Shown piece after piece: positions 1-64,000 of a DNA stretch of 64,000 nt. Source of the stretch: Spirochaetota bacterium. GTDB taxonomy: Bacteria; Spirochaetota; UBA12135; COTS27; JAFLEE01. Location: contig JAFLEE010000007.1 in assembly GCA_017302015.1 (NCBI GenBank), positions 1 through 64,000 of the forward strand, in the 5' to 3' direction. How positions within the stretch are numbered: the first letter of the stretch is position 1; each line of letters opens with the position of its first letter. A model generated the notes under the pieces. The model had not been told where the DNA came from. It saw only the letters and a list, made by a program, of their open reading frames with translations, and did not search any database. The translations under genes were made by a program, and so were the position numbers.

Positions 1-407
1 CCCTTTTGATAAAGGGTGACGGTCGAGCCGACTTTGTTAGGAGGGTTGGGTCCCCGGGGGGACGACACCATCGGCCCCGCACGCGCCCCAGGAGGGGGCG
101 CTTGCGGGGCCGTGAGCGAGGAGGCCATGAAAGCCGACAAGCGCTGCAACGGACCCGGTGGGATCCCGTGTCCCGCCCCCCAAGTTCCCTCCCTTCACCA
201 ATCAAAAATCCTTGATTGATTCCCCAACCCCTTTCACCCTTTTGATAAAGGGTGACGGTCGAGCCGACTTTGTTAGGAGGGTTGGGTCCCCGGGGGGACG
301 ACACCATCGGCCCCGCACGCGCCCCAGGAGGGGGCGCTTGCGGGGCCGTGAGCGAGGAGGCCACGAAGGCCGACGAGCGGCGTGTCGGCCCCCCGGGGAC
401 CCAACCC
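1..407. repeat. Extragenic palindromic repeat, two copies 236 bp apart
   Basis: About 128 bases beginning at position 1 recur from 237 with near identity (offset 236). The second copy is complete: a small hairpin (TCACCCTTT at 234-242 with AAAGGGTGA at 247-255), then a large palindrome whose 26-base arms at 279-304 and 382-407 pair at 25 of 26 positions. Between the arms lie a GC-rich hairpin (309-347, GGCCCCG paired with CGGGGCC, and GCGCCCC paired with GGGGCGC inside it) and a short GGCC/GGCC hairpin near 353-370. The first copy lacks the right arm and looks decayed; its left hairpin is cut by the window edge. Open frames here are by-products of GC-rich palindromes. It could be a REP-like or MITE-like element or a structured transcript. 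Confidence 0.8.
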
Positions 408-432
408 GACCCACAGGGCGGAGCGACCGGGG

Positions 433-1575
433 TTAGACTTCCACCCCAAGCCGCCGCCAAACCGGCCCCAAATCCACCACCTTCCCGCTGCGCCGGGCCT
501 CGTCGATGGTGATCCCCACCACCGCCGAGCGCAACCCCTCTTCGCCGCCGCATTTCGGGGGCGTGCCGTTCTTCATGGTGTCGGCCAATTCGTTCATGAT
601 GTATTTGTCGCCGCCGCCGTGTCCGTCGCCGCCGGACCAGTCGAAGACGTGGATCTCGTCGCTGGCGAGGGTCTTGTACTTCACGATCCCGGCGTAGAGT
701 TCCACGATGAGGTTGCCCTCGGTGCCGCTGAAATACATGCGCCGCTCGGGGATGACGTTCCCCATGGTGGCCTGGAACTGCACGCGCACCTGGTTGCCGT
801 ACTCCAGGATGGCCACTACGTTGTCTTCGATGGTCTTGTCGGAGGTGAAGGGGTCGTCGACGTCGCGGTGCTGGCTCCACCAGCCGAGGAAGGCCTTGGA
901 TTTGGCCAGGAGCCCCGCGTTCTCCTTCGTGTAGAGGTTATTGCCCCCGAAGGCCGCGATGCGCACCGGGAGGCTCCCCACAAACCAATTGAGCAGATCG
1001 AGGTCGTGGACGCACTTCTCCAGGATATGGGCCCCGGCGAGTTCGCGCTTGCGCCGCCAGTTCATCATGATGTAGCCGCCGTGGCCGGGGGTGATGTTCT
1101 CGTTGGCGTCGATGCTGATGATCTTCCCCAGGGCGCCGCTGTCGAGCACTTCCCGCACCTTGCGGTAGATCTGGCTATAGCGGAGCACGAAGCCGGTGGC
1201 GAAGCGCTTGCCGCTCTTCTGGTGGGCGTCGTTGATGGCCGTGCAATCGTCGATCTCGGTGGCCAGGGGCTTCTCCGAAAAGACGTGCTTGCCGTGGGCG
1301 AAGGCGCAAAGGATATGCTCTTTATGGAAGACATTCGGGGAGCCGACGAGGATCCAATCGATCTCAGGGTCTTTGCACGCCTTCTCGTAGGAGGGATAGA
1401 CCACCCCGGCGGGGTTCCCCGCGCCGTCCAATAATTTGCGGGTATGGGATTCGTCCGGATCCCAGCCGCCATGGATGACGATGCCGGGATTCTTCACGAG
1501 ATCTTTGACCAGGTAACCCAGGCGGCCTCCGCAACCGATGACGGCGGCTTTGATGGGTTTCTCGGGGGTGGACAT
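433..1575 (-). CDS. Gfo/Idh/MocA family NAD(P)-dependent oxidoreductase
   Basis: A 380-residue cytoplasmic dehydrogenase of the glucose-fructose oxidoreductase/inositol dehydrogenase family, which oxidises or reduces sugars, inositols or sugar acids. The N-terminal Rossmann fold carries GCGGRLG (residues 14-20), and the family EKP motif is at 101-103 (SEKPLATE). KCVHDLDLLNWF supplies the usual catalytic His region, and the C-terminal half contains GGGD typical of the family. The start at 1575 is chosen because AAGGAG lies 8 bases upstream; a longer frame to 1611 would run through a perfect palindrome (1591-1604) that looks like an operator. Substrate cannot be told from sequence. It stands alone, so a sugar-responsive regulator probably controls it from that palindrome. 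Confidence 0.9.
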   Translation of the reverse strand: MSTPEKPIKAAVIGCGGRLGYLVKDLVKNPGIVIHGGWDPDESHTRKLLDGAGNPAGVVYPSYEKACKDPEIDWILVGSPNVFHKEHILCAFAHGKHVFSEKPLATEIDDCTAINDAHQKSGKRFATGFVLRYSQIYRKVREVLDSGALGKIISIDANENITPGHGGYIMMNWRRKRELAGAHILEKCVHDLDLLNWFVGSLPVRIAAFGGNNLYTKENAGLLAKSKAFLGWWSQHRDVDDPFTSDKTIEDNVVAILEYGNQVRVQFQATMGNVIPERRMYFSGTEGNLIVELYAGIVKYKTLASDEIHVFDWSGGDGHGGGDKYIMNELADTMKNGTPPKCGGEEGLRSAVVGITIDEARRSGKVVDLGPVWRRLGVEV

Positions 1576-1590
1576 GGGAACGGCTCCTTG

Positions 1591-1604
1591 GCGTAACGTT
1601 ACGC
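1591..1604. promoter_or_regulatory. Candidate LacI-family operator upstream of the Gfo/Idh gene
   Basis: GCGTAACGTTACGC is a perfect 14-bp palindrome with a central CG, the usual form of LacI-family operators. It sits just upstream of the Shine-Dalgarno sequence of the oxidoreductase gene that starts at 1575. No LacI-family gene is present in this window, so the regulator is unknown. Confidence 0.55.
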
Positions 1605-1819
1605 TAATCATAGGTCATGGGAGGGGCGGTGTCAAGGGTCGGTCCACTGGCGCTCGTTTTTTGGGCTGTTATAGGGGATCTGGGCTTCGGGAGGCGGAAA
1701 TAAGGCACCACGGGGGATGGGGAAAAATGCCGAATCCCACCGATCGCCCTAGTCTCCTAGGAAAAGTGGAGGCATGGAACACCCGCAGGAAGGCCGTCCC
1801 CCATGGTCCCGACACCGCC

Positions 1820-2605
1820 TCAGGCCGACGCCCCCGAATAATGACGCGACCCGATCTTCCAAAAGAGTCGAGAAAGGACGAGCATCCCCGCCGCCACCCC
1901 CAACGAAAGGAGGATCTTCTCCCACCCGATGCGCCCCGAGAGGGCTTCGGCGGGAACGGTGGTGGCGAAGGCGACGGGAACCAGGAAGGTGAGGAGGAAG
2001 CGCAACCAACCCGGGTAGAGGTTCACCGGCCAGCGGCCCGCCTCGTAGAGGCTCTGGAAGATCACGAGGATATTCTCCACCCGCACGAACCAGAAGGAGA
2101 GGGTGGCGAGCATCAGCCAGAAACTATAGACGATGGCCCCGCCCGCGGCGAGGGCGACTGCGAAGCGCAGGGCGTCGCCCAAGCCGACGGCGGCGCCGAG
2201 TTTCCAGAGGGCCACGGCGAGCACGGCGAGCCCCATGAGGACGTCGACGAGTTTCCAGATCTCGAAGCGCTTCAGGCCGACGAGGACCTGGGAATCCACC
2301 GGCTTCACCAGGGTGAAATCGAGGGTGCCGTCGCGCACCGATTCGATGAGGCTCTCCATGGCCGGTTGGACGGCGAAGCGCACGGCGCCGCCGACGATGA
2401 AGAAGACCCCGGTGAGGGCCACGACTTCGGGGGCGCTCCATCCCCCCAGGGTCTGGGTATGGGAGAAGACGAGGGCCAAGCCGCCGAGGCCCGTGCCGAA
2501 TTCGAGGAGGGACTCGAAGAGGTGGATGAGGAAATCGGCCCGGTAGGCCAGGGCGCCCGAAAGCGCGAGACGCAGGTGGATGGCGAGGAGGCGCAAGATC
2601 CTCAT
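1820..2605 (-). CDS. ABC-2 type transporter permease (COG3694/COG4587-like)
   Basis: A 261-residue polytopic membrane protein with about six hydrophobic segments, last gene of a three-gene ABC exporter (4376 to 1820). It resembles the DUF990-type permeases found in pairs beside a COG4586-type ATPase. The start at 2605 (MRILRLLAI) is preferred because it overlaps the stop of the upstream permease in an ATGA junction; the longer frame upstream is low-complexity Pro/Arg/Gly. Together with its partner it would form a heterodimeric membrane pore. The cargo is unknown; related systems are annotated only as uncharacterised exporters. Confidence 0.85.
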   Translation of the reverse strand: MRILRLLAIHLRLALSGALAYRADFLIHLFESLLEFGTGLGGLALVFSHTQTLGGWSAPEVVALTGVFFIVGGAVRFAVQPAMESLIESVRDGTLDFTLVKPVDSQVLVGLKRFEIWKLVDVLMGLAVLAVALWKLGAAVGLGDALRFAVALAAGGAIVYSFWLMLATLSFWFVRVENILVIFQSLYEAGRWPVNLYPGWLRFLLTFLVPVAFATTVPAEALSGRIGWEKILLSLGVAAGMLVLSRLFWKIGSRHYSGASA

Positions 2606-3405
2606 GAACCCACCGCCGAATAGCGCCGCAGCGCGGCGCGCCAGAGCACCCGGGCCACGAGCAGGATCCCCAGGATCCAAGCCCCCTGGGCCAGGAATCC
2701 GTGGAGCGCCTCGTGGGGATCGAGGCGGCCCAAGAGGAGATCCACCGGGAAGCCGGCCGTCCAACGGAACGGGAGGATTTTAGAGAGGAACGCCATGGGG
2801 CTGGGCAATAGGGCGAGGGGCGCGATCTGCCCGGAGAAGAAGAGGGCCGTGACGAAATAGGCCTGGTTCACCGCGCCGATGCGGGTGGTCCAGAAGGCGG
2901 CGAGGGCCAGGACCCACTCGAGGGCGAAGCGCAGGAGGAAGGCGAGCAGCAACGAAGGCAGGAAGGCCAGGACCGACCAAGAGGAGGGGTGGAAGGCCGG
3001 CTTGAAGAGCAGGGCCAGGGCGCCCGCCGCCAGCAGGATCACCGGGAAGGTGATGAGTTTGGAGGCGAGGTTCGCCGCGATATCGGCGTGCACCGGGTGC
3101 AGCGGCTTTAGGAGCGCGAAGGAAAGGGCCCCATGGCGGATGCGGTGCTCCATCTCCCACATGATCCAGGTGTAGGTGACGTGGTTGACCAGGAGGAGCG
3201 CGATGAAATAAGCGGCGAAATCGCCCCGGCCCATTCCCCCGACGCGTCCCCCGTTGGCTCCCGCCACCGCGGACCACACCACGAGGTAGAGGAGCGGCTC
3301 GAGCACGTGCCCGATGAGCCAGATGGCCATGGCGGCCCGGTACTGGAAGGTCTCCGCCAGCGAAATCTTCCATTGCTGGAGGTAGACCCCGAGGAGCCCG
3401 TTCAA
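2602..3405 (-). CDS. ABC-2 type transporter permease, second subunit
   Basis: A 267-residue integral membrane protein with about six membrane segments (AMAIWLIGHVLEPLLYLVVW near the N terminus is the first clear one). It belongs to the same DUF990-like ABC-2 permease group as the following gene and overlaps both neighbours by 4 bases (3402-3405 with the ATPase, 2602-2605 with the other permease), which implies translational coupling and fixed stoichiometry. It would form the transmembrane dimer with the 1820-2605 product. Cargo unknown. Confidence 0.85.
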   Translation of the reverse strand: MNGLLGVYLQQWKISLAETFQYRAAMAIWLIGHVLEPLLYLVVWSAVAGANGGRVGGMGRGDFAAYFIALLLVNHVTYTWIMWEMEHRIRHGALSFALLKPLHPVHADIAANLASKLITFPVILLAAGALALLFKPAFHPSSWSVLAFLPSLLLAFLLRFALEWVLALAAFWTTRIGAVNQAYFVTALFFSGQIAPLALLPSPMAFLSKILPFRWTAGFPVDLLLGRLDPHEALHGFLAQGAWILGILLVARVLWRAALRRYSAVGS

Positions 3406-4376
3406 ACGGCGCCCTCCGTGAACACGCGGGAGATCACCTCGTCGATGGGGGGATCCTCCACGGTGAGGTCGGTGATGGGGAGTTCCGCCAGGAGGCGCGC
3501 GGTGACCCGCGGGGTCTCGGCCTTGGGCACGCGCAGCGTCACGTGGCCCTCTTCGTCCGACACGAGTTCGCCGTACTGGGCCAGACCGGCGCAGGGGGTC
3601 GCCAGGTGGATGGAGATGAGTTTATGGGCCGCGAAACGGCCCACGAGGGCCCCGAGATCCCCGTCGAAGAGGAGCCGGCCCCGGTGGATGACGATCACGC
3701 GCCGGCAGAGGGCCTCGACATCGGCCATATAATGGCTCGTGAGGAGCACGGTTGCCCCGTGGACGCGGCGGTATTGGGAGATGAAGTCGCGCAGCCGGCG
3801 CTGCATGGTGACGTCGAGGCCGATGGTGGGCTCGTCGAGGAAGACGACCTTGGGCCGGTGCAGGAGGGCCGCCGTGAGTTCGCACTTCATGCGCTCGCCG
3901 AGGGAGAGGTTGCGCACCGGGGCGCCCATCACCGCCTTCAGATCGAGGAGGTCGACGAGTTCGTCGAGGGTCTCGCGGTATTGGGCCATCGGGATGCGGT
4001 AGATGGCCCGGTTGAGTTCGAAGGTCTCCACCGCGGGGATATCCCAGACGAGCTGGTTGCGCTGGCCCATGACGAGGCTCATGCGGCCGAGGAAATCGGC
4101 GTGGCGCTTCCAGGGAACCTGTCCGAGCACCTCGATCTCGCCGGAACTGGGGTGGAGGAGCCCGGAGAGCATCTTGAGCGTGGTGGTCTTGCCCGCCCCA
4201 TTGGGGCCGAGGAAACCGACGATCTCTCCGGGGGCGATGTCGAAGGAGATGCCGTCGACGGCGCTCACGGTGCGGGTCTTGCGGCGCACCAGAGACTTCA
4301 CGGAGGACCAGAGGCCCGCCTCGCGCTCGCTGACCCGGTATTGCTTGCGCAACTCGCGCACGCGGATCGCGGTCAA
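3402..4376 (-). CDS. ABC transporter ATP-binding protein (COG4586-like)
   Basis: A 324-residue ATPase that powers the two permeases after it. The Walker A motif GPNGAGKTT lies near residue 58, the Q-loop near MGQRNQLVWD, a signature variant LSLGERMKCE (LSLGE rather than LSGGQ), Walker B VVFLDEP, and the switch His in LLTSHYM. The variant signature and an extended N terminus before the Walker A are usual for the COG4586 group. The C-terminal 90 residues lie outside the nucleotide-binding domain. First gene of the operon; the ATG is 58 bases upstream of the end of the beta-helix gene on the same strand, so read-through from that gene is possible. Confidence 0.9.
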   Translation of the reverse strand: MTAIRVRELRKQYRVSEREAGLWSSVKSLVRRKTRTVSAVDGISFDIAPGEIVGFLGPNGAGKTTTLKMLSGLLHPSSGEIEVLGQVPWKRHADFLGRMSLVMGQRNQLVWDIPAVETFELNRAIYRIPMAQYRETLDELVDLLDLKAVMGAPVRNLSLGERMKCELTAALLHRPKVVFLDEPTIGLDVTMQRRLRDFISQYRRVHGATVLLTSHYMADVEALCRRVIVIHRGRLLFDGDLGALVGRFAAHKLISIHLATPCAGLAQYGELVSDEEGHVTLRVPKAETPRVTARLLAELPITDLTVEDPPIDEVISRVFTEGAV

Positions 4377-4434
4377 ACGCCCTCCCCCCGGCCGCCTTCC
4401 CGTCGTTGGGGAGGGAGGGGGAAATGGGGAGCGG

Positions 4435-7362
4435 TCATTTCAATGGATAGGTTTTTTTCTGCCATTCGTAGATCGAGGGCACGGCGGGAGCCGGGCGCGG
4501 GGCATCGTCGTAGGGGAGGAGTTCGTTTCCCGTCTCCTTCTCGGCCTTCCCGCGGCCTCCGACCATCGCCTTGGCCCCGAAGGCCCGGTTGCTAATGACC
4601 TCGTTGCCCACGCAACTGGCGTCTTTGATCAGGACCGCGCTGTCGGCGCCGTTGGGGAAGACGAAGACGTTCCCCTGGATGAGATGATCGAAACTGGAGA
4701 GGCGGAGGGAGAGCCCCACCCCCTTCTCCACCACGAACCGGTTGTGGAGCACGAGCCAGCCCTCGTTCATCCCGTTGAGGATCCCGCCGTCTTTGGGCGA
4801 TTTGAAATCGCAGCGGTAGATGACGTTGCGCGGGCCGATGGGGCCGTGGGCGTCGTCTTCCGGGGCGGTGGAGAAGAACCCGAAGCCGTAGTCGCCGTCT
4901 TGGCCGTCGGGCTGGATGATGCAGTCTTCGAAGAGGTTCTCGTTGCACCAGCCCGAGTGCCACTGGGCGTCGGAACTGTAGAAGCGGCCGCGGCGCACCA
5001 CGTTGCCCGAGCAGGCCCAGTTGAAGTCGGGGGCGTGGCGGAAGCCGTAGGTCACCAGGCCGTCGAGCAGGCAATCGTAGGAGACCTCCACCCCGGCGTA
5101 GGCCGTGCCGCCGCCGCCCTTGTACCAGGCGTCGTCGAAGACGCAATCGCGGATCTCGCCGAACTTGGAATCGAGGAAATAGACGGGATTCTTCCCGGCC
5201 ATGCGCACGTGGACCCGCCGCGCCCAGGAACCCCAGGTGCGGGAGAAACTCACCGTATTGATCCACAAATTCTCGGTCTGCTCGATGGAGAGATCTTCGA
5301 TCCCGCCGCCCTCGAGGGGGAGGATCTTGCGCACGTAGGCGCCGTCGACCACGGGGAACTCCAGACGCAGGGCCTGGGAGAGTTGCACCGTGTTCCCGGA
5401 GACGGAAAGGACCTCGTACTGGTTGACGCGATAGCGCCCCCAGGCGCACACGTTCTTGATGAGGTCGTTCCACCGGGGCGTCGCGGGCGCCTCGAGTTCG
5501 AGGCGGTCGCCGGGGCGAAAGGAAGAGGCGTCGGCCAGAGTCAGGGAGAGGTCGCCCCGCGCGCCGTCTTTGGCGAGGAGGATCTTGGCCCCGTCGATGG
5601 CCCCGGCGAAGGAAATCGCCCCGGATTGGGAGGGGAGGATGGTGGGCGGTTCGATGGGCGCGGATGCGACGTTGAGCTCGATGGAGGCGCTCGCCACCTC
5701 TCCGTTCGCGTAGACGGCCTTCCCGGTGATCGTATGCCGCCCGGCGCCGACTTTGTCGAAGATGGCCGACCGCCCCACGCGCATGCTGTAGGTATTGCCC
5801 CAATGCACCTGCCAATTCTTCCGGCCGACTTCCTTGCCGTCGGCCTCGAGGATGAGGTTCTTCAGATCGAGGGGGTTGGCGTGGATCTCCACGATGTTGA
5901 AGGAATCCCCCGGTTTCAGGCGGTAGAACTTCACGGTGCCATGGGGCACGGCGTAGGTGTAGCGGAGCCGCGTTTTATTGGTGCCCGCCCCGCGCAGCAC
6001 GACATGGTGGTTGGTGATGAGGACGTCGCTTTCCAGGCGGTAATTTCCGGCGGGGATGAAGAGGACCCCTCCCCCGCTGCGGCCCAGGGCGTCGGCTTCC
6101 CGCTCGAGCACCGCGCTGATGTCCGAACCCGGCTTGATCTTACCGGTGAGGTCGACCTTCACGGGCAATTCGGGGATGCCCCCCGGAACGCCCGCGCGTC
6201 GGAAATCGGGATAGACGATGCCATCGGGCCCCACGAGGTCGGCCGCGGTGAGGCGCGCCTTCTCTTCGGGGCGTAGGCGGTACTGGGGCGCCCAGGGGCG
6301 CTCGGTCTGGGATCCGTCGCCTTCATAGAGCACGAGGTCGTCGACGTCTTGGGTGACCTTGGCCGAATTGTAGGAATGGATCCAGATGCGCCAGGTGGCG
6401 GCCTTCTCGGGGGCGTAGGTGCCGTAATCCACCTTTTTCCAATCTTTGCCCGAAGGCAAGCCCATCATGTCGGGGGGATTCTGCTCGATCGGCTTGCCGT
6501 TTTCTTCGAAGAATTGCACGTAGAGGCCGATGCCGCCCCCGCCGCCCACCATGCGGCTATAGCAGCGCACGCGGTATTCCTTCCCCGGCGTCACCGGGAA
6601 TTTCGGCGAGGCGATGGAGGAGCCCCCTTTGGGGTTGTCATCCGTGATGCGCAGGCCGAGGCGGCCGGCGCGGGCGGCTTCGGGGACGGCCTTGGACATG
6701 TCGCCATCCCCTTCCACATCCCAACCTTCCATGTCTTTCTCGAAATCGCCGTTGCTGAAATCGAAGGGGCGCCCCTTGATGTCGGAACGAAGGGGGCCGA
6801 ATCCCGCCTGGGGCGCTGGGGCGGTTTTTGACGGCACGAGCGCGGGCCCTCCGACTTCCACCAGGGAAAAACTGTCGAAGTCGGCGGTGACGATGGCTTT
6901 GCCGTAGGAGTGGATATTGACGGCCACGGAGGCGCTGCCCGCGGGGGCGGTGGCGGCGCATTCCACGTCTTGCCAGCCGGGGGTCGAGGAGGAAAGTTCC
7001 TTCAGGTTCTTCCCGGAATTGAGGAGTTTCCCTGCGGCATCTAGATAGAAGAGATAGACGGCGATGCCGGAGCCGCTGACGATGCGCGCGCGGCAGCGAG
7101 CCCGGTAGGTCGCCCCCGGCTTCGCCGGGAACTTGGCCGACGTGAGGGAGGACCCCGACCTATCGGAAGCGTCGGTGACGCGCAGGCCGACCGCGCCGCT
7201 TTCCTTGGCCGAAGGCGAGGCAAGGCTCATGCCGTTATCGCCGGCGTTATCCCACCCGGAGAGCCCGGATTCGAAGCCCGGGTTTGGGAGGGGGAGGCTC
7301 GTATCGGCGAAAAGGGGCGCGAGCAGCAGGGCGAGGATGGGGAGCAAACGCCAAGTCTTCAC
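4435..7362 (-). CDS. Secreted right-handed beta-helix protein with two CBM-like modules
   Basis: About 975 residues. The GTG start at 7362 has GGAGG 6 bases upstream and gives a clean Sec signal peptide (MKTWRLLPILALLLAPLFA). Two tandem jelly-roll modules of the CBM4/9 type follow: NPGFESGLSGW opens the first and a diverged copy (NGDFEKDMEGW) opens the second, about 150 residues later; both contain GSS and K(P)G-x-YR-RC motifs. A central Ig-like segment lies inside the catalytic-like part, which is a pectate-lyase-3/GH55-like parallel beta-helix beginning GGGVLFIPAGNYRL. It probably acts outside the cell on a polysaccharide; substrate and lyase versus hydrolase chemistry cannot be decided. 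It lies 22 bases downstream of an AraC gene on the same strand, suggesting direct local control. Confidence 0.8.
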   Translation of the reverse strand: MKTWRLLPILALLLAPLFADTSLPLPNPGFESGLSGWDNAGDNGMSLASPSAKESGAVGLRVTDASDRSGSSLTSAKFPAKPGATYRARCRARIVSGSGIAVYLFYLDAAGKLLNSGKNLKELSSSTPGWQDVECAATAPAGSASVAVNIHSYGKAIVTADFDSFSLVEVGGPALVPSKTAPAPQAGFGPLRSDIKGRPFDFSNGDFEKDMEGWDVEGDGDMSKAVPEAARAGRLGLRITDDNPKGGSSIASPKFPVTPGKEYRVRCYSRMVGGGGGIGLYVQFFEENGKPIEQNPPDMMGLPSGKDWKKVDYGTYAPEKAATWRIWIHSYNSAKVTQDVDDLVLYEGDGSQTERPWAPQYRLRPEEKARLTAADLVGPDGIVYPDFRRAGVPGGIPELPVKVDLTGKIKPGSDISAVLEREADALGRSGGGVLFIPAGNYRLESDVLITNHHVVLRGAGTNKTRLRYTYAVPHGTVKFYRLKPGDSFNIVEIHANPLDLKNLILEADGKEVGRKNWQVHWGNTYSMRVGRSAIFDKVGAGRHTITGKAVYANGEVASASIELNVASAPIEPPTILPSQSGAISFAGAIDGAKILLAKDGARGDLSLTLADASSFRPGDRLELEAPATPRWNDLIKNVCAWGRYRVNQYEVLSVSGNTVQLSQALRLEFPVVDGAYVRKILPLEGGGIEDLSIEQTENLWINTVSFSRTWGSWARRVHVRMAGKNPVYFLDSKFGEIRDCVFDDAWYKGGGGTAYAGVEVSYDCLLDGLVTYGFRHAPDFNWACSGNVVRRGRFYSSDAQWHSGWCNENLFEDCIIQPDGQDGDYGFGFFSTAPEDDAHGPIGPRNVIYRCDFKSPKDGGILNGMNEGWLVLHNRFVVEKGVGLSLRLSSFDHLIQGNVFVFPNGADSAVLIKDASCVGNEVISNRAFGAKAMVGGRGKAEKETGNELLPYDDAPRPAPAVPSIYEWQKKTYPLK

Positions 7363-7384
7363 GGGGGCCTCCGGGCCCACGATT

Positions 7385-8269
7385 CTAGCCTGAAACATTT
7401 TCCCCGGGAGGCGCCCACGGAAATGGGGCATGGCGTTTTGGGAAGCCGGCGGCCCCCTCCCATTGGCCCCGGCGCCAGGCCCGGGGCGAATCTCCGTAAT
7501 GCCGCCGGAACAGCCGGGAAAAATAATAGAGGTCTTCGAACCCGCTGCGGGAAGCCGCCTCGCCGATGGAAAGGTTGCGGTCGCGCAGGAGATAGGCGGC
7601 GTGGGAGAGGCGGAGGCGGATGAGGAAGCGCAGCGGCGCCACGCCATACTGGCGGCGCCAGAGCGCGGTGAAATGGGGCACCGAATACCCCGCCCATTGG
7701 GCCAATTCGGCCACGGCCACCGGGGCGCGGAAATGCTCTTCGAGATGCAGGCGCACGGCCTCGAGGGCCGCGGGAGCGGCGGGGAGCGGGCGCAGGTGGC
7801 GGCGGAGCCCCCGGTAGAGGTTGTGGAAAAGGTTTCCGAGGATCACCCCATCGGCGCCGTCGGGGCGCGAGAGTTCCCGGTGGATCGACCGGAGCTGGGC
7901 CTCGAAATCGGCCTGGGGAAAGCCCTCGATCACCCGGTTTTCGGGGACCCCTTCTTCGCGATGCCATCGCGCCAGGGCCCGGCCATCGCAGTGCACCCAC
8001 GAATGAACCCATCGCTTGGCCCGATTTCCGTAGAAATGGCCCCCGCCCGAGGGCCAGAGCACCAGGCTGCCCGGGGGCCGCAGCTCGCGCCCATCGGCAT
8101 CGGCGATCTGGCAGGCGCTGTGGAAGTACATGAGGAGCCGGTCGCCCGTTCCCGCCGGCCGGTCGACGAGGCCCGCCCTCATGGGCTCGCGGATGCCCAG
8201 GCCGCGGATGACGAGATCGCCGCCGTCGAATCGGGGCTTTTCCGAAAGGTAGCGGATCATCGGCGCCAT
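7385..8269 (-). CDS. AraC family transcriptional regulator
   Basis: A 294-residue regulator. Residues 1-160 form a cupin-like AraC sensory domain (PPGSLVLWPSGGGHFY), and the C-terminal 100 residues carry two helix-turn-helix motifs (VAELAQWAGYSVPHFTALW and IGEAASRSGFEDLYYFSRLF) ending in the typical FRRHYGDSPRAWR. It is transcribed toward the beta-helix gene 22 bases downstream and divergently from the GH172 gene. The 120-base divergent region holds an 8+8 inverted repeat (8302-8323), a plausible binding site. A carbohydrate-responsive activator is the likely role. The start has no evident Shine-Dalgarno sequence; an internal ATG 12 bases in is an alternative. Confidence 0.9.
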   Translation of the reverse strand: MAPMIRYLSEKPRFDGGDLVIRGLGIREPMRAGLVDRPAGTGDRLLMYFHSACQIADADGRELRPPGSLVLWPSGGGHFYGNRAKRWVHSWVHCDGRALARWHREEGVPENRVIEGFPQADFEAQLRSIHRELSRPDGADGVILGNLFHNLYRGLRRHLRPLPAAPAALEAVRLHLEEHFRAPVAVAELAQWAGYSVPHFTALWRRQYGVAPLRFLIRLRLSHAAYLLRDRNLSIGEAASRSGFEDLYYFSRLFRRHYGDSPRAWRRGQWEGAAGFPKRHAPFPWAPPGENVSG

Positions 8270-8301
8270 CGTTTTGTGCAGGTTTTACCGCTAAGTGTCC
8301 A

Positions 8302-8323
8302 TTGAAATACCCACCTATTTCAA
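8302..8323. promoter_or_regulatory. Inverted repeat in the AraC-GH172 divergent region
   Basis: TTGAAATA and TATTTCAA form a perfect 8-bp inverted repeat with a 6-base spacer, between the starts of the AraC gene (8269) and the GH172 gene (8390). The position suits an operator shared by the two divergent transcripts. Confidence 0.5.
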
Positions 8324-8389
8324 CCACCATTCATCCGATCATCCAATTTAGGTCCGGTCGCCGCCATTCGGCGCCCCCCAGGAGTTCCC

Positions 8390-9520
8390 ATGTTCCACGG
8401 CCTCGGCATGAATCTCGGAAACCTCTCCCTGCTTTCGAAGGCGAAATCCCGTTCGCTCAGCGCCGAGAACCCCACCGGCGAGAAGGGCAAGGGCGCCATG
8501 GCGATCAACCCCGGGCATGCTCCCTCCAAGGATCTCGGCCAAGGATGGAAGGTGCGTCCGTGCCTCGGGATCGCCGCCGGCGAAATCAAGACCCTCGCCG
8601 ACATCGAGGGGCCAGGGGCCCTCCAGCAGATCTGGATCACCCCCACGGGCAATTGGCGCTTCACGATCCTGCGCATCTATTGGGACGGTCAGGTCCAGCC
8701 CTCCGTCGAGGTGCCCCTGGGAGATTTCTTCTGCTGCGGGTTCGGCACCGACGACCGGTCCAACCACGCCGGGGCGAACTTCCGCCAACTCACCTCCCTC
8801 CCCGTCTGCGTCAACCCCGGCAGCGCCTTCAATTGCTATTGGGAAATGCCGTTTCGCAAGCATTGCCGCATCACCATCGAGAACCTCCAGCCCAAAGACC
8901 CGGCGGACGGATCCAAAGGCGGGATCACGTTCTTCTACCAGATCAATTACACCCTCACCGAGGTCCCCGTCGACGCGGCGTATTTCCATTGCCAGTGGCG
9001 GCGCAGCAACCCGCTCCCCTACAAGACCGTGCACACGCTGCTCGACGGCGTGCGCGGACAGGGCCATTACGTGGGCACCTACCTCGCCTGGGGCGTCAAC
9101 AATAACGGGTGGTGGGGCGAGGGCGAGATCAAGTTCTACATGGACGGCGACAAGGAGTTCCCAACGATCTGCGGCACCGGCACCGAGGATTATTTCTGCG
9201 GCTCCTATAATTTCGACGTGGGCAAGGAGCACGGGGGGTACCGGGAGTTCAGCACCCCCTACGCCGGGCTCCACCAGGTGCTGAAGCCCGATGGCCTCTA
9301 CAAATCCCAGCAGCGCTTCGGGATGTACCGCTGGCACCTCATGGATCCCATCCGCTTCGAGGAGGACCTCCGCGTGGATATCCAAGCCCTGGGCTGGAGG
9401 AGCGGCGGCCGCTATCTTCCCCTCCAGGATGACATCGCCTCCACCGCATTCTGGTACCAGACCCTACCCACCGCGCCCTTCCCGGCCCTGCCCGGAAGGG
9501 ATGGGTTAGAAGTCATCTAG
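8390..9520 (+). CDS. DUF2961 / glycoside hydrolase family 172 protein
   Basis: A 376-residue protein with the DUF2961 hallmark GTGTEDYF near residue 263, plus WW and FHCQWRR motifs typical of this double jelly-roll family. Characterised GH172 enzymes are difructose-anhydride-active alpha-D-fructofuranosidases and alpha-D-arabinofuranosidases; the Glu of TEDYF belongs to the active-site region. No signal peptide is seen, so it probably acts in the cytoplasm on imported oligosaccharides. AGGAG precedes the ATG by 6 bases. It is divergent from an AraC regulator whose other target may be the secreted beta-helix protein, which suggests an outside-then-inside degradation pair. Exact glycosidic substrate unknown. 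Confidence 0.85.
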   Translation: MFHGLGMNLGNLSLLSKAKSRSLSAENPTGEKGKGAMAINPGHAPSKDLGQGWKVRPCLGIAAGEIKTLADIEGPGALQQIWITPTGNWRFTILRIYWDGQVQPSVEVPLGDFFCCGFGTDDRSNHAGANFRQLTSLPVCVNPGSAFNCYWEMPFRKHCRITIENLQPKDPADGSKGGITFFYQINYTLTEVPVDAAYFHCQWRRSNPLPYKTVHTLLDGVRGQGHYVGTYLAWGVNNNGWWGEGEIKFYMDGDKEFPTICGTGTEDYFCGSYNFDVGKEHGGYREFSTPYAGLHQVLKPDGLYKSQQRFGMYRWHLMDPIRFEEDLRVDIQALGWRSGGRYLPLQDDIASTAFWYQTLPTAPFPALPGRDGLEVI

Positions 9521-9835
9521 GGGTCCGTCGGACATAAACTGAGGTTTTAGAAACCCTGACCTCGCCGGGGCATGCCATTTCCCCGCGGGAGGTGGGAATC
9601 CCTTCCGTCGCACCGCAGCGCCGGCCAGCAGGCCCGAGTGCGGTTTTTGTGGTGGCGCTGAGGCGCTCCTTCAGGGACCCCCACCTCCCGCTTCGGAGAA
9701 GGCCGCCACCGTCGACGGTCAGGTAAAAGGCTTCGCCTTTTGAAGGGTGGTGAGGAGGACCGGAATGTACTTTTCCCACTCACTAAGTTTTCATCACCTA
9801 AATCTGCCCATTTTGTTTCGGGGGATTGCGAAACC
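9521..9835. repeat. Intergenic region with long nested inverted repeat
   Basis: No gene is seen between the convergent GH172 and histidine kinase genes. A 19-base arm at 9585-9603 pairs with 9673-9691 (17 of 19), and inside it GCACCGCAGCGCC (9610-9622) pairs imperfectly with 9654-9666, giving an extended hairpin of about 107 bases. A separate short hairpin, AAAAGGC-TTC-GCCTTTT (9725-9741), may serve as a weak bidirectional terminator for the convergent genes. The element is not similar to the repeat at the window start. Confidence 0.65.
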
Positions 9836-12817
9836 CTAGGAGGCCAGCGAGGACAATAGCGTTTGGAGTTCGCCCATGGTGTAAGGTTTAGAAAGGCGAC
9901 CGGCGAACCCGAAGGCCGTTGGATCGGCCATCACCGGGTCATCGGAATAGCCGCTGGACGCGATGGCCTTGATGGCGGGATCGATCTGCCGCAGGCGGTA
10001 CACCACCTCTTTGCCGCCCAGGCCGCCCGGCACGGTGAGGTCGAGGATGGCGAAGATGAACGGATCGCCCTCCCCCACCGCCTCTCGGGCCAGGCGAAGC
10101 GCCTCCTCCCCATCCGCGGCGCAGGAAACTCGGTGCCCCAATATCTCCAATTGTTCCCGCGAAGCGGTGCGGAGATAGCTGACGTCGTCCATAATGAGGA
10201 TCCGGCGGCACCCGACCTTCGGGGCCCCCGCCGCGGCCGCTTCCTGCTTCTCCTCGGGTTCCGAGGCCGGGAGGTAGATATGGAAGGTCGCGCCGCGGCC
10301 GGGCGCGGAATCGACGAGGATGGCGCCCCCGTGCTTTTGGATGATGGCATGGCTGGTCGCGAGCCCCAAACCGCTGCCCTGGGGCTTCGTGGTGAAGAAC
10401 GGATCGAAGATGCGGCCGAGATTCTCCGGCGGGATGCCGCCCCCCTCATCCGTGAGGGAGAACCGCACGTAGCGGCCACCGCCGAGGGGCGCGGGGGCCC
10501 CGCCCGGCGGCACATTGGCGGCCTCCACCGTGAGTTTGCCTCCCCCTGGCATGGCCTGCCTCGCGTTGATCACCAGATTCTCGACGACTTGGGCGATCTG
10601 GTTCTCGTCGATGAGGCAATGCCAGAGGCCGGGGCCCAGGCGCCATTCTTGGGTCAGGGTCGACCCGGAGAGGCAGAAGGCCAGGGTGCGCCGCAGGAGC
10701 GCGACTAGATCGCCCGATTTTCGATGGGGATCCCCGCCCTTGGAGAAGGTCAGGAGTTGGTTCGTCAGGGACCGCGCCCGGTGGAGCACCTCCATGATCG
10801 ATTCCATGGGTTTGGCGAGGCCCCCCGTGTCGCCGCGGCGCAGGCGCTCCTGCACGATGCCCAGATTGATGAAGAGGCCGGCGAGGAGATTATTGAAGTC
10901 GTGGGCCAGGCCGCCGGCCAACATGCCGATGGATTCGAGTTTCTGGGCGCTCACCAGCGCCGCCTCGTTCTTCCGCTGGTCGGTGACGTCGAGGAAGATC
11001 ACGATGGCCGCGATCAGGTTCCCGGCCGGGTCGCGGATGGGGGCGGCATTGGCCGAGACGGTTCGGTTCTCGCCGTCGTCCCGGCGCACGAAGAAATCGC
11101 GGTGGCTGGCCTCCCCGAAGAGGAGCGCCCGGGCCAGCGGCACCTCCTCTTTCGCGAGGGGACGGCCATCGAGGTCGAATAGGCGCCAACTCGCGACGTA
11201 CTGGTCGATGCCGATGCCGCGCACGATGGCGTCGCGATCCCCCCCACGGATGCGCAGCGCGGCGTCGTTGATGTAGCGGAGTTTCCCGTCGGGCGCATCG
11301 GCGATGGCGATGCCGGCCTGGCTATGGTCGAGGGAGGCCTGCAGGAGGGCCTGCGCCTCATGGAGGGAGGCTTGCGCGCGATAGGCCTCGGTGACATCCC
11401 GAAAGACCAGCACCACGCCGAGGACCCGCCCGGCACCGTCGCGGATCGGCGCGGCGCTATCGGCGATGGCGCGCTCGGTGCCGTCGCGGGCGAGGAGGCT
11501 CGTGTGGTTGGCCAAGCCCACGATGCCCCCGAGGGCGAGCACCTTGGAAACGGGATTCTCGCAGGGTTCCCGGGAAACGGCGCTGATGATACGAAAGACC
11601 TCCGGGAGCGGACGGCCACGGGCCTCGTCTTCGGTCCAGCCCGTGAGGCCCTCGGAAACCGCGTTCATGAGCTGGACCCGCCCCTCGGCGTCCGTGGCGA
11701 TGACCCCGTCGCCGATGCTCCGCAGCGTCACCGAGAGGCGCTCCCTCTCCGCCGCCAAGCTCAGCCCCAAACGGACGTTCTCCTCCGCCGCCCACCAGAG
11801 ATGCCGGTAATAGCCGCTGCTGCGGTGGCGCTGCCAGAGAACGACCCCGGTCCCGCTGCCCGCCACGCCGAGGAGCACGAAGGAGAGGACGAGGGCGAGG
11901 AGATGGCGCACGGGTTTGAGGACCTCTTCCTCGTCGACCTTGGCCACCATGACCCAACCCGTCCCCGCGATCGGCCTTGTGGCCGCGATGCTCTGGACGC
12001 CCCGATAATCCACCCCGGTGAGGACGCCGTGGGGTTCGCGCAACGCTCGGGCCCCGATGAACCCGGCGGCATCGAGGGGCATACGCAAGGAGAGGGCCGT
12101 GCCCTTTCGATGGCGTAATTCATTGAGGTAGACCAATTGGCCGCCATCGCGCTGTAAAAGGAGGGTTTCGGCGGATGGGCTGGGCGTCGGCCAGGATTGG
12201 ATGAGCGGATAGAGGAAAAAGGTCGGATCGATGACGGTGATGATGAAGGCCGCTCCCGAAACTCCCGCCCCCGGGGCGGACGGGATCGGCGCGATGAGGT
12301 CGAAATGGATGCTGCCATCCTTGGTGTCGCGATGGAGGTCGGAAAGCACGGGCTTTTGCGCCGCGGCGGCCGATTGGAGCGCCCCGGAAAGATCCGTGAA
12401 ATCGAGGTTATGGAAGGGCGCTCCCGCGAGGCGCCCCCGGCCCTGCGCGTCGACCAGGACGAGGGCCTTGCACCCGATTTGGCCCTGCCAACGGGAAAGC
12501 CACTCCCGCAGGACGCCTTCATTTCCCCGATCCGCGCTCCATCTCTGGACCGCCGCGACGAGGAGCGGATCCGCGCTGAGTAAGCGGGCATCGGTGAGGC
12601 GCTCTTCCCGCCACTGGGCGATCTGGCCGAGTTTCAGGTCGGCGATCGCCGAGAGTTCCTGTTGGATCTCCTCGACGAGGGCCCGTTTGCGTTGGTGGTA
12701 GAAAAGAAGGCCGACGGCGACGATGGCCAAACTCGCGAGGAACCCGATGGCGAGGGGAACGCGCAGCGAGCGCCAGCGACGGCCCGGCATCGGGGGTTTG
12801 GGGTTCGACGCATTCAT
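9836..12817 (-). CDS. Hybrid sensor histidine kinase with PAS domains and receiver
   Basis: A 993-residue membrane sensor. A first membrane segment (about 20-40) and a second (about 303-327) flank a periplasmic Cache-like sensory domain. Two PAS/PAC units follow (about 360-480 and 490-615), then a dimerisation/phosphoacceptor helix with the His in GGLAHDFNNLLAG, a HATPase domain (N box NLVINARQAMPGG, G2 box GSGLGLA), and a C-terminal receiver domain (about 873-993) with the phosphoacceptor Asp in FAILDLTVPGG and conserved Lys in RLSKPY. The AHDFNNLL form of the His box is typical of PAS-linked hybrid kinases. No separate response regulator is nearby; output may pass by phosphorelay to an unlinked protein or to the adjacent partner-switching genes. 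The start lacks a strong Shine-Dalgarno sequence. Confidence 0.92.
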   Translation of the reverse strand: MNASNPKPPMPGRRWRSLRVPLAIGFLASLAIVAVGLLFYHQRKRALVEEIQQELSAIADLKLGQIAQWREERLTDARLLSADPLLVAAVQRWSADRGNEGVLREWLSRWQGQIGCKALVLVDAQGRGRLAGAPFHNLDFTDLSGALQSAAAAQKPVLSDLHRDTKDGSIHFDLIAPIPSAPGAGVSGAAFIITVIDPTFFLYPLIQSWPTPSPSAETLLLQRDGGQLVYLNELRHRKGTALSLRMPLDAAGFIGARALREPHGVLTGVDYRGVQSIAATRPIAGTGWVMVAKVDEEEVLKPVRHLLALVLSFVLLGVAGSGTGVVLWQRHRSSGYYRHLWWAAEENVRLGLSLAAERERLSVTLRSIGDGVIATDAEGRVQLMNAVSEGLTGWTEDEARGRPLPEVFRIISAVSREPCENPVSKVLALGGIVGLANHTSLLARDGTERAIADSAAPIRDGAGRVLGVVLVFRDVTEAYRAQASLHEAQALLQASLDHSQAGIAIADAPDGKLRYINDAALRIRGGDRDAIVRGIGIDQYVASWRLFDLDGRPLAKEEVPLARALLFGEASHRDFFVRRDDGENRTVSANAAPIRDPAGNLIAAIVIFLDVTDQRKNEAALVSAQKLESIGMLAGGLAHDFNNLLAGLFINLGIVQERLRRGDTGGLAKPMESIMEVLHRARSLTNQLLTFSKGGDPHRKSGDLVALLRRTLAFCLSGSTLTQEWRLGPGLWHCLIDENQIAQVVENLVINARQAMPGGGKLTVEAANVPPGGAPAPLGGGRYVRFSLTDEGGGIPPENLGRIFDPFFTTKPQGSGLGLATSHAIIQKHGGAILVDSAPGRGATFHIYLPASEPEEKQEAAAAGAPKVGCRRILIMDDVSYLRTASREQLEILGHRVSCAADGEEALRLAREAVGEGDPFIFAILDLTVPGGLGGKEVVYRLRQIDPAIKAIASSGYSDDPVMADPTAFGFAGRLSKPYTMGELQTLLSSLAS

Positions 12818-12902
12818 TCGTGGGCTCGGGTCCTCGTTACGGCTACGGCGCGCAAGGCGATATTAGGCCGGGTCGCCCCATCGGTCAATTTCGGCTCCCC
12901 GT

Positions 12903-15593
12903 TCACGGGAAAACCTGTTCGCTGAAGAGGAGCGTCGGCTGCGGGCGCGTGCAGACGAACGTCGCCTCGTTCCCGGCCGAATTGTAGGACAATTCGCCGT
13001 AGCGGCGGGCCATGAAGAGGCCGCGCCCATGGCAGAGATTCTGGAGATCGCCGGACTCGAGGAGCGCCTTCACCCGATCTCCATCGCGGGGATCGGCCAC
13101 GTCGGTGTATTCGAATCCCGGTCCTTCGTCGCGCAGGCGGAGGACCGCCCGTTCGCAATCCAGGTGCGCGTGGATTTTTACGGCCAAGTTCGAATCGCCC
13201 CCGTGCCCGTGGTGGAGCGCATTGTCGGCGAGTTCGGCGAAGCCGATGAGGACCCCTTCGATCTCCTCGGGAGCCCAACCCAGGCCGGTCAAGCACGCGC
13301 GCAGCCTCTTTTCGGATTCCGCGACCTCGCACGAACGGCGGATTTCCCACGACAAATCTTCTGCGGGATGCACGGCGAGACTCAGGAGGGTGAGATCGTC
13401 CCCCGGATTCCTGCCCGGGAATCGGGCACGGGCCAGATGGCCGATGCGATCCACGGTGGCTCCCGGGTCCGAGAAGTGCCCCGCGAGGTCTTCCCGCAGC
13501 CCCGCGAGGCGAACCTCCACGGGAAGCCGGCAGTCTTCCTCGCGCTCGAACCAGGCGTCGGAGCAGAAGATCAGCGTGTCCCCCTCCTCCAATTTCCGTT
13601 CCCCGCGCCCGAAAACCGTCGCCTCATCGAAGCCGAGGTGCAAGCCCTCGACGGCCGGGAGTTCCGTCCAGGACGCGCGGCCGGCTTGGCGGTGGAAAGG
13701 CAAGACGCCGTTCGCGTTGGAATAATGGAGGACCCGGTTCGGGACGTCGAGCACGCCAACGAACAGCGTGGGGAATTGGTCCTCAAAGCCGAGTTGGGCG
13801 ATGCGCCGATTGACCCCCGAGAGGAACCGTGCCGTGTCGTTCCCATTCGAGAACAACGGGAGGAACGATTCGATGAGGGTCACGAGGTGGGCGGCGTAGA
13901 TCGATGTCTCGAGGCCATGGCCCGTGCAGTCGCCCAACAGAATGACGAGTTTGTCGGTCGGGGACTCGAAGCGCCCTTCGTCCCCGGATGCATTCCGATA
14001 GGCGAGCAGGAGATCGCCCCCGAGTTCCTGGCAGGGGACGTAGAGCCCGCGCAATTCGATCCCCGGAAAACTGGGGAGGCGGTAGGTGTTGAGGCGACGC
14101 TGGAAGCTTTGGGCCCGCAGCAGGCTCTCCTGCTGGCGCCGTAGTCCGGCCTGGATCTCCGCGGCCTGCCGGTGGCTTTCGGTGACGTCGCGGTTGACCC
14201 CGATCATGCGCAGGGGGGCCCCCACCTCGTCGCGCTCCACCATGGCGTCGGCCTTGATCACCCGCACCGCGCCGTCGGGGCGAAGGATACGGAACTCGGT
14301 GTCGAACGGGGCCGTCCCGAGGAGCGCCGCCTGGCATTCGGCGTTGGCGCGCGCGGCGTCTTCGGGATGGAGGGCGCGCTGCCAGGCGCCGACCGTTTTG
14401 GTGAAATCCGCGCCTCCTAAGCCGTAGATTTCGAGCATGCGTTCGTCCCAAATCATGCCCCCGCTGGGAACGTCCCAATCCCAGACGGCCAGTTTCCCGG
14501 ACCGCACGGCGAGGCCCAGGCGTTTGGAGGTTTCCCGAAGGGCTCCTTCCGCGCGGGAGCGCACCACGGCGGTTCCGATACTCTCGGTGATCCGCTCCAA
14601 GGCCGATATCATCTCGGGATGGAAGCGGTCGGGACGCCGGTCGTGGATTTGAAGGAGCCCGATGGTCTCGCCGCCGGAGTGCACCGCCAGAAGCGCCAAG
14701 GACTGGAAGCCGACCCTGGCGCAATGCCCCCGAAAACCCGTTGGTAGTCCCTCGGAAGTGCGCCGTGCCACCTCTTCGGGGAGGCGATTCGTCCAAAAAG
14801 TTCCCGTTGGGGAGAGGAGGCCGGGGACCCCCGCCCCCCCGCCTTCCAGCACCGCGCCACAGAGGCACTCGTGGACGGGACCGCCATTCTCCCGCCGCAT
14901 CATCCGCCCGCCGGGGCCGCGGATGCAAAGGCCGCGTTCCTGAAGCACGAAAGATTTGTCCAAGCCGAGAGTCACAAAAAAGGGGTAGTCTTCGCCTTCT
15001 CTCAGGCGTACCGCGAGGCTCTCCAGGTCGAGTTTGAATTGGATCCAGCGGAGGATCTCGCTGATGACCTTTCGGTCGCCCCCGCCCGCGTTAAGCGCGG
15101 CGAGGATGCGTGCATGGAGTTTCAGCAGCCGCTCGGAAAGGCGTTGCCGGGTGATGTCGTGGAGGAATACGTAGATCAGGCCTTCGGAGCCACCCTCGGG
15201 CCGGGCACTCAATTCTAGGTCGAGGATCCGCCCGTCCTTACCGCGGTGCCGTTGTTCGAATCGGGTCTCCCGCCCGTCCAGGATAGGCACCATGCGGGTG
15301 AGGAACCCCGCCTGGCCGTCCGCGACCTCGATATCCGCGATCGAGCGCCCGAGGAGGTCGTCCCGGGAATAGCCCGACATGGCGCAATAGACTTCATTGA
15401 CCTCGACGAACCGACCGTTTCGATCGACGACCCAAAAGCCATCCAGGGTGGCTTCAAGAAGCGCCCGAGTCTTCAATTCTACCGAGCCGCCGGCAGACGG
15501 GGTCGGGGCGGTTTGCTGGGGAGGAGTCGCCGTCTCCGACCGACGATTCCGCCTTTTCCGGGGAGGGTCGGCCCGATCCTCGCTTTTTTTCAT
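12903..15593 (-). CDS. PAS-GAF-PAS SpoIIE-type phosphatase with C-terminal HATPase domain
   Basis: An 896-residue soluble signalling protein. After a charged N terminus come a PAS domain (about 45-155), a GAF-like domain (about 165-345), a second PAS/PAC domain (about 360-480), a short coiled coil, a PP2C-like SpoIIE phosphatase domain (about 495-745; GGDLLLAY, LLGDCTGHG and GDDLTLL carry the metal-binding Asp residues), and a RsbW/SpoIIAB-like HATPase domain (ELADNALHHGHGG and GRGLFMARR). In such systems the SpoIIE phosphatase dephosphorylates a STAS protein and an anti-sigma-like kinase phosphorylates it; here both are in one chain. It overlaps the STAS gene by ATGA. PAS and GAF domains would supply a redox, light or ligand signal. 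Confidence 0.9.
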   Translation of the reverse strand: MKKSEDRADPPRKRRNRRSETATPPQQTAPTPSAGGSVELKTRALLEATLDGFWVVDRNGRFVEVNEVYCAMSGYSRDDLLGRSIADIEVADGQAGFLTRMVPILDGRETRFEQRHRGKDGRILDLELSARPEGGSEGLIYVFLHDITRQRLSERLLKLHARILAALNAGGGDRKVISEILRWIQFKLDLESLAVRLREGEDYPFFVTLGLDKSFVLQERGLCIRGPGGRMMRRENGGPVHECLCGAVLEGGGAGVPGLLSPTGTFWTNRLPEEVARRTSEGLPTGFRGHCARVGFQSLALLAVHSGGETIGLLQIHDRRPDRFHPEMISALERITESIGTAVVRSRAEGALRETSKRLGLAVRSGKLAVWDWDVPSGGMIWDERMLEIYGLGGADFTKTVGAWQRALHPEDAARANAECQAALLGTAPFDTEFRILRPDGAVRVIKADAMVERDEVGAPLRMIGVNRDVTESHRQAAEIQAGLRRQQESLLRAQSFQRRLNTYRLPSFPGIELRGLYVPCQELGGDLLLAYRNASGDEGRFESPTDKLVILLGDCTGHGLETSIYAAHLVTLIESFLPLFSNGNDTARFLSGVNRRIAQLGFEDQFPTLFVGVLDVPNRVLHYSNANGVLPFHRQAGRASWTELPAVEGLHLGFDEATVFGRGERKLEEGDTLIFCSDAWFEREEDCRLPVEVRLAGLREDLAGHFSDPGATVDRIGHLARARFPGRNPGDDLTLLSLAVHPAEDLSWEIRRSCEVAESEKRLRACLTGLGWAPEEIEGVLIGFAELADNALHHGHGGDSNLAVKIHAHLDCERAVLRLRDEGPGFEYTDVADPRDGDRVKALLESGDLQNLCHGRGLFMARRYGELSYNSAGNEATFVCTRPQPTLLFSEQVFP

Positions 15594-15895
15594 GGATCGT
15601 GAAGCAAAAAATCCAGGGCGATCGTACGGAGGAGGCTCTTGAGTTCAGCGCTGGCCGCCTCGATGCGCACCCGGTGGCCGCTTCGTTTCTGCAGGTGGGC
15701 GAAATAGAGGAGCATGCCGATCGACATGCTGTCGATGAATTGCACTGATTGGAGATCGAAGGAGATATCCCGGGCCTTTTTTGCGAGGTGGGCCTTCACC
15801 ACCTCCTTGATCTCTTGGGTGGTTTCCTTGCGCAGCGAGATGCCCTCGACGCGGATCCGGATCAGGGCATCCGTGGTCAGATCTGTGATCACCAT
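15590..15895 (-). CDS. STAS-domain anti-sigma factor antagonist
   Basis: A 101-residue STAS protein of the SpoIIAA/RsbV type. The conserved phosphoacceptor region FIDSMSIGML is at about residues 54-63. Start at 15895 (MVITDL) is chosen because GGAAGGAG lies 6 bases upstream; a TTG two codons earlier is too close to that site. It is the first gene of a two-gene operon, overlapping the SpoIIE phosphatase/kinase gene by 4 bases, so it is almost certainly the substrate of that protein. The final target (sigma factor or other effector) is not encoded nearby. Confidence 0.9.
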   Translation of the reverse strand: MVITDLTTDALIRIRVEGISLRKETTQEIKEVVKAHLAKKARDISFDLQSVQFIDSMSIGMLLYFAHLQKRSGHRVRIEAASAELKSLLRTIALDFLLHDP

Positions 15896-16053
15896 CGCCA
15901 ACTCCTTCCGTTCGCCCTGGCAGGTCGACTGACGGCCCGAATCCTGCGGGAGACTTTGCCGTCCCCGCTCGTTTAATTGCCCTTTTTTTAGGGCCTGGGA
16001 TCCTGGAGAAGTATGGACCCGAATCAGCTCGGAGGCAAGAATATTTGAGGTTT

Positions 16054-16899
16054 TTACACCTTTTTTGTCAATAATTCGTTACTATTTCCAATTTTTTCGT
16101 TCCGGTACGCGCTGGGGGACTTTCCGGTGAGGCGCTTGAAGGTTCGGCTGAAATGATACTCGTCGTAAAAACCGAGACTCTCCGCGAGTTCCGCTAGGCG
16201 CATCGAGGGGGATACGGCGAGGATCGACACGGCGTGGTTGATCTTAAGCCGAGTTCGATACCCCATGATGGATTGGCCCGTGGCCCTGCGGAATTGCCGG
16301 GTGAGGGTCTTTCGGTTCATGCCGACCCGTTCGGCCAGCGCATCGAGGCTTTCGCCCCCGGCGGGGTTTCGCTCGAGGCGCTCGAGGAGATATTCCATGG
16401 GCTGCCCATGGGGACTCTCCCGGGCCTGGGCAAGGGAGGCGAGTTCCAGCAGCAGTTGGGTGAGGAGGAGATCGGCCTTGGCCCGACGAAGGGGACGGGA
16501 CGACCAAGAGAGGTAAACGATTTCTTCGAAGAGTTGGCGGATGGCGAGCTTGCCCCGGGCGGGAATGCGGGACGGAAGAAACGCGCTCCCGGGAGTGAAC
16601 CCGCCCACCGGTCCCCCGCGGTCCCCCGGCTCAGGGTGGAAATGGATGTACATCACCCTTTGGGCGCTTTGCGCCGGGGATTCGGCCCAATGGTGCCTCC
16701 CCGCCGCCAGGCAGAGCACCGTGGCGGGTTCGACCCAAAGGCGCTCTCCGTCTTCCAAAATCTCACGGCGGCCGGAAATCGTGTAGAGGAGGTCGTGGAC
16801 GGCCAAGGTCCGGTCGGGATGGAGGACGCCGGCGGCCTCCTGGACGAAATTGGCGCGGTCGACCCGGCGCAGCCGGGCGAGGGAGAATTGTAGGCCCAT
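16054..16899 (-). CDS. AraC family transcriptional regulator
   Basis: A 281-residue regulator with an N-terminal cupin-like sensing domain (YTISGRREILEDGERLWVEP) and a C-terminal double helix-turn-helix (LDALAERVGMNRKTLTRQF and LAELAESLGFYDEYHFSRTF, then FKRLTGKSPSAYR). It is divergent from the GH127 arabinofuranosidase gene with 85 bases between starts, so it probably controls that gene. The start at 16899 is preferred because a consensus TATAAT lies exactly 6 bases upstream with no Shine-Dalgarno sequence, suggesting a leaderless mRNA; ATG 16914 is the alternative. Confidence 0.88.
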   Translation of the reverse strand: MGLQFSLARLRRVDRANFVQEAAGVLHPDRTLAVHDLLYTISGRREILEDGERLWVEPATVLCLAAGRHHWAESPAQSAQRVMYIHFHPEPGDRGGPVGGFTPGSAFLPSRIPARGKLAIRQLFEEIVYLSWSSRPLRRAKADLLLTQLLLELASLAQARESPHGQPMEYLLERLERNPAGGESLDALAERVGMNRKTLTRQFRRATGQSIMGYRTRLKINHAVSILAVSPSMRLAELAESLGFYDEYHFSRTFKRLTGKSPSAYRNEKIGNSNELLTKKV

Positions 16900-16933
16900 G
16901 TCCCGATTATACATCCCCTGGGACGCCCGTCCA
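16900..16933 (-). promoter_or_regulatory. Promoter of the AraC gene, predicted leaderless
   Basis: On the minus strand TGGACG (16933-16928), a 16-base spacer and TATAAT (16911-16906) precede the ATG at 16899 by 6 bases. The transcript would begin at or within a base or two of the start codon. Confidence 0.55.
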
Positions 16934-16984
16934 TTCCCCGTTCCCCGGTGAGTGCCTATCCTTCCCCCATGCCCCGGAGGCACC

Positions 16985-18928
16985 ATGAAAAATCTGGCCC
17001 CCCTGCCCTTCACCGCCGTCGCCCTCACCGAGGGATTCTGGAAATCGCGCCAGGAGGTGAACCGAAAAGCCACCCTCCCCGCCGAATATCGGCAATGCGA
17101 TGAGACGGGCCGCCTCGCCGCCTTAGACCTCGCCTGGAAGCCGGGAGCCCCGAACAAACCCCACCCCTTTTGGGATTCGGATACGGCGAAATGGCTCGAG
17201 GCGGCGAGTTATTCCCTGGCCACCCATCCCGACGCGGCCCTGGAAGGCCTGGTGGACGGGGTCATCCGACGCCTCGAGAAGGCCCAGATGGAGGATGGCT
17301 ACCTCAATTCCTATTTCCAGAATGTCGCCCCCGAAAAACGCTGGACGAACCTCCGGGACCAGCACGAACTCTATTGCGCGGGGCACCTGATGGAGGCCGC
17401 CGTGGCCCATTTCCGGGCCACGGGGAAGGCGACGCTCCTGGGCGTGATGCGCCGCTTCGCCGACCATATCGACCGGGTGTTCGGGCCGAAGCCCGGGCAG
17501 AAGCGTGGGTATTGCGGGCACGAAGAGATCGAACTGGCCCTGGTGAAACTCCACGGGGCCACCGGGGAGAAGCGCTACCTGGATCTCGCAAAGTTCTTCG
17601 TGGACGAGCGAGGCCGCCGGCCCCATTATTTCGAGGAGGAGGCCAAGGCCCGGGGCGAGGATCCCGGGGCGCGACACCGGTCCCATGAGCGGGAGCCCTT
17701 CGGGTATTACCAGGCGGGTCGCCCCGCGCGCGACCTCATGCGCGTGGAGGGCCACGCGGTGCGGGCGATGTACCTCTACTGCGCCATGGCCGACCTCGCC
17801 CGGGAATATGGCGACCGGGCCCTCTTCGCCGCCTGCGTGCGCTTATGGCGCCACGCGACGGAGAAGAACCTCTACCTCACCGGCGGGATCGGGAGTTCCA
17901 AGGCCAACGAGGGATTCACATTCGATTACGACCTCCCCAACGAGACGGCTTACGCGGAAACCTGCGCCAATATCGGGCTCACCTTCTGGGCCCACCGCAT
18001 GTTCGCGCTCACCGGGGGAGGCTCGTACCTCGACGTCATGGAGCGCGCCCTCTACAACGGCGTGGCCAGCGGCGTGTCCCTGGACGGCCGCCATTTCTTC
18101 TACGACAATAAGCTCGCGGCCCTCGGCGGCGGGCGCGACCAGCACGTCGACGGGGCGGCCGGAAAGCACCACCGGCGCGACTGGTTCGGCTGCTCGTGCT
18201 GCCCGCCCAATGTGGCGCGCCTCTTCGCTTCCCTCGGCGGCTACCTCTACGCCAGCGGGAAGGATGGCCTCTACGTGAATCTCTACGCGGATAGCCGCGC
18301 CCTCTTCGCCGAACAGGGCGTACTCCTCACCCAAAAGACGCGATACCCGTGGGATGGGGAAGTGACCCTGGAGATCTCCTTCCCGAAGTCGGGCGGTCAA
18401 ACAAAAGGGCCAAGTTTCCGCGCCTTCAAACTCCATCTGCGCATCCCCGGTTGGTGCCGTTCCTTTTCCGTGAAGGTGAACGGGATGAAGGTGGCTGGCC
18501 CCAAGCTGGTGGATGGGTTCATCGCGCTGGAGCGCCCCTGGAAGGCCGGCGACCGGGTCACCCTGGATCTCGCCATGCCCGTCGAGCGCGTCTATTGCCA
18601 CCCCTCGGTTCGCCAGAACCTCGGCCGTGTCGCCCTCCAGCGCGGCCCCGTGGTCTATTGCCTAGAGGAAGTCGACCACAAAGCCCCGGTGCAAAACCTC
18701 TCCATCCCTGACACGGGAAAACTCCGAACCGCTTGGAAGCCGAAACTTCTGGGGGGGATCGTCGTCATCCAGGGTCCGGCTCAGTACTCTTCCCCCGAAA
18801 CTTGGGGGAAGGGGCTCTACCAGCCCACCGCCCCGAAAACCCATCCCACGACGTTCACGGCAATTCCTTACTGCGTATGGGATAACCGGAAGAAAGGGGG
18901 GATGACGGTGTGGATCGAGCGGGGCTAG
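16985..18928 (+). CDS. Glycoside hydrolase family 127 (DUF1680), probable beta-L-arabinofuranosidase
   Basis: A 647-residue enzyme with an (alpha/alpha)6 barrel followed by beta-sandwich domains. The residues that form the zinc-thiolate active site of HypBA1, as known for GH127, all align: Glu309 (acid/base, KANEGF), Glu325 and Cys327 (AETC), Cys405 (nucleophile) and Cys406 (GCSCCPPN). It would release L-arabinofuranose from the non-reducing ends of oligosaccharides. No signal peptide, so cytoplasmic. GGAGG lies 5 bases upstream of the ATG. Divergent from an AraC regulator; the isomerase at 45692 could be metabolically downstream. Some GH127 members act on other sugars, so beta-L-arabinofuranoside is the likely but not certain substrate. 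Confidence 0.9.
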   Translation: MKNLAPLPFTAVALTEGFWKSRQEVNRKATLPAEYRQCDETGRLAALDLAWKPGAPNKPHPFWDSDTAKWLEAASYSLATHPDAALEGLVDGVIRRLEKAQMEDGYLNSYFQNVAPEKRWTNLRDQHELYCAGHLMEAAVAHFRATGKATLLGVMRRFADHIDRVFGPKPGQKRGYCGHEEIELALVKLHGATGEKRYLDLAKFFVDERGRRPHYFEEEAKARGEDPGARHRSHEREPFGYYQAGRPARDLMRVEGHAVRAMYLYCAMADLAREYGDRALFAACVRLWRHATEKNLYLTGGIGSSKANEGFTFDYDLPNETAYAETCANIGLTFWAHRMFALTGGGSYLDVMERALYNGVASGVSLDGRHFFYDNKLAALGGGRDQHVDGAAGKHHRRDWFGCSCCPPNVARLFASLGGYLYASGKDGLYVNLYADSRALFAEQGVLLTQKTRYPWDGEVTLEISFPKSGGQTKGPSFRAFKLHLRIPGWCRSFSVKVNGMKVAGPKLVDGFIALERPWKAGDRVTLDLAMPVERVYCHPSVRQNLGRVALQRGPVVYCLEEVDHKAPVQNLSIPDTGKLRTAWKPKLLGGIVVIQGPAQYSSPETWGKGLYQPTAPKTHPTTFTAIPYCVWDNRKKGGMTVWIERG

Positions 18929-18954
18929 GCCGGGAGTCGGAACCTTGCTTAGGC

Positions 18955-18988
18955 TTGTTTTGCTCAGAAAAATGGCTAAATTTGGGCC
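18955..18988 (+). promoter_or_regulatory. Predicted leaderless promoter of the photolyase gene
   Basis: TTGTTT (18955-18960), 16 bases, TAAATT (18977-18982), then 6 bases to the ATG at 18989. Confidence 0.4.
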
Positions 18989-20293
18989 ATGTCCCTCGCC
19001 ATCCACTGGTTCCGCCGCGATCTGCGCTTCGAGGACCACCGGGCGCTCCAGGCGGCGCTCGCGGGGGACCATCCCGTATTGCCCCTTTTTATTTTCGATA
19101 CGGGGCTCCTCGCCGCGCTGAAGAATCCCCACGACGCCCGGGTCGCCTTCATCCACCGCACGCTCGCTTCCCTCAAGGAAACGGCCCGGACCCATGGTTC
19201 CGATCTCCTCGTGCGCGTGGGGGATCCGGTGGAAGTCTGGGCCGCGCTCCTGGGGGAGTTCCCGGTCGCCGCGGCCTACGCGGCGGAGGATTACGAGCCG
19301 GCCGCCCGCAGGCGCGATGGCGCGGTCGCCCGACTCCTTGCCGAGAAGGGCATCCCCTTCAACCTGGTGAAGGATCAGGTTCTGTTCGCGAAGGACGAAG
19401 TGGTGAAGGGGGATGGGAAACCCTACACCATCTATACCCCCTACTCCCGATCCCACCTGGCGAGGCTGACGGAATCGGACCTCGCCGAAGCGCCCATCGG
19501 CCGCAGCCTTAGGCGGCTCCACAAGACGGGGAACAAGCCCCTGCCCTTCCCCGCCCTCGCGGACCTAGGATTCAAGGACGGAACGATCGCGATTCCGCCC
19601 ATCCGCCTCGAAGGCCCGCGCCTGGCCGCCTACGGGGAACGCCGCGACCGCATGGACGTGGACGGCACCACGCGCCTCGGCGTCCACCTGCGTTTCGGTA
19701 CCGTCTCGATCCGCCGGGCGATGCGCGCGGCCATGCCGAAGAGCGACGTCTTCGCCAAGGAACTGGTTTGGCGAGATTTCTTCTCCCAGATCCTCTACCA
19801 CTTTCCAAGGGTCGAGGCTCATTCATTCCACGAGGTCGGGGACCGCGTCGCCTGGCGGCGCGATCCCGGAGGCTTTCGCGCCTGGTGCGAGGGCCGCACG
19901 GGTTACCCCCTGGTCGACGCGGGCATGCGGGAATTGGCCGAGACCGGCCACATGCACAATCGGGTGCGCATGGTGGCGGCGAGTTTCCTCACCAAGCATC
20001 TCCTCATCCATTGGAAGGAGGGGCAAGCCTGGTTCGCCCGACACCTTTTGGATTTCGACCTCGCCAGCAATAACGGCAATTGGCAATGGGCGGCAGGTAC
20101 GGGCTGCGATGCCGCGCCGTATTTCCGCATCTTCAACCCCGCCGCCCAGGCCAAGCGCTTCGATCCCGAGGGGATCTATGTGAGGCGTTGGGTGGCGGAA
20201 CTGGGGACTTCGGCCTACCCCCAACCGATCGTGGAGCACGAGGCGGCGAGGAACCGCGTGCTGGCGGCGTGGGGAAAGGCTCGGGAGACGTGA
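18989..20293 (+). CDS. phrB: Deoxyribodipyrimidine photolyase (class I)
   Basis: A 434-residue DNA-repair flavoprotein that uses light to reverse cyclobutane pyrimidine dimers. The N-terminal antenna domain opens with HWFRRDLRFEDHRAL; the FAD-binding helical domain shows ELVWRDFFSQILYHFP, MHNRVRMVAASFLTKHLLIHW and NNGNWQWAAGTGCDAAPYFR, all standard for class I photolyases. The length is a little short of the usual 450-480. There is no Shine-Dalgarno sequence; TAAATT lies 6 bases before the ATG (leaderless pattern). It stands between the GH127 gene and the sulfur genes with no obvious functional link to either. Confidence 0.93.
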   Translation: MSLAIHWFRRDLRFEDHRALQAALAGDHPVLPLFIFDTGLLAALKNPHDARVAFIHRTLASLKETARTHGSDLLVRVGDPVEVWAALLGEFPVAAAYAAEDYEPAARRRDGAVARLLAEKGIPFNLVKDQVLFAKDEVVKGDGKPYTIYTPYSRSHLARLTESDLAEAPIGRSLRRLHKTGNKPLPFPALADLGFKDGTIAIPPIRLEGPRLAAYGERRDRMDVDGTTRLGVHLRFGTVSIRRAMRAAMPKSDVFAKELVWRDFFSQILYHFPRVEAHSFHEVGDRVAWRRDPGGFRAWCEGRTGYPLVDAGMRELAETGHMHNRVRMVAASFLTKHLLIHWKEGQAWFARHLLDFDLASNNGNWQWAAGTGCDAAPYFRIFNPAAQAKRFDPEGIYVRRWVAELGTSAYPQPIVEHEAARNRVLAAWGKARET

Positions 20294-20495
20294 AAACCCG
20301 TAAGGGCCGTGAAGGGAGGGTGGGGATTTTCTCTGGTCTTTTCTATAATTCGTAGAAGTTATAAGCACGAAAAGTGGTCAAAAACAACAAAGCGCTTCGC
20401 GTGGTCGATGGACGCAATCGAGTGAAACGAATCCCCATATTCTCTACCAGTTTGGGATCAGCGATTTTTAATGCTCCCACTCGGATTTTCATTTC

Positions 20496-20534
20496 CTATT
20501 GACTATTTTATCAATAGACTATATAATCTATTAT
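20496..20534 (+). promoter_or_regulatory. Strong promoter of the sulfhydrylase gene with overlapping sulfur-regulon palindrome
   Basis: TTGACT (20499-20504), a 17-base spacer and TATAAT (20522-20527) make a near-consensus promoter. The palindrome ATAGACTATATAATCTAT (20514-20531) covers the -10 box, and an upstream repeat CTATTG-N10-CAATAG (20496-20517) covers the -35. The same 18-bp palindrome type overlaps the -10 boxes of cysH and cysT, so it is probably a repressor operator. The rest of the 274-base gap after the photolyase gene shows nothing else. Confidence 0.7.
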
Positions 20535-20567
20535 AAATCACACGCCGGTTGGCGATAGGAGACTCCC

Positions 20568-21854
20568 ATGTCCGAGTTCAAGCAGGAAACACTGGCCCTT
20601 CATGCAGGGCAGGATATCGACGGCACCTTCAGCCGCGGAGTTCCCCTCTACCGCACATCCTCCTACCTCTTTAAAAATGCCGAGCATGCGGCCAATCTCT
20701 TCGGCCTGCGCGAATTGGGCAATATCTACACCCGCCTCATGAACCCCACCCACGATGTGCTGGAAAAAAGGGTGGCGGCGCTGGAAGGCGGGGCGGCGGC
20801 CCTGGCCGTGGCGTCGGGCACCTCGGCGATCTTCTACGCCATCATCAATATCGCCAAAAGCGGCGACGAGATCGTCTCGGCCAATAACCTCTATGGCGGC
20901 ACCTACACCCAGTTCCACGATATCCTGCCCCATTTCGGGATCACCGTGAAGTTCGTCGATCCGCGGAGTGCGGAGAACTTCGAGAAGGCGATCACCCCGA
21001 AGACCCGTGCGATCTTCGTGGAGACCATCGGCAACCCGTACCTCGATGTCGTCGACCTCGAGGCGGTGGGCAAGGTGGCCAAGAAGCACCACATCCCCCT
21101 CATCGCCGACGCCACCTTCTCCACCCCCTTCCTCACCCGGCCCTTCGATTACGGCGTCGACATCGTCGCCCACAGCCTCACCAAATGGCTCGGAGGCCAC
21201 GGCACCGGCATCGGCGGGATCCTCGTGGAGAAGGGCGGCTTCGATTGGACCGACAAGAAATTCTCCCTCTTCACCGAGCCCGAGCCGTCCTACCACGGCC
21301 TGCGCTTCGGCATCGACCTGCCGGAACCCCTTAAGCCCGTGGCGTTTTCCATCCGCGCGCGCACCGTGCCGCTGCGCAATCTGGGCGCGGCCATCAGCCC
21401 CGACAACGCGTGGATCTTCCTGCAGGGGATCGAAACCCTCCCCCTTCGCATGGAGCGCCATAGCCAGAATGCCATTCTGGTGGCCCAGCACCTGAAGAAG
21501 CACGCCAAGGTTTCATGGGTGCGCTACCCCGGCCTGGCGGACGACCCGGCCCACGCCGTGGCGAAAAAGCAATCGCCCCGAAATCTCTTCGGGGGGATGG
21601 TGGTCTTCGGCATCAAGGGCGGCGCGCAGGCCGGCGCCAAGTTCATCGACCACCTGCGCCTCTTCAGCCACGTGGCCAATGTGGGGGACGCCAAGAGCCT
21701 GGCCATCCACCCGGCGACCACCACCCATTCCCAACTTTCCCCCGAGCAGCAGAAGGAGGGCGGCATCACCCCCGATCTCGTGCGCCTTTCCGTCGGCCTC
21801 GAGCATATCGACGATATCCTCGCCGACCTGGACGAGGCGCTTTCGAAAGCCTAA
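20568..21854 (+). CDS. metY: O-acetylhomoserine sulfhydrylase (PLP-dependent Cys/Met metabolism enzyme)
   Basis: A 428-residue PLP enzyme of the cystathionine gamma-synthase superfamily. The PLP lysine is in HSLTKWLGGHGTGIGG; NIYTRLMNPTHDVLEKR, LEGGAAALAVASGTSA and NPYLDVVDLE are the usual landmarks. The length and the GHGTGIGG run match the MetY (O-acetylhomoserine sulfhydrylase) branch, which makes homocysteine directly from O-acetylhomoserine and sulfide, rather than the shorter MetB. Sulfide would come from the sulfate reduction genes at 25596-31693. GGAG lies 8 bases before the ATG. Monocistronic: own strong promoter and a terminator right after the stop. O-acetylserine or O-succinylhomoserine could be alternative substrates. 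Confidence 0.88.
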   Translation: MSEFKQETLALHAGQDIDGTFSRGVPLYRTSSYLFKNAEHAANLFGLRELGNIYTRLMNPTHDVLEKRVAALEGGAAALAVASGTSAIFYAIINIAKSGDEIVSANNLYGGTYTQFHDILPHFGITVKFVDPRSAENFEKAITPKTRAIFVETIGNPYLDVVDLEAVGKVAKKHHIPLIADATFSTPFLTRPFDYGVDIVAHSLTKWLGGHGTGIGGILVEKGGFDWTDKKFSLFTEPEPSYHGLRFGIDLPEPLKPVAFSIRARTVPLRNLGAAISPDNAWIFLQGIETLPLRMERHSQNAILVAQHLKKHAKVSWVRYPGLADDPAHAVAKKQSPRNLFGGMVVFGIKGGAQAGAKFIDHLRLFSHVANVGDAKSLAIHPATTTHSQLSPEQQKEGGITPDLVRLSVGLEHIDDILADLDEALSKA

Positions 21855-21879
21855 AACAGAGGATTCCCCCCGAAGAAGA

Positions 21880-21923
21880 CCCCCTTTCTCCGATTGGCCA
21901 TCGGAGGAAGGGGGATTTTTTTT
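21880..21923 (+). terminator. Rho-independent terminator after the sulfhydrylase gene
   Basis: A 15-base stem (21880-21894 with 21900-21914, one internal mismatch) has a 5-base loop and is followed by ATTTTTTTT. Confidence 0.9.
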
Positions 21924-22090
21924 GGACTCGGATCCCTGGGGCGCCTATATTCATGCCGCTCGCAAAAACCGTCGAGTCGGATCGCCTCAAATCGGACGGC
22001 GCCGCATGATGCGGCAATAGGCCGGCGGGATGATCGCAGCGACCCCTCTCAATAAAACGGCATCGCACCCAAACGGAGAAAACAGTCCCC

Positions 22091-22690
22091 ATGAAAAACC
22101 TCTTACTCATCTGCGGCCTATTCGTCGCAACGGGGTGCGAAACTACCCGAACCGCGGTGAACCTCGATGCGGCCCAAGAAGTGAAAACGGTCGCGGTGCT
22201 CCCCTTCGACCTTGAAGCGGGCCTCTCGCCCGAGGCCGCCCGGGATTCCGAGGCCTTCTTCGCCGCCCTCCTCATGCAAAACGGCTTCAAGGTGGTGGAA
22301 CGGGAGCGCATGGGCGCGATCCTCAAGGAACAGGCCCTCTCGGCATCGGGGCTCACCGGGGCCGACACCCTCAAATTGGGCGAACTCGCCCACGCCGACG
22401 CCCTCCTGTTCGGGAAGGTCCTCAAAAACCAGGAGGGGAAAAAGACGGTGAGCGAGACCGACAGCAACGGGCAGTCGGTGGAAGCCCAGCGGCGCTTCTA
22501 TGATTTCAAACTTTCCGTTCGCCTGGTCCGCTCCCAAGCGGGCGAGACCGTGTTCTCCCAAGTGAACCAGATCGCCGAGAGGGTCCAGGATCCGAAGTTC
22601 ATCTTCCCGGATGACCTCTCGGCCTGGCGCGCGATGGTCCTCGATGGGATGGGTCGCGACCTGAAGAAGGCCCTCAAAAAAAAGAAATAG
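22091..22690 (+). CDS. CsgG/LpoB-like lipoprotein
   Basis: A 199-residue exported lipoprotein with the lipobox ATGC at residues 13-16 (Cys16 lipidated). The mature part begins VAVLPFDLEAG and continues FKVVERERMGAILKEQALSASGLTG, the pattern of CsgG/LpoB/TolB-N-like domains, which appear in curli secretion pores and in peptidoglycan synthase activators. At about 180 mature residues with no amyloid-secretion partners nearby, a LpoB-like or stress-adapter role is as likely as a pore. The C terminus is Lys-rich. It sits inside the sulfur island but has no evident sulfur function. A weak GGAG lies 13 bases upstream of the ATG. Confidence 0.75.
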   Translation: MKNLLLICGLFVATGCETTRTAVNLDAAQEVKTVAVLPFDLEAGLSPEAARDSEAFFAALLMQNGFKVVERERMGAILKEQALSASGLTGADTLKLGELAHADALLFGKVLKNQEGKKTVSETDSNGQSVEAQRRFYDFKLSVRLVRSQAGETVFSQVNQIAERVQDPKFIFPDDLSAWRAMVLDGMGRDLKKALKKKK

Positions 22691-22738
22691 GGGGCGCTCC
22701 CCCCCCGGGGTCGGCTCGGACAACCCCGTGGTTTTTCC

Positions 22739-23464
22739 TTAAATATTGATGCCCAGGAAATCCGCCACGAAGGCGTCGGCGGGGGCCCCGCGGATCTCGC
22801 CGGGGGTTCCGCTCTGGGCGACCTTGCCGTCCCGCAGGATGACCACGCGGTCGGCGAGGTCGAAGGCCTCCTCCTGGTCATGGGTGACGAAAAGGGTCGT
22901 AAGGCGGGTGCTGTCATGGAAGGCCCGAAGCCAGCGGCGGAGCTCCTTGCGCACCTGGGCGTCGAGGGCGCCGAAGGGCTCGTCCAAGAGGAGCACCCGG
23001 GGTTCGACGGCGAGGGCCCGTGCCAAGGCCACCCTCTGGCGCTGCCCCCCCGAGAGTTGAGCGGGAAAATAGCGGTGGTACTCGGCTAATTTGACCCGGC
23101 CGAGGAGGTCCATCACCCGGCGGCGGATCTCCCCCTCGCTCGGCCTCTCGCGTCGGGGCCTCACCCGCAGGCCGAAGGCGATATTCTCGAAGACGCTTAA
23201 GTGCTGGAACAACGCGTAATGCTGGAAAACGAACCCGGCCCGCCGAACGTGGGCCGATTCGCCGGTGACCTCCGTTCCATGGAAATGCACTTCCCCCGAG
23301 TCGGCGGACTCGAGCCCCGCGAGGATCCGAAGGAGCGTCGTTTTCCCCGACCCGCTGGGTCCGAGGAGGGCCACGAGTTCGCCGCTCGCCACCCGCATCC
23401 CCACCTGGTCGAGGACCCTCTGGGCCCCGAATTGCTTGGTGACGGCGAAGGCCTCCAGACTCAT
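22739..23464 (-). CDS. cysA: Sulfate/thiosulfate ABC transporter ATP-binding protein, short form
   Basis: A 241-residue ATPase, last gene of the importer operon cysTWA. Walker [10 protein letters not shown], signature [15 protein letters not shown], Walker B LLLDEP and switch His (FVTHD) are intact, and [20 protein letters not shown] is typical of CysA. Most CysA proteins have about 340-360 residues with a C-terminal TOBE-like regulatory domain; here the chain ends right after the nucleotide-binding domain ([10 protein letters not shown]), so allosteric control by that domain is missing. It overlaps cysW by ATGA (23461-23464), which fixes the start; a longer frame upstream is a shadow of cysW. 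Confidence 0.9.
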
Positions 23465-24324
23465 GGCGCCTCCGCGAAATCGCGGCGCACGGCGGCGAGG
23501 GCGAGTCGCTGCCGCCACTCCACCCAAGCTTTTACCCCCAGGGTCGCCAGGGCGAGGAGCGTAAGGAGGGTGGCCACCGCGAACGCCGCCTGCACCTGGT
23601 ATTCGCTGTAGAGGATCTCGATATGGAGCGGAAGCGTGTTGGTGACACCGCGGATATGGCCGGAAACGACGCTCACGGCACCGAACTCGCCCACCGCCCG
23701 GGCCGTGCAGAGGATCACGCCGTAAAGGAGGCCCCACTGGATCTTGGGCAGGGTCACGCGCCAGAGGACCTGGAACCCGCGGGCCCCCAGGGTGAGGGCC
23801 GCCTCCTCTTCCGCGCGGCCGAGGGACTCCATGAGTGGGAGGACGTTCCGGGCCACGTAGGGGATCGTCACGAAGATCGTCGCCAGAACGATGGCGAAGG
23901 GGGTGAAGATCACGCGGATGCCGAGGGCGGAGAGGGCGGGACCGAGGAGGCCTTGGGCGCCGCAGAGGATGACGTAGAGGAGGCCGCTGACCACGGGAGA
24001 AATCCACAGGGGAAGATCCACGGCGCTCGCGACGAGGCTCTTGCCGGGGAACTCGAAGCGCGCGAGGGCCCAGGCCGTCGCCACGCCGAAGACGAGATTG
24101 AAGGGCACCGCGATGGCGGCGGCGAAAAGGGTGAGGCGCAGGGCATCGAGGGCGTCGGGATGGCGCAGGGCACCGAGGTAGGCTCCGGCCCCTTTGCGCA
24201 GCGCCTCGATGAACACCGTGGCCAAGGGGAGCGCGAGGAGGAGGCCCATGAGCGCCACGACGAGGAGGATGAGGGCCCGGCGCACCCAAACGGGTTCGCC
24301 CGAGGCCGGTCGGTAGGTGGCCAT
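23461..24324 (-). CDS. cysW: Sulfate ABC transporter permease CysW
   Basis: A 287-residue inner-membrane permease with about six membrane segments. The cytoplasmic EAA-type loop that contacts CysA is [22 protein letters not shown], and the C-terminal [19 protein letters not shown] is a signature of CysW. It lies 7 bases after cysT and overlaps cysA by 4 bases. With CysT it forms the sulfate channel fed by the Sbp-like protein encoded at 31777-32793. Confidence 0.92.
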
Positions 24325-24331
24325 AGGTTTC

Positions 24332-25162
24332 CTAGGCCCCCAGGCGCCGCCGGTTCCAGGCGCTCACCCGATGGAAAACGGCGAGGATGATCACGGAGAA
24401 GAAGAGCATGATCGTCCCCACCGCCGCGGCCCCCGCGTCGTCGTACTGCTCGAGTTTGGAGACGATGAGGAGGGGCACGATCTCGGTCTTGAAGGGGAGG
24501 TTCCCGGCGATGAAGACCACCGAGCCGTATTCCCCCACGCCCCGTCCCAACGCGAGCACGATGCCCGTGAGCCAGGCGGGGAGCACCGCCGGGACCACCA
24601 CCCGCACGATCGTCGACCAGCGACCGGCCCCCAGGCAGGCGGCGGCCTCCTCGTATTCCTTCGGCAGTCCCTGGAGCGCCGGCTGCAAGGTGCGCACGAC
24701 GAAGGGGAAGCCGATGAACGACAAGGCGAGGAAGATGCCCAGGGGCGAATAGGCGGCATGGATGCCCCAACGAAGGAGCGGCCCGCCGAGCCAACCATTG
24801 GGCGCGTAGAGCGCGGTGAGGGCGATGCCCGCCACCGCGGTGGGAAGGGCGATGGGAAGATCGACGAGAGCGTCGAGGAACCGCCGGCCGGGAAATTCAT
24901 AGCGCGTGATCACCCAGGCGGCCAGGCCGCCGATGACGCCGTCGAAGAGCGCCGCCAGGGCGGCCACGCCGAAACTGAGGCGGTAACTGGCGAGAAGGCG
25001 TGGGTCGATGATGGTCTGCCAGGCATGAAGCCAGCCGCCGCTAATGGATTTGAGGACGAGGGCCGCCAGGGGGATTAGGACTAGGAAGCCGAGGACGGTC
25101 AGGGTGATGCCGAGGCTGACTCTGAGGCCTGGGAAGAGGGGGGGACGTGTTTTTCTAATCAT
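24332..25162 (-). CDS. cysT: Sulfate ABC transporter permease CysT (CysU)
   Basis: A 276-residue permease with six predicted membrane segments. The EAA loop is EEAAACLGAGRWSTIVRVVVP, followed by GRGVGEYGSVVFIAGNLP, which is diagnostic of CysT/CysU. First gene of cysTWA. The ATG at 25162 has no Shine-Dalgarno sequence: a promoter (TTGACA, 17 bases, TAGAAT) ends only 10 bases upstream, so the message is nearly leaderless. The sulfur-regulon palindrome overlaps the -10 box, predicting repression when sulfur is plentiful. Confidence 0.92.
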   Translation of the reverse strand: MIRKTRPPLFPGLRVSLGITLTVLGFLVLIPLAALVLKSISGGWLHAWQTIIDPRLLASYRLSFGVAALAALFDGVIGGLAAWVITRYEFPGRRFLDALVDLPIALPTAVAGIALTALYAPNGWLGGPLLRWGIHAAYSPLGIFLALSFIGFPFVVRTLQPALQGLPKEYEEAAACLGAGRWSTIVRVVVPAVLPAWLTGIVLALGRGVGEYGSVVFIAGNLPFKTEIVPLLIVSKLEQYDDAGAAAVGTIMLFFSVIILAVFHRVSAWNRRRLGA

Positions 25163-25201
25163 TAGTATTTATATTCTATCGATTATAAGGCTTTATGTCA
25201 A
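25162..25201 (-). promoter_or_regulatory. cysT promoter with sulfur-regulon palindrome
   Basis: On the minus strand TTGACA (25201-25196), a 17-base spacer and TAGAAT (25178-25173). The palindrome-like sequence read on the plus strand as TTAGTATTTATATTCTAT (25162-25179) matches the operator type ATAG-N10-CTAT in 7 of 8 arm bases and covers the -10 box and transcript start. Confidence 0.6.
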
Positions 25202-25541
25202 TGTGGGTTTTTTGAGGGGGAGCGGGAAGCGGCGTCTTTTTTGGAGGGGAGGAGCGTCGAAAAAGTTTTCGATGAGCTATTATGTGATATTAGCCCACGA
25301 CAAGAATCATTCTAAATCTAGAAATCCATCCACCTAAATCCTATGACATCCTCACCAAACCTCACACCAAGCCAAAACCCTCACGGCGCACCAAACCCGA
25401 CATCCCTAGGCCCAACCGGCAAAATCGCCCTCCCCCCTAGGAGGTTCAGGGGCGCCAAGGGGGGGCTGGTGGCCGTTCTCACCCCGAGCATAGGCGATGT
25501 CCCCGCCTTCGATGGCGAAACAATGTCTGAGAGTCGACCAC
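25202..25541. other. Intergenic stretch between divergent cysT and cysH promoters
   Basis: No convincing gene or RNA is seen. An 80-codon open frame at 25343-25585 is rejected: it is Pro/Ser-rich, has no ribosome-binding site and ends inside the cysH promoter. Confidence 0.6.
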
Positions 25542-25576
25542 TTGACGCAGCTTCCCATATAGTATATATTGTCTAT
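25542..25576 (+). promoter_or_regulatory. cysHDNG-sir promoter with sulfur-regulon palindrome
   Basis: TTGACG (25542-25547), a 17-base spacer and TATATT (25565-25570). ATAGTATATATTGTCTAT (25559-25576) has perfect ATAG/CTAT arms with a 10-base spacer, as at the sulfhydrylase promoter, and overlaps the -10 box. Confidence 0.65.
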
Positions 25577-25595
25577 AGCCTTTAGGATGTTTTGA

Positions 25596-26345
25596 ATGCC
25601 CCCCGATCCTCGCCTCCTCCAGACTTCCCTCGATGGTCTCGACCTGAGCTCTGCCCTGGCCTTCGTGGCCTCGCGCTACGGAGAAAGCGCCGCCTTTTCC
25701 ACGAGTTTGGGCCTGGAAGACCAACTCATCACCCACGCCATCTTCGCCGGGGCCCTGCCGATACGCGTGTTCACCCTCGATACGGGTCGCCTATTCCCCG
25801 AGACCCTGGAAACCCTGGAGGCCACCCGGGAACGCTACCACCGAAGCATCGAAGTCTACGTCCCCGATGCCGCCTCGGTGGAAAAACTCCTCACGGCGAA
25901 GGGGGCCTTCAGTTTTCGCCGCAGCATCGAGGATCGGAAGGAATGCTGCCGCATCCGCAAGGTGGAGCCCCTATCCCGCGCGCTCCAGGGCGCGCGACTT
26001 TGGATCACGGGCATCCGCGCGGAGCAGGCGGATTCCCGCAAAGACCTGCCCACCGTGGAGTGGGACGAGGGGCACGGCCTCCTCAAGTGGCATCCCCTCC
26101 TCCATTGGAGCCTGGTGGAGGTGGAAGCCTACCTCAAGGACCATGGCGTTCCCGTCAACGCCCTCCACGCGCGCGCCTACCCGAGCATCGGCTGCCAACC
26201 CTGCACCCGCGCCGTGAAACCCGGCGAAGAGGCGCGTTCGGGGCGCTGGTGGTGGGAGCAGGCCGAGCAGAAAGAATGCGGCCTGCATTTTAAGGACGGC
26301 AAGGCCGTGCGAAATGCGAATCCGGGCGAGAAGGAAAATCCATGA
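25596..26345 (+). CDS. cysH: Adenylyl-sulfate (APS) reductase, thioredoxin-dependent
   Basis: A 249-residue reductase making sulfite from activated sulfate. The N-type ATP pyrophosphatase fold shows FSTSLGLEDQLITHAI. The four Cys that bind the [4Fe-4S] cluster in APS-type enzymes are present (KECCRIRKVEPL and GCQPCTRAV), as is the C-terminal ECGLH with the catalytic Cys. The cluster motif marks it as a bacterial APS reductase rather than an enterobacterial PAPS reductase, consistent with the absence of an APS kinase (cysC) gene here. First gene of an operon; AGGA lies 8 bases before the ATG, and the stop overlaps cysD by 4 bases. Confidence 0.93.
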   Translation: MPPDPRLLQTSLDGLDLSSALAFVASRYGESAAFSTSLGLEDQLITHAIFAGALPIRVFTLDTGRLFPETLETLEATRERYHRSIEVYVPDAASVEKLLTAKGAFSFRRSIEDRKECCRIRKVEPLSRALQGARLWITGIRAEQADSRKDLPTVEWDEGHGLLKWHPLLHWSLVEVEAYLKDHGVPVNALHARAYPSIGCQPCTRAVKPGEEARSGRWWWEQAEQKECGLHFKDGKAVRNANPGEKENP

Positions 26346-27235
26346 TGGATGCCATCGACGAACTTGAAGCGGAGGCCATCTCGATCCTTCGGGAAGTCGC
26401 CGGGCAGTATTCCCGCAGCGCGCTCCTCTTCTCGGGCGGCAAGGATTCCATCGCCCTCGCCCGCCTCTCCGAGAAGGCCTTCCGCCCCGGGCGCTTCCCC
26501 TACCCGCTCCTGCACATCGATACCGGGCATAATTTCCCCGAGGCCATCGAATACCGCGACCGGATGGCGGCGGATCTCGGCGAGGAACTCCTCGTGCGCC
26601 GGGTGCAGGACTCCATCGACGCGGGCAAGGCCGTGGAGGAGACAGGCAAGGGCGCCAGCCGCAATGCCCTCCAATCCATCACCCTCCTCGACGCGGTGGC
26701 CGAGTTCCGCTTCGAGGCCCTCATCGGCGGCGCCCGGCGCGACGAGGAGAAGGCGCGGGCCAAGGAGCGCGTCTTCAGCCTGCGGGACGAGTTCGGCCAA
26801 TGGGACCCCAAACGCCAGCGCCCCGAACTCTGGAACCTCTACAACGGCCGCCTGCGCCCCGGCGAGCACGTGCGCGTCTTCCCCCTCTCCAATTGGACCG
26901 AACTCGACGTCTGGGAGTACCTGCGCCGCGAGGGGGTCGAACTCCCCTCCCTCTACTTCTCCCATTCGCGCAAGGTGGTGCGCCGCGGGGCCGCCCTGTT
27001 CCCGGTCTCGCCCTTCGTCCACGTCGACCCCGGGGAGGAGATCCTCGAATCCACGGTGCGCTTCCGCACGGTGGGCGACATGACCTGCACCGCCGCGGTG
27101 GAATCCCGGGCCGCCACCCTCGACGCGGTGGTGGAGGAGATCCGCCGCAGCCGGGAGAGCGAGCGGGGTTCCCGCCTCGACGACCAGCGCAGCGAGGCCG
27201 CCATGGAAGAGCGGAAAAAACAGGGGTATTTCTGA
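26342..27235 (+). CDS. cysD: Sulfate adenylyltransferase subunit 2
   Basis: A 297-residue ATP-sulfurylase catalytic subunit that makes APS from ATP and sulfate. The PP-loop is LLFSGGKDSIA, followed by LLHIDTGHNFPE; GGARRDEEKARAKER and FPLSNWTELDVWEYL are standard CysD landmarks. It ends in the usual basic KKQGYF. The start overlaps the cysH stop (ATGA) and its stop overlaps the cysN start by one base (TGATG), so all three are translationally coupled. Confidence 0.95.
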   Translation: MMDAIDELEAEAISILREVAGQYSRSALLFSGGKDSIALARLSEKAFRPGRFPYPLLHIDTGHNFPEAIEYRDRMAADLGEELLVRRVQDSIDAGKAVEETGKGASRNALQSITLLDAVAEFRFEALIGGARRDEEKARAKERVFSLRDEFGQWDPKRQRPELWNLYNGRLRPGEHVRVFPLSNWTELDVWEYLRREGVELPSLYFSHSRKVVRRGAALFPVSPFVHVDPGEEILESTVRFRTVGDMTCTAAVESRAATLDAVVEEIRRSRESERGSRLDDQRSEAAMEERKKQGYF

Positions 27236-28518
27236 TGCGCCGCCTACGCTTCATCACCGCCGGCTCGGTGGACGACGGCAAGAGCACCCTCATCGGGCGC
27301 CTCCTCTACGAGACCGGGGCCGTGCTCAACGACCAACTCGCGGCCCTGGAGAGGAGCCGCATCCGCAACGAGAACGGCTCGGTCAACCTCGCCCTGCTCA
27401 CCGACGGCCTCATGGACGAGCGCCTGCAGGGCATCACCATCGACATCGCCTGGAAATACTTCGCCACCGCCGCGCGACGCTTCGTCATCATCGACGCCCC
27501 CGGCCATGTGCAGTACACCCGCAATATGGTCACCGGGGCCTCCCATGCCGACCTCGCGGTGATCCTCATCGACGCCCGCAAGGGGGTCATCGAGCAGACG
27601 CGCCGCCACTCCGCGGTGGCCGCGCTCCTGGGCATCCCCAGGATCGTGGTGGCTGTGAACAAGCTCGATCTCGTGGGCTTCGACCGCGGTCGCTTCGATC
27701 GGATCGCCGGGGACTATCTCGGCATCGCCGAAAAACTGGGCCTCAAGGGGGTCCACCTCCTCCCCGTGAGCGCGCTCGAGGGCGACAACGTGGTCTCCCG
27801 TTCGACGCGCACCCCGTGGTATGACGGGCCCCCGCTCCTGGAACTCCTGGAATCGGCCCCCGTGGACGAGGGCATCGAGGCCCGCCCCGCGCGCATGGCG
27901 GTCCAGCACGTCATCCGGCCCCAGGCCAAGGGCTTCCACGATTATCGGGCCTTCGGCGGCCAGGTGCTCTCGGGCACCTTCCGCAAGGGCGACGCGGTGA
28001 CCCTGCTCCCCAGCGGGGCCACCACCCGCGTCCTTTCCGTGGAGGCCGCTGGCCGGGAACTCGCCGAGGGGCCAGCCCCCCTTTCCGTCGCGTTGCGCCT
28101 GGCCCATGAAGTCGATGCCAGCCGGGGCGATTGGATCGTCGCCAGCGGGGCCCCGCCGATCCTCTCCCAGGACCTGGTCGCCGACTTGTGCTGGTTGGAT
28201 GAGAAGCCCCTGGTCGAGGGCGCCCGCACGCTCGTGCGCCACGGCACCGCGTTTTTGCGCGCATCGGTGCGCGACTTAAGCCGCCGCTGGGATCTGGATT
28301 CGATCGAAGAGAAGCCCCTCACGAACGGGGACCGCCGCCTTGCGTTCAACGAATTGGGGCGGGTCACGATCCGCCTGGCTCGGCCCATCCCCTTCGATCC
28401 CTATGGGGAAAACCGCCTCACGGGCGCCATGGTGCTCATCGACGAGGCGAGCGGGCGCACCGTCGGGGCGGCGATGATCCGCGCGAGCGCCCCGCCCGAC
28501 GACGAACCTTCCATCTAA
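27235..28518 (+). CDS. cysN: Sulfate adenylyltransferase subunit 1 (GTPase)
   Basis: A 427-residue EF-Tu-like GTPase whose GTP hydrolysis drives APS formation by CysD. G1 is AGSVDDGKST, G3 DAPGH, G4 NKLD; QGITIDIAWKYF is the CysN switch-I region. The C-terminal half has two beta-barrel domains (FGGQVLSGTFRKGDAV). There is no C-terminal APS kinase fusion, which agrees with an APS-reducing pathway. Start ATG 27235 shares a base with the cysD stop; the longer frame upstream is a shadow of cysD. Confidence 0.95.
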   Translation: MRRLRFITAGSVDDGKSTLIGRLLYETGAVLNDQLAALERSRIRNENGSVNLALLTDGLMDERLQGITIDIAWKYFATAARRFVIIDAPGHVQYTRNMVTGASHADLAVILIDARKGVIEQTRRHSAVAALLGIPRIVVAVNKLDLVGFDRGRFDRIAGDYLGIAEKLGLKGVHLLPVSALEGDNVVSRSTRTPWYDGPPLLELLESAPVDEGIEARPARMAVQHVIRPQAKGFHDYRAFGGQVLSGTFRKGDAVTLLPSGATTRVLSVEAAGRELAEGPAPLSVALRLAHEVDASRGDWIVASGAPPILSQDLVADLCWLDEKPLVEGARTLVRHGTAFLRASVRDLSRRWDLDSIEEKPLTNGDRRLAFNELGRVTIRLARPIPFDPYGENRLTGAMVLIDEASGRTVGAAMIRASAPPDDEPSI

Positions 28519-28541
28519 GCCCCGATCCTGAACACTCGCCC

Positions 28542-30014
28542 ATGAATCCCGACCCGTCCTCCTCGAGCGCCGCGGCCCCCTCCGCGGCCAAAACCAAGGC
28601 ACCAAGAACCGGGAGCGTCGCCTTGATCGGAGCCGGTCCCGGGCATCCCGACTTGCTCACCCTGAAGGGCGCCCGGCTGTTATCTCTCGCTGAAGTGGTC
28701 GTCTACGATGCGCTCCTCCATCCCGCGATGCTCGATCTATTCCCCGCCGGGGCACAGCGAGTCTTCGCGGGAAAACGCGCGGGAAAACATTCCCTGAGCC
28801 AAGGGGCCATCCAAGAAATCCTCATCGCCAAAGCGCGGGAAGGAAAGCGGGTGGTGCGCCTCAAGGGGGGCGACCCGTTCATCTTCGGGCGCGGTGGCGA
28901 AGAAGTTCGCGCGCTCCAAGCAGCGGGCATCCCCTACGAGGTCGTCCCGGGCGTGAGCGCCCTCAACGGCGCGGCCACCGGCGCGCTCCTTCCCCTCACC
29001 CATCGGGGCCTAAGCCATTCCTTCCTCGCCATCGAGGGTTCCGATGCGGATCGGGATGGTTTCGCCCGGGCCCTCGCCTCCCGGGTCCAAACCGTCATCG
29101 TATTCATGGGGGGGCGGCACGCCGCGCGCATCGCCGCCATCGCGTTGGATGGGGGTTGGAACGGCGAGACCCCCGCCGCCCTGGTCTGGAACGGGGGGCG
29201 GCCCGACGAGGTCCTCTGGCTCGGGGACCTCGACCGACTCTCTCGCCGCGAGGAGGAGGCGCCGGTGGACGGCCCGTGCCTCATCTATTTCGGGGAATCC
29301 CTTGCGGTACTCCGAGCCGACGAAGGGAAGATTCCCCGAGCCGCTCAAGACCGTGACCCTCCCGCCACAACCCGAAGTGCCTCCCCGATCCCGTTGACTT
29401 TCCCGGTCTGGCTTAAACTCGGGGGCGAGCGCGTGCTGATCGTGGGGGGCGGCACGGTGGCCCTCCAAAAGATCCGCTCGCTCCTGGGGACGGGCGCACA
29501 GATCGATGTCGTCGCCCTCGCCGTGCGGCCCGAATTAGATCGCCTTTTAGCGGAGGCTTCCCTAAGACGCATCGACCGGCGCTCCGTTGTGGAGAGCGAT
29601 CTCACGGGGGCGCGCTTGGTGGTGTGCGCCGCGAATGACCCCGCCACCAACGCCCAGGTCGCCGCGTGGGCCCGCCGGGCCGGCATCTGGGTCAATAGCG
29701 TGGACGACCCGGCCGCGTGCAGCCTGCTCACCGGGGCCGTGGTGGAGCGCGGGCCGGTCCGCGTCGCCATCGGTACGGAGGGCCGCCTTCCCGGGCTCTC
29801 CGGCCTGTTGCGTCGCCTGCTGGAGGGCCTGCTTCCCGGGGACCACGACGGCGCCTGGGCCGATCTGGAAAGGGCGAGGGACGAACTCAAGTCGCGCCTG
29901 CCCTCCTCCCCCGAGCGCATGGCCATCCTCCGGGAAACCCTCGGCCAATTAGAAGAACGCTATTTCAAAAAATCCGCGCTGCCCGAACGGGCGCACCCCC
30001 AGGAAATCCCATGA
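28542..30014 (+). CDS. cysG: Siroheme synthase, SUMT-precorrin-2 dehydrogenase fusion in reversed order
   Basis: A 490-residue bifunctional enzyme making siroheme for the sulfite reductase encoded next. Residues about 25-260 are uroporphyrinogen-III C-methyltransferase (VALIGAGPGHPDLLTLKGA, VRLKGGDPFIFGRGGEE, VVPGVSALNGA). Residues about 290-480 are a Met8/CysG-N-type precorrin-2 dehydrogenase/ferrochelatase (VLIVGGGTVALQKI, VNSVDDPAACSLLTGAVV, which keeps the catalytic Asp). In E. coli CysG the dehydrogenase is N-terminal and the methyltransferase C-terminal, so the order here is inverted, joined by a 25-residue linker. The gene is 23 bases after cysN and overlaps sir by 4 bases. No clear Shine-Dalgarno sequence. 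Confidence 0.9.
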   Translation: MNPDPSSSSAAAPSAAKTKAPRTGSVALIGAGPGHPDLLTLKGARLLSLAEVVVYDALLHPAMLDLFPAGAQRVFAGKRAGKHSLSQGAIQEILIAKAREGKRVVRLKGGDPFIFGRGGEEVRALQAAGIPYEVVPGVSALNGAATGALLPLTHRGLSHSFLAIEGSDADRDGFARALASRVQTVIVFMGGRHAARIAAIALDGGWNGETPAALVWNGGRPDEVLWLGDLDRLSRREEEAPVDGPCLIYFGESLAVLRADEGKIPRAAQDRDPPATTRSASPIPLTFPVWLKLGGERVLIVGGGTVALQKIRSLLGTGAQIDVVALAVRPELDRLLAEASLRRIDRRSVVESDLTGARLVVCAANDPATNAQVAAWARRAGIWVNSVDDPAACSLLTGAVVERGPVRVAIGTEGRLPGLSGLLRRLLEGLLPGDHDGAWADLERARDELKSRLPSSPERMAILRETLGQLEERYFKKSALPERAHPQEIP

Positions 30015-31693
30015 CTGAACCCGCCAAACTCCACGCCAACGAAGCCATCAAGGAGAAATCCCGCGGGCTGCGGGGCTCGCTCGCCGCGGAACTGAAGAGC
30101 GGCGAATCCGGCCTCAGCGCCGACGGGCAGCAGCTCATCAAGTTCCACGGCCTCTACCAGCAATACGACCGCGAGAAGATCGGGCCGGTGAAGGACCGCG
30201 CCCACACCTTCATGCTCCGCGGCCGCATCCCCGGGGGGCGCCTCAGCGCCGCCCAGTACCTCATGTGGGACGGCCTCGCCGACGAGTTCGGCGGCCAGAC
30301 GCTGCGCCTCACCACGCGCCAGAGCCTCCAACTCTACGGGCTCCTGAAGGGCGACCTGAAGCGCGTCATCCAACGCATTTGGGACCACGCGCTTTCGACC
30401 CAGGGCGCTTGCGGCGATATCGTGCGCAACGTCACCCAGGCGGCCAACCCGTGGGGCCGCCCCGATCTCGCCCAACTCGACCCCGTGGCCGCCCGCCTCT
30501 CCAACCATTTCATCGCCAAATCCGCGGCCTATCTCGAGACGTGGATCGATGGGGAGCCCGTGACCCCGCCGAACCAGGTGGAGGCCGACCCCATCTACGG
30601 GAAGACCTACCTTCCGCGCAAGTTCAAGATCGCCGTCACCTTGGCGGGCAATAATTCCGTGGACCTCTACACCAACGACCTGGCCTTCGCCGCCACCCTG
30701 GCCGGCGATGGACGCATCGGCGGCTACCACGTCTTCGTCGGCGGGGGCCTGGGCACGACCCACAACAAACCCGAGACTTTTCCGCGCAAAGCCGACCACC
30801 TGGGATGGATCCCCGCCAACCACCTGCTCCCCGTCGCCGAGGCCGTCGTGACCGCCCACCGGGATTTCGGCGACCGCAGCGACCGCAAGCACGCGCGCCT
30901 CAAATACGTGCTCCATGAGAAGGGGGTGGACTGGTTCCGCAGCGAAGTGAGCCAACGGGCCCACGTGTTCTTCGAACCCCGCCTGCTTCCCCCCTGGAAC
31001 ACGCCCTCCTACCTCGGGTGGCAGAAGATGGTCAATGGGAACCTGGCCCTGGGCTTCCATCTGCTCTCCGGACGCCTGCGCGACGAGAAGGGGCGGCCCC
31101 TCAAATCGGCGGTGGCCCACCTCGTGCGCGAGTTCCGCCTCCCCGTCCAACTCACCTCCGACCAAGACCTCATCTTCCTCGATATCCCGCCCCACCGGAA
31201 GGGCGAAATCGAAACCTACCTCGCGGCGCGCGGGCTCTCCCCCGACGCGCCGACGAAGGTACATGAGCGGGCCATGGCTTGCCCCGCCTTGCCCACCTGC
31301 TCCCTGGCCATCACCGAAGCCGAGCGCTTCCTTCCGAAATTCCTTTCGGAGGTAGACGCCCTTTTGGCGAAGCACGGGCTCCAGGACCGGGCCCCCGTCC
31401 TGCGCATGACCGGATGCCCCAATGGATGCGCCCGGCCCTATACCGCCGAGATCGGCCTCGTGGGCCAGCAGGCGGGGGGAAAATACGCGCTCTACGTGGG
31501 CGGCGACCATGAAGGCACGCGCCTCGCTTTCCCCTTAGCGGATAAATTGCCGCTGGATGAAATCAAAAGGATGCTCGACGGGCTCTTCGCCGCATGGAAA
31601 TCCGAGGGGGCCGAACAGGAGCGTTTCGGTTCCTACGCCGCGCGCCTTTCGGCGGAGGCTTTGAGGGCGAAACTGTCCATCGCCAATTCCTGA
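30011..31693 (+). CDS. cysI: Assimilatory sulfite reductase hemoprotein
   Basis: A 560-residue siroheme/[4Fe-4S] enzyme reducing sulfite to sulfide. Two duplicated ferredoxin-like halves are visible; substrate-binding basic motifs include LTTRQSLQLYGLLK, and the cluster Cys residues are in ACPALPTCSLAITEAER and TGCPNGCARPY, the CysI pattern. Nitrite reductase is the alternative, but position in a cysHDNG operon argues for sulfite. No flavoprotein subunit (CysJ) is encoded here, so electrons may come from ferredoxin or an unlinked partner. Start fixed by the 4-base overlap with cysG; last gene of the operon. Confidence 0.92.
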   Translation: MTEPAKLHANEAIKEKSRGLRGSLAAELKSGESGLSADGQQLIKFHGLYQQYDREKIGPVKDRAHTFMLRGRIPGGRLSAAQYLMWDGLADEFGGQTLRLTTRQSLQLYGLLKGDLKRVIQRIWDHALSTQGACGDIVRNVTQAANPWGRPDLAQLDPVAARLSNHFIAKSAAYLETWIDGEPVTPPNQVEADPIYGKTYLPRKFKIAVTLAGNNSVDLYTNDLAFAATLAGDGRIGGYHVFVGGGLGTTHNKPETFPRKADHLGWIPANHLLPVAEAVVTAHRDFGDRSDRKHARLKYVLHEKGVDWFRSEVSQRAHVFFEPRLLPPWNTPSYLGWQKMVNGNLALGFHLLSGRLRDEKGRPLKSAVAHLVREFRLPVQLTSDQDLIFLDIPPHRKGEIETYLAARGLSPDAPTKVHERAMACPALPTCSLAITEAERFLPKFLSEVDALLAKHGLQDRAPVLRMTGCPNGCARPYTAEIGLVGQQAGGKYALYVGGDHEGTRLAFPLADKLPLDEIKRMLDGLFAAWKSEGAEQERFGSYAARLSAEALRAKLSIANS

Positions 31694-31776
31694 GTACCGC
31701 CGCGCCGGGCTATCCTATCGCCACGGGGAAATTGGAATTCCCCGGGACGCACGGCGCTTGCTTCCCTCCCCGAGGG

Positions 31777-32793
31777 TTACTTGGACTCCCTCCGAAAAAG
31801 TTGATCGAAGGTGCCGCCGTCCGAAAAGTGCGTCTGCTGCGCCTTCTGCCATCCGCCGAAGGCCTCATCGATGGTAACGAGCCGGATCGCCGGAAATTTT
31901 GAAGCGAACTTGGCGGCCACCGAGCGCTCCGTCGGGCGGAAGCCGTGGCGGGCCGCGATCTCCTGCCCCGCGGGGCTATAGAGGTATTCGAGGTACGCCT
32001 TGGCGATCTCGAGGTTACCGTGCTTCTTCGCCACCGACTCCACGACCGCCACCGGAGGTTCGGCGAGGATGCTGAGGCTCGGGTACACCACCTCGAATGG
32101 ATCTGTTCCGAACTCGCGTCGCACGAGGTCGGCCTCGCTCTCCCAAGAAAGGAGCACATCGCCGAGGCCGCGCTGGGCGAAGGTGAGGGTACTTCCGCGG
32201 GCCCCCGAATCGAGTACGGGCACGTTTTTGAGGAGGGCCCCGACGAACGCGCGGATTCTCGGTTCCTCGCGATCGAAATTCTTCGAAGCCCAGGCCCAGG
32301 CGGCGAGGTAATTCCATCGGGCGCCGCCGGAGGTCTTGGGGTTCGGGGTGATCACCGCCACTCCCGGCTTCACGAGATCGCCCCAATCCTTGATCCCCTT
32401 CGGATTGCCCTTCCGCACGAGGAAATGGATCGTCGAGGTGATGGGGACGCCGTGGTTCGGCAATTTCTTCCGCCAATCAGGCGAAAGCAAGTTTGCCTTC
32501 GCGGCGATGACGTCGATATCATAGGCCAACGCGAGGGTCACGACGTCGGCTTCGAGGCCTTCGATCACGGCGCGGGCCTGCTTTCCGGACCCTCCGTGGG
32601 ATTGGCGGATTCGGACCGCGACCGCCGTTTTCGCCTGGTACGCTTTGGTGAAGGCAGTATTGAACTCTTGGTAGAGTTCGCGGGTGGGATCATAGCTGAC
32701 ATTGAGGAGTTCCGGGGCAGACATTCCCATTGTGAATACTAGGGCCAGGCTGATGAGGAGGGTGCGGGAGGTGGTATATAAAGGGGACGTCAT
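31777..32793 (-). CDS. sbp: Sulfate-binding periplasmic protein
   Basis: A 338-residue exported substrate-binding protein for the CysTWA importer. The signal peptide ([16 protein letters not shown]) is followed by [17 protein letters not shown], then [32 protein letters not shown] and LLSWESEA, all hallmarks of the Sbp/CysP family. It is transcribed toward sir and separated from cysTWA by the reductive operon. AAGGA lies 8 bases before the ATG. The promoter upstream carries one clear half of the sulfur-regulon palindrome. Thiosulfate may also be bound. Confidence 0.93.
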
Positions 32794-32824
32794 TGCGCAA
32801 TCCTTTAGTATGGCTTGTCTGGTG

Positions 32825-32852
32825 ACTATATCATCTATTATCCATTTGTGAA
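32825..32852 (-). promoter_or_regulatory. sbp promoter
   Basis: On the minus strand TTCACA (32852-32847), 16 bases, TATAGT (32830-32825). An ATAG arm at 32838-32835 lies where the sulfur palindrome would begin, but its second arm (CACC) does not match CTAT, so this is a weak member. The remaining 280 bases up to 33132 contain no gene that I can support. Confidence 0.4.
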
Positions 32853-33132
32853 AATTAGATTTTTTTTCGGAAGAATTTTAGGGTTTCATCCCATTTCACA
32901 TATGCAGGGCTATTTTGTGATAATAGGCCCTTGAACTATGAAAAATTTCCGTTATCCAGGGCAATGATGCGGGAATAGCCCAAAGAATAAAGTTCCCGCT
33001 CTTTCCCCCACCCCCCTCGCCTTTGGATCCACTCCAAACCTCATGGGCGACCCATACTAGACGTAGCCCCTCTCCGGGGCCTCCCAGAAGCAAATTGGAA
33101 GGAATGGAGCCCCTGCGGTCGCCCCTATCTCA

Positions 33133-34434
33133 TCACAGCTTCGAAATCCACCCCCTCACCACCGCCCGATCCGAGGCATGGGGCTCTAAACTCAAGTAGC
33201 GCTCGTAATAGGCCTTCGCCTTGACGCGATCCGGCTTCAGCCGGGCATAGAAACTTCCTTGATTGCGGGCCAAGAGGGCGAACTTCGAGTCGAGTCCCTC
33301 CGCCCGGCTTAATTCTCGTTCCGCACCGGGAAGATCCCCTGCGGCAGCTAGGGCGGTGCCTAAGTTCATCGCGAAGACCGGGTTCGACGGTTCGAGGGAG
33401 GCGGCGCGCCTAATGCATTCCACCGCGGGCGCGCTCCGTCTTTCCCCGTGGTGCAGAACCCCCAGCCAGAACCAAGCGGGCGCGAAGTCGGGGCTGGCCT
33501 TGAGGCAAGCTTGAAAATCACCCACGGCCCCGGCCTCCCGGGACGCATACTTGCACCGCGCAAAAACATAGAGACACTCGGGATGGCGCTGGCGTTCCCA
33601 CGCCTCCCGGGCGAGGGAGAGGGCGCCGTCATAGCGCCCCTCGGCGAGGGCGAGGAGCGCGAGGTCGAGCCGCTTACGCACGGGGTCGGCGTTGGATTCG
33701 ATCTGGCGCGTCAGCGGCAAGAGTTCGATGCGCTCGGGATGGGGATCAAGTTCCACCGACCGAATCGCGGCCGAACCAGAAGCTGCGGACGATACGGCTG
33801 CGCCTGCGGAGGAGCTTGCGCGGTAGCGGAGATCGCCAACGAGGCTCGCGATGTTTTTCACCCACGTGTCGCGGAGGTCGATGATCCCCACATGGTCCGG
33901 CGTCGCGAGGACGAGGGCGCGGCAACGTTTCTGCTCCGATGGATCGAGTTCCCCGAAATAAAGGCGCCAATAGGCGACGGTCGGCGCGTATTCGCTGCCC
34001 GCCGCCAGGGATGCTTCCAAGCGCTTCAAAACGGCGTCGCCCTCCTTGGGTCGTCCGAGTTCCAATCCCAAGATTCCCGCATGATAGATGCGCCCTCGGA
34101 TGGCCATATCCGCATCGGGGGCCCGGGCGGCCTCGATGAAATCTGCCTCCGCCCCCAGGAGGAGGGGCCGATCGGAACGCGGGGGCGGTCCTTGCCGATA
34201 GGCGAGCAGGCGGGCTCTCCCGCGGTAATATTTCCAAGCCGGCTCGCTTAACCCGAGGCCCGCATGCCAAGGGTTTCTTTCGCAATAGACGAGGGCTTGG
34301 GTGCCCCTTTGCTCCGAAAAGAAACGGCGCATCTCGAGGGAAAAGGGCGCCCGATCATCGACGGCCGGAAATAGGGCCGCGATCATAAGGGAGGCGAGGA
34401 GCAAGCCCCGACGGAACGGTGGGGGGATTTTCAT
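33133..34434 (-). CDS. Exported TPR-repeat protein of unknown function
   Basis: A 433-residue protein with an N-terminal membrane/signal segment (GLLLASLMIAALFPA). At least four TPR-like helical pairs are visible in the C-terminal half (for example LALLALAEGRYDGALSLAREA, and later FAPAWFWLGVLHHGERRSAPA and PVFAMNLGTALAAAGDLPGAE). A Ser/Ala-rich linker (SSSAGAAVSSAASGSAA) separates two helical parts. TPR proteins are scaffolds, so it may organise envelope proteins. It overlaps the upstream transglutaminase-fold gene by 4 bases, so the two probably act together. Not recognised as a named family. Confidence 0.75.
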   Translation of the reverse strand: MKIPPPFRRGLLLASLMIAALFPAVDDRAPFSLEMRRFFSEQRGTQALVYCERNPWHAGLGLSEPAWKYYRGRARLLAYRQGPPPRSDRPLLLGAEADFIEAARAPDADMAIRGRIYHAGILGLELGRPKEGDAVLKRLEASLAAGSEYAPTVAYWRLYFGELDPSEQKRCRALVLATPDHVGIIDLRDTWVKNIASLVGDLRYRASSSAGAAVSSAASGSAAIRSVELDPHPERIELLPLTRQIESNADPVRKRLDLALLALAEGRYDGALSLAREAWERQRHPECLYVFARCKYASREAGAVGDFQACLKASPDFAPAWFWLGVLHHGERRSAPAVECIRRAASLEPSNPVFAMNLGTALAAAGDLPGAERELSRAEGLDSKFALLARNQGSFYARLKPDRVKAKAYYERYLSLEPHASDRAVVRGWISKL

Positions 34435-36158
34435 GGGCGTGGAACCACCGCGTAATCGAGGAACTCATTCCAATCTTCCCTCCCGGCGGCATTCGTTTCG
34501 CCGCGGTAGAAGGTCAGCCCGATCGTCGTGGGGCGCACGTCGAAGACCCAACCATCCCCCGCCTTCTTGATGGCCTCGACGCTCCGGTTCCCGAAGCGCT
34601 CCTTGAAATTGCTGAAATAGAAGGTCGCCCCGGCGGCGGCGCGGAACCTAAAGCGATACGCCTCTCCGGCGATCAGCGGCCCCATGGGCGCCTCGAGGAT
34701 CTCCAGGGGAGCGACCCCATAGGTGCGCACCCTGGGCAGTTCCACCCCACCGCTGGCGGGTAAAAGTCCGAGGGGGAACCGGAAGGCGAACATCCCCTTC
34801 CAATCGTCTTCTGTATTGTTGGTGGCGCGAGCGGCCAGCGCCAAAGCTTTCCCGGCGGGAACCCCGTAGGCGATAAAATTGGAGAGGAGGGTGATGGGAA
34901 CCTGCGAAAGATTGTCGTATTGCTCGAGGAGCGTTTCGGTGGACAAGCCCAGGGCGCGGTAGGGCTCGAGGGGAACCGCCTGGCACCTTGGATTTCGGTC
35001 CAGGAGGGATACCGCGGCCGCGAACGGGAACCCCGCCCGCATCAGGTCGCGGCAACGCCAAGAGGAGATCGTCGGATGGGCTTCCAGGAAGGGGGCGAGA
35101 GCGTTTGAAGCGACCCCCTGATCGAGGTAAAACGATAGTTGGTAGGTATCCAAGTCCGGGAAACGGGATATCAACCGGATCGCTTGCGGGAGGGGGACGC
35201 CCGCCGCGCCGAGGCGCACGAGCGGTTGCAGGTTCCGGTTGGATTGGCCCTTGAGGAAGCGCGGAATCTCCTCGGCGGGCATCCCCAAGTCTCTCATGCT
35301 CGCGAACGCGGAAAGATCGAGGTCGGCGTGCTCGCGCAGGAGCTTCGTGGCCGCGGGGAAGGCGACCCCTTGGCGCAGGAGGGACAGGGCCCGAAAGACA
35401 TCGGCATTCGTGCCGGATTTGATCCAACGAACAGCCGCATCGGGCGGGGCTCCCGCTAAAACCAGGGCGCAAAAGCGTGAATCGACGACTCCCGGTAGCC
35501 CCACGAGTTCGTCCCAGACGCCCTCCAGGGGGATGCCCAATTCGCCAAAACGTTCGAGGGCCGCGGTGGTGAGGGCGGGTTCGGTGGCGAAGCGGGCCCG
35601 GCTCGTGAGCGCGCCCGCCCAGGTCGCGCCCGCCGCCGCATCGGCGAGAAGATGGGTTTTATAGAAGGGAAAGGCCGGCGTATCGAACCAAACCGGCGAC
35701 AGGCGGGCGCGATAGCGTCCCGCGACCATCCCCCCGGCGCCCCAGGCGCAATCCACCAGATGCCATTGCCCGCCCCATTCCACCGCGTTCCAGGAGTGGT
35801 TCGGCGGGCCGTCGAGTTGGGACGGATTCCAGGCGGCTCCCTTCGCCCAACCGCGGAAAACCCGGGCCTGGAGACCGCACCGTTTGGCGAGATCGGCGAA
35901 GGAGTCCGCGAGGGCCGCCTCGTCCACCGGGCCGCCTTCCGACGGAACCAAGCGTTCGCAAACGAGCGCGAAAAGCGCGAAGGCCTGGTCTCGCGGGGAG
36001 GCTCCCACCGAACGCGCCTGGAGACTGATCGCTCCCGCCTCGCGCGTCAGCGGCAAGGAGCGGACGAGTTCGAGGACGGGATCCTCCGCGGCCGCGAGCC
36101 ACCCGGCGCAAGCGAGGGCCAAGGCGGGGATCCGCAATAAAGGAATGCGCTTCGACAT
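34431..36158 (-). CDS. Exported transglutaminase-fold protein, catalytic Cys apparently absent
   Basis: A 575-residue exported protein (signal peptide LLRIPALALACAGWLAAA). Residues about 55-145 match the transglutaminase/KY-like core: KRCGLQARVFRGW, NHSWNAVEWGGQWHLVDCAW. The His (121) and Asp (136) of the papain-like triad are present, but where the Cys-bearing helix should start the sequence reads GGPVDEAALADS, with Glu80 at the aligned position. It is therefore probably a non-enzymatic, binding version. The rest is alpha-helical with a repeating LLxxG-VPxxxAL pattern and a beta-rich C terminus (FRFRAAAGATFYFSN). First gene of a two-gene operon with the TPR protein. Start at 36158 chosen by signal peptide; frame upstream is shadow. 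Confidence 0.75.
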   Translation of the reverse strand: MSKRIPLLRIPALALACAGWLAAAEDPVLELVRSLPLTREAGAISLQARSVGASPRDQAFALFALVCERLVPSEGGPVDEAALADSFADLAKRCGLQARVFRGWAKGAAWNPSQLDGPPNHSWNAVEWGGQWHLVDCAWGAGGMVAGRYRARLSPVWFDTPAFPFYKTHLLADAAAGATWAGALTSRARFATEPALTTAALERFGELGIPLEGVWDELVGLPGVVDSRFCALVLAGAPPDAAVRWIKSGTNADVFRALSLLRQGVAFPAATKLLREHADLDLSAFASMRDLGMPAEEIPRFLKGQSNRNLQPLVRLGAAGVPLPQAIRLISRFPDLDTYQLSFYLDQGVASNALAPFLEAHPTISSWRCRDLMRAGFPFAAAVSLLDRNPRCQAVPLEPYRALGLSTETLLEQYDNLSQVPITLLSNFIAYGVPAGKALALAARATNNTEDDWKGMFAFRFPLGLLPASGGVELPRVRTYGVAPLEILEAPMGPLIAGEAYRFRFRAAAGATFYFSNFKERFGNRSVEAIKKAGDGWVFDVRPTTIGLTFYRGETNAAGREDWNEFLDYAVVPRP

Positions 36159-36188
36159 AATGGGACGATCGTATAATTCGAGCATAAC

Positions 36189-38258
36189 ATGAAGGCGAAC
36201 GCCCCCTTCGACCGGACGAAACCACGCGCGAGCCTCCGCCGCGCCGCGGGTTGGCTCCTCTTCGCGCTCCTGCTCTCCTCCGCCCGGGCGGAAAGGAGCG
36301 GGGCCGAGGTCCTCGCCTTCGATCCCATCGTCGCCAGCCCCGACGCCAGCCAAGAGACCCCCGCGATGCTCTCCGCGGCCTGGAAAGCCCTCACCAACGA
36401 GCGGCGCATCGCCCGCAAGCTCGATGCGCGCCTGGACTGGTACTTCAAGGAGCATGCGCGCTTCGAAGCGGGCCTCCGCGAGACCGACGTGGCCGTGATC
36501 CGCACCGCGGGCCGCGCCCTTCAACTCACCCTCTGGGCCGACCGCCACGGCCACCGCGCCGCCTGCCGGGAGACCGGCGTCGAAGACGGTCGCGTCGCGG
36601 CTTGGGGCGGCGGCGAAGATGGAAACCGCGGCCTCCCGCCATGGCAAAGGCTTCTCAGCCAGGCCCTCGAGACGGCTCCCTTCGCCGCCGAGGGGCCCAC
36701 CCTCGCTTCGACTCTGGTGGATTGGAACGGCCGGCTGATGTCGGTCTACGGCGAAGCGTTGGGCGAGTTCGCCCTCGCGGAGGCCCGCCGCGCCTTTACG
36801 GTCATCGAGTACGACCGTATGCCGCGCCTATTTAAAGAGCAGCAACTCGTCATGACGGGCCTCGTCGTTCCCCAGGATGAATCCGCCACCGACCCCTGGG
36901 AACCCCCCGCCCTGCTCCTCGGCGGCTCGGTCAAGAGCTTCCGCGACCTCACCTCCGTCCGGGTCGAACTCCGCAGCAACCATTTGGCCCCGCGCAAGGC
37001 CGGGGCGCCCGCCGGGGGCCTCCAGAGTTTCCTGCTGTCCACCGAGGAACGCTCGGAGAACTCCCGGGTCCTCGAGACGTGGACGCGGGCGGTGAACCGG
37101 CTCCTCGCCGATTGGCGCCGCAGCGGCACCCTCGAGTTCGAGATGCGCGCCGACCCCAACACCGCGGCCTCGGTCGCCGCGGCCGGCAAGGGGTTCACCC
37201 TGCGCCCCGGGGAGCCCCGACGCATCCTCACCGCCGAAGGCGCCTACCGGGTCTTGGCCCAGGCGGAGGGCATGAAACCCATCGACCAAATCCACCGGGT
37301 GGCCCGCGGCTCGGTCACCACCGCCATCCTCGCGTTCGAACCCGCGACGCTTCCCCGACGCACGCGGCACGACGGGGCCGTGGTGGCGGTCGCGATTTCG
37401 CCCGACGGCAGGCTCGTCGCAAGCCTTTCCCGCCGTTCGCTCCTCGTCCATTCCGCGGACAGCGGACAGGGGCGGTATTACCAGGCGGCCAGCGACGAGT
37501 CGGGATTCGGCGATTTCCTCGCGTTTGAAAGCGAAAACCGTCTATTATTCTGCCCCGGGGAAGGGCGGCTCTCCCGATGCACCTTGGGGGCGACTCCCAC
37601 GCTCACCGCCCTCCCCCTCCCCGACGGATTCACCCCCGTCGCCTTCCACCGCGCCCTCGACCTTTTGGCGGGGACGCGCTCGGTGACCTATGCGACCCGA
37701 GACATCTCATACTGGCGCCTCGACTCCCCTTCGACCCCCTGGGTCGCCAATGCCGCCGCGCCGGCCTTGGCCGTCTTTGACGCCACGGGCGAGCGCTTCG
37801 CCTGGTGGAACAGCTCGGGGGGGATCATGGTCCGCGAAAAAGGCGCCACGCGCACGCTCGCTTCCGTAGGCGCGCCCCCCTGGGGCCTCGAGTTTTCTGC
37901 CGATGGAAATAGCCTCGTGGTCGCCCAATGGCAGGGCCTTTCGACCCTTCCCTTGGCCGGGGGCGGCCCCGCCGAGTGGGCGCTCGCGCTTCGCCCGTCG
38001 TCCGCCGCCGTCCGGGGGCCCGGCACGACGTGGGCCGTGGCCACGGATGATCGGAGCGTCCTCCTCCTCGATGGCCAGGGGCCGAAGGCGCTGCGCGCGG
38101 CCCGCGAACTTCCCGAGCAGATCCTCCACCTCGCGTTCTCCCCCGATGGCCGCTTCCTCGCGATGGGGGGATGGTTCGGCCTCGTGGGTGTGATCGAGGC
38201 CGCGAGCGCCCGGGTTGTCTGGCAATCGAAGCCGGCCCCGGTCGCGGAGGTCCCGTGA
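36189..38258 (+). CDS. Exported CsgG-like / beta-propeller fusion protein
   Basis: A 689-residue exported protein (signal AGWLLFALLLSSARA). Residues about 40-225 resemble a CsgG/LpoB-type domain, ending in FTVIEYDRMPRLFKEQQLV and TGLV, the same pattern as in the lipoprotein at 22091. Residues about 395-680 are a WD40/PQQ-like propeller (VAVAISPDGRLVASLS, LEFSADGNSLVVAQW, LAFSPDGRFLAMGGW). No lipobox Cys is seen. It is divergent from the transglutaminase-fold gene with only 30 bases between starts and overlaps the next gene by 4 bases. TATAAT (36172-36177) lies 11 bases before the ATG. Role unknown; an envelope assembly or sensing scaffold is plausible. Confidence 0.7.
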   Translation: MKANAPFDRTKPRASLRRAAGWLLFALLLSSARAERSGAEVLAFDPIVASPDASQETPAMLSAAWKALTNERRIARKLDARLDWYFKEHARFEAGLRETDVAVIRTAGRALQLTLWADRHGHRAACRETGVEDGRVAAWGGGEDGNRGLPPWQRLLSQALETAPFAAEGPTLASTLVDWNGRLMSVYGEALGEFALAEARRAFTVIEYDRMPRLFKEQQLVMTGLVVPQDESATDPWEPPALLLGGSVKSFRDLTSVRVELRSNHLAPRKAGAPAGGLQSFLLSTEERSENSRVLETWTRAVNRLLADWRRSGTLEFEMRADPNTAASVAAAGKGFTLRPGEPRRILTAEGAYRVLAQAEGMKPIDQIHRVARGSVTTAILAFEPATLPRRTRHDGAVVAVAISPDGRLVASLSRRSLLVHSADSGQGRYYQAASDESGFGDFLAFESENRLLFCPGEGRLSRCTLGATPTLTALPLPDGFTPVAFHRALDLLAGTRSVTYATRDISYWRLDSPSTPWVANAAAPALAVFDATGERFAWWNSSGGIMVREKGATRTLASVGAPPWGLEFSADGNSLVVAQWQGLSTLPLAGGGPAEWALALRPSSAAVRGPGTTWAVATDDRSVLLLDGQGPKALRAARELPEQILHLAFSPDGRFLAMGGWFGLVGVIEAASARVVWQSKPAPVAEVP

Positions 38259-39226
38259 TCCGATCCCCGCTTCGGGCCTTCTCGCTGGCGTGCCTGTTCG
38301 CCCTCGGGGCCCCGCGTTCGCTTCCGGCCGTCGCCGTGCTGCTGGAAGCGCCCGAGCCCTTCGTCCAACCCCTCCTGGAGCGCATGCGCGCCGTGGCCGC
38401 CGAAGCCCTCGTCGAAAGCGATCCGAACGCGGATTGGGTCGTGGGCGCCGACGGCGCCGCCTTTCGCCTCACCCGCATCTCCAATCGCCGGATCCAGGCG
38501 GTCGTGACGAACCGGGGGCGCCAATTCGCCCGGCGCGACGGGGGGGCCACGATCCTCCGGCCGCTATTCTCCACCCTCCAGGGCATCACCCGCCTCGGCT
38601 ACCAGGTCGGCCACCAGGGCACCGCTGGATCTTATGCCTATCGACTCGAACTTTCAGCCATCAACCGGGCCGCGCAAATCCTCACCGGGCGCGCCCTCAT
38701 CCACCGCGGCCCCTTCCACGCCCATCTGGAACCCGATGGCCTCGACCGCCTCCTTCGGCGCCTCGACCCCGGGCCCGAAGGTTTCATGGGCCCCTGGCCG
38801 GCCGCCGCCCTCTACTACGGGCGCCGACCGTTTATCCGCTACGCCGCCGCCACGCTCGCCCTCTTGAGCCAAGAAGAGGCGGTCTGGGCGGCCTACGAGG
38901 GCCAGTACCTCGCCGCCATGCACGGCGTGCGCGCCAAGCCCCCGGGATTCCGGGCGCTTCTGGCCCGTTTCCCCGCCCTGAGCGCGCGCGCCTACGCCGT
39001 GCCCGAGGGCGCCTCCGCATGGAGCGACGCCGAGATGATCCGCTTTTGGATCCGTCGGTCCCACGACGGAAGCGTGGGCACGCTCGCGGCGTGGCTCGTG
39101 GAACTCATCCGCCGCCACGATCCCGAGTTCCACACGGATCCGCGTTGGGCACGCTTTCGCGAACAGGGCCTCGGCGCCCTCGGGAAAGTGCACGCGGAGT
39201 CCGCCTTCCAGCCGCCCGGGCGCTGA
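38255..39226 (+). CDS. Exported protein of unknown function
   Basis: A 323-residue exported protein with a signal peptide (LRAFSLACLFALGAPRSLPA). The GTG start at 38255 overlaps the previous stop (GTGA) and has GGAGG 5 bases upstream. The N-terminal 120 residues look like a mixed alpha/beta domain (LLEAPEPFVQPLLERMRAVA) resembling the beginning of CsgG/TolB-N-type domains only loosely; the rest is helical. No family recognised. Coupling to the CsgG/propeller gene suggests a shared function in the envelope. Confidence 0.7.
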   Translation: MIRSPLRAFSLACLFALGAPRSLPAVAVLLEAPEPFVQPLLERMRAVAAEALVESDPNADWVVGADGAAFRLTRISNRRIQAVVTNRGRQFARRDGGATILRPLFSTLQGITRLGYQVGHQGTAGSYAYRLELSAINRAAQILTGRALIHRGPFHAHLEPDGLDRLLRRLDPGPEGFMGPWPAAALYYGRRPFIRYAAATLALLSQEEAVWAAYEGQYLAAMHGVRAKPPGFRALLARFPALSARAYAVPEGASAWSDAEMIRFWIRRSHDGSVGTLAAWLVELIRRHDPEFHTDPRWARFREQGLGALGKVHAESAFQPPGR

Positions 39227-39264
39227 CCGTCCCCTTCCTCGGCCCCTTGGTGCGACCGTCGCCT

Positions 39265-39300
39265 TTGGCCCCGTGAGTGGGCCATCCTAAAATACGCCCC
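39265..39300 (+). promoter_or_regulatory. Predicted leaderless promoter of the DUF2079 gene
   Basis: TTGGCC (39265-39270), 17 bases, TAAAAT (39288-39293), then 7 bases to the ATG at 39301; no Shine-Dalgarno sequence. Confidence 0.45.
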
Positions 39301-40884
39301 ATGTATCGGATCTGGTCGAGGACTTTGTGGATTCTCTCCGCCTTCTGGGCCTCGGGAGCGGTGCTCTCCCTCCTCTGGCCCGGGAAGCACCTCCTCTTCG
39401 GGCGCATCCCGCTCACCGTACTATCCGCCGAGAAGCCCTTTTTCGCGGCGCTTTTTTTCTGCCTCGGCGCCTGGCTGATGGGGCGCCTGCCCCGCCTCGA
39501 AGGCCGCGTGGACGAGAAGGCGGAGTTGCGCCTGGTCTGGTCCGTCGCCGCCTTCGCCGGGTCCGTCTGGGCGGCCTGGGGCCTCGTCAAAACCGCCTTC
39601 GTCGACCTGGGCATGGACATCGGCATCTACGCCACCGCCCTTTGGAACACGGCCCACGGCCGCTTCATGTGGGAGCCCTGCCTGCAATACAATTTCTTCG
39701 GCGAGCATTTCATTCCGCTCTCCCTCCCCCTCGCCCCCCTGGTGGGTTTCTTCGAGAGCGCGGGCGTGCTCATCGTGGCCCAGGCCGCGATCGTCCCCCT
39801 CGCGATCCCCGCGGTCTACCTGCTCGCCCGGCGCCTCCTCGGCGACGCCCGCGGCGCTTGGTTCTTCACGATCCTCTTCCTCCTTTCCCCGTTTCTCCAC
39901 CGCATCATGGGCGATCCCTACCGCCCCGCGACCATGGCGATCCCCCTGATCCTCTGGGGCCTCTACCACCTCGAATCGGGGCGCAAGGCCGCCTTCTTCG
40001 CGTTTTTCGCCCTCACGCTCCTGGTCCAGGAATCCCTGCCGATGTTCACCGGGGTCATCGGCCTGTATTTCCTCGCGTTCCGCCCGGGCCTCCGCCGCGT
40101 CGGCGCCTCGGTCCTCCTCCTCTCCATCGCCTATTTCGCCCTGGTCGTCGGGTTCCTGATGCCCCGGATGTACGGGCACGACCGGCTGCTTCACATGGAG
40201 ATGTTCTGGTCGCTGCTCCCCGGAAACGGCCCCGTCGAGATCCTCCTCAATTTCGCCAAGAACCCGTATCCGGTGTTTAAGCGGCTCTTCTCTCCGTTCA
40301 CCCTCGGCCAGGTGGCCTTCTTCACGTCCACCGTGTTCTTCCTGTGCTGGGGCCATTGGCGGGTGTGGATCCTCTTCCTCATCCCCATGGCGTTCATCCA
40401 ACTCTCCGACTTCATGTACATGCGCAATTTCTCCCGCCATTACACCACCGAGAGCCTCATCGCGGTCTTTTACGCATCGCTCCTCGTTTGGGGAGAACGC
40501 GGCGCGGCCTGGCGGGCCCGGTGGGGAAAGGCATGGCAGAAGCGCGCCGTGATGGTCCTCGGGATCCTGGTCTTCCTGGTGGCCGGGGCCCAATTTCCGG
40601 GCTATTACATCCGGTGGAACGCGGAACGGGCCCGGGAATTCCGGGAATTCGCCGCCCTCGTCCCCGCGGATGCCCAGGTCTGCATCTCCAAACTCGAGTT
40701 CTATACCACCGTGGCCTGGCGCCACTCTTTCTCCAGGATGCCCGAAGTTCGCGAAGCACCCTGGGTGCTCCTCACCCGTGAGGAGGAAACGAAATATCGC
40801 AGCCTCCTCGACGACCTCGAAAAGAGGGGTTGGTCCAGGCTCCGCGAAGGGAAGTACGCGGTTCTGTACCATAAAAATCCCTAA
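39301..40884 (+). CDS. DUF2079 family polytopic membrane protein
   Basis: A 527-residue membrane protein with about 10-12 membrane segments. The first extracytoplasmic loop DLGMDIGIYATALWNTAHGRF and the following FGEHFIPLSLPLAPLV are typical of DUF2079 proteins, which resemble GT-C-type glycosyltransferases in topology (acidic residues in loop 1). The C-terminal soluble part begins RWNAERAREFREFAALVP. A role in lipid-linked sugar transfer is possible but unproven. ATG 39301 is chosen over GTG 39277 because of the -10-like TAAAAT 7 bases upstream. Monocistronic. Confidence 0.8.
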   Translation: MYRIWSRTLWILSAFWASGAVLSLLWPGKHLLFGRIPLTVLSAEKPFFAALFFCLGAWLMGRLPRLEGRVDEKAELRLVWSVAAFAGSVWAAWGLVKTAFVDLGMDIGIYATALWNTAHGRFMWEPCLQYNFFGEHFIPLSLPLAPLVGFFESAGVLIVAQAAIVPLAIPAVYLLARRLLGDARGAWFFTILFLLSPFLHRIMGDPYRPATMAIPLILWGLYHLESGRKAAFFAFFALTLLVQESLPMFTGVIGLYFLAFRPGLRRVGASVLLLSIAYFALVVGFLMPRMYGHDRLLHMEMFWSLLPGNGPVEILLNFAKNPYPVFKRLFSPFTLGQVAFFTSTVFFLCWGHWRVWILFLIPMAFIQLSDFMYMRNFSRHYTTESLIAVFYASLLVWGERGAAWRARWGKAWQKRAVMVLGILVFLVAGAQFPGYYIRWNAERAREFREFAALVPADAQVCISKLEFYTTVAWRHSFSRMPEVREAPWVLLTREEETKYRSLLDDLEKRGWSRLREGKYAVLYHKNP

Positions 40885-41046
40885 GCACTCGATTTAACCC
40901 CGAGAGCGCGCCCGCCGGACGTGGGTGCGGTGTCCTTGCCTTCACGGGAGAAAGCGCTACTTTTAAACGCAGGCGCGACGGCTTCAAGGCATCCATCGCA
41001 TACGGCGCCGCAGAGAGCGGTCGTCCTCCGTCCAACCAGGGGTTCT

Positions 41047-42057
41047 ATGTCCTCCATCCTGAAAAGCCAAGCGCTCACCTTTCCCTGGCCCTGCCGGGAT
41101 CCCTTCCTCTTTTGCGCCCATCACCTCGACCGCTATCCCGAAGGCGACGGAAAAATGGGCCCCGCGGCCCCGCTCACCGGGCGCGCCATCGGCCAGGACT
41201 TCTCCGGCAAGGATGGTTGGAGCATGTACCACGGGCAGACGGTGCCCGGCTTCCCCCAGCATCCCCACCGGGGGTTCGAGACCGTGACCGTGACCCAGCG
41301 GGGCCTCGTCGACCACTCCGATTCCCTCGGCGCCGCCGGGCGCTACGGCGAAGGCGATGTGCAGTGGATGACCGCGGGCGCCGGTATCGTCCATTGCGAG
41401 ATGTTCCCCCTGCGCGACACGACGGGCCCCAATACCGCCGAATTATTCCAGATCTGGCTCAACCTCCCGGCGGAGAAGAAACTCGTCCCGCCCCATTTCG
41501 ACATGTTCTGGTCCGAAAAGATCCCCACGCTGCGCTTCGGGAAGCAGGGCGAAGGGGCCACCCGCGCGACCCTCGTCGCCGGCGTGCTCGACGGGGTGAT
41601 GGCGCTCCCGCCCCCTCCCAATTCCTGGGCCGCGGATCCCGAGAATGGGGTCACGATCCTCGTCCTCCAAATGGAAGCTGGCGCCCGTTGGACGCTCCCC
41701 CCCGCACTCCACGATCATGTACGAAGCCTCTATTTCCACGAGGGCGGGGCGATGACCATCGACGGCCGGGCCATCGACGGACACGCCGCCCTTTGGTTGA
41801 AGCCCGATGCCCCCATCGCCTTGGAAGCGGGAAAGGACGGCGCGCGTCTCCTCCTCCTCCAGGGTCTCCCCATCGGGCAACCCGTGGCCCAATACGGGCC
41901 CTTCGTCATGAACGACGAGGCGGGATTGCGCAAAGCCTTCGAAGATTATCAGGAGCATGAGTTCGGCGGCTGGCCCTGGCCCTCGGATGCGCCCGTTCAT
42001 CCGGCGGACCAGGGTCGGTTCGCACGATATCCGGACGGGCACGTCGAGAACCCCTAA
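41047..42057 (+). CDS. Pirin family protein
   Basis: A 336-residue bicupin protein. The N-terminal cupin shows HPHRGFETVTVTQRGLVDHSD and VQWMTAGAGIVHCEMF, carrying the His/His/His/Glu metal ligands of pirins; the C-terminal cupin is degenerate. Bacterial pirins include YhaK and quercetin 2,3-dioxygenase-like YhhW. This one is longer than YhhW (231) and closer to eukaryotic-size pirins. AGGGG lies 7 bases before the ATG. No operon partners; function may be redox-linked regulation or flavonoid cleavage, not resolvable here. Confidence 0.88.
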   Translation: MSSILKSQALTFPWPCRDPFLFCAHHLDRYPEGDGKMGPAAPLTGRAIGQDFSGKDGWSMYHGQTVPGFPQHPHRGFETVTVTQRGLVDHSDSLGAAGRYGEGDVQWMTAGAGIVHCEMFPLRDTTGPNTAELFQIWLNLPAEKKLVPPHFDMFWSEKIPTLRFGKQGEGATRATLVAGVLDGVMALPPPPNSWAADPENGVTILVLQMEAGARWTLPPALHDHVRSLYFHEGGAMTIDGRAIDGHAALWLKPDAPIALEAGKDGARLLLLQGLPIGQPVAQYGPFVMNDEAGLRKAFEDYQEHEFGGWPWPSDAPVHPADQGRFARYPDGHVENP

Positions 42058-42305
42058 AAATCCGCCTCGAATTCGCCGCGACGAATCCTCTCCTCCGCGA
42101 GCATCGGAGGGGAACGGCGTGCTGGTTGTCTTATTTGTCTGGGATGGAGTTGTGCCTGGTTGACAATTGCCCCCTCTTCCCGAGTTTTCACCGGTACGAC
42201 GTCACTTTTCTGGCGAGGACCTTGCGCATTTTTCACCAATTCTGCCGGTGCGTGTTCAAAACAGGACTTCGGGAGAGACTGTAGCGCGCCCACGGGATCC
42301 ACCGT

Positions 42306-42635
42306 ATGACGATCCGAAATAAATCGAACGGAGAAATCCTCCAAGCCGTCTACATGACTTGGACGGAGAGCGAGTTCCCCAAAGACGGAGAGAAGTTCAT
42401 CCTCCTCATGGGAGGGGCCCATCCCGCCATTCGCCCCGCCGAACCTTACGTGATCGTGCCGGAACGTCCCGACCTCGTCATCCGCCCGGAAAACTCCTGC
42501 GCCTACGCCCTCGTCTCCACCACGGAAACGGGCCGCGTCAATCTGGAGGTGGACGGCTTTCGTTTCGATCTCGCCGAACCTGAAGGCATCCCAACCGCCA
42601 AAACGAATGGCTCCCAATCCCTCCAAGCCGAATAG
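42306..42635 (+). CDS. Small hypothetical protein
   Basis: A 109-residue acidic protein, no signal peptide or membrane segment, with a beta-rich look (EPYVIVPERPDLVIRPENS; VNLEVDGFRFDLA). No Shine-Dalgarno sequence is seen. The opposite strand also has a long open frame (42054-42626), but the plus-strand protein has a more natural composition. Not recognised; convergent with the YhhN gene. Confidence 0.5.
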   Translation: MTIRNKSNGEILQAVYMTWTESEFPKDGEKFILLMGGAHPAIRPAEPYVIVPERPDLVIRPENSCAYALVSTTETGRVNLEVDGFRFDLAEPEGIPTAKTNGSQSLQAE

Positions 42636-42665
42636 AGCGCTCCCGCGTCGAGCCGATCCCCCCGG

Positions 42666-43313
42666 TCACTTAAGGAAATAGACGAGCAGACCTTGGGCGG
42701 CGAAATAGCTTGAATAGACGAGCAAGCGGGCCGTGCGCCAGGGCCTTCGGAACCGGTCGAACGCCAAGAGCGCATCGGAGACGACGAATAGGCCCGCCCC
42801 AATCGCCGCCATCATTGAAGCGAACGTCGGGCGCACGAGAGCGACGGTGGAAGCCTGGGCCGCCATCGCCACGAGGGCGAGCATGTAAAGGGCCACGGGT
42901 ATGCCCAAGCCTTTGGGCACCCCGCTCCATAATATCCGCAAAAGGATCCCCCCGGAGGCGAACCAGATAAGGAAGGGCCAGATGGATGCCAAGAAGCCAA
43001 CGCCCGAGGTGAGCGCGACGAGGTAGGCGAGGTGGGCCAGTAAAAACGCGATCAGACCCTCGCGAAACTTCGACTCAAAGAGGAGCAGCGCGTCTCCCAT
43101 CAGGGAAAAGACGAGGCCGAGAGTCAGGGCAATGGAAACACGCCCCACCGGGCGTTCCCAGAAGGAAACCGCCCAAAGGATGAGGATGATCGTCGACAGC
43201 GGCTTGAACACGTACCGTAAGGCCCGCAGGCGCGGCACATATTCGCCCAAGAGCGCGAAGAAAACAGAGAGGCAGAGGCAAGAGACCGCGAGGATGGGAG
43301 AAAAGGGTGGCAT
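42666..43313 (-). CDS. YhhN family lysoplasmalogenase-like membrane protein
   Basis: A 215-residue protein with about eight membrane segments of the YhhN/TMEM86 family, which hydrolyses the vinyl-ether bond of lysoplasmalogens. The two family Asp residues are in FSLMGDALLLF and FVVSDALLAFDRF, with YVFKPLSTIILIL near the N terminus as another hallmark. Start at 43313 (MPPFSPIL) is preferred over a longer frame. If the organism lacks plasmalogens the enzyme may act on a different ether lipid. Monocistronic, convergent with a small hypothetical gene. Confidence 0.85.
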   Translation of the reverse strand: MPPFSPILAVSCLCLSVFFALLGEYVPRLRALRYVFKPLSTIILILWAVSFWERPVGRVSIALTLGLVFSLMGDALLLFESKFREGLIAFLLAHLAYLVALTSGVGFLASIWPFLIWFASGGILLRILWSGVPKGLGIPVALYMLALVAMAAQASTVALVRPTFASMMAAIGAGLFVVSDALLAFDRFRRPWRTARLLVYSSYFAAQGLLVYFLK

Positions 43314-43634
43314 GCTCGTAGGGTCGTGGGGCGCTCGACTTCTTTCTATATTAGACTGGGTTTGCCGGGCACGTCCATTGAAAGACACCAAGGGATACGC
43401 TCATTCCTAACTGCAGGTTCGTGGTGACCCTCCTGAAGAACGAGGGCCCGTTTTAAAAGCCCACGAAGTCTTCAGCCAATGGTCGCGTTTGCCTTCGATG
43501 AAAGAACCCATTGGCCTAGAATCCGACCTTGACAGGGCCTGATTGCTGCTATACTATTTATATCAGAAATCCCTTGCCCGTTTCTTTCCGAATCCATCGG
43601 ATGATTTTCTCCCAACCCTAAAAAGGAGTCTTCC
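43314..43634. promoter_or_regulatory. Intergenic region with xylanase promoter
   Basis: The only signal in this 321-base gap is a promoter for the GH10 gene: TTGACA (43529-43534), 17 bases, TACTAT (43552-43557), with TATACT as an alternative -10 two bases earlier, followed by an AT-rich leader and AAGGAG 8 bases before the ATG. No operator palindrome of note. Confidence 0.6.
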
Positions 43635-45458
43635 ATGCACCGATCCCTGAGCGCCCTCCTCATCCTTTGCATGGTCGCTTTTCCGCAGGAAAAACCCGTG
43701 CCTCCCGGCGGGAAGCGGGTCATCGCCGAAGGCCTGCCCTTCCGGCTCCAAGCCGGCAAAGACGGCCAGGCGCAGATCGAAAAGGTCGCGGTGGAGGGCC
43801 AACTGTTTCGGGAAGCCCTGCGGGCCGAAACCATCGTTCGGCCCCCTTCCTCCTACGCCCTCCAACTCGTCACCCGCCTCACCGAACCCGTGAAGAAGGG
43901 CGATGTCATGCTCCTGGTGTTTTGGATCCGGGCCGTGAAGACCAGCACCGAAAACGCCCTCGCGAGCACGGCCGCGGTGGTAGAGAAGTCGGGCCCCGAC
44001 TACGAGAAATCGGTCTCCAGCATGGTTCTCGCGCCCTACCAATGGACGCGCTTCACGATCCCCTTCACGATGAAGGCGGACTACGAAAGCGGCGGCGCCG
44101 CGCTTAATTTCCACCTGGGCTATCCGCCCCAGGCCTTCGAATTGGCCTCGGTGGAACTACTGGACTACGGCCGTTCGCTCGCGATCGAGGCCCTCCCCAA
44201 GACGGCCATCAAACTCGACTACCCGGGCCGGAAACTGGACGCCCCCTGGCGCAAGGCGGCCGAGGAGCGAATCGAGAAGATCCGCAAGGGCGATCTCTGG
44301 GTCGCCGTGAAGGACAAGGCTGGCCGGCCCGTCCCCGGCGCCGAGATCGCCGTCTCGATGAAGCGCCACGCCTTCGGCTTCGGCACCGCGGTCTCGGCCC
44401 GCCTCTTCATGGACCCCGGGGAAGTCGGCGCCAAGTACCGCGGCACGCTCTTCGCCCATTACAATAAGGTCGTGCTCGAGAACGACCTGAAATGGCCCAG
44501 CTGGGACGCGGGCCGTTTCGGCACGACGGAGAAGGCCCAGAAGGCCTACGCCGATACACTCGAGACGGTGCGCATCCTCAACGCCAGCAATGTCCAGGTG
44601 CGGGGCCATTGCCTCGTCTGGCCCTCGTGGAAATTGCTCCCGGCCCCGGTCCGGGCCCTCTCCAACGACGCCTCCGCGCTCTCGCGCGCCATCAGCAACC
44701 ACATCCTCGACGAGGTCGGCATCCTGAAGGGCCAATGCGCCGAGTGGGACGTGGTAAACGAGGCCTTCAATAACCACAACGTCACCGACTTCCTCGGGGG
44801 CGGGCCCGAGAGTTTCCGCATCATCGCCGATTGGTATCGCCTGGTGCGCGCCACCGACCCCAAGCCCCTTCTGTTCGTCAACGATTACAGCATCCTCTCC
44901 AGCGGGGGGAACGACGCGCCCCATATCGAGGCCTACGAACGCCTCATCCGCTTTCTCCTGAAGGAGCGCGCGCCCCTCGACGGCATCGGCCTGCAATCCC
45001 ACATGGCCACGCTCGTCCCCCCCGAAACCCTGCTGGCCGTCCTCGACCGCTTCGCCGTCCACGGGCTCTCGATCCAGTCCACCGAGTTCGACATCAATAA
45101 CGACGATGACGAGGCCGCCCAGGGCGATTACCTGCGGGATTTCTGCACGGCCCTCTTCAGCCATGCCAGCGTCACGGGCATCGTGATGTGGGGCTTCTGG
45201 GAATCGGCCCATTGGCTGCCCAAGGGCGCCCTCTGGCGCAAAAATTGGGAGATCAAGCCCAATGGGCAGGCTTGGCGCGACCTCATCTATAAGACCTGGT
45301 GGACGGAAGCCTCCGGAAGGAGCGGCGCGGATGGGGCGCTTAAAACCCGCGGATTCCTGGGCGACTACGAGGTCACGGTCCAACACGCCGGGAAAACGAA
45401 GCGCGTTCCCGCGCGGATCGAAAAAGAGGGGAGCCGCCTGGAGGTCGTTCTCGATTAG
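43635..45458 (+). CDS. GH10 endo-1,4-beta-xylanase, exported
   Basis: A 607-residue exported enzyme cleaving the xylan backbone. A signal peptide (LSALLILCMVAFP) leads into a CBM-like beta-sandwich (about 25-185), then a GH10 TIM barrel (about 210-560). The acid/base is Glu376 (WDVVNEAF) and the nucleophile Glu484 (IQSTEFDI); RGHCLVWPSW and GIVMWGFWESAHW are other GH10 landmarks. The RGHCLVWPSW motif has Cys where RGHTLVWH is usual, a conservative change near the -1 site. A short beta domain ends the protein. AAGGAG is 8 bases upstream. Xylose/arabinose released could feed the isomerase-family gene 233 bases downstream. Confidence 0.92.
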   Translation: MHRSLSALLILCMVAFPQEKPVPPGGKRVIAEGLPFRLQAGKDGQAQIEKVAVEGQLFREALRAETIVRPPSSYALQLVTRLTEPVKKGDVMLLVFWIRAVKTSTENALASTAAVVEKSGPDYEKSVSSMVLAPYQWTRFTIPFTMKADYESGGAALNFHLGYPPQAFELASVELLDYGRSLAIEALPKTAIKLDYPGRKLDAPWRKAAEERIEKIRKGDLWVAVKDKAGRPVPGAEIAVSMKRHAFGFGTAVSARLFMDPGEVGAKYRGTLFAHYNKVVLENDLKWPSWDAGRFGTTEKAQKAYADTLETVRILNASNVQVRGHCLVWPSWKLLPAPVRALSNDASALSRAISNHILDEVGILKGQCAEWDVVNEAFNNHNVTDFLGGGPESFRIIADWYRLVRATDPKPLLFVNDYSILSSGGNDAPHIEAYERLIRFLLKERAPLDGIGLQSHMATLVPPETLLAVLDRFAVHGLSIQSTEFDINNDDDEAAQGDYLRDFCTALFSHASVTGIVMWGFWESAHWLPKGALWRKNWEIKPNGQAWRDLIYKTWWTEASGRSGADGALKTRGFLGDYEVTVQHAGKTKRVPARIEKEGSRLEVVLD

Positions 45459-45691
45459 GGCTCCTGGGTGGGGCGGAGACCTCGCGCGCAATCGCGAACG
45501 CGGGGCCCCCTCCGTCATGGACAAAACCGTCGCCCCCCGTCCCCCCGCTCGGTCCACCCCGATCCACCATGCCCCCGGGGCCCATCCGTACCATAATTCG
45601 GGCATCCCAAGGGGATCTTCGGGCGGTCGGAAGGCCTCGCCGAAGCCGTTCCCTGGGAATTCGACATCCCAAACCGCTTCACGGAGCCCCC

Positions 45692-47152
45692 ATGAGCAAG
45701 AACCCCATCGAACGCAAGAAACCCCGCACCGCCCGCGTCGGCCTCTTCGGCGTCGGCCACCAGATCTATTGGAGCCAGTTCGAGGGCCTGCTGCCCAATC
45801 TGATGGGCTACCACGAGATCCTCAAAAAACGCCTGCAGGCCATGGGGGTGGAGGTGGTGGATATCGGCATGGTCGACACAAGCCAGGCCGCCTACGCGGC
45901 GGCCGCCAAACTCCGGTCGGGCGAACTCGACCTCCTCTTCTGCAATATGCTCACCTACGCCACGAGTTCCGTCTTCGCGCCCATCCTGCGCGACGTACCG
46001 GTGCCCATGGTGCTCGTCGCCCTCCAGCCCAAATCGGCCCTGGACTACACCAAGGCCAGCACCTTCATGCAGCTCGAGAACGACAATATCTGCTCGGTGC
46101 CCGAGTTCACAGGGGTGGCCGTGCGGCTGAACCGCAAGATCCACGACGTGGTGATCGGGAAACTCCACGACGACCCCAAGGCCGACGGGGAACTCGCGGC
46201 GTGGTGCGACGTGGCCAAGGTGCTCCACGACCTGCGCGGGGCTCGAATCGGCCTCATGGGCCACGTGCTCGAGGCGATGTACGACATGCACGCCGACCCC
46301 ACCGCCGTGAGCGCCGCCTTCGGGGTGCACGTGCCCCTCCTCGAGATCGACGACCTCATGGCCTGCGCCGCCGAGGTCACCGAGGGCGAAGTGAAGGAGA
46401 AGATCCGCGTCATCGAGTCGCTCTTCGATTTCCCCGACCCCAAGAGCGACCCCGTCACCCGCAAGCTCACCCCGGAAGACCTGGAGCAGGCGGCCAAGAG
46501 CGCCTGCGCCCTGGACCGCCTCACGGCGAAGTTCGAGCTCACCGGCCTCGCCTATTATTACGACGGCCTCCCCGATTCCCCCCAGCGCAAGCTCGCCACC
46601 ACCCTCATGGTGGGCAATTCCATCCTGCTCGCCCAGGGCTTCCCCATGTGCGGCGAGTTCGACCTCAAGACGAACCTCGCCATGCTCATCATGGACCGCA
46701 TGGGCATCGGCGGCTCCTTCGCCGAGTTCCACCCCTTCGATTTCGACGGCGACTTCATCCTCGTGGGCCACGACGGGCCCCACCACCTCGCCATCGCCGA
46801 GGGCAAACCGGTGCTGCGCAGCCTCACCAAGTACCACGGGAAGCCCGGCAGCGGCGCGGGGGTCGAGTTCAAGATCAAGGAAGGCCCCCTCACCATGCTC
46901 GGTATCACCCAGAAGGCCGACGGCGGCTTCAAGTTCGTCATCGGCGAGGGCGAGAGCCGCAAGGGGCCCATCCCGCCCACCGGCAACACCAATACCCGCG
47001 GCTTCTTCCCCCCCAATACCCGCGACTTCATCAAGGCCTGGGTGATGCAGGGGCCCACGCACCATTACGCCCTGGGGATCGGCCACCACGCCAAAACCCT
47101 GGAGAAAATCGCCGGAATCCTCGGGATCGAGGCGGTGGTGGTGAAGGCGTAG
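45692..47152 (+). CDS. L-arabinose/L-fucose isomerase family protein
   Basis: A 486-residue cytoplasmic protein of the AraA/FucI superfamily. The N-terminal domain opens VGLFGVGHQIYWSQFEGLL, typical of distant AraA homologues; metal-ligand candidates are the Glu of CGEFDLKTNLAM, the Glu of GSFAEFHPFDFDG, the His of GHDGPHH and a C-terminal His in THHYALGIGHHA, the same Glu/Glu/His/His set as in AraA. It is divergent from E. coli AraA, so the ketose-aldose pair is uncertain (L-arabinose, L-fucose or another pentose). GGAG is 7 bases upstream. Its position after a xylanase and the GH127 gene elsewhere fit an arabinose role. Confidence 0.8.
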   Translation: MSKNPIERKKPRTARVGLFGVGHQIYWSQFEGLLPNLMGYHEILKKRLQAMGVEVVDIGMVDTSQAAYAAAAKLRSGELDLLFCNMLTYATSSVFAPILRDVPVPMVLVALQPKSALDYTKASTFMQLENDNICSVPEFTGVAVRLNRKIHDVVIGKLHDDPKADGELAAWCDVAKVLHDLRGARIGLMGHVLEAMYDMHADPTAVSAAFGVHVPLLEIDDLMACAAEVTEGEVKEKIRVIESLFDFPDPKSDPVTRKLTPEDLEQAAKSACALDRLTAKFELTGLAYYYDGLPDSPQRKLATTLMVGNSILLAQGFPMCGEFDLKTNLAMLIMDRMGIGGSFAEFHPFDFDGDFILVGHDGPHHLAIAEGKPVLRSLTKYHGKPGSGAGVEFKIKEGPLTMLGITQKADGGFKFVIGEGESRKGPIPPTGNTNTRGFFPPNTRDFIKAWVMQGPTHHYALGIGHHAKTLEKIAGILGIEAVVVKA

Positions 47153-47192
47153 CCGGCGAGTCCTCCGGTTCCGAAAGCCGCGGAACCCCGGT

Positions 47193-48317
47193 TCACGCCA
47201 GGGGACGGCCGCCCCACTCGCGGGTCAGGTCCCGCACCCTCTTGAGGCGCTCCCAAGGCGTGCGGATATTCGTCTGGCAGGACGTGCTTAGGATCATGCG
47301 CCTTCTGGAGGCCCGGGCGAAGAAACCCCGATAGAACGCCGTCAAAGCCTCTTCACTCGGCATCTCCTGCTCCGCCGCGGAAAACCCGCCGTTAAAGACG
47401 AAGTTCGGGGCGCAAGCCTGCGCCTCGTCCACCCACCAGTCTCCCAAGGGGGGATGGGAGACGCCTTCCAGCCCCGTGACCCCCGCCTGCGCAAAGAAGG
47501 GCCCGAGTTGGCGTAGTTGGCCGCAGGCGTGAACCCAGAGGTATTTCCCCTTCTGCCGGAGGAGGTCGGCGGCTTCCCGGACATAGGGCAGCCAGAATCG
47601 CTCGAGGATCCCGGGGGCATAGAAGGGCGTATCCACATTGTCCATCAAGATGACCGATACGACCCGGGGATGTTCCGCGAGGGCACGGATCGCGGGGTGG
47701 AGTTTCCCCCAAAACGCGTCGCAATAGGTTTGCGCCGCCTCCGGGTCGTCGGTGAGGAAATAGCAGGCGGCTTCCATGCCGAACTCGTGGTGGAGCTGCT
47801 TAAGCGGCGAGCAGCCCGCCGTCACGTTCACGAGCCCGTCCTCCCCGACCCGCTCGTCGAGGGCCTCGAAGGCCGCCGCATCGAAGCGGAACTCCCGTTG
47901 GTCTAGGCGCCAGAGGGCCGCCTTCCCGTCCCGATCCCAATCCTTCACCGGGTATTCGTCCACATGCCCCGTACTCTGGGCCCGCTGCTCGCGGTAGACG
48001 GAACTCAGGCAGCCATGGGGGGTCTCGACATGGGTCACCCGGCGTTCCCCCAGCGGGGTCTCCTCGACCTCCGTCTTCGGTCGGGCCACGGTGTCCCGGA
48101 ACTCTAATCCCGCCCCCAGGTTCCTGCTGAAGACATCGCAGCCGAGGGCCTTCATCGCCCCGAGATAATCCGCGCCCGCGAGTTCCTTCGGCAGCGTTTG
48201 CAATCGCTCATGGTGGTCGAACCATTGTTTGAAATTGGGACTGAAGGGAACCCAGGCCGGTTCCTCGCCGCGGAGCACCCTAAGCAGATTTTCCCGCCGG
48301 GTGGGTCGGGCGCTCAT
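47193..48317 (-). CDS. Uroporphyrinogen decarboxylase-like (MtaA/CmuA-type) protein
   Basis: A 374-residue TIM-barrel protein of the URO-D superfamily. It has the zinc-binding HxC...C pattern of cobamide-dependent methyltransferases (WVHACGQL and later STSCQT) rather than the substrate-binding Arg residues of true HemE near the N terminus. Such homologues are frequent in polysaccharide-degrading bacteria, often next to oxidoreductases, with unknown substrate; demethylation is one hypothesis. It overlaps the dioxygenase gene by ATGA (48314-48317), so it is second in a two-gene operon. Confidence 0.82.
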   Translation of the reverse strand: MSARPTRRENLLRVLRGEEPAWVPFSPNFKQWFDHHERLQTLPKELAGADYLGAMKALGCDVFSRNLGAGLEFRDTVARPKTEVEETPLGERRVTHVETPHGCLSSVYREQRAQSTGHVDEYPVKDWDRDGKAALWRLDQREFRFDAAAFEALDERVGEDGLVNVTAGCSPLKQLHHEFGMEAACYFLTDDPEAAQTYCDAFWGKLHPAIRALAEHPRVVSVILMDNVDTPFYAPGILERFWLPYVREAADLLRQKGKYLWVHACGQLRQLGPFFAQAGVTGLEGVSHPPLGDWWVDEAQACAPNFVFNGGFSAAEQEMPSEEALTAFYRGFFARASRRRMILSTSCQTNIRTPWERLKRVRDLTREWGGRPLA

Positions 48318-49132
48318 GGGCGGGCTCCCGATGGCGCGGCGAAGGAAACTCCGGGGGCCGGGCGGCCCGGCTCGGGAACCTTCGCGCCCCCCCGCAAGAG
48401 GCGATCCCCCGCCAAGCCGCCTTGGCCGGCGCCGCGCCCGTTCGGGTCATAGTCCACGATGAACGACCTCCTGCTTTTATCCGATCGATTGGGCGCCGAA
48501 TAATGCCAGGTGAGCACGTGGAAAAAGAGCATGGACCCCGGCTTCATGGGGGCGACGCGCACGCGGTCGCCCGGCACCCGGGCGGCCTCGATCTGGAGTT
48601 CGCGGGGGTCCACGTGGGGCACGAAACCCCCGCGGTGCGAGCCCGGAACGAGTTGCATACAGCCGTTCTCTTCCGTCGCCTCGTCGAGGGCGAGCCAGCA
48701 CGTCACCTGTTCGGGCCGGGTGCCTTGCCAATAGGCCCAGTCCTGGTGCCAGGGTTTGGCGCTTCCATGCCGGGCCGGCTTGAACATCACCTTGCTGGAA
48801 TGGTAATGGAGGGTCGGGCCGATGAGATCCTCCACGGCATCGAGGAGGTCCGGGTGCTCTACGAGGGCCGCGAAACGTTCGCTATGGCGGTCGATTTCCT
48901 GGATCTTTCGCAGGAGGCCCGGGGCCAGGGGGGCTCCCTCCTGGATCCCGCCCCCGGCGGGGCGTTGGAGATTAAACCCCCCGGCGTCGCCTTCGAGGCC
49001 CCGGGCGCCGTCCGACAAGCGGTCGAGTTCGGCGCACAAGGCTTGGATCAATTCCTGCGGGAAAAAGCCTTCAACGATGAGGTAGCCTTCCTCCTCGTAT
49101 CGCCGCTTCTGCTCGAGGGTCAATCGTTTCAT
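48314..49132 (-). CDS. Phytanoyl-CoA dioxygenase family protein
   Basis: A 272-residue Fe(II)/2-oxoglutarate-dependent oxygenase. The iron ligands are His and Asp in KPWHQDWAYW and the distal His in LTWHYSAPNRS, followed by the Arg for 2-oxoglutarate. NGCMQLVPGSHRGG is a family signature. GGGGAGG lies 6 bases before ATG 49132, which rules out the longer frame. It is co-transcribed with the URO-D-like gene and divergent from an AraC regulator with 119 bases between starts. Hydroxylation of a small molecule, perhaps an osmolyte or methylated sugar derivative, is possible; substrate unknown. Confidence 0.87.
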   Translation of the reverse strand: MKRLTLEQKRRYEEEGYLIVEGFFPQELIQALCAELDRLSDGARGLEGDAGGFNLQRPAGGGIQEGAPLAPGLLRKIQEIDRHSERFAALVEHPDLLDAVEDLIGPTLHYHSSKVMFKPARHGSAKPWHQDWAYWQGTRPEQVTCWLALDEATEENGCMQLVPGSHRGGFVPHVDPRELQIEAARVPGDRVRVAPMKPGSMLFFHVLTWHYSAPNRSDKSRRSFIVDYDPNGRGAGQGGLAGDRLLRGGAKVPEPGRPAPGVSFAAPSGARP

Positions 49133-49233
49133 CCGGTCCTCCCCGCGAACCCGGGCATCGTCCCAGGCGATGGTTCGCGATCCATGAGGGTAGTCCGCCC
49201 GGCCCCTGGCCGCCATGGCGGCGCGGGGAGAAA

Positions 49234-49255
49234 ACATGTCATATTGGGGACATGT
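49234..49255. promoter_or_regulatory. Inverted repeat overlapping the AraC start, candidate operator
   Basis: ACATGTC (49234-49240) and GACATGT (49249-49255) form a perfect 7-bp inverted repeat with an 8-base spacer, overlapping the start codon at 49252 and a -10-like CATATT (49240-49245), between two divergent genes. Autoregulation is a natural reading. Confidence 0.5.
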
Positions 49256-50094
49256 CCGACGAGAGGACGCGTTCCCTTTCCCGGTTCCTCGCGGAGCACC
49301 CCTGCCGCAGCGGGGCGCCCGCCCTGTTCCATTGCGCGGCGGGTTGGTCCTACCCGCCGCGCGTCGCCCCCGATTTCCATCTTTGGCGGGTGCGGCGCGG
49401 GGGCGCCGACTTTTCCATCGCCGGATCTAAACGAAGCGCGGTCCCCGGATCCTGGGTGCTCTTCTGCCCGGGCGACCCCGTGCAAGCGGTTTCCACCGGG
49501 CGGGTTCCGCTTGAGGTCCTCACGCTCCATTTCGCCCCCGATCCCGTCACCGCCTTGGCGCCCGTCCAGTTCCCCCGGATTTTCGCCCTCAAAAACCCGA
49601 AGGTCTCCCGGGATTTCCTGGGCCTCGCCAAGGCCTGGGCCCAAACGGAGCATCCGCGGGAAGAAGCGAACTTACGCCACCAGGCCTTCCTCACGAAATT
49701 GCTGGGCGCGCTCCTCGAGGAGGGCCTCCTTTCGTGGGTCGCCCCCAAGGAATTGGAACCGGGCCTGCGGAAAGTCCAGCGGGCCCTCGCCTACCTGGAG
49801 AAGCGTTTGGAGGCCCGCACGCGCATCGCCGACCTCGCCGAGGCCCTCGGCGTCGAACGGAGCACCGTCACCCATCTCTTTCGGCGCCATTTGGGGATGG
49901 CCCCCGCGGCCTGGCTGCGCCGCAGGCGCCTCCAACGCTCCCGAAGCTTCCTCGAGGCCGGGCTTTCCGTCACTGAGACCGCCCGTCGCTGCGGCTTCCC
50001 CGATGCCTTCACCTATTCGAAGGCCTTCAAGGCCTGTTTCGGGATGGCCCCTCGGGAGGCCCGGCGGCCGAGCGGAATCACGGATACCTATTGA
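49252..50094 (+). CDS. AraC family transcriptional regulator
   Basis: A 280-residue regulator with a cupin-like N-terminal domain (FHLWRVRRGGADFSI; PGSWVLFCPGDPVQAV) and a C-terminal double helix-turn-helix (IADLAEALGVERSTVTHLF; VTETARRCGFPDAFTYSKAF followed by KACFGMAPREAR). Divergent from the dioxygenase/URO-D operon, which it probably controls. There is no Shine-Dalgarno sequence; CATATT lies 6 bases before the ATG, matching the leaderless pattern of the AraC gene at 16899. Confidence 0.9.
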   Translation: MSDERTRSLSRFLAEHPCRSGAPALFHCAAGWSYPPRVAPDFHLWRVRRGGADFSIAGSKRSAVPGSWVLFCPGDPVQAVSTGRVPLEVLTLHFAPDPVTALAPVQFPRIFALKNPKVSRDFLGLAKAWAQTEHPREEANLRHQAFLTKLLGALLEEGLLSWVAPKELEPGLRKVQRALAYLEKRLEARTRIADLAEALGVERSTVTHLFRRHLGMAPAAWLRRRRLQRSRSFLEAGLSVTETARRCGFPDAFTYSKAFKACFGMAPREARRPSGITDTY

Positions 50095-50354
50095 TCGGAG
50101 CGCCGAGTTCTTACCCCGCGAAGCGAGAAAAGGGGCGGGTGAACCCCACCAAACACTTCCATTTGCCGGAAAGAACCCGCGCATATAGCGGAAAACCCTG
50201 ATCATCCCACACGTTAGCCGTAGGCTTCCTCCGGAGCCCTTGATCGGGCGCTCCATTAGTTGTATCATCGTGCATCGGGTAGCCCTTGGGCCCCGGTAAT
50301 TCAATGCGGTGCCTCGCGGGATCCCCCGTGCGCTTGGTTCCGCTTGGCAGCATA

Positions 50355-50801
50355 ATGGAAGAAAACCTCCTCGCGATCTTCGATTTCGCCATCCGGGAAG
50401 AAGAGGGGGCCAAACTCCTCTATACCCACGCGGCGGGCCTCACCGAGGATATGCTGGCCAGCCATCTCCTGAACGAACTCGCCGGTATCGAAGAGGAGCA
50501 CGCCGAAAAACTCCGCCATTTCCGCGATGGCCATTCGGCCGATCCGGGCGCCAGCATCGCAGGGCCCGCCTTGAAGCTCGCCGATTACCGGGTGGAAGGC
50601 GCCCCCGGCCCCCACTCCCGCCTGGAGGAGATCCTGAGTTTCGCCGTCCATTCCGAGGACCGATCCTATAAACTGTATAGCGAGCTGGCGGATCGGTTTT
50701 CCATCCCCGAAGGCGCCCAACTCCTTCGTGAACTCGCCGCGGAAGAACTGCAGCACAAGAACCACCTTTCAAGTCTCTACCGCACCGCGTTCGCTAAATA
50801 A
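50355..50801 (+). CDS. Ferritin-like/rubrerythrin-type diiron protein
   Basis: A 148-residue four-helix protein. Two ExxH motifs, EEEH at 46-49 and ELQH at 131-134, with Glu near residue 16 and in SEDRSYKLY, are the diiron ligands of the rubrerythrin/ferritin-like class; there is no rubredoxin Cys motif. Such proteins reduce peroxide or store iron. It has no clear Shine-Dalgarno sequence (ATG 50355 chosen as start of the family homology; an upstream GTG-like frame is unlikely) and is followed by a terminator. The 260 bases before it show nothing else. Confidence 0.82.
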   Translation: MEENLLAIFDFAIREEEGAKLLYTHAAGLTEDMLASHLLNELAGIEEEHAEKLRHFRDGHSADPGASIAGPALKLADYRVEGAPGPHSRLEEILSFAVHSEDRSYKLYSELADRFSIPEGAQLLRELAAEELQHKNHLSSLYRTAFAK

Positions 50802-50836
50802 CCCTTCGGAGCCCTGCCCAAGACTTCGACCTCCGT

Positions 50837-50867
50837 GAGCCCCGCCCATCGCGGGGCTCCATTTTTT
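50837..50867 (+). terminator. Rho-independent terminator after the ferritin-like gene
   Basis: GAGCCCCGC (50837-50845) pairs perfectly with GCGGGGCTC (50851-50859), 5-base loop, followed by CATTTTTT. Confidence 0.9.
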
Positions 50868-50967
50868 GGGGAAGTGACCAAGGATTCATCATGGGGTCCA
50901 TCATGCCCGGCGACCCGGCAAGGATTCCTGGCGTTATTCGTGCATCGAACGCTCCAGACGCGACTCC

Positions 50968-51216
50968 CATCCCATCGCTCGCCTGATTGCGCCTTCCTGG
51001 CGCGGCGACCGATTGATGGCCTCCTGTCATCCCGTCGGTCGCCTGATTGCGCCTTCCTAGCGCGGCGACCGATTGATGGCCTCCTGTCATCCCGTCGGTC
51101 GCCTGATTGCGCCTTCCTAGCGCGGCGACCGATTGATGGCCTCCTGTCATCCCGTCGGTCGCCTCATTGCGCCTTCCTGGCGCGGCGACCGATTGATGGC
51201 CTCCTGTCATCCCGTC
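50968..51216. repeat. Tandem array of about four 60-bp hairpin units
   Basis: A 60-bp unit is repeated four times in direct contact; the copies at 51001-51060 and 51061-51120 are identical and the outer ones differ by a few bases. Each unit contains TCGGTCGCC and GGCGACCGA (9-bp perfect arms) with inner GCGC/GCGC, so each can fold into a hairpin. The period is a multiple of three, which keeps spurious frames open on both strands. It lies between the ferritin gene terminator and the promoter of the lyase gene. There are no spacers, so it is not a CRISPR array. Confidence 0.9.
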
Positions 51217-51247
51217 AATGGGGCCCCTTCCCGAACCCGGCTTCGAG

Positions 51248-51296
51248 TTGACATCCCCAGCTGCCTGGAGTATAATTTATAACAACCATTTGGTTG
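51248..51296 (+). promoter_or_regulatory. Consensus promoter and candidate operator of the lyase gene
   Basis: TTGACA (51248-51253), 17 bases, TATAAT (51271-51276): both hexamers match the sigma-70 consensus exactly. CAACCA-TT-TGGTTG (51283-51296) is an inverted repeat just downstream, at the expected transcript start, which suits a repressor operator. Confidence 0.75.
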
Positions 51297-51317
51297 GATT
51301 TACAAACGGAGCCCTCC

Positions 51318-54300
51318 ATGAGACGCGCCCTCCTCGGCCTGCTGCTTTTATCCGCTCCAGCGCTCCTGGCGGGGGAGGACGATCCCCTCTTCGACTGGAC
51401 GCCTTGGGAAAAATACCGCAAGACCGTCGCGCTGCCCGCCGCCATCCTCAGCCGGGAAGATGTGGCGCGGGCCCGGTCGAATATCGTCCTCGCCCCCTGG
51501 GCGGCGCGCTACCGGGATGTGGCGGAAGCCTCGGCCCAAGGCGATATGGAGCGCCTCACCCCGGCCGTCCTCGCCGCGATGATCCCCGAGGAAACTCCGG
51601 GCGATCCGATGTACACCCCCTGCCCGGCCTGCCGCGACCAGAAAAAGCCCTACGTGCCCCACGGCAAATGGACCTGGAACGATCGCGACCCCGAGCGCCT
51701 CGTCTGCCAATTCTGCGCCACGAGTTTCCCGAACGACGCCTACCCCGAATCCCTCGTCTTCGAGTTGAAGTACGGCCGGGGAAAAATCTCCTATTACGGC
51801 GGCGCCCCCTTCAATATCTTCTTCGGGTTCATGGGCCGGCCCAGTTTCACGGCCAATATCCGCAGCCGCAAGGCGAGCGCCATGGCGGGCCGCGCCTGGC
51901 GCACGGGCGAGGCCTGGGCCCTCACGGGGAAGCCGGAGTACGCCAAGGTCACCCGGGCGATCCTCATGCGCTTCGCCGATGTCTACCCACGTTGGCTCAT
52001 CCACGACGGCTACGGCAATTACGTCGACCAGGACCCCCGCGCGGTCGTGCGCACCATGGACCGCCTCACCGTGGACGAGATCACCGGGGGCTCCGCGGCC
52101 CCCGCTCGCAAACTCACCCCCGGCTGGAACCCGTTCTGGGCCAGCGGGCGGGCCTCGGCCACGGGCATGGAGTCCGGCTTCGTGCGCAACGTCTTGGGGG
52201 GCTACGAACTCACCCGCGATGCGATGGAGGACGGCAAACCGATCTACTCGGAAGCGGACCGCCTGCACATCGAACGCAACCTGCTCCTCGAGAGCACGCT
52301 CCTCATGGTCGCCGACAAGGCGGTCAATAATAAGAGCGTGGGCAACGCCACCATGGTCTCCCTGGTCGGCATCGCCCTGGGGCACCCCCTCCTCACGCGC
52401 TTCGGCCTGGATAATTTCCTGAAGACCGTGGACGGCTGGTTCCTCCCCGACGGCGCGACGCCCGAATCCTGGTCCTACGGCATGATGGCGATCCAGGGCA
52501 TCCAGGGTCTCGGCCAGGCCTTTCGGGGCTATAGCGACCCGCCCGGTTTCCGCGACGGCCAGGGCAAGCGCCTCGACCATTTCGACCTCTACCACGACAC
52601 GGCGTACAAGAAAGTGTGGGAAGCCTTCTTCCTCGGCCTGCGGGGCGACCTCGTCTTCCCCTCGCTCTCCGATTCCTACACCAACCAGCGCCTCGGGAAT
52701 TTCGTGGAACTCATGGCCTACAATTATCCCGAGAACGCCCAGTATCTCGCCCTCCTCAAGGAAAGCCTCGGCCCCGACCTGACCAACGGGGGCCTCTTCG
52801 CCCTCTACGGCCGCCCTCCCGGGCTTGAGAAGAAGCCCTCCCCGCCGCTGCGCTTCCCCGACCACCTCTATCCCTCCTTGAAACTCGGCCAACTCCGGGG
52901 CGGCGAGGACGGGCGGGAGAGCCTCCTCATCTTGGATGCGACCGAGTACGGCAACCACCATCAGATGGAATCCCTCAACCTCTACTATTGGCGCCGGGGG
53001 CAGGAGCTCCTCTCCGACCTCGGCTACCTCTGGGACCTCCCCGCGGAAGTGAAGTACATGGCGGAACGCACCTTCGCCCACCAGACCGTCATGGTCGACG
53101 GGGTCGACCAGCGCACCAAGGGCCGCGGGGGCGATTTTTCTCTCTTCGCCACGAATCGCAGCGACGTGAAGGTCATGGTCGCTTCCTCGAAAGCCTATGC
53201 CCAGGCCGATGTCTATGAACGCACCGTGGCCAAGATCGTCCCCGCGCCCGGCAAAGAGTACGTGCTCGATTTCTTCCGCGTGCGTGGCGGCAAGAAGCAC
53301 GAATATGTGCTCCACGGGATGAATAACCGGTTCACCCTCGAATCCCCGGCCCGAACCCCCGTTCCCGCGGGAGAAGAGGTGGTGCGTTTTTGCGTGCGCC
53401 TGCACTTAAGCGAGCCCGAATGCGAAATCACGGCGGACCGGGTGTCCATCCTCGAGGAAGGCGGGCGCGAACTCTTCGGAAACCCCTCCGGACAAAAGTT
53501 GGACGAAGCCACGGGCAAGCCCTCCGGCTGGGGCGTCTACGCTGGTGACGGCGGCCTCGAATGGGAAGCGGCCCCCGAGGCGGGCGTGACGCTGCGCTCC
53601 AAGAAGGCGGGGGCCACCGGGATGAACGTCGCGCTTCTCCTGGGGGAAAGCGATGGATATCGGGGAACGCGGGCCCTGGAAGCGGTGCGGGGAAAGACCT
53701 ACCGGGTCTCGTTCCGCGTGAAGGGCGACGCGAAGATCGTGAAACCCGCGGTCCTCTATTGGAACGGCGACGCTTCCCAGCAGACGGCCCGCGCCTATAC
53801 CCCGATCAAGGGGCTCTCCGCCATCTCGGCCACGGGGGATTGGAAAACCTACGCGGGCGAGTTCACCCTCTCCGGGGGCGCCCGCCTCGCCGCCGCCGCG
53901 CGCAGCCGGGAAATCGGGGCGTGGAAGATCGTTTGGGACGCCTCCCCCGAGCTCCGGTTCGCGGCCCATTGGTGGAACGAAAGCGGGGAAGAGACCCTCA
54001 CCGGCGACGGCTGGGGCCAGCGCAATATGAACAACTTGGACGCGGGGGCCGTGCTCCCCTATTTCGTGCGGGGCCTCTCGCCGAAGGGGATGACGCGCTT
54101 CACCGCCGCCTTCGAGGCTTTCCCGCCCGGCGCCGCCCACGTGCTGGGCGTGCGCGCCCTCCCGGTCCCCGAATCCGAGACCGAAAACGCCGTCGTCCTC
54201 GCCGTCGCGACCATTGGGGGGACCGATTACGCCGTGTCGCTGCGCCAGGCCCGGCCCGTCATCCTCAGCACCCCCGACGGAAAGATCGGGATGGATGGGC

Positions 54301-54401
54301 GCTTCGCCTGGATCCCCGTGCGCGGCGGGGAAGCCCGCCGCGGCGCGCTCATCGAAGGGCGCTCGCTCACCTGGAACGGGAAGGAATTGCCGAAGGATTA
54401 G
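51318..54401 (+). CDS. Exported heparinase II/III-like polysaccharide lyase with zinc-ribbon motif
   Basis: A 1027-residue exported protein (signal ALLGLLLLSAPALLA). Residues about 40-480 form an (alpha/alpha) toroid of the alginate-lyase/heparinase type; about 510-700 is a heparinase II/III-like beta-sandwich (YGNHHQMESLNLYYWRRGQEL; FAHQTVMVDG), with His/Tyr of the lyase site in these segments. Before the toroid lies a CxxC-X24-CxxC motif (Cys102, 105, 130, 133; FPN follows), a likely structural zinc site. The C-terminal third is beta-rich, CBM-like. It would cleave an acidic polysaccharide outside the cell by beta-elimination. GGAG lies 7 bases before the ATG. Target polymer unknown. Confidence 0.82.
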   Translation: MRRALLGLLLLSAPALLAGEDDPLFDWTPWEKYRKTVALPAAILSREDVARARSNIVLAPWAARYRDVAEASAQGDMERLTPAVLAAMIPEETPGDPMYTPCPACRDQKKPYVPHGKWTWNDRDPERLVCQFCATSFPNDAYPESLVFELKYGRGKISYYGGAPFNIFFGFMGRPSFTANIRSRKASAMAGRAWRTGEAWALTGKPEYAKVTRAILMRFADVYPRWLIHDGYGNYVDQDPRAVVRTMDRLTVDEITGGSAAPARKLTPGWNPFWASGRASATGMESGFVRNVLGGYELTRDAMEDGKPIYSEADRLHIERNLLLESTLLMVADKAVNNKSVGNATMVSLVGIALGHPLLTRFGLDNFLKTVDGWFLPDGATPESWSYGMMAIQGIQGLGQAFRGYSDPPGFRDGQGKRLDHFDLYHDTAYKKVWEAFFLGLRGDLVFPSLSDSYTNQRLGNFVELMAYNYPENAQYLALLKESLGPDLTNGGLFALYGRPPGLEKKPSPPLRFPDHLYPSLKLGQLRGGEDGRESLLILDATEYGNHHQMESLNLYYWRRGQELLSDLGYLWDLPAEVKYMAERTFAHQTVMVDGVDQRTKGRGGDFSLFATNRSDVKVMVASSKAYAQADVYERTVAKIVPAPGKEYVLDFFRVRGGKKHEYVLHGMNNRFTLESPARTPVPAGEEVVRFCVRLHLSEPECEITADRVSILEEGGRELFGNPSGQKLDEATGKPSGWGVYAGDGGLEWEAAPEAGVTLRSKKAGATGMNVALLLGESDGYRGTRALEAVRGKTYRVSFRVKGDAKIVKPAVLYWNGDASQQTARAYTPIKGLSAISATGDWKTYAGEFTLSGGARLAAAARSREIGAWKIVWDASPELRFAAHWWNESGEETLTGDGWGQRNMNNLDAGAVLPYFVRGLSPKGMTRFTAAFEAFPPGAAHVLGVRALPVPESETENAVVLAVATIGGTDYAVSLRQARPVILSTPDGKIGMDGRFAWIPVRGGEARRGALIEGRSLTWNGKELPKD

Positions 54402-54462
54402 CCGGACGAAAAACCCAGTTCGTACGGCTACGAACCGCGCCCGGCGATCCTATTTTTAGAGT

Positions 54463-55284
54463 TCAGTCTTCCGAGGCGAGCCAGGTATCGATGAGGCGGC
54501 GCGCGATCGTGCCGTGGGAGGGGATGTCGGGGAGCGCGTCGCGGGAAAACCAGGCCGCGTGTTCGATCTCGATGCCATCCACCTTGATCTCGCCCCCCGT
54601 GTGCTGGGCGGTGAAGCCGACCATGAGGGAATTGGGGAAGGGCCAGGGTTGGCTGGCGAGATAGCGGACCTCGTCGACGCGGATCCCCGTCTCCTCTGCC
54701 ACTTCGCGCACCACGCACTGTTCCAAAGACTCCCCGGGGTCGACGAAGCCGGCCACCAGACTATAGAGCCCGGGACGGAAATTCTTGTTATGGGCCAGGA
54801 GGAGGCGCTCGCCCTGGACCACCGAGACGATCACCGCGGGGGCTTGGGAGGGATAGGCGACGAGACCGCAGTCCGGACATTTGCGCGCCCGTTCCGTTTC
54901 CGAATCCACCGTGCGGCTCCCGCAATGCCCGCAGAAGCGGGAACGCCCCTCCCAAAACAGGAGTTGCCGGGCGCTGCAGAGGGCCTGCACGGCCTCCGCG
55001 GGGAGGAGGCCCATGAGCGCGCGGGATTCCATCCACTCAAAATCTTGGGCGCGCCATTCGGGGCCGTCCTTCGGGATCTCGAGGGCCCAGAGTTCCCTCT
55101 CCCCGAGCTTGCCGACATGATGGGGCGACGCGCCCGGGGGCAGCAAGGCCTTCACCTCCGACCAAAGGGGAAGGGTCTTGGCGCCGGCGGGGACGCCCAT
55201 CCAAACCTTCGCCTCTTGGAGCGCGAAGACGTTGTCTTCCGGCCCGGGGGCGGCTCGGGGAGCGGAGGCGTAATGGAAAGGCAT
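54463..55284 (-). CDS. nudC: NAD(H) pyrophosphatase (Nudix), NudC-like
   Basis: A 273-residue Nudix hydrolase. A zinc ribbon (CGHCG and CPDCG) precedes the Nudix box (GFVDPGESLEQCVVREV through AEETGI), and SQPWPFPNSLM is the NudC-specific motif. The enzyme cleaves NADH to NMNH and AMP and removes NAD caps from RNA 5' ends. The ATG has no strong Shine-Dalgarno sequence. It lies 10 bases after the putative metalloprotease gene on the same strand, so the two are probably co-transcribed. Confidence 0.93.
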   Translation of the reverse strand: MPFHYASAPRAAPGPEDNVFALQEAKVWMGVPAGAKTLPLWSEVKALLPPGASPHHVGKLGERELWALEIPKDGPEWRAQDFEWMESRALMGLLPAEAVQALCSARQLLFWEGRSRFCGHCGSRTVDSETERARKCPDCGLVAYPSQAPAVIVSVVQGERLLLAHNKNFRPGLYSLVAGFVDPGESLEQCVVREVAEETGIRVDEVRYLASQPWPFPNSLMVGFTAQHTGGEIKVDGIEIEHAAWFSRDALPDIPSHGTIARRLIDTWLASED

Positions 55285-55294
55285 GGAGGCCCCG

Positions 55295-56281
55295 CTAGTT
55301 GAAGAAGGCGTCGACGGCCTTGAAGCGCTCGAGGGCCTTGGGGCTCGCCGCGGGCTCGAAAACCTCCACCGTCTTGCCGCCGCGCTCCACGAGGATGCGG
55401 TAGGGGAGGCGAAGACGCTCGGTCATCGCCCGCAGCGTCACGAGTTCGGCCAATTCCTCCGCCCAATTCTGGGAGGCGTAGAGGGAGACGAAGCCGCTAT
55501 TCGTGAGGGCGCGGTAGAGGTCCGGCGCCTCGGCCGCGGCGAGTTTCGGGCCCTGGTTGAAGCCGTAGAAAGTCACCCGGTCGCGGCCCGTGTATCTCGC
55601 GGGGGCGATCGGGGTCTCGAGGCCCTCCCAAAGCCCCCGGGAGAACGCCGTCGACTTGGGGATCTCGCGGAGATAGGGCCGGAGGGATTCCTCGACGAAA
55701 GGGTTGATGCGCCTAACATAATCGACCGCGTGGGTACTTTCGTGGAGGAGGATATAGAGCAGGCCCCGCTCGTTGGTGCCGCAATCCACCCTTACGGTGG
55801 TGCCGTCGTTCCCCTGGCGGAAGCAGGTGCTCTCGCGGTAGGTGAATTGTTCGGAGAGGTTGCGCCCGAGCACCGCGCGGTTGAGGACGATGATGAAGTA
55901 GAAATTGCTGCGGGCATCGAGGACGAAATCGGCCATCCCGCTGCCCTGGAAGCCTTCGATGAAGTACATCCCCAAGAGGCGCTCTTTAAGGACCCGCTGG
56001 TTCAGCGGCGGCAGGCGCGCCAGGGTGCGCTCCACGATCTGGCGTTCTTCGCCGACCGGGAGATACGCCCGGTAGCCCGGGTCCTGGTCGAGGTTGGTCA
56101 GGTAATCGTAGACAAAGCCCGGCGCAAGGGCGAGGCGCGAAGGGAGGGTCGAGGCGGGATTGAAGGCGTATTTTTCCTTCTTTTTCGCGTCCATCGCCAG
56201 GAGTTTCTCGAGGGTCCCCTCGGGGAATAGGGATCCCGAAAGCAGGGAGAGGACGAAGCATAGCGCGGGAAAGGATTTCAT
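55295..56281 (-). CDS. Putative exported HExxH zinc metallopeptidase
   Basis: A 328-residue protein with an N-terminal signal peptide (FPALCFVLSLLSGSLF). The motif LLHESTHAVDYV contains HExxH (His180, Glu181, His184), the zinc-binding/catalytic signature of zincins; Glu275-276 or Glu279 (NWAEELAEL) about 90 residues on could be the third ligand. Three Cys in the mature part may include a disulfide pair (STCFRQ, VDCGTN). I do not recognise a specific family. AGGAG lies 7 bases before the ATG. Upstream of nudC by 10 bases; no functional link evident. Confidence 0.7.
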   Translation of the reverse strand: MKSFPALCFVLSLLSGSLFPEGTLEKLLAMDAKKKEKYAFNPASTLPSRLALAPGFVYDYLTNLDQDPGYRAYLPVGEERQIVERTLARLPPLNQRVLKERLLGMYFIEGFQGSGMADFVLDARSNFYFIIVLNRAVLGRNLSEQFTYRESTCFRQGNDGTTVRVDCGTNERGLLYILLHESTHAVDYVRRINPFVEESLRPYLREIPKSTAFSRGLWEGLETPIAPARYTGRDRVTFYGFNQGPKLAAAEAPDLYRALTNSGFVSLYASQNWAEELAELVTLRAMTERLRLPYRILVERGGKTVEVFEPAASPKALERFKAVDAFFN

Positions 56282-56423
56282 CCGGGGCTCCTGACGAAGA
56301 GAGCCTGATTCTACCTTGCCGGTCCAAGTCGGGGTCGGCCTCCGGTCCCGAAATGGCAGACGCTGTTGGCGCGTGGTCGAACGCGACCACGGGGAGCCCG
56401 CCGAATCCCCGATGAACCAAAAA

Positions 56424-56486
56424 AAGTGTAAAGTGTATTTCCCGGGGCCCCTTTGACACCTTGGGTCTTCGGGCCTACCATCGGCT
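56424..56486 (+). promoter_or_regulatory. Promoter region of the second lyase gene
   Basis: TTGACA (56453-56458), 17 bases, TACCAT (56476-56481). Immediately upstream, AAGTGTA occurs twice in direct tandem (56424-56437), a possible activator site. Confidence 0.45.
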
Positions 56487-56544
56487 ACAGGGGGGCCATC
56501 GCTCTCCGCTTATCGCGCCGCCTTCCAAGCACGAGGTTTCTCCC

Positions 56545-59500
56545 ATGAAATATCTCTTTTGCCTGTTCTGCTTCGCCCTGCTCCTCGGCGCCCAGGAATC
56601 GCTTATCCCCAACGGGAGCTTCGAGGAAGGCTGGGCCGGCTGGAAGCACGAGGCCGACCCCGGCATGGGTTCCCTCTCCGCCGAGGCGGCCCATGGGGGC
56701 GAAAAGGGCCTGCTCATCAACGACCCAAGCGACGAGAAGGGTTCGGAGATCTTCTCCTCAATGATCCCCGTAGAGGCGGGCAAGAAGTACACCCTCGTCT
56801 TCTGGGCCCGCTTCGTCAGCGGCGACGGGGCCGGCATCTTCCTCCGCTTCTGGGACCGCGACCGCAAGGAGCTCCAGCAGAGCAAGAACTTCGTGGGGAT
56901 CAAGGGCAAGGCCTGGGCGAAGCAAGCGGGCACCTTCACCGCCCCCGAGGGCGCCGTGAGCGCCGACCTCTACGTGCGCGCCATGCTCAAGGCCAAATGC
57001 GTCGTCCACATCGATGAGGTCGAGATCCTGGAGGGATCCATGCCAACGCCCCCCGCATCCCAAAGCGCCACGACGGCGGGCGCTCCGTCGTCGAGTTCGG
57101 TCCCCGAACCGGTCCTCTTGCCGGAGAACCCCGCCTGGGCCGCCCAGCATCCCCGCCTCCTGACGACCCGCGAGGATATCCCGGCCCTCTTGGCGCGCAT
57201 CAAGGCGGGCGGCGAGCCGCAGAAGGCCTGGAAGGAACTCCTTTCCCGCTGCGACAAGCAATTGGCCTCCGACGATCCCTTCTTTTTGAAGCGCTACGAG
57301 ACGCTCAAGGCCATCAACACGAAGGCCCCCGGCGGCAAGGGCGCCTACGAGGGCTATTTCGCCACCACCGGCAGCTCGGTGGAACTCCTCTCCTTCGCCT
57401 ACCTGTTGACGAAGGAAAAGCGCTACGGAGAAGCGGCGGTGAAGATCATGCGGCAGATCGCCGTGAACTACCCCGTGCTCGAGTTCCCCGGTTTCTTCTA
57501 TACCCGCGGCTTCTTCCTCCGGGGCGCCGCCATCACCTATGATAGTTGCTACGACCTCATGGGCGCCGAGGAGCGCCTGCTCTTCCGACGGACCCTGGCC
57601 ACCTGGGCCCGCGTCTTCTACGAGCGCTCCCCCCGGGAAAGTTGGGAAAACTGGGCCGAAGACACGCTCAACCAGGTGTGGAACTGGAACGCGGGCATCT
57701 CGGGCAATCTCGGCCTGGCCTGCCTGGCGATCTTAGGCGAGACCGACGAGCCGGTGCGCCCCTGGCTCTTCCAGGCCGCCCGCCAGGTGGAGAATTTCTG
57801 GCGCTTCGCCATCGACAAGAACGGGGGGGCGGTCGAGGGGCCCGCCTATATCGGCTACGGGGCCGCGCCCACGCCGTTCTTCATCGAAGCCCTGCGCCGG
57901 TCCACGGGGGAGGACCTCTTCGAGACGACCCATTACCGCAAGGTCGGCGGCTTCTTCCCCAACGAAGTGCTCCCCGACGGCAAACGCGTGCTCAACCTGA
58001 GCGACTCGGGCTACTCGATGGCCCATTGGCAGGTCATGCTCTACGCCCTCCACCGGGCAGCCGATCGCCGACCCCTTTCGTGGTGCTACCGGTCCCTGGC
58101 TCCCGATGTTTCCGCCCAATTGAGCGACAATCTGGTGGCCCTCATCCTCTGGTGGGACGAGGCGCCGGGCATCGCCGCGTGGAACCCCGGCCAGCTGATG
58201 GAGAACTGGGCCTGGTCGCCCTGGCGCGGGGTCATGATCTCTCGCACCGGGTGGAAGGCCGATGACGTCCTCTTCACCATGCACGCCCAGCAGTACACCC
58301 TCATCCGCCACGACCAGGTCGACAAGGGCCAGGTGAACCTGTTCGCCTACGGCGAAGATTTCCTCATCGATAGCGGCTACGGCAACGACGGCGGCATGCT
58401 CATGAGCCAGGGCGCCGGCGCCCATAACCTCGTCCTCATCGACGGCCAGGGGCCCCTGGGCAGCGGCGCCCACGCCCAGACGAGCGGTTATGTCCGCGAC
58501 CACCTGCACACGGCCGCGGCGGATTTCGCCCGGGCCGACCTGAAAGACGCCTGGGAATACACGATCCAGGCGGGGTACCAGAAAAAGCGCGTGCGCACCA
58601 TGAAAAAAGCTGCCCGCCACGCCCTCTTCGCCCGGGGCCCCCTGCCCTACCTCGTCGTCTACGAAGACTTGGCCATGGACGCCAAGGCCCACCGCTACGG
58701 GATCCAATGGCACACGGGGGCGCGCAACGCCTTCCATGTCGACGCCCAAGGCGTCACGATCAAGCCGAGCCTAGACGGGGCGCGCTACCCGATCATGGCC
58801 GTGCAGCCCTACCAAAGTAAATTGGACGGGGGCGTTTTCACGCCGAACGCGCCGGTGTCCGAGGCGGGCGAGATGCGCGCCAGCGCGACGCTCCCCCGGG
58901 ATGGGCGCTACCAGATCTGGGCCCTCGCCACGGCGACCGGCACCGACGGGGGCAAGTCCGATTCCATCTTCTTCTCCATCGACGGCGGGAAGGCGGGCTT
59001 CGCCGGGGGAAGCGACGCCGCCACCTTCGCCTGGAAGATCGCCACCGAGGGCGTGGTCTGGTCGAAACTCGTCGACAATAACGGAACCCTTCCCGTCGGT
59101 CCCCTCACCCTCTCGAAGGGTCCCCATCAATTCAGTTTCAAGACCCGTGAAGAAGGCGCGGCGATCCTCGCCTTCTATGTCGTCCCCGCCGAGGAGACCC
59201 GCTCCCTCGACCGCTTGGTGCGGGAGAAGGGCGAGTACGTCCTAGTCATGGCCGCGGATTTCCAGGTCAGCGGTCCGGTGAAGAAACTCCCCTCGAACCT
59301 GCCGAAATCCGAGGCCGAAGCGTTCTTGCGCCTCGCCTCCCCCGGCGCCCCTGCGTTCCGGGAGGAAAGTTTCTTGACCACCCAGGCCGGGAGCCACCCC
59401 CGGCTCACCGCCGAAGTCGACGCCGCGGAGCCCGATTTCCTGTGGGCCCTGGTTCCATACCGCATCGCCTCCGGGTTCAAGGCGGCCGAGGCGGTGAAGA

Positions 59501-59928
59501 CGGTGCCCCTCAAGAAGGGAGTCGGCATCTCCGTCGCGCTTCCCGGGGGGATGAAGGACCTCGCCTGCCGTTGGGACGGCGCCGCCATCCAGGCCGAAGA
59601 CTTCGAATGCGACGGCCATTTCCTCTGGTTTCGCCGCGATGGGGAAGGGAAGCCTATCGCCTGGACAGTAGCCCAGGGGAAGTCCCTCAAGGCCGGCGGG
59701 AAATGGGTCTTCCAGGCCGACGGCGAGGAAGTGACGGCCGCCTACGACGGTGCGCGACTCGATATCTCGGCCAGGGAACTCCGCTCCTTCGCGCTCACCG
59801 CCGAGTGCGCCAACGTCTTCGTCAACGGCATCCCGGTGGTCCAGGGAAATCGGGGACCGCTGCAATGGAAGGGGGATGCCGAGAAGCAACGGGAGATCCG
59901 CGCGGGTTGGGAATTCACCCTGTACTGA
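56545..59928 (+). CDS. Exported heparinase II/III-like lyase with N-terminal CBM and DUF4962-like toroid
   Basis: An 1127-residue exported protein. The signal peptide (LFCLFCFALLLGA) is followed by a CBM4/9-like module (NGSFEEGWAGWKHE, about 20-160) of the same kind as in the beta-helix protein at 4435, a Ser/Pro linker, and a DUF4962-like toroid opening HPRLLTTREDIPALLARI. The heparinase II/III beta-sandwich follows (about 560-760; HDQVDKGQVNLFAYGEDFLIDSGYGND and GAGAHNLVLIDGQ carry likely catalytic residues). The remaining 370 residues are beta-rich. GAGG lies 9 bases upstream. With the 51318 gene it suggests degradation of a uronic-acid polymer, although the two sit on different transcripts. 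Confidence 0.83.
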   Translation: MKYLFCLFCFALLLGAQESLIPNGSFEEGWAGWKHEADPGMGSLSAEAAHGGEKGLLINDPSDEKGSEIFSSMIPVEAGKKYTLVFWARFVSGDGAGIFLRFWDRDRKELQQSKNFVGIKGKAWAKQAGTFTAPEGAVSADLYVRAMLKAKCVVHIDEVEILEGSMPTPPASQSATTAGAPSSSSVPEPVLLPENPAWAAQHPRLLTTREDIPALLARIKAGGEPQKAWKELLSRCDKQLASDDPFFLKRYETLKAINTKAPGGKGAYEGYFATTGSSVELLSFAYLLTKEKRYGEAAVKIMRQIAVNYPVLEFPGFFYTRGFFLRGAAITYDSCYDLMGAEERLLFRRTLATWARVFYERSPRESWENWAEDTLNQVWNWNAGISGNLGLACLAILGETDEPVRPWLFQAARQVENFWRFAIDKNGGAVEGPAYIGYGAAPTPFFIEALRRSTGEDLFETTHYRKVGGFFPNEVLPDGKRVLNLSDSGYSMAHWQVMLYALHRAADRRPLSWCYRSLAPDVSAQLSDNLVALILWWDEAPGIAAWNPGQLMENWAWSPWRGVMISRTGWKADDVLFTMHAQQYTLIRHDQVDKGQVNLFAYGEDFLIDSGYGNDGGMLMSQGAGAHNLVLIDGQGPLGSGAHAQTSGYVRDHLHTAAADFARADLKDAWEYTIQAGYQKKRVRTMKKAARHALFARGPLPYLVVYEDLAMDAKAHRYGIQWHTGARNAFHVDAQGVTIKPSLDGARYPIMAVQPYQSKLDGGVFTPNAPVSEAGEMRASATLPRDGRYQIWALATATGTDGGKSDSIFFSIDGGKAGFAGGSDAATFAWKIATEGVVWSKLVDNNGTLPVGPLTLSKGPHQFSFKTREEGAAILAFYVVPAEETRSLDRLVREKGEYVLVMAADFQVSGPVKKLPSNLPKSEAEAFLRLASPGAPAFREESFLTTQAGSHPRLTAEVDAAEPDFLWALVPYRIASGFKAAEAVKTVPLKKGVGISVALPGGMKDLACRWDGAAIQAEDFECDGHFLWFRRDGEGKPIAWTVAQGKSLKAGGKWVFQADGEEVTAAYDGARLDISARELRSFALTAECANVFVNGIPVVQGNRGPLQWKGDAEKQREIRAGWEFTLY

Positions 59929-59994
59929 GGCCGCTTCGGGGAGGCCTCCCCGTCCGCCTTGACTTCGCCGCCATCGGGGGGGCAATTTATCCCC

Positions 59995-61572
59995 ATGGCC
60001 CAATGGACACCCGGCGCCCTGCGCCAAAAGATCGAAACCCTCGCCCACTACCCGCGCGTGCGGGGCGAGACGGCGCGCGCCCTCGAAGCCTACCTGCCCA
60101 CCCTCGATGATTGGGACTTAAGCCGCCTCAACCCCCGCCGGGTCGCCGAGGCGATCCAGCGCCCCTTCGAAGAGACTCTCGACGCCTTCCTCCACGGCGT
60201 GCGCATCGGCCTCCTGGATTTTCGATATAACCTCATCTGCCCCCTCTGCGGGGGCCTGGAGCATAATTTCCGGCGCATGGACGAGGTGATGCCGGAAAAC
60301 TTCCATTGCACGCCCTGCGACCGCGACGCGCCCTCCCACCTCGACGAGCAGGTGGAGGTGGCCTTCTCGGTGAACGAGGGCCTCGCCCGCCTCGACCTGG
60401 ATTGGACCCAGCAGGCCGATGGCTACCGCAAGCATTATTTCTCGCCCAATTACGCCCTGGCCACCGAGTTCCAGCGCCTCCTCTCCCAGGACTGGGCCAT
60501 CGGGGCCGCCCGTTTGGAACCCGGAGAGTCCCTCTCCTTTCCTTTCGACCTGCGCCCGGGGGAACCGGTCCACCTCATGTGCATGGAAGCCCACGCGCGC
60601 GCGGTCCTCGAACCCGAGGGCGCTCCGCGCGGCGAGACGATGATCGTCGACCTCGATCTCACCAGCGAGGGCTTTTCCCCCGCCCGGCGCGTCCTGCCCC
60701 CGGGGCCGGTGGACGTGCGGGTGCGCAACGCCACCGGACAAACCGTCGGGGTGGCCGGCCTGCGGAAAAACCCGGCGCGCTTCGAGGGGGCGCGCATGGC
60801 GGGGCGACCCGAACCCCATGCTTGGCTCACCGCCCGCGACCTCCTCAACCACCAGACCTTCCGCGACCTATTCAAGGTACAGGATCTCGACCCGAATCTT
60901 CGCCTCTCCCTCAAGAGCCTCACCCTGCTCTTCACCGACCTCAAGGGCTCCACCGAGATGTACGACCGCGCCGGGGATATCTCCGCCTACCAGGTGGTGC
61001 AGGAGCATTTCGAGATCCTCACCCGGGTGGTGCGCGAGCACCGGGGCGCCGTCATCAAGACCATGGGCGACGCCATCATGGCCGCCTTTTCCCGCCCGGA
61101 AGACGCCGCCCAGGCCGCCATCGCCATGAGCGCGGCCATCCAGGCCCGCAACCTCGAGTGGCGCAAGCAGGGTTGGAATATGGGCCTTAAGGTCGGGGTC
61201 CACGAGGGCTCCGCCCTGGCCGTGAACGCCGACGAGCGCCTGGACTATTTCGGCCAAACGGTGAATATCGCCGCCCGCGTGCAGGGCCTCTCCGCCGCGG
61301 GGGAAATCTGGATGACCGAGACCGTGTGGAACCAGGCCGGCGTGGCGGAGGCCCTTCGTCTCGCCGGGTACGCCTCGCGCCGCCAGGAAGCCCTCCTGAA
61401 GGGCGTGGGGAACGCCGTGGCGGTGCGCCAATGCTCCCGCGCCGCCCTCAGCGCGCGCCCCGCTTCCCCGACGGCGCCCCGGAAGGCCGCCGCCCCGCGA
61501 AGAGGCCGGCCCGCCGCGAAGAAGGCGAAACCGGCCCGGGGCCGCGTGAAGACGGCGCGCAAGAGAAAATAG
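59995..61572 (+). CDS. Class III adenylate/guanylate cyclase with zinc-ribbon N-terminal domain
   Basis: A 525-residue protein. The C-terminal cyclase domain (about 300-470) keeps the two metal Asp residues (LLFTDLKGSTEMYD and KTMGDAIMAAF) and the transition-state Asn/Arg (VNIAARVQ), so it is probably active. Lys in IKTMGDA and Asp near YFGQTVN suggest ATP specificity. The N-terminal half resembles DUF5939 and contains CPLCGG and HCTPCD, a CxxC/CxxC zinc ribbon. The last 60 residues are Lys/Arg/Ala/Pro-rich, possibly nucleic-acid binding. It starts with a leaderless pattern (TTGACT at 59959-59964, CAATTT at 59983-59988, 6 bases to ATG). cAMP target not encoded nearby. Confidence 0.9.
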   Translation: MAQWTPGALRQKIETLAHYPRVRGETARALEAYLPTLDDWDLSRLNPRRVAEAIQRPFEETLDAFLHGVRIGLLDFRYNLICPLCGGLEHNFRRMDEVMPENFHCTPCDRDAPSHLDEQVEVAFSVNEGLARLDLDWTQQADGYRKHYFSPNYALATEFQRLLSQDWAIGAARLEPGESLSFPFDLRPGEPVHLMCMEAHARAVLEPEGAPRGETMIVDLDLTSEGFSPARRVLPPGPVDVRVRNATGQTVGVAGLRKNPARFEGARMAGRPEPHAWLTARDLLNHQTFRDLFKVQDLDPNLRLSLKSLTLLFTDLKGSTEMYDRAGDISAYQVVQEHFEILTRVVREHRGAVIKTMGDAIMAAFSRPEDAAQAAIAMSAAIQARNLEWRKQGWNMGLKVGVHEGSALAVNADERLDYFGQTVNIAARVQGLSAAGEIWMTETVWNQAGVAEALRLAGYASRRQEALLKGVGNAVAVRQCSRAALSARPASPTAPRKAAAPRRGRPAAKKAKPARGRVKTARKRK

Positions 61573-61653
61573 CCCCGCGGGCGATCCCACTCTATTATAT
61601 CGTTATTATCGAATATTTCTGCCTGCCCCGCTCCCGAAAAAGCCCCATCGCGA

Positions 61654-61688
61654 TTGCCCTTCCCCCGCCGCCCGGGTAGATTAGGGGG
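61654..61688 (+). promoter_or_regulatory. Predicted leaderless promoter of the tocopherol-cyclase-like gene
   Basis: TTGCCC (61654-61659), 17 bases, TAGATT (61677-61682), then 6 bases (AGGGGG) to the ATG at 61689. The G-run could also act as a Shine-Dalgarno sequence, though it touches the start codon. Confidence 0.4.
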
Positions 61689-62702
61689 ATGCTCCCTCCC
61701 CTCCTCGACCGTGCCCGCGGGCTCTTCCACCCCGCCCTCTACCACGGCAGGGGCCGTCGGGGCGGCTATTTCGAGGGCTGGTACTATAAATTTGTGGGCG
61801 CCGATGGGAAGGAAGCCTGGGCGGTCATCCCCGGGGTCTTCCACGGGCCGGGGGGAAAGGGGTCCCACGCGTTCATCCAGGTGCTCCAGGGCGCTCGTGA
61901 CGCCTCCCATTTCCACCGGTTCCCCATCGAATCCTTTCACGCGGCCCGCGACCGGTTTGAATTGCGCCTCGGCGGCAATCATTTCACCGCCGAGTCGTTG
62001 GAATTGAATATCGACGGCGGGGGCCAGCGCCTGCGCGGGCATCTCCAATTTTCTCCGCCGACCCCCTGGCCCTGGCGGCCTTGGGCGCCCGGGATCATGG
62101 GACCCTTCACGTTCACCCCGCGCCTCGAGTGCTACCACGGGGTGCTGAGCCTCGACCACCCGGTGAGCGGCGTACTCGAGGCCGACGGGACCGCCCTTGA
62201 TTTCACCGGCGGCCGCGGCTACCTCGAGAAGGACTGGGGCCGCTCCTTTCCCCGCGCCTGGGTGTGGATGCAATCGAACCATTTCGGCCGTAGCGGCCTC
62301 TCTCTCACGGCCTCCATCGCCCGCATCCCGTGGATGGGAGCGGCCTTCCGCGGGTTCATCGTCGGCTTCCTGTTGGATGGGAGGCTCCACCGCTTCGCGA
62401 CTTATCTGGGTTCCCGCACCACGCGACTGACGGTGGGCGACGAACGGGTCCATTGGGACCTCGAAGGCCGCGGTCTGCGCCTTTCCCTCGAGGCCGAAAG
62501 GCGCGGCGGGGGCCTCCTCCACGCGCCGATGCGGTCCAATGACGTCGACTCAGCCGAGGCGATGACGCCCCGGGTTCTGGAAAGCCTTACCGCGCTCATC
62601 CATCTAAGGCTTTCCCGGATCCGAACGGGCGAGATCCTCTTCGAGGGCACGGGCGCCCACGGGGGGCTGGAGGTCGGCGGCGAACTCTCGAGCCTCTTGT
62701 GA
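61689..62702 (+). CDS. Tocopherol cyclase family protein
   Basis: A 337-residue soluble protein with the two hallmark motifs of this family: GGYFEGWYYKFV near residue 25 and GYLEKDWGRSFPRAWVWMQSN near residue 180. In plants and cyanobacteria the family cyclises the tocopherol head-group precursor; most bacterial homologues have no assigned reaction. No other tocopherol gene is nearby, so the substrate may differ. It is convergent with carotenoid tailoring genes (10 bases from the CrtO-like stop), which hints at lipid-soluble antioxidant metabolism. Confidence 0.82.
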   Translation: MLPPLLDRARGLFHPALYHGRGRRGGYFEGWYYKFVGADGKEAWAVIPGVFHGPGGKGSHAFIQVLQGARDASHFHRFPIESFHAARDRFELRLGGNHFTAESLELNIDGGGQRLRGHLQFSPPTPWPWRPWAPGIMGPFTFTPRLECYHGVLSLDHPVSGVLEADGTALDFTGGRGYLEKDWGRSFPRAWVWMQSNHFGRSGLSLTASIARIPWMGAAFRGFIVGFLLDGRLHRFATYLGSRTTRLTVGDERVHWDLEGRGLRLSLEAERRGGGLLHAPMRSNDVDSAEAMTPRVLESLTALIHLRLSRIRTGEILFEGTGAHGGLEVGGELSSLL

Positions 62703-62712
62703 TCGTCCGCCT

Positions 62713-63210
62713 CTAACCCGCCCGGCTCCGCTGGCGGGCCGCCGCCGCGAGGAGCCTGGGCCGATTGACCCTCTGGGCCAGCAGGCAGGGCCCATTGGCC
62801 AAGATCGCGTAGGAGACATGGATGATCATCGCCCAGGGCGGATTGAATAGGGCGAAGAGGGGCACGAGGCAGAGCGCCACCAGGTGGGTCGCCTCGGCGC
62901 GGCATGTTTCACCGGCGAACCGGGTGAAATAGGCCCCATCGCGCCGTCCCAGGTTCTGCATATTGAAGGAACCCGTGAGGGCGGCGCCGCTGGGCAATTT
63001 CCCCATCCAGGCCTTCACCGAGAAAAGGCGATCCCATAGCTTACCCCCGCGTTCGAATCGTCGCGTCGCAAAGAGGAAGGCGCTCGGCCGGAACCACTTA
63101 AGGGGCAGACGCACCGCCACAAAGGCCAAACCGAGTTGGAGGAAGAGCCACCCGAGCACGTTGAGGAGCACCAGAAGCCAGAGATCGGGATGGAAGAGAG
63201 GCAGACTCAT
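62713..63210 (-). CDS. CrtO-like glycosyl-4,4'-diaponeurosporenoate acyltransferase
   Basis: A 165-residue membrane protein of the same length as staphylococcal CrtO, which esterifies the sugar of the C30 carotenoid staphyloxanthin. Shared features include FERGGKLWDRLFSVKAWMGKLP near residue 52, an ETCRAEATH segment, and a C-terminal YAILANGPCLLAQRVNRPRL that matches the CrtO signature closely. Two or three membrane segments are predicted. ATG 63210 overlaps the stop of the glycosyltransferase gene (ATGA), so the pair is one operon, in the order expected for glycosylation followed by acylation. Confidence 0.88.
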   Translation of the reverse strand: MSLPLFHPDLWLLVLLNVLGWLFLQLGLAFVAVRLPLKWFRPSAFLFATRRFERGGKLWDRLFSVKAWMGKLPSGAALTGSFNMQNLGRRDGAYFTRFAGETCRAEATHLVALCLVPLFALFNPPWAMIIHVSYAILANGPCLLAQRVNRPRLLAAAARQRSRAG

Positions 63211-64000
63211 CGCCCCTCCCCCTTGGCGGGAAGAAGGCGCCCGCGCCAGGCGACCTGCTTGCGCACGCGCAGCATCCAGATCGAATGGGCCTGCATGAGG
63301 AGGAGGTAGGCGAACGGGAGGGGATAGCACAACACGAGCAGGGGATGGAAGCTTCCCGCCAGACGGAATTGCCGCCAGAGCGCGAGCACCCAGGCGCCGT
63401 AGCAGACGAGCGCGGGCCCCCGGTGGGCCCCGAAGGTGAGCGCCTGGCCCAGGGCCCCGAAAGCGCAGAGGGCCCCGGTGATCCAAAGCCCCACCACGAT
63501 CGACATCGCCGGATGGCTGAAGGAGGCCCCGGTCGCCAGGCTCTTGCTCCATCCCTGGTTCTGTTCCGTCCACCCACCGGGATACATCCGGTAGCGCACC
63601 CGGCTTCCGCCCTGGAGGGCGACGAGGGGGATGCCCGAAGCGACGATATTCTTCCCTAACGGAAGATTGTCGAGGATCTCTCCGCGAACGGCCCCATGGC
63701 CCCCACAGCGTTGGTAGTCTTTTTTTGAGATCCACAGGCAGGGGCCGAAGGCCCCCGACGGCGGCCAGGCTTCTCCCAGGGGAGTGAAGGCGTTGGTGCC
63801 GCTTAAGACAAGCACATTGAGGGCGGCGGAGAGTTGTTCCCGCGTGGAGGCGGGATCGTGCCGGGGTTGGACGCAGAAAGCGGCAAGTGGCCTTTCCCGC
63901 GACAAGGTGCAGAGCGAGGCCAAGGCATCGGGGGCCAGGCGCACGTCGGCATCGAGGAGCAAGAGGAGGCTCCCCCGGGCCTTGGCCACGCCCGAATGAC
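63207..64000 (-). CDS. CrtQ-like glycosyltransferase family 2, N terminus cut by the window
   Basis: At least 264 residues; the reading frame continues past the window edge without a start. The GT2 metal motif is LLLLLDADVRL, followed by a segment with GTNAFTPLGEAWPPSGAFGPC, then ISKKDYQRCGGHGAVRGEILDN; the C-terminal 100 residues have three or four membrane segments. The layout and operon partner match CrtQ, the 4,4'-diaponeurosporenoate glycosyltransferase. It probably glycosylates a C30 carotenoid acid at the membrane. Partial at 5' end only; GTG at 63989 is internal, since the upstream residues (HSG) continue the family sequence. Confidence 0.82.
   Translation of the reverse strand, partial: HSGVAKARGSLLLLLDADVRLAPDALASLCTLSRERPLAAFCVQPRHDPASTREQLSAALNVLVLSGTNAFTPLGEAWPPSGAFGPCLWISKKDYQRCGGHGAVRGEILDNLPLGKNIVASGIPLVALQGGSRVRYRMYPGGWTEQNQGWSKSLATGASFSHPAMSIVVGLWITGALCAFGALGQALTFGAHRGPALVCYGAWVLALWRQFRLAGSFHPLLVLCYPLPFAYLLLMQAHSIWMLRVRKQVAWRGRLLPAKGEGR

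Follow-up and report, generated by a model that had tools for sequence, protein, structure and literature searches.

Four adjacent genes for exported proteins in a spirochaete genome raise the question of which of them belong together and what they build. The window that we analysed is a 64,000-nucleotide stretch of the 5.4-Mb assembly of a Spirochaetota bacterium that is the sole sampled member of its family and genus, in a class with three further sampled relatives. Within it, a preliminary description had read the following divergent pair of two-gene operons as a co-regulated four-protein envelope system:

33133-34434, minus strand: gene A, TPR protein, 433 aa
34431-36158, minus strand: gene B, transglutaminase-fold protein, 575 aa
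36159-36188: divergent gap between the B and C starts, 30 bases
36189-38258, plus strand: gene C, CsgG-like/propeller protein, 689 aa
38255-39226, plus strand: gene D, orphan, 323 aa, GTG start

A, B, C and D are real genes. In codon usage the called frame ranks top of six for each of them (0.16, 0.28, 0.39 and 0.42 bits per codon, respectively, with the other frames at -1.0 to +0.05). Coordinates and codon usage both agree with the layout as it had been described: ATGA at 34431-34434 is common to the stop of B and the start of A, GTGA at 38255-38258 is likewise common to the stop of C and the start of D, giving two 4-base overlaps, and 30 bases separate the divergent starts, or only 3 if B begins at an alternative in-frame ATG at 36185. 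The gap holds a perfect TATAAT (36172-36177, plus strand) 11 bases before the ATG of C; if this is a promoter, the C transcript would be almost leaderless. The gap has no clear -35 element, and a consensus scan returned no two-hexamer promoter in it. Signal peptides, which all four proteins had been said to carry, were assessed by eye, without a predictor, and are clear in B and C and plausible in A and D. Beside the locus, positions 23461-32793 resemble by eye a sulfate transport and assimilation cluster, with ABC permeases and PAPS-reductase/CysD-like, sulfite reductase-like and sulfate-binding-like proteins.

The protein encoded by C appears to comprise two CsgG-like halves (residues ~39-145 and ~170-300), a PEGA-like region (~310-380) and a WD40-type beta-propeller (~390-685). 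The propeller end of the fusion proposed earlier finds weak confirmation (WD40, 4e-6; THOC3 propeller, 6e-8). Its CsgG-like end, however, holds through the family only: residues 1-394 of the window protein match no Pfam family at E 0.1, CsgG included, and the label is owed to homologues. Of 11 aligned C-family members, nine show PEGA, six show CsgG and four show FlgO, with best scores of 3e-5 for FlgO and a marginal 8e-4 for CsgG (PF03783), whose curated cut-off the window protein does not reach. The C-family halves thus match domains of the CsgG/FlgO/TolB-N/LpoB type (PF03783, PF17680), but the family differs from these in its tandem duplication, its PEGA domain and variable tail, its marginal scores, and its want of a lipobox, no Cys having been seen by eye where the signal region ends, either in the window protein or in the relatives viewed. 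A single-sequence AlphaFold run on the N-terminal part gave no usable model (pLDDT 33). Another lipoprotein, which belongs to the CsgG family (Pfam CsgG, E 4e-14), is encoded about 11 kb away at 22091-22690 on the plus strand; used as an internal reference, it aligns weakly with both halves of C (E 0.002 and 0.003).

The TPR assignment of A stands (TPR_19, 5e-11). A helical N-terminal region (~27-211) precedes C-terminal TPRs (~260-430), and the TPR half is homologous to TPR lipoproteins encoded upstream of C-family genes. The N-terminal half recurs in G146, in G003 of the same class and, duplicated, in genomes of family f12. Several f12 genomes are low in GC, and they encode an exported protein of about 690 aa carrying this domain twice (L080 3355-5415, L081 5728-7761 and others), next to a hisS-like gene; among the neighbouring genes read in these genomes, which look Brachyspira-like by eye, no C partner was seen.

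Searches across the phylum suggest where A and C belong. A direct search of 393 genomes with C gave one strong match (E 5e-32, 28% over residues 25-384), in G146, a genome from another family. On its 7.2-kb contig the gene 3 bases upstream of the C homologue, on the same strand, encodes a protein homologous to A along its full length (38% over 431 aa, E about 1e-88). The C homologue ends in an FGE-like domain in place of the propeller, and G146 has nothing that matches B or D. A profile of A retrieved TPR lipoproteins of ~250 aa in many genomes, and the proteins encoded downstream of these combine two CsgG-like halves with PEGA and TPRs. A C-type profile run on 355 genomes then gave strong matches at ~30 loci. 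In 22 of the 26 that could be tested, C is directly preceded, on the same strand, by a gene for an A-type TPR protein, usually a lipoprotein, at a spacing of about -28 to +17 bases, and these adjacent pairs span nine families (f7, f10, f21, f27, f30, f32, f37, f40 and f43); the four loci without an adjacent A all belong to family f18. The 26 exclude the window itself, G070, where the sequence is masked, and G191 and G049, where the contig ends. A 'giant' frame of 24,351 aa with a C-family match in G070 consisted of masked bases only and was discarded.

Comparative genomics shows the association of A with C to be strongly conserved. Conserved gene order, by which the preliminary description had itself proposed to judge the system, was found for A and C but not for B and D, neither of which has an orthologue in the 393 genomes, and among about 390 genomes that of the window alone showed the divergent arrangement of four genes. 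The data do not show four co-regulated proteins acting as one system; they show a conserved core of two proteins to which others were added locally. The locus is real, but the unit was drawn too wide, the conserved unit being A plus C, with B and D local to it. A limited literature search found no mention of an A-C module and none of CsgG combined with a PEGA domain. What is new here is a spirochaete module that seems not to have been described before, together with the rearranged and enlarged form that it takes in the window.

The genes downstream of C differ widely between genomes. In about 11 loci C is followed by a third gene, whose exported product starts with a small beta domain and in two of the five viewed carries an extra domain (FGE-sulfatase-like in G206, C-type lectin in G091). 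This third gene was not found elsewhere in the window genome or in G146. The tail of C also varies, from TPRs in the wider family to the FGE-like domain of G146 and the propeller of the window. FGE-sulfatase-like and C-type lectin domains occur as the C tail in G146 and in the post-C gene elsewhere (L048 1267-5308; L093 2883-3899; L089 7201-7953), a distribution that suggests domain swapping. The window joins an A-type TPR protein and a C-type protein with two CsgG-like halves and PEGA at one locus, with G146 as the bridge, but departs from the usual order, in which A directly precedes C on a common strand. Here A and C lie on opposite strands with B between them, a propeller takes the place of the TPRs at the end of C, the third gene is absent, and B and D have been added. 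At the level of sequence, the comparison shows the window pair to be a diverged, rearranged copy of the conserved spirochaete two-gene module, and B and D seem to be additions restricted to this lineage. The locus is an example of a core of this kind being rearranged and acquiring partners specific to one lineage, and four hypothetical proteins become a testable unit, with a two-gene core present in at least nine families of the phylum and swappable domains around it.

B contains a transglutaminase-fold domain (~55-200), about nine helical repeats of 28 residues (~205-470) and a C-terminal domain that is beta-rich by eye. The repeats have a period of exactly 28 (self-similarity z = 7.3, all other lags between 20 and 39 scoring 1.8 or less), and the region looks like a solenoid-like array. 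The direct Pfam match to the transglutaminase family is weak (0.032, below cut-off), and homologues back the fold at E values of 1e-12 to 1e-15 over residues 84-196, which makes homology to the Transglutaminase core (PF01841) clear from the sequence comparison. The domain finds matches in 35 genomes, its own included, with a paralogue at 7.5e-17; a single match from the contig search was rejected as an orthologue, covering the transglutaminase domain only. The fold proposed earlier is thereby upheld, but the catalytic Cys is gone. In an alignment of the catalytic site the His (NHSWNAV) and Asp (VDCAWG) of the Cys-His-Asp triad are kept, and the position of the Cys is occupied by Glu or lost, with no Cys nearby. 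Two more spirochaete transglutaminase-fold proteins (L008 622-2196 and L022 883-2298) have Ala and Ser there, so loss of the Cys recurs in the family. A paralogue in the same genome (L025 4473-6566, on G000:C98) has all three motifs intact; no A- or C-like neighbour was seen beside it. One might suppose from the clear fold homology and this intact paralogue that B is catalytically active as a transglutaminase or protease, cross-linking or trimming envelope proteins, but the state of its Cys position already contradicts this, and we regard it as very improbable. A closer parallel is the transglutaminase-like domain of yeast Cyk3, which keeps His and Asp, lacks the catalytic Cys and activates a wall synthase (PMC4758748). 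B shows the same pattern of residues, but B is exported by a bacterium and carries 28-residue repeats, whereas Cyk3 is a eukaryotic cytokinesis protein with an SH3 domain.

D matches no Pfam, NCBIfam or PDB family and has no homologue in the 393 genomes of the phylum. One match in G081 (E 6e-4) falls inside a fumarate hydratase-like gene and is attributed to chance. Sequence comparison revealed no relation to the C family, the A family or the recurring third gene, and the idea that D is a diverged version of that third gene was rejected on this ground. A single-sequence AlphaFold model was not usable (pLDDT 39).

How might these proteins work together? The likeliest reading is that C is a scaffold, A the protein that places it, B a non-catalytic partner and D a lineage-specific neighbour, built around the rearranged module. 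We consider this quite possible while stopping short of calling it probable. C would oligomerise into a scaffold located in the periplasm or on the inner side of the outer membrane; the CsgG-like halves would build the multimer, and PEGA and the exchangeable tail would reach the wall or client proteins. A would bind C through its TPRs and aid its assembly or localisation, much as TPR lipoproteins of the PilF/Tgl type help secretins to assemble or localise (PMC5285504). B, presumably on one transcript with A, may act as a binding or regulatory partner in the manner of Cyk3, and D, presumably co-translated with C, is possibly a dedicated partner. We infer oligomerisation, a pilotin-like A and a regulatory B from CsgG/FlgO-type proteins, PilF/Tgl (PMC5285504), FlgO/FlgT (PMC7990780) and Cyk3 (PMC4758748). 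The proteins fall outside the CsgG, pilotin and active-transglutaminase families as such, but may resemble them in working principle.

The pilotin comparison deserves some care. Like PilF, PilW and Tgl, short A-family members are TPR lipoproteins, with a length of ~250 aa; they are encoded beside a putative ring-forming partner, and Tgl and MamA are among the top NCBIfam similarities of the A family. The similarity to Tgl, PilW and MamA TPR proteins (best 1.8e-22) stays below the curated cut-offs that were checked. Window A does not exceed the equivalog cut-offs (PilW, 16 bits against 154; Tgl, 12 against 225), its partner is CsgG-like and not a secretin, and it is longer and has no lipobox Cys after its signal region, where most of its short relatives have a lipobox-type Cys by eye. 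A pilotin-like role is weaker for window A because it lacks this lipid anchor. Further points against the scaffold reading as a whole are that the window has A and C on opposite strands, that TPR similarity by itself is promiscuous, that the four f18 loci have C without an adjacent A, and that B and D are tied to the core by adjacency and overlaps only. A bolder version, which seems to us doubtful, is that of a new Spirochaetota envelope machine in which A assembles double-CsgG/PEGA rings, the swappable tail (TPR, FGE or beta-propeller) and the third gene (FGE or C-type lectin) set the client, and this deep lineage recruited a dead transglutaminase with a solenoid of 28-residue repeats and an orphan protein. 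If a ring or scaffold reading is true, it would amount to a new envelope assembly in a phylum with an unusual cell envelope.

The same features can be divided differently. All four proteins may form one co-regulated complex driven from the shared 30-base region, as the overlaps in both pairs and the narrow gap would favour; the pairing elsewhere of A and C, one from each arm, also makes it probable that the arms are not unrelated. The lack of any B or D orthologue, or of another such layout, among about 390 genomes, together with G146, which has the closest A and C without B and D, makes this rather unlikely. Conversely, A and C may cooperate alone, with B and D unrelated genes that landed alongside during rearrangement. 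Their absence wherever else the module is found fits this, as does the variety of genes after C, but each arm has its 4-base overlap and B was inserted precisely in the space that separates A from C, which suggests that joint expression has been selected for, and we hold this to be possible without expecting it, if a shade less unlikely than the complex of four.

Resemblance to CsgG also raises the prospect of curli-like export, in which C would be an outer-membrane pore of the CsgG type and either D or B its cargo or accessory. The CsgG matches in the C family would fit, but they are marginal and bettered by FlgO, the family has two CsgG-like halves and no lipobox, and no curli subunit or CsgE/CsgF-like gene appears in the loci read, so that such a pore is improbable. 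Equally improbable, in our estimate, is a flagellar ring part like FlgO/FlgT of Vibrio. FlgO matches in four C-family members and the presence of FlaA genes in the organism favour it; against it, the loci read contain no flagellar genes, and no strong C-family match appeared in the f20 or f12 genomes sampled, FlaA carriers as well. The FlaA family is specific to spirochaetes, and its matches indicate that the phylum of the window genome is Spirochaetota. The H-ring consists of a few periplasmic and outer-membrane proteins that contain CsgG-like domains. FlgO and FlgT are H-ring proteins of the Vibrio flagellum (PMC7990780), and the likeness to the C family lies in the CsgG-like domains; the A-C module differs in showing no linkage to flagellar genes at the loci read and in its PEGA, TPR and FGE/lectin partners, which are not H-ring parts. 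FlaA itself gave three matches in the window genome and was matched in four of five relatives tested and in none of 14 control genomes.
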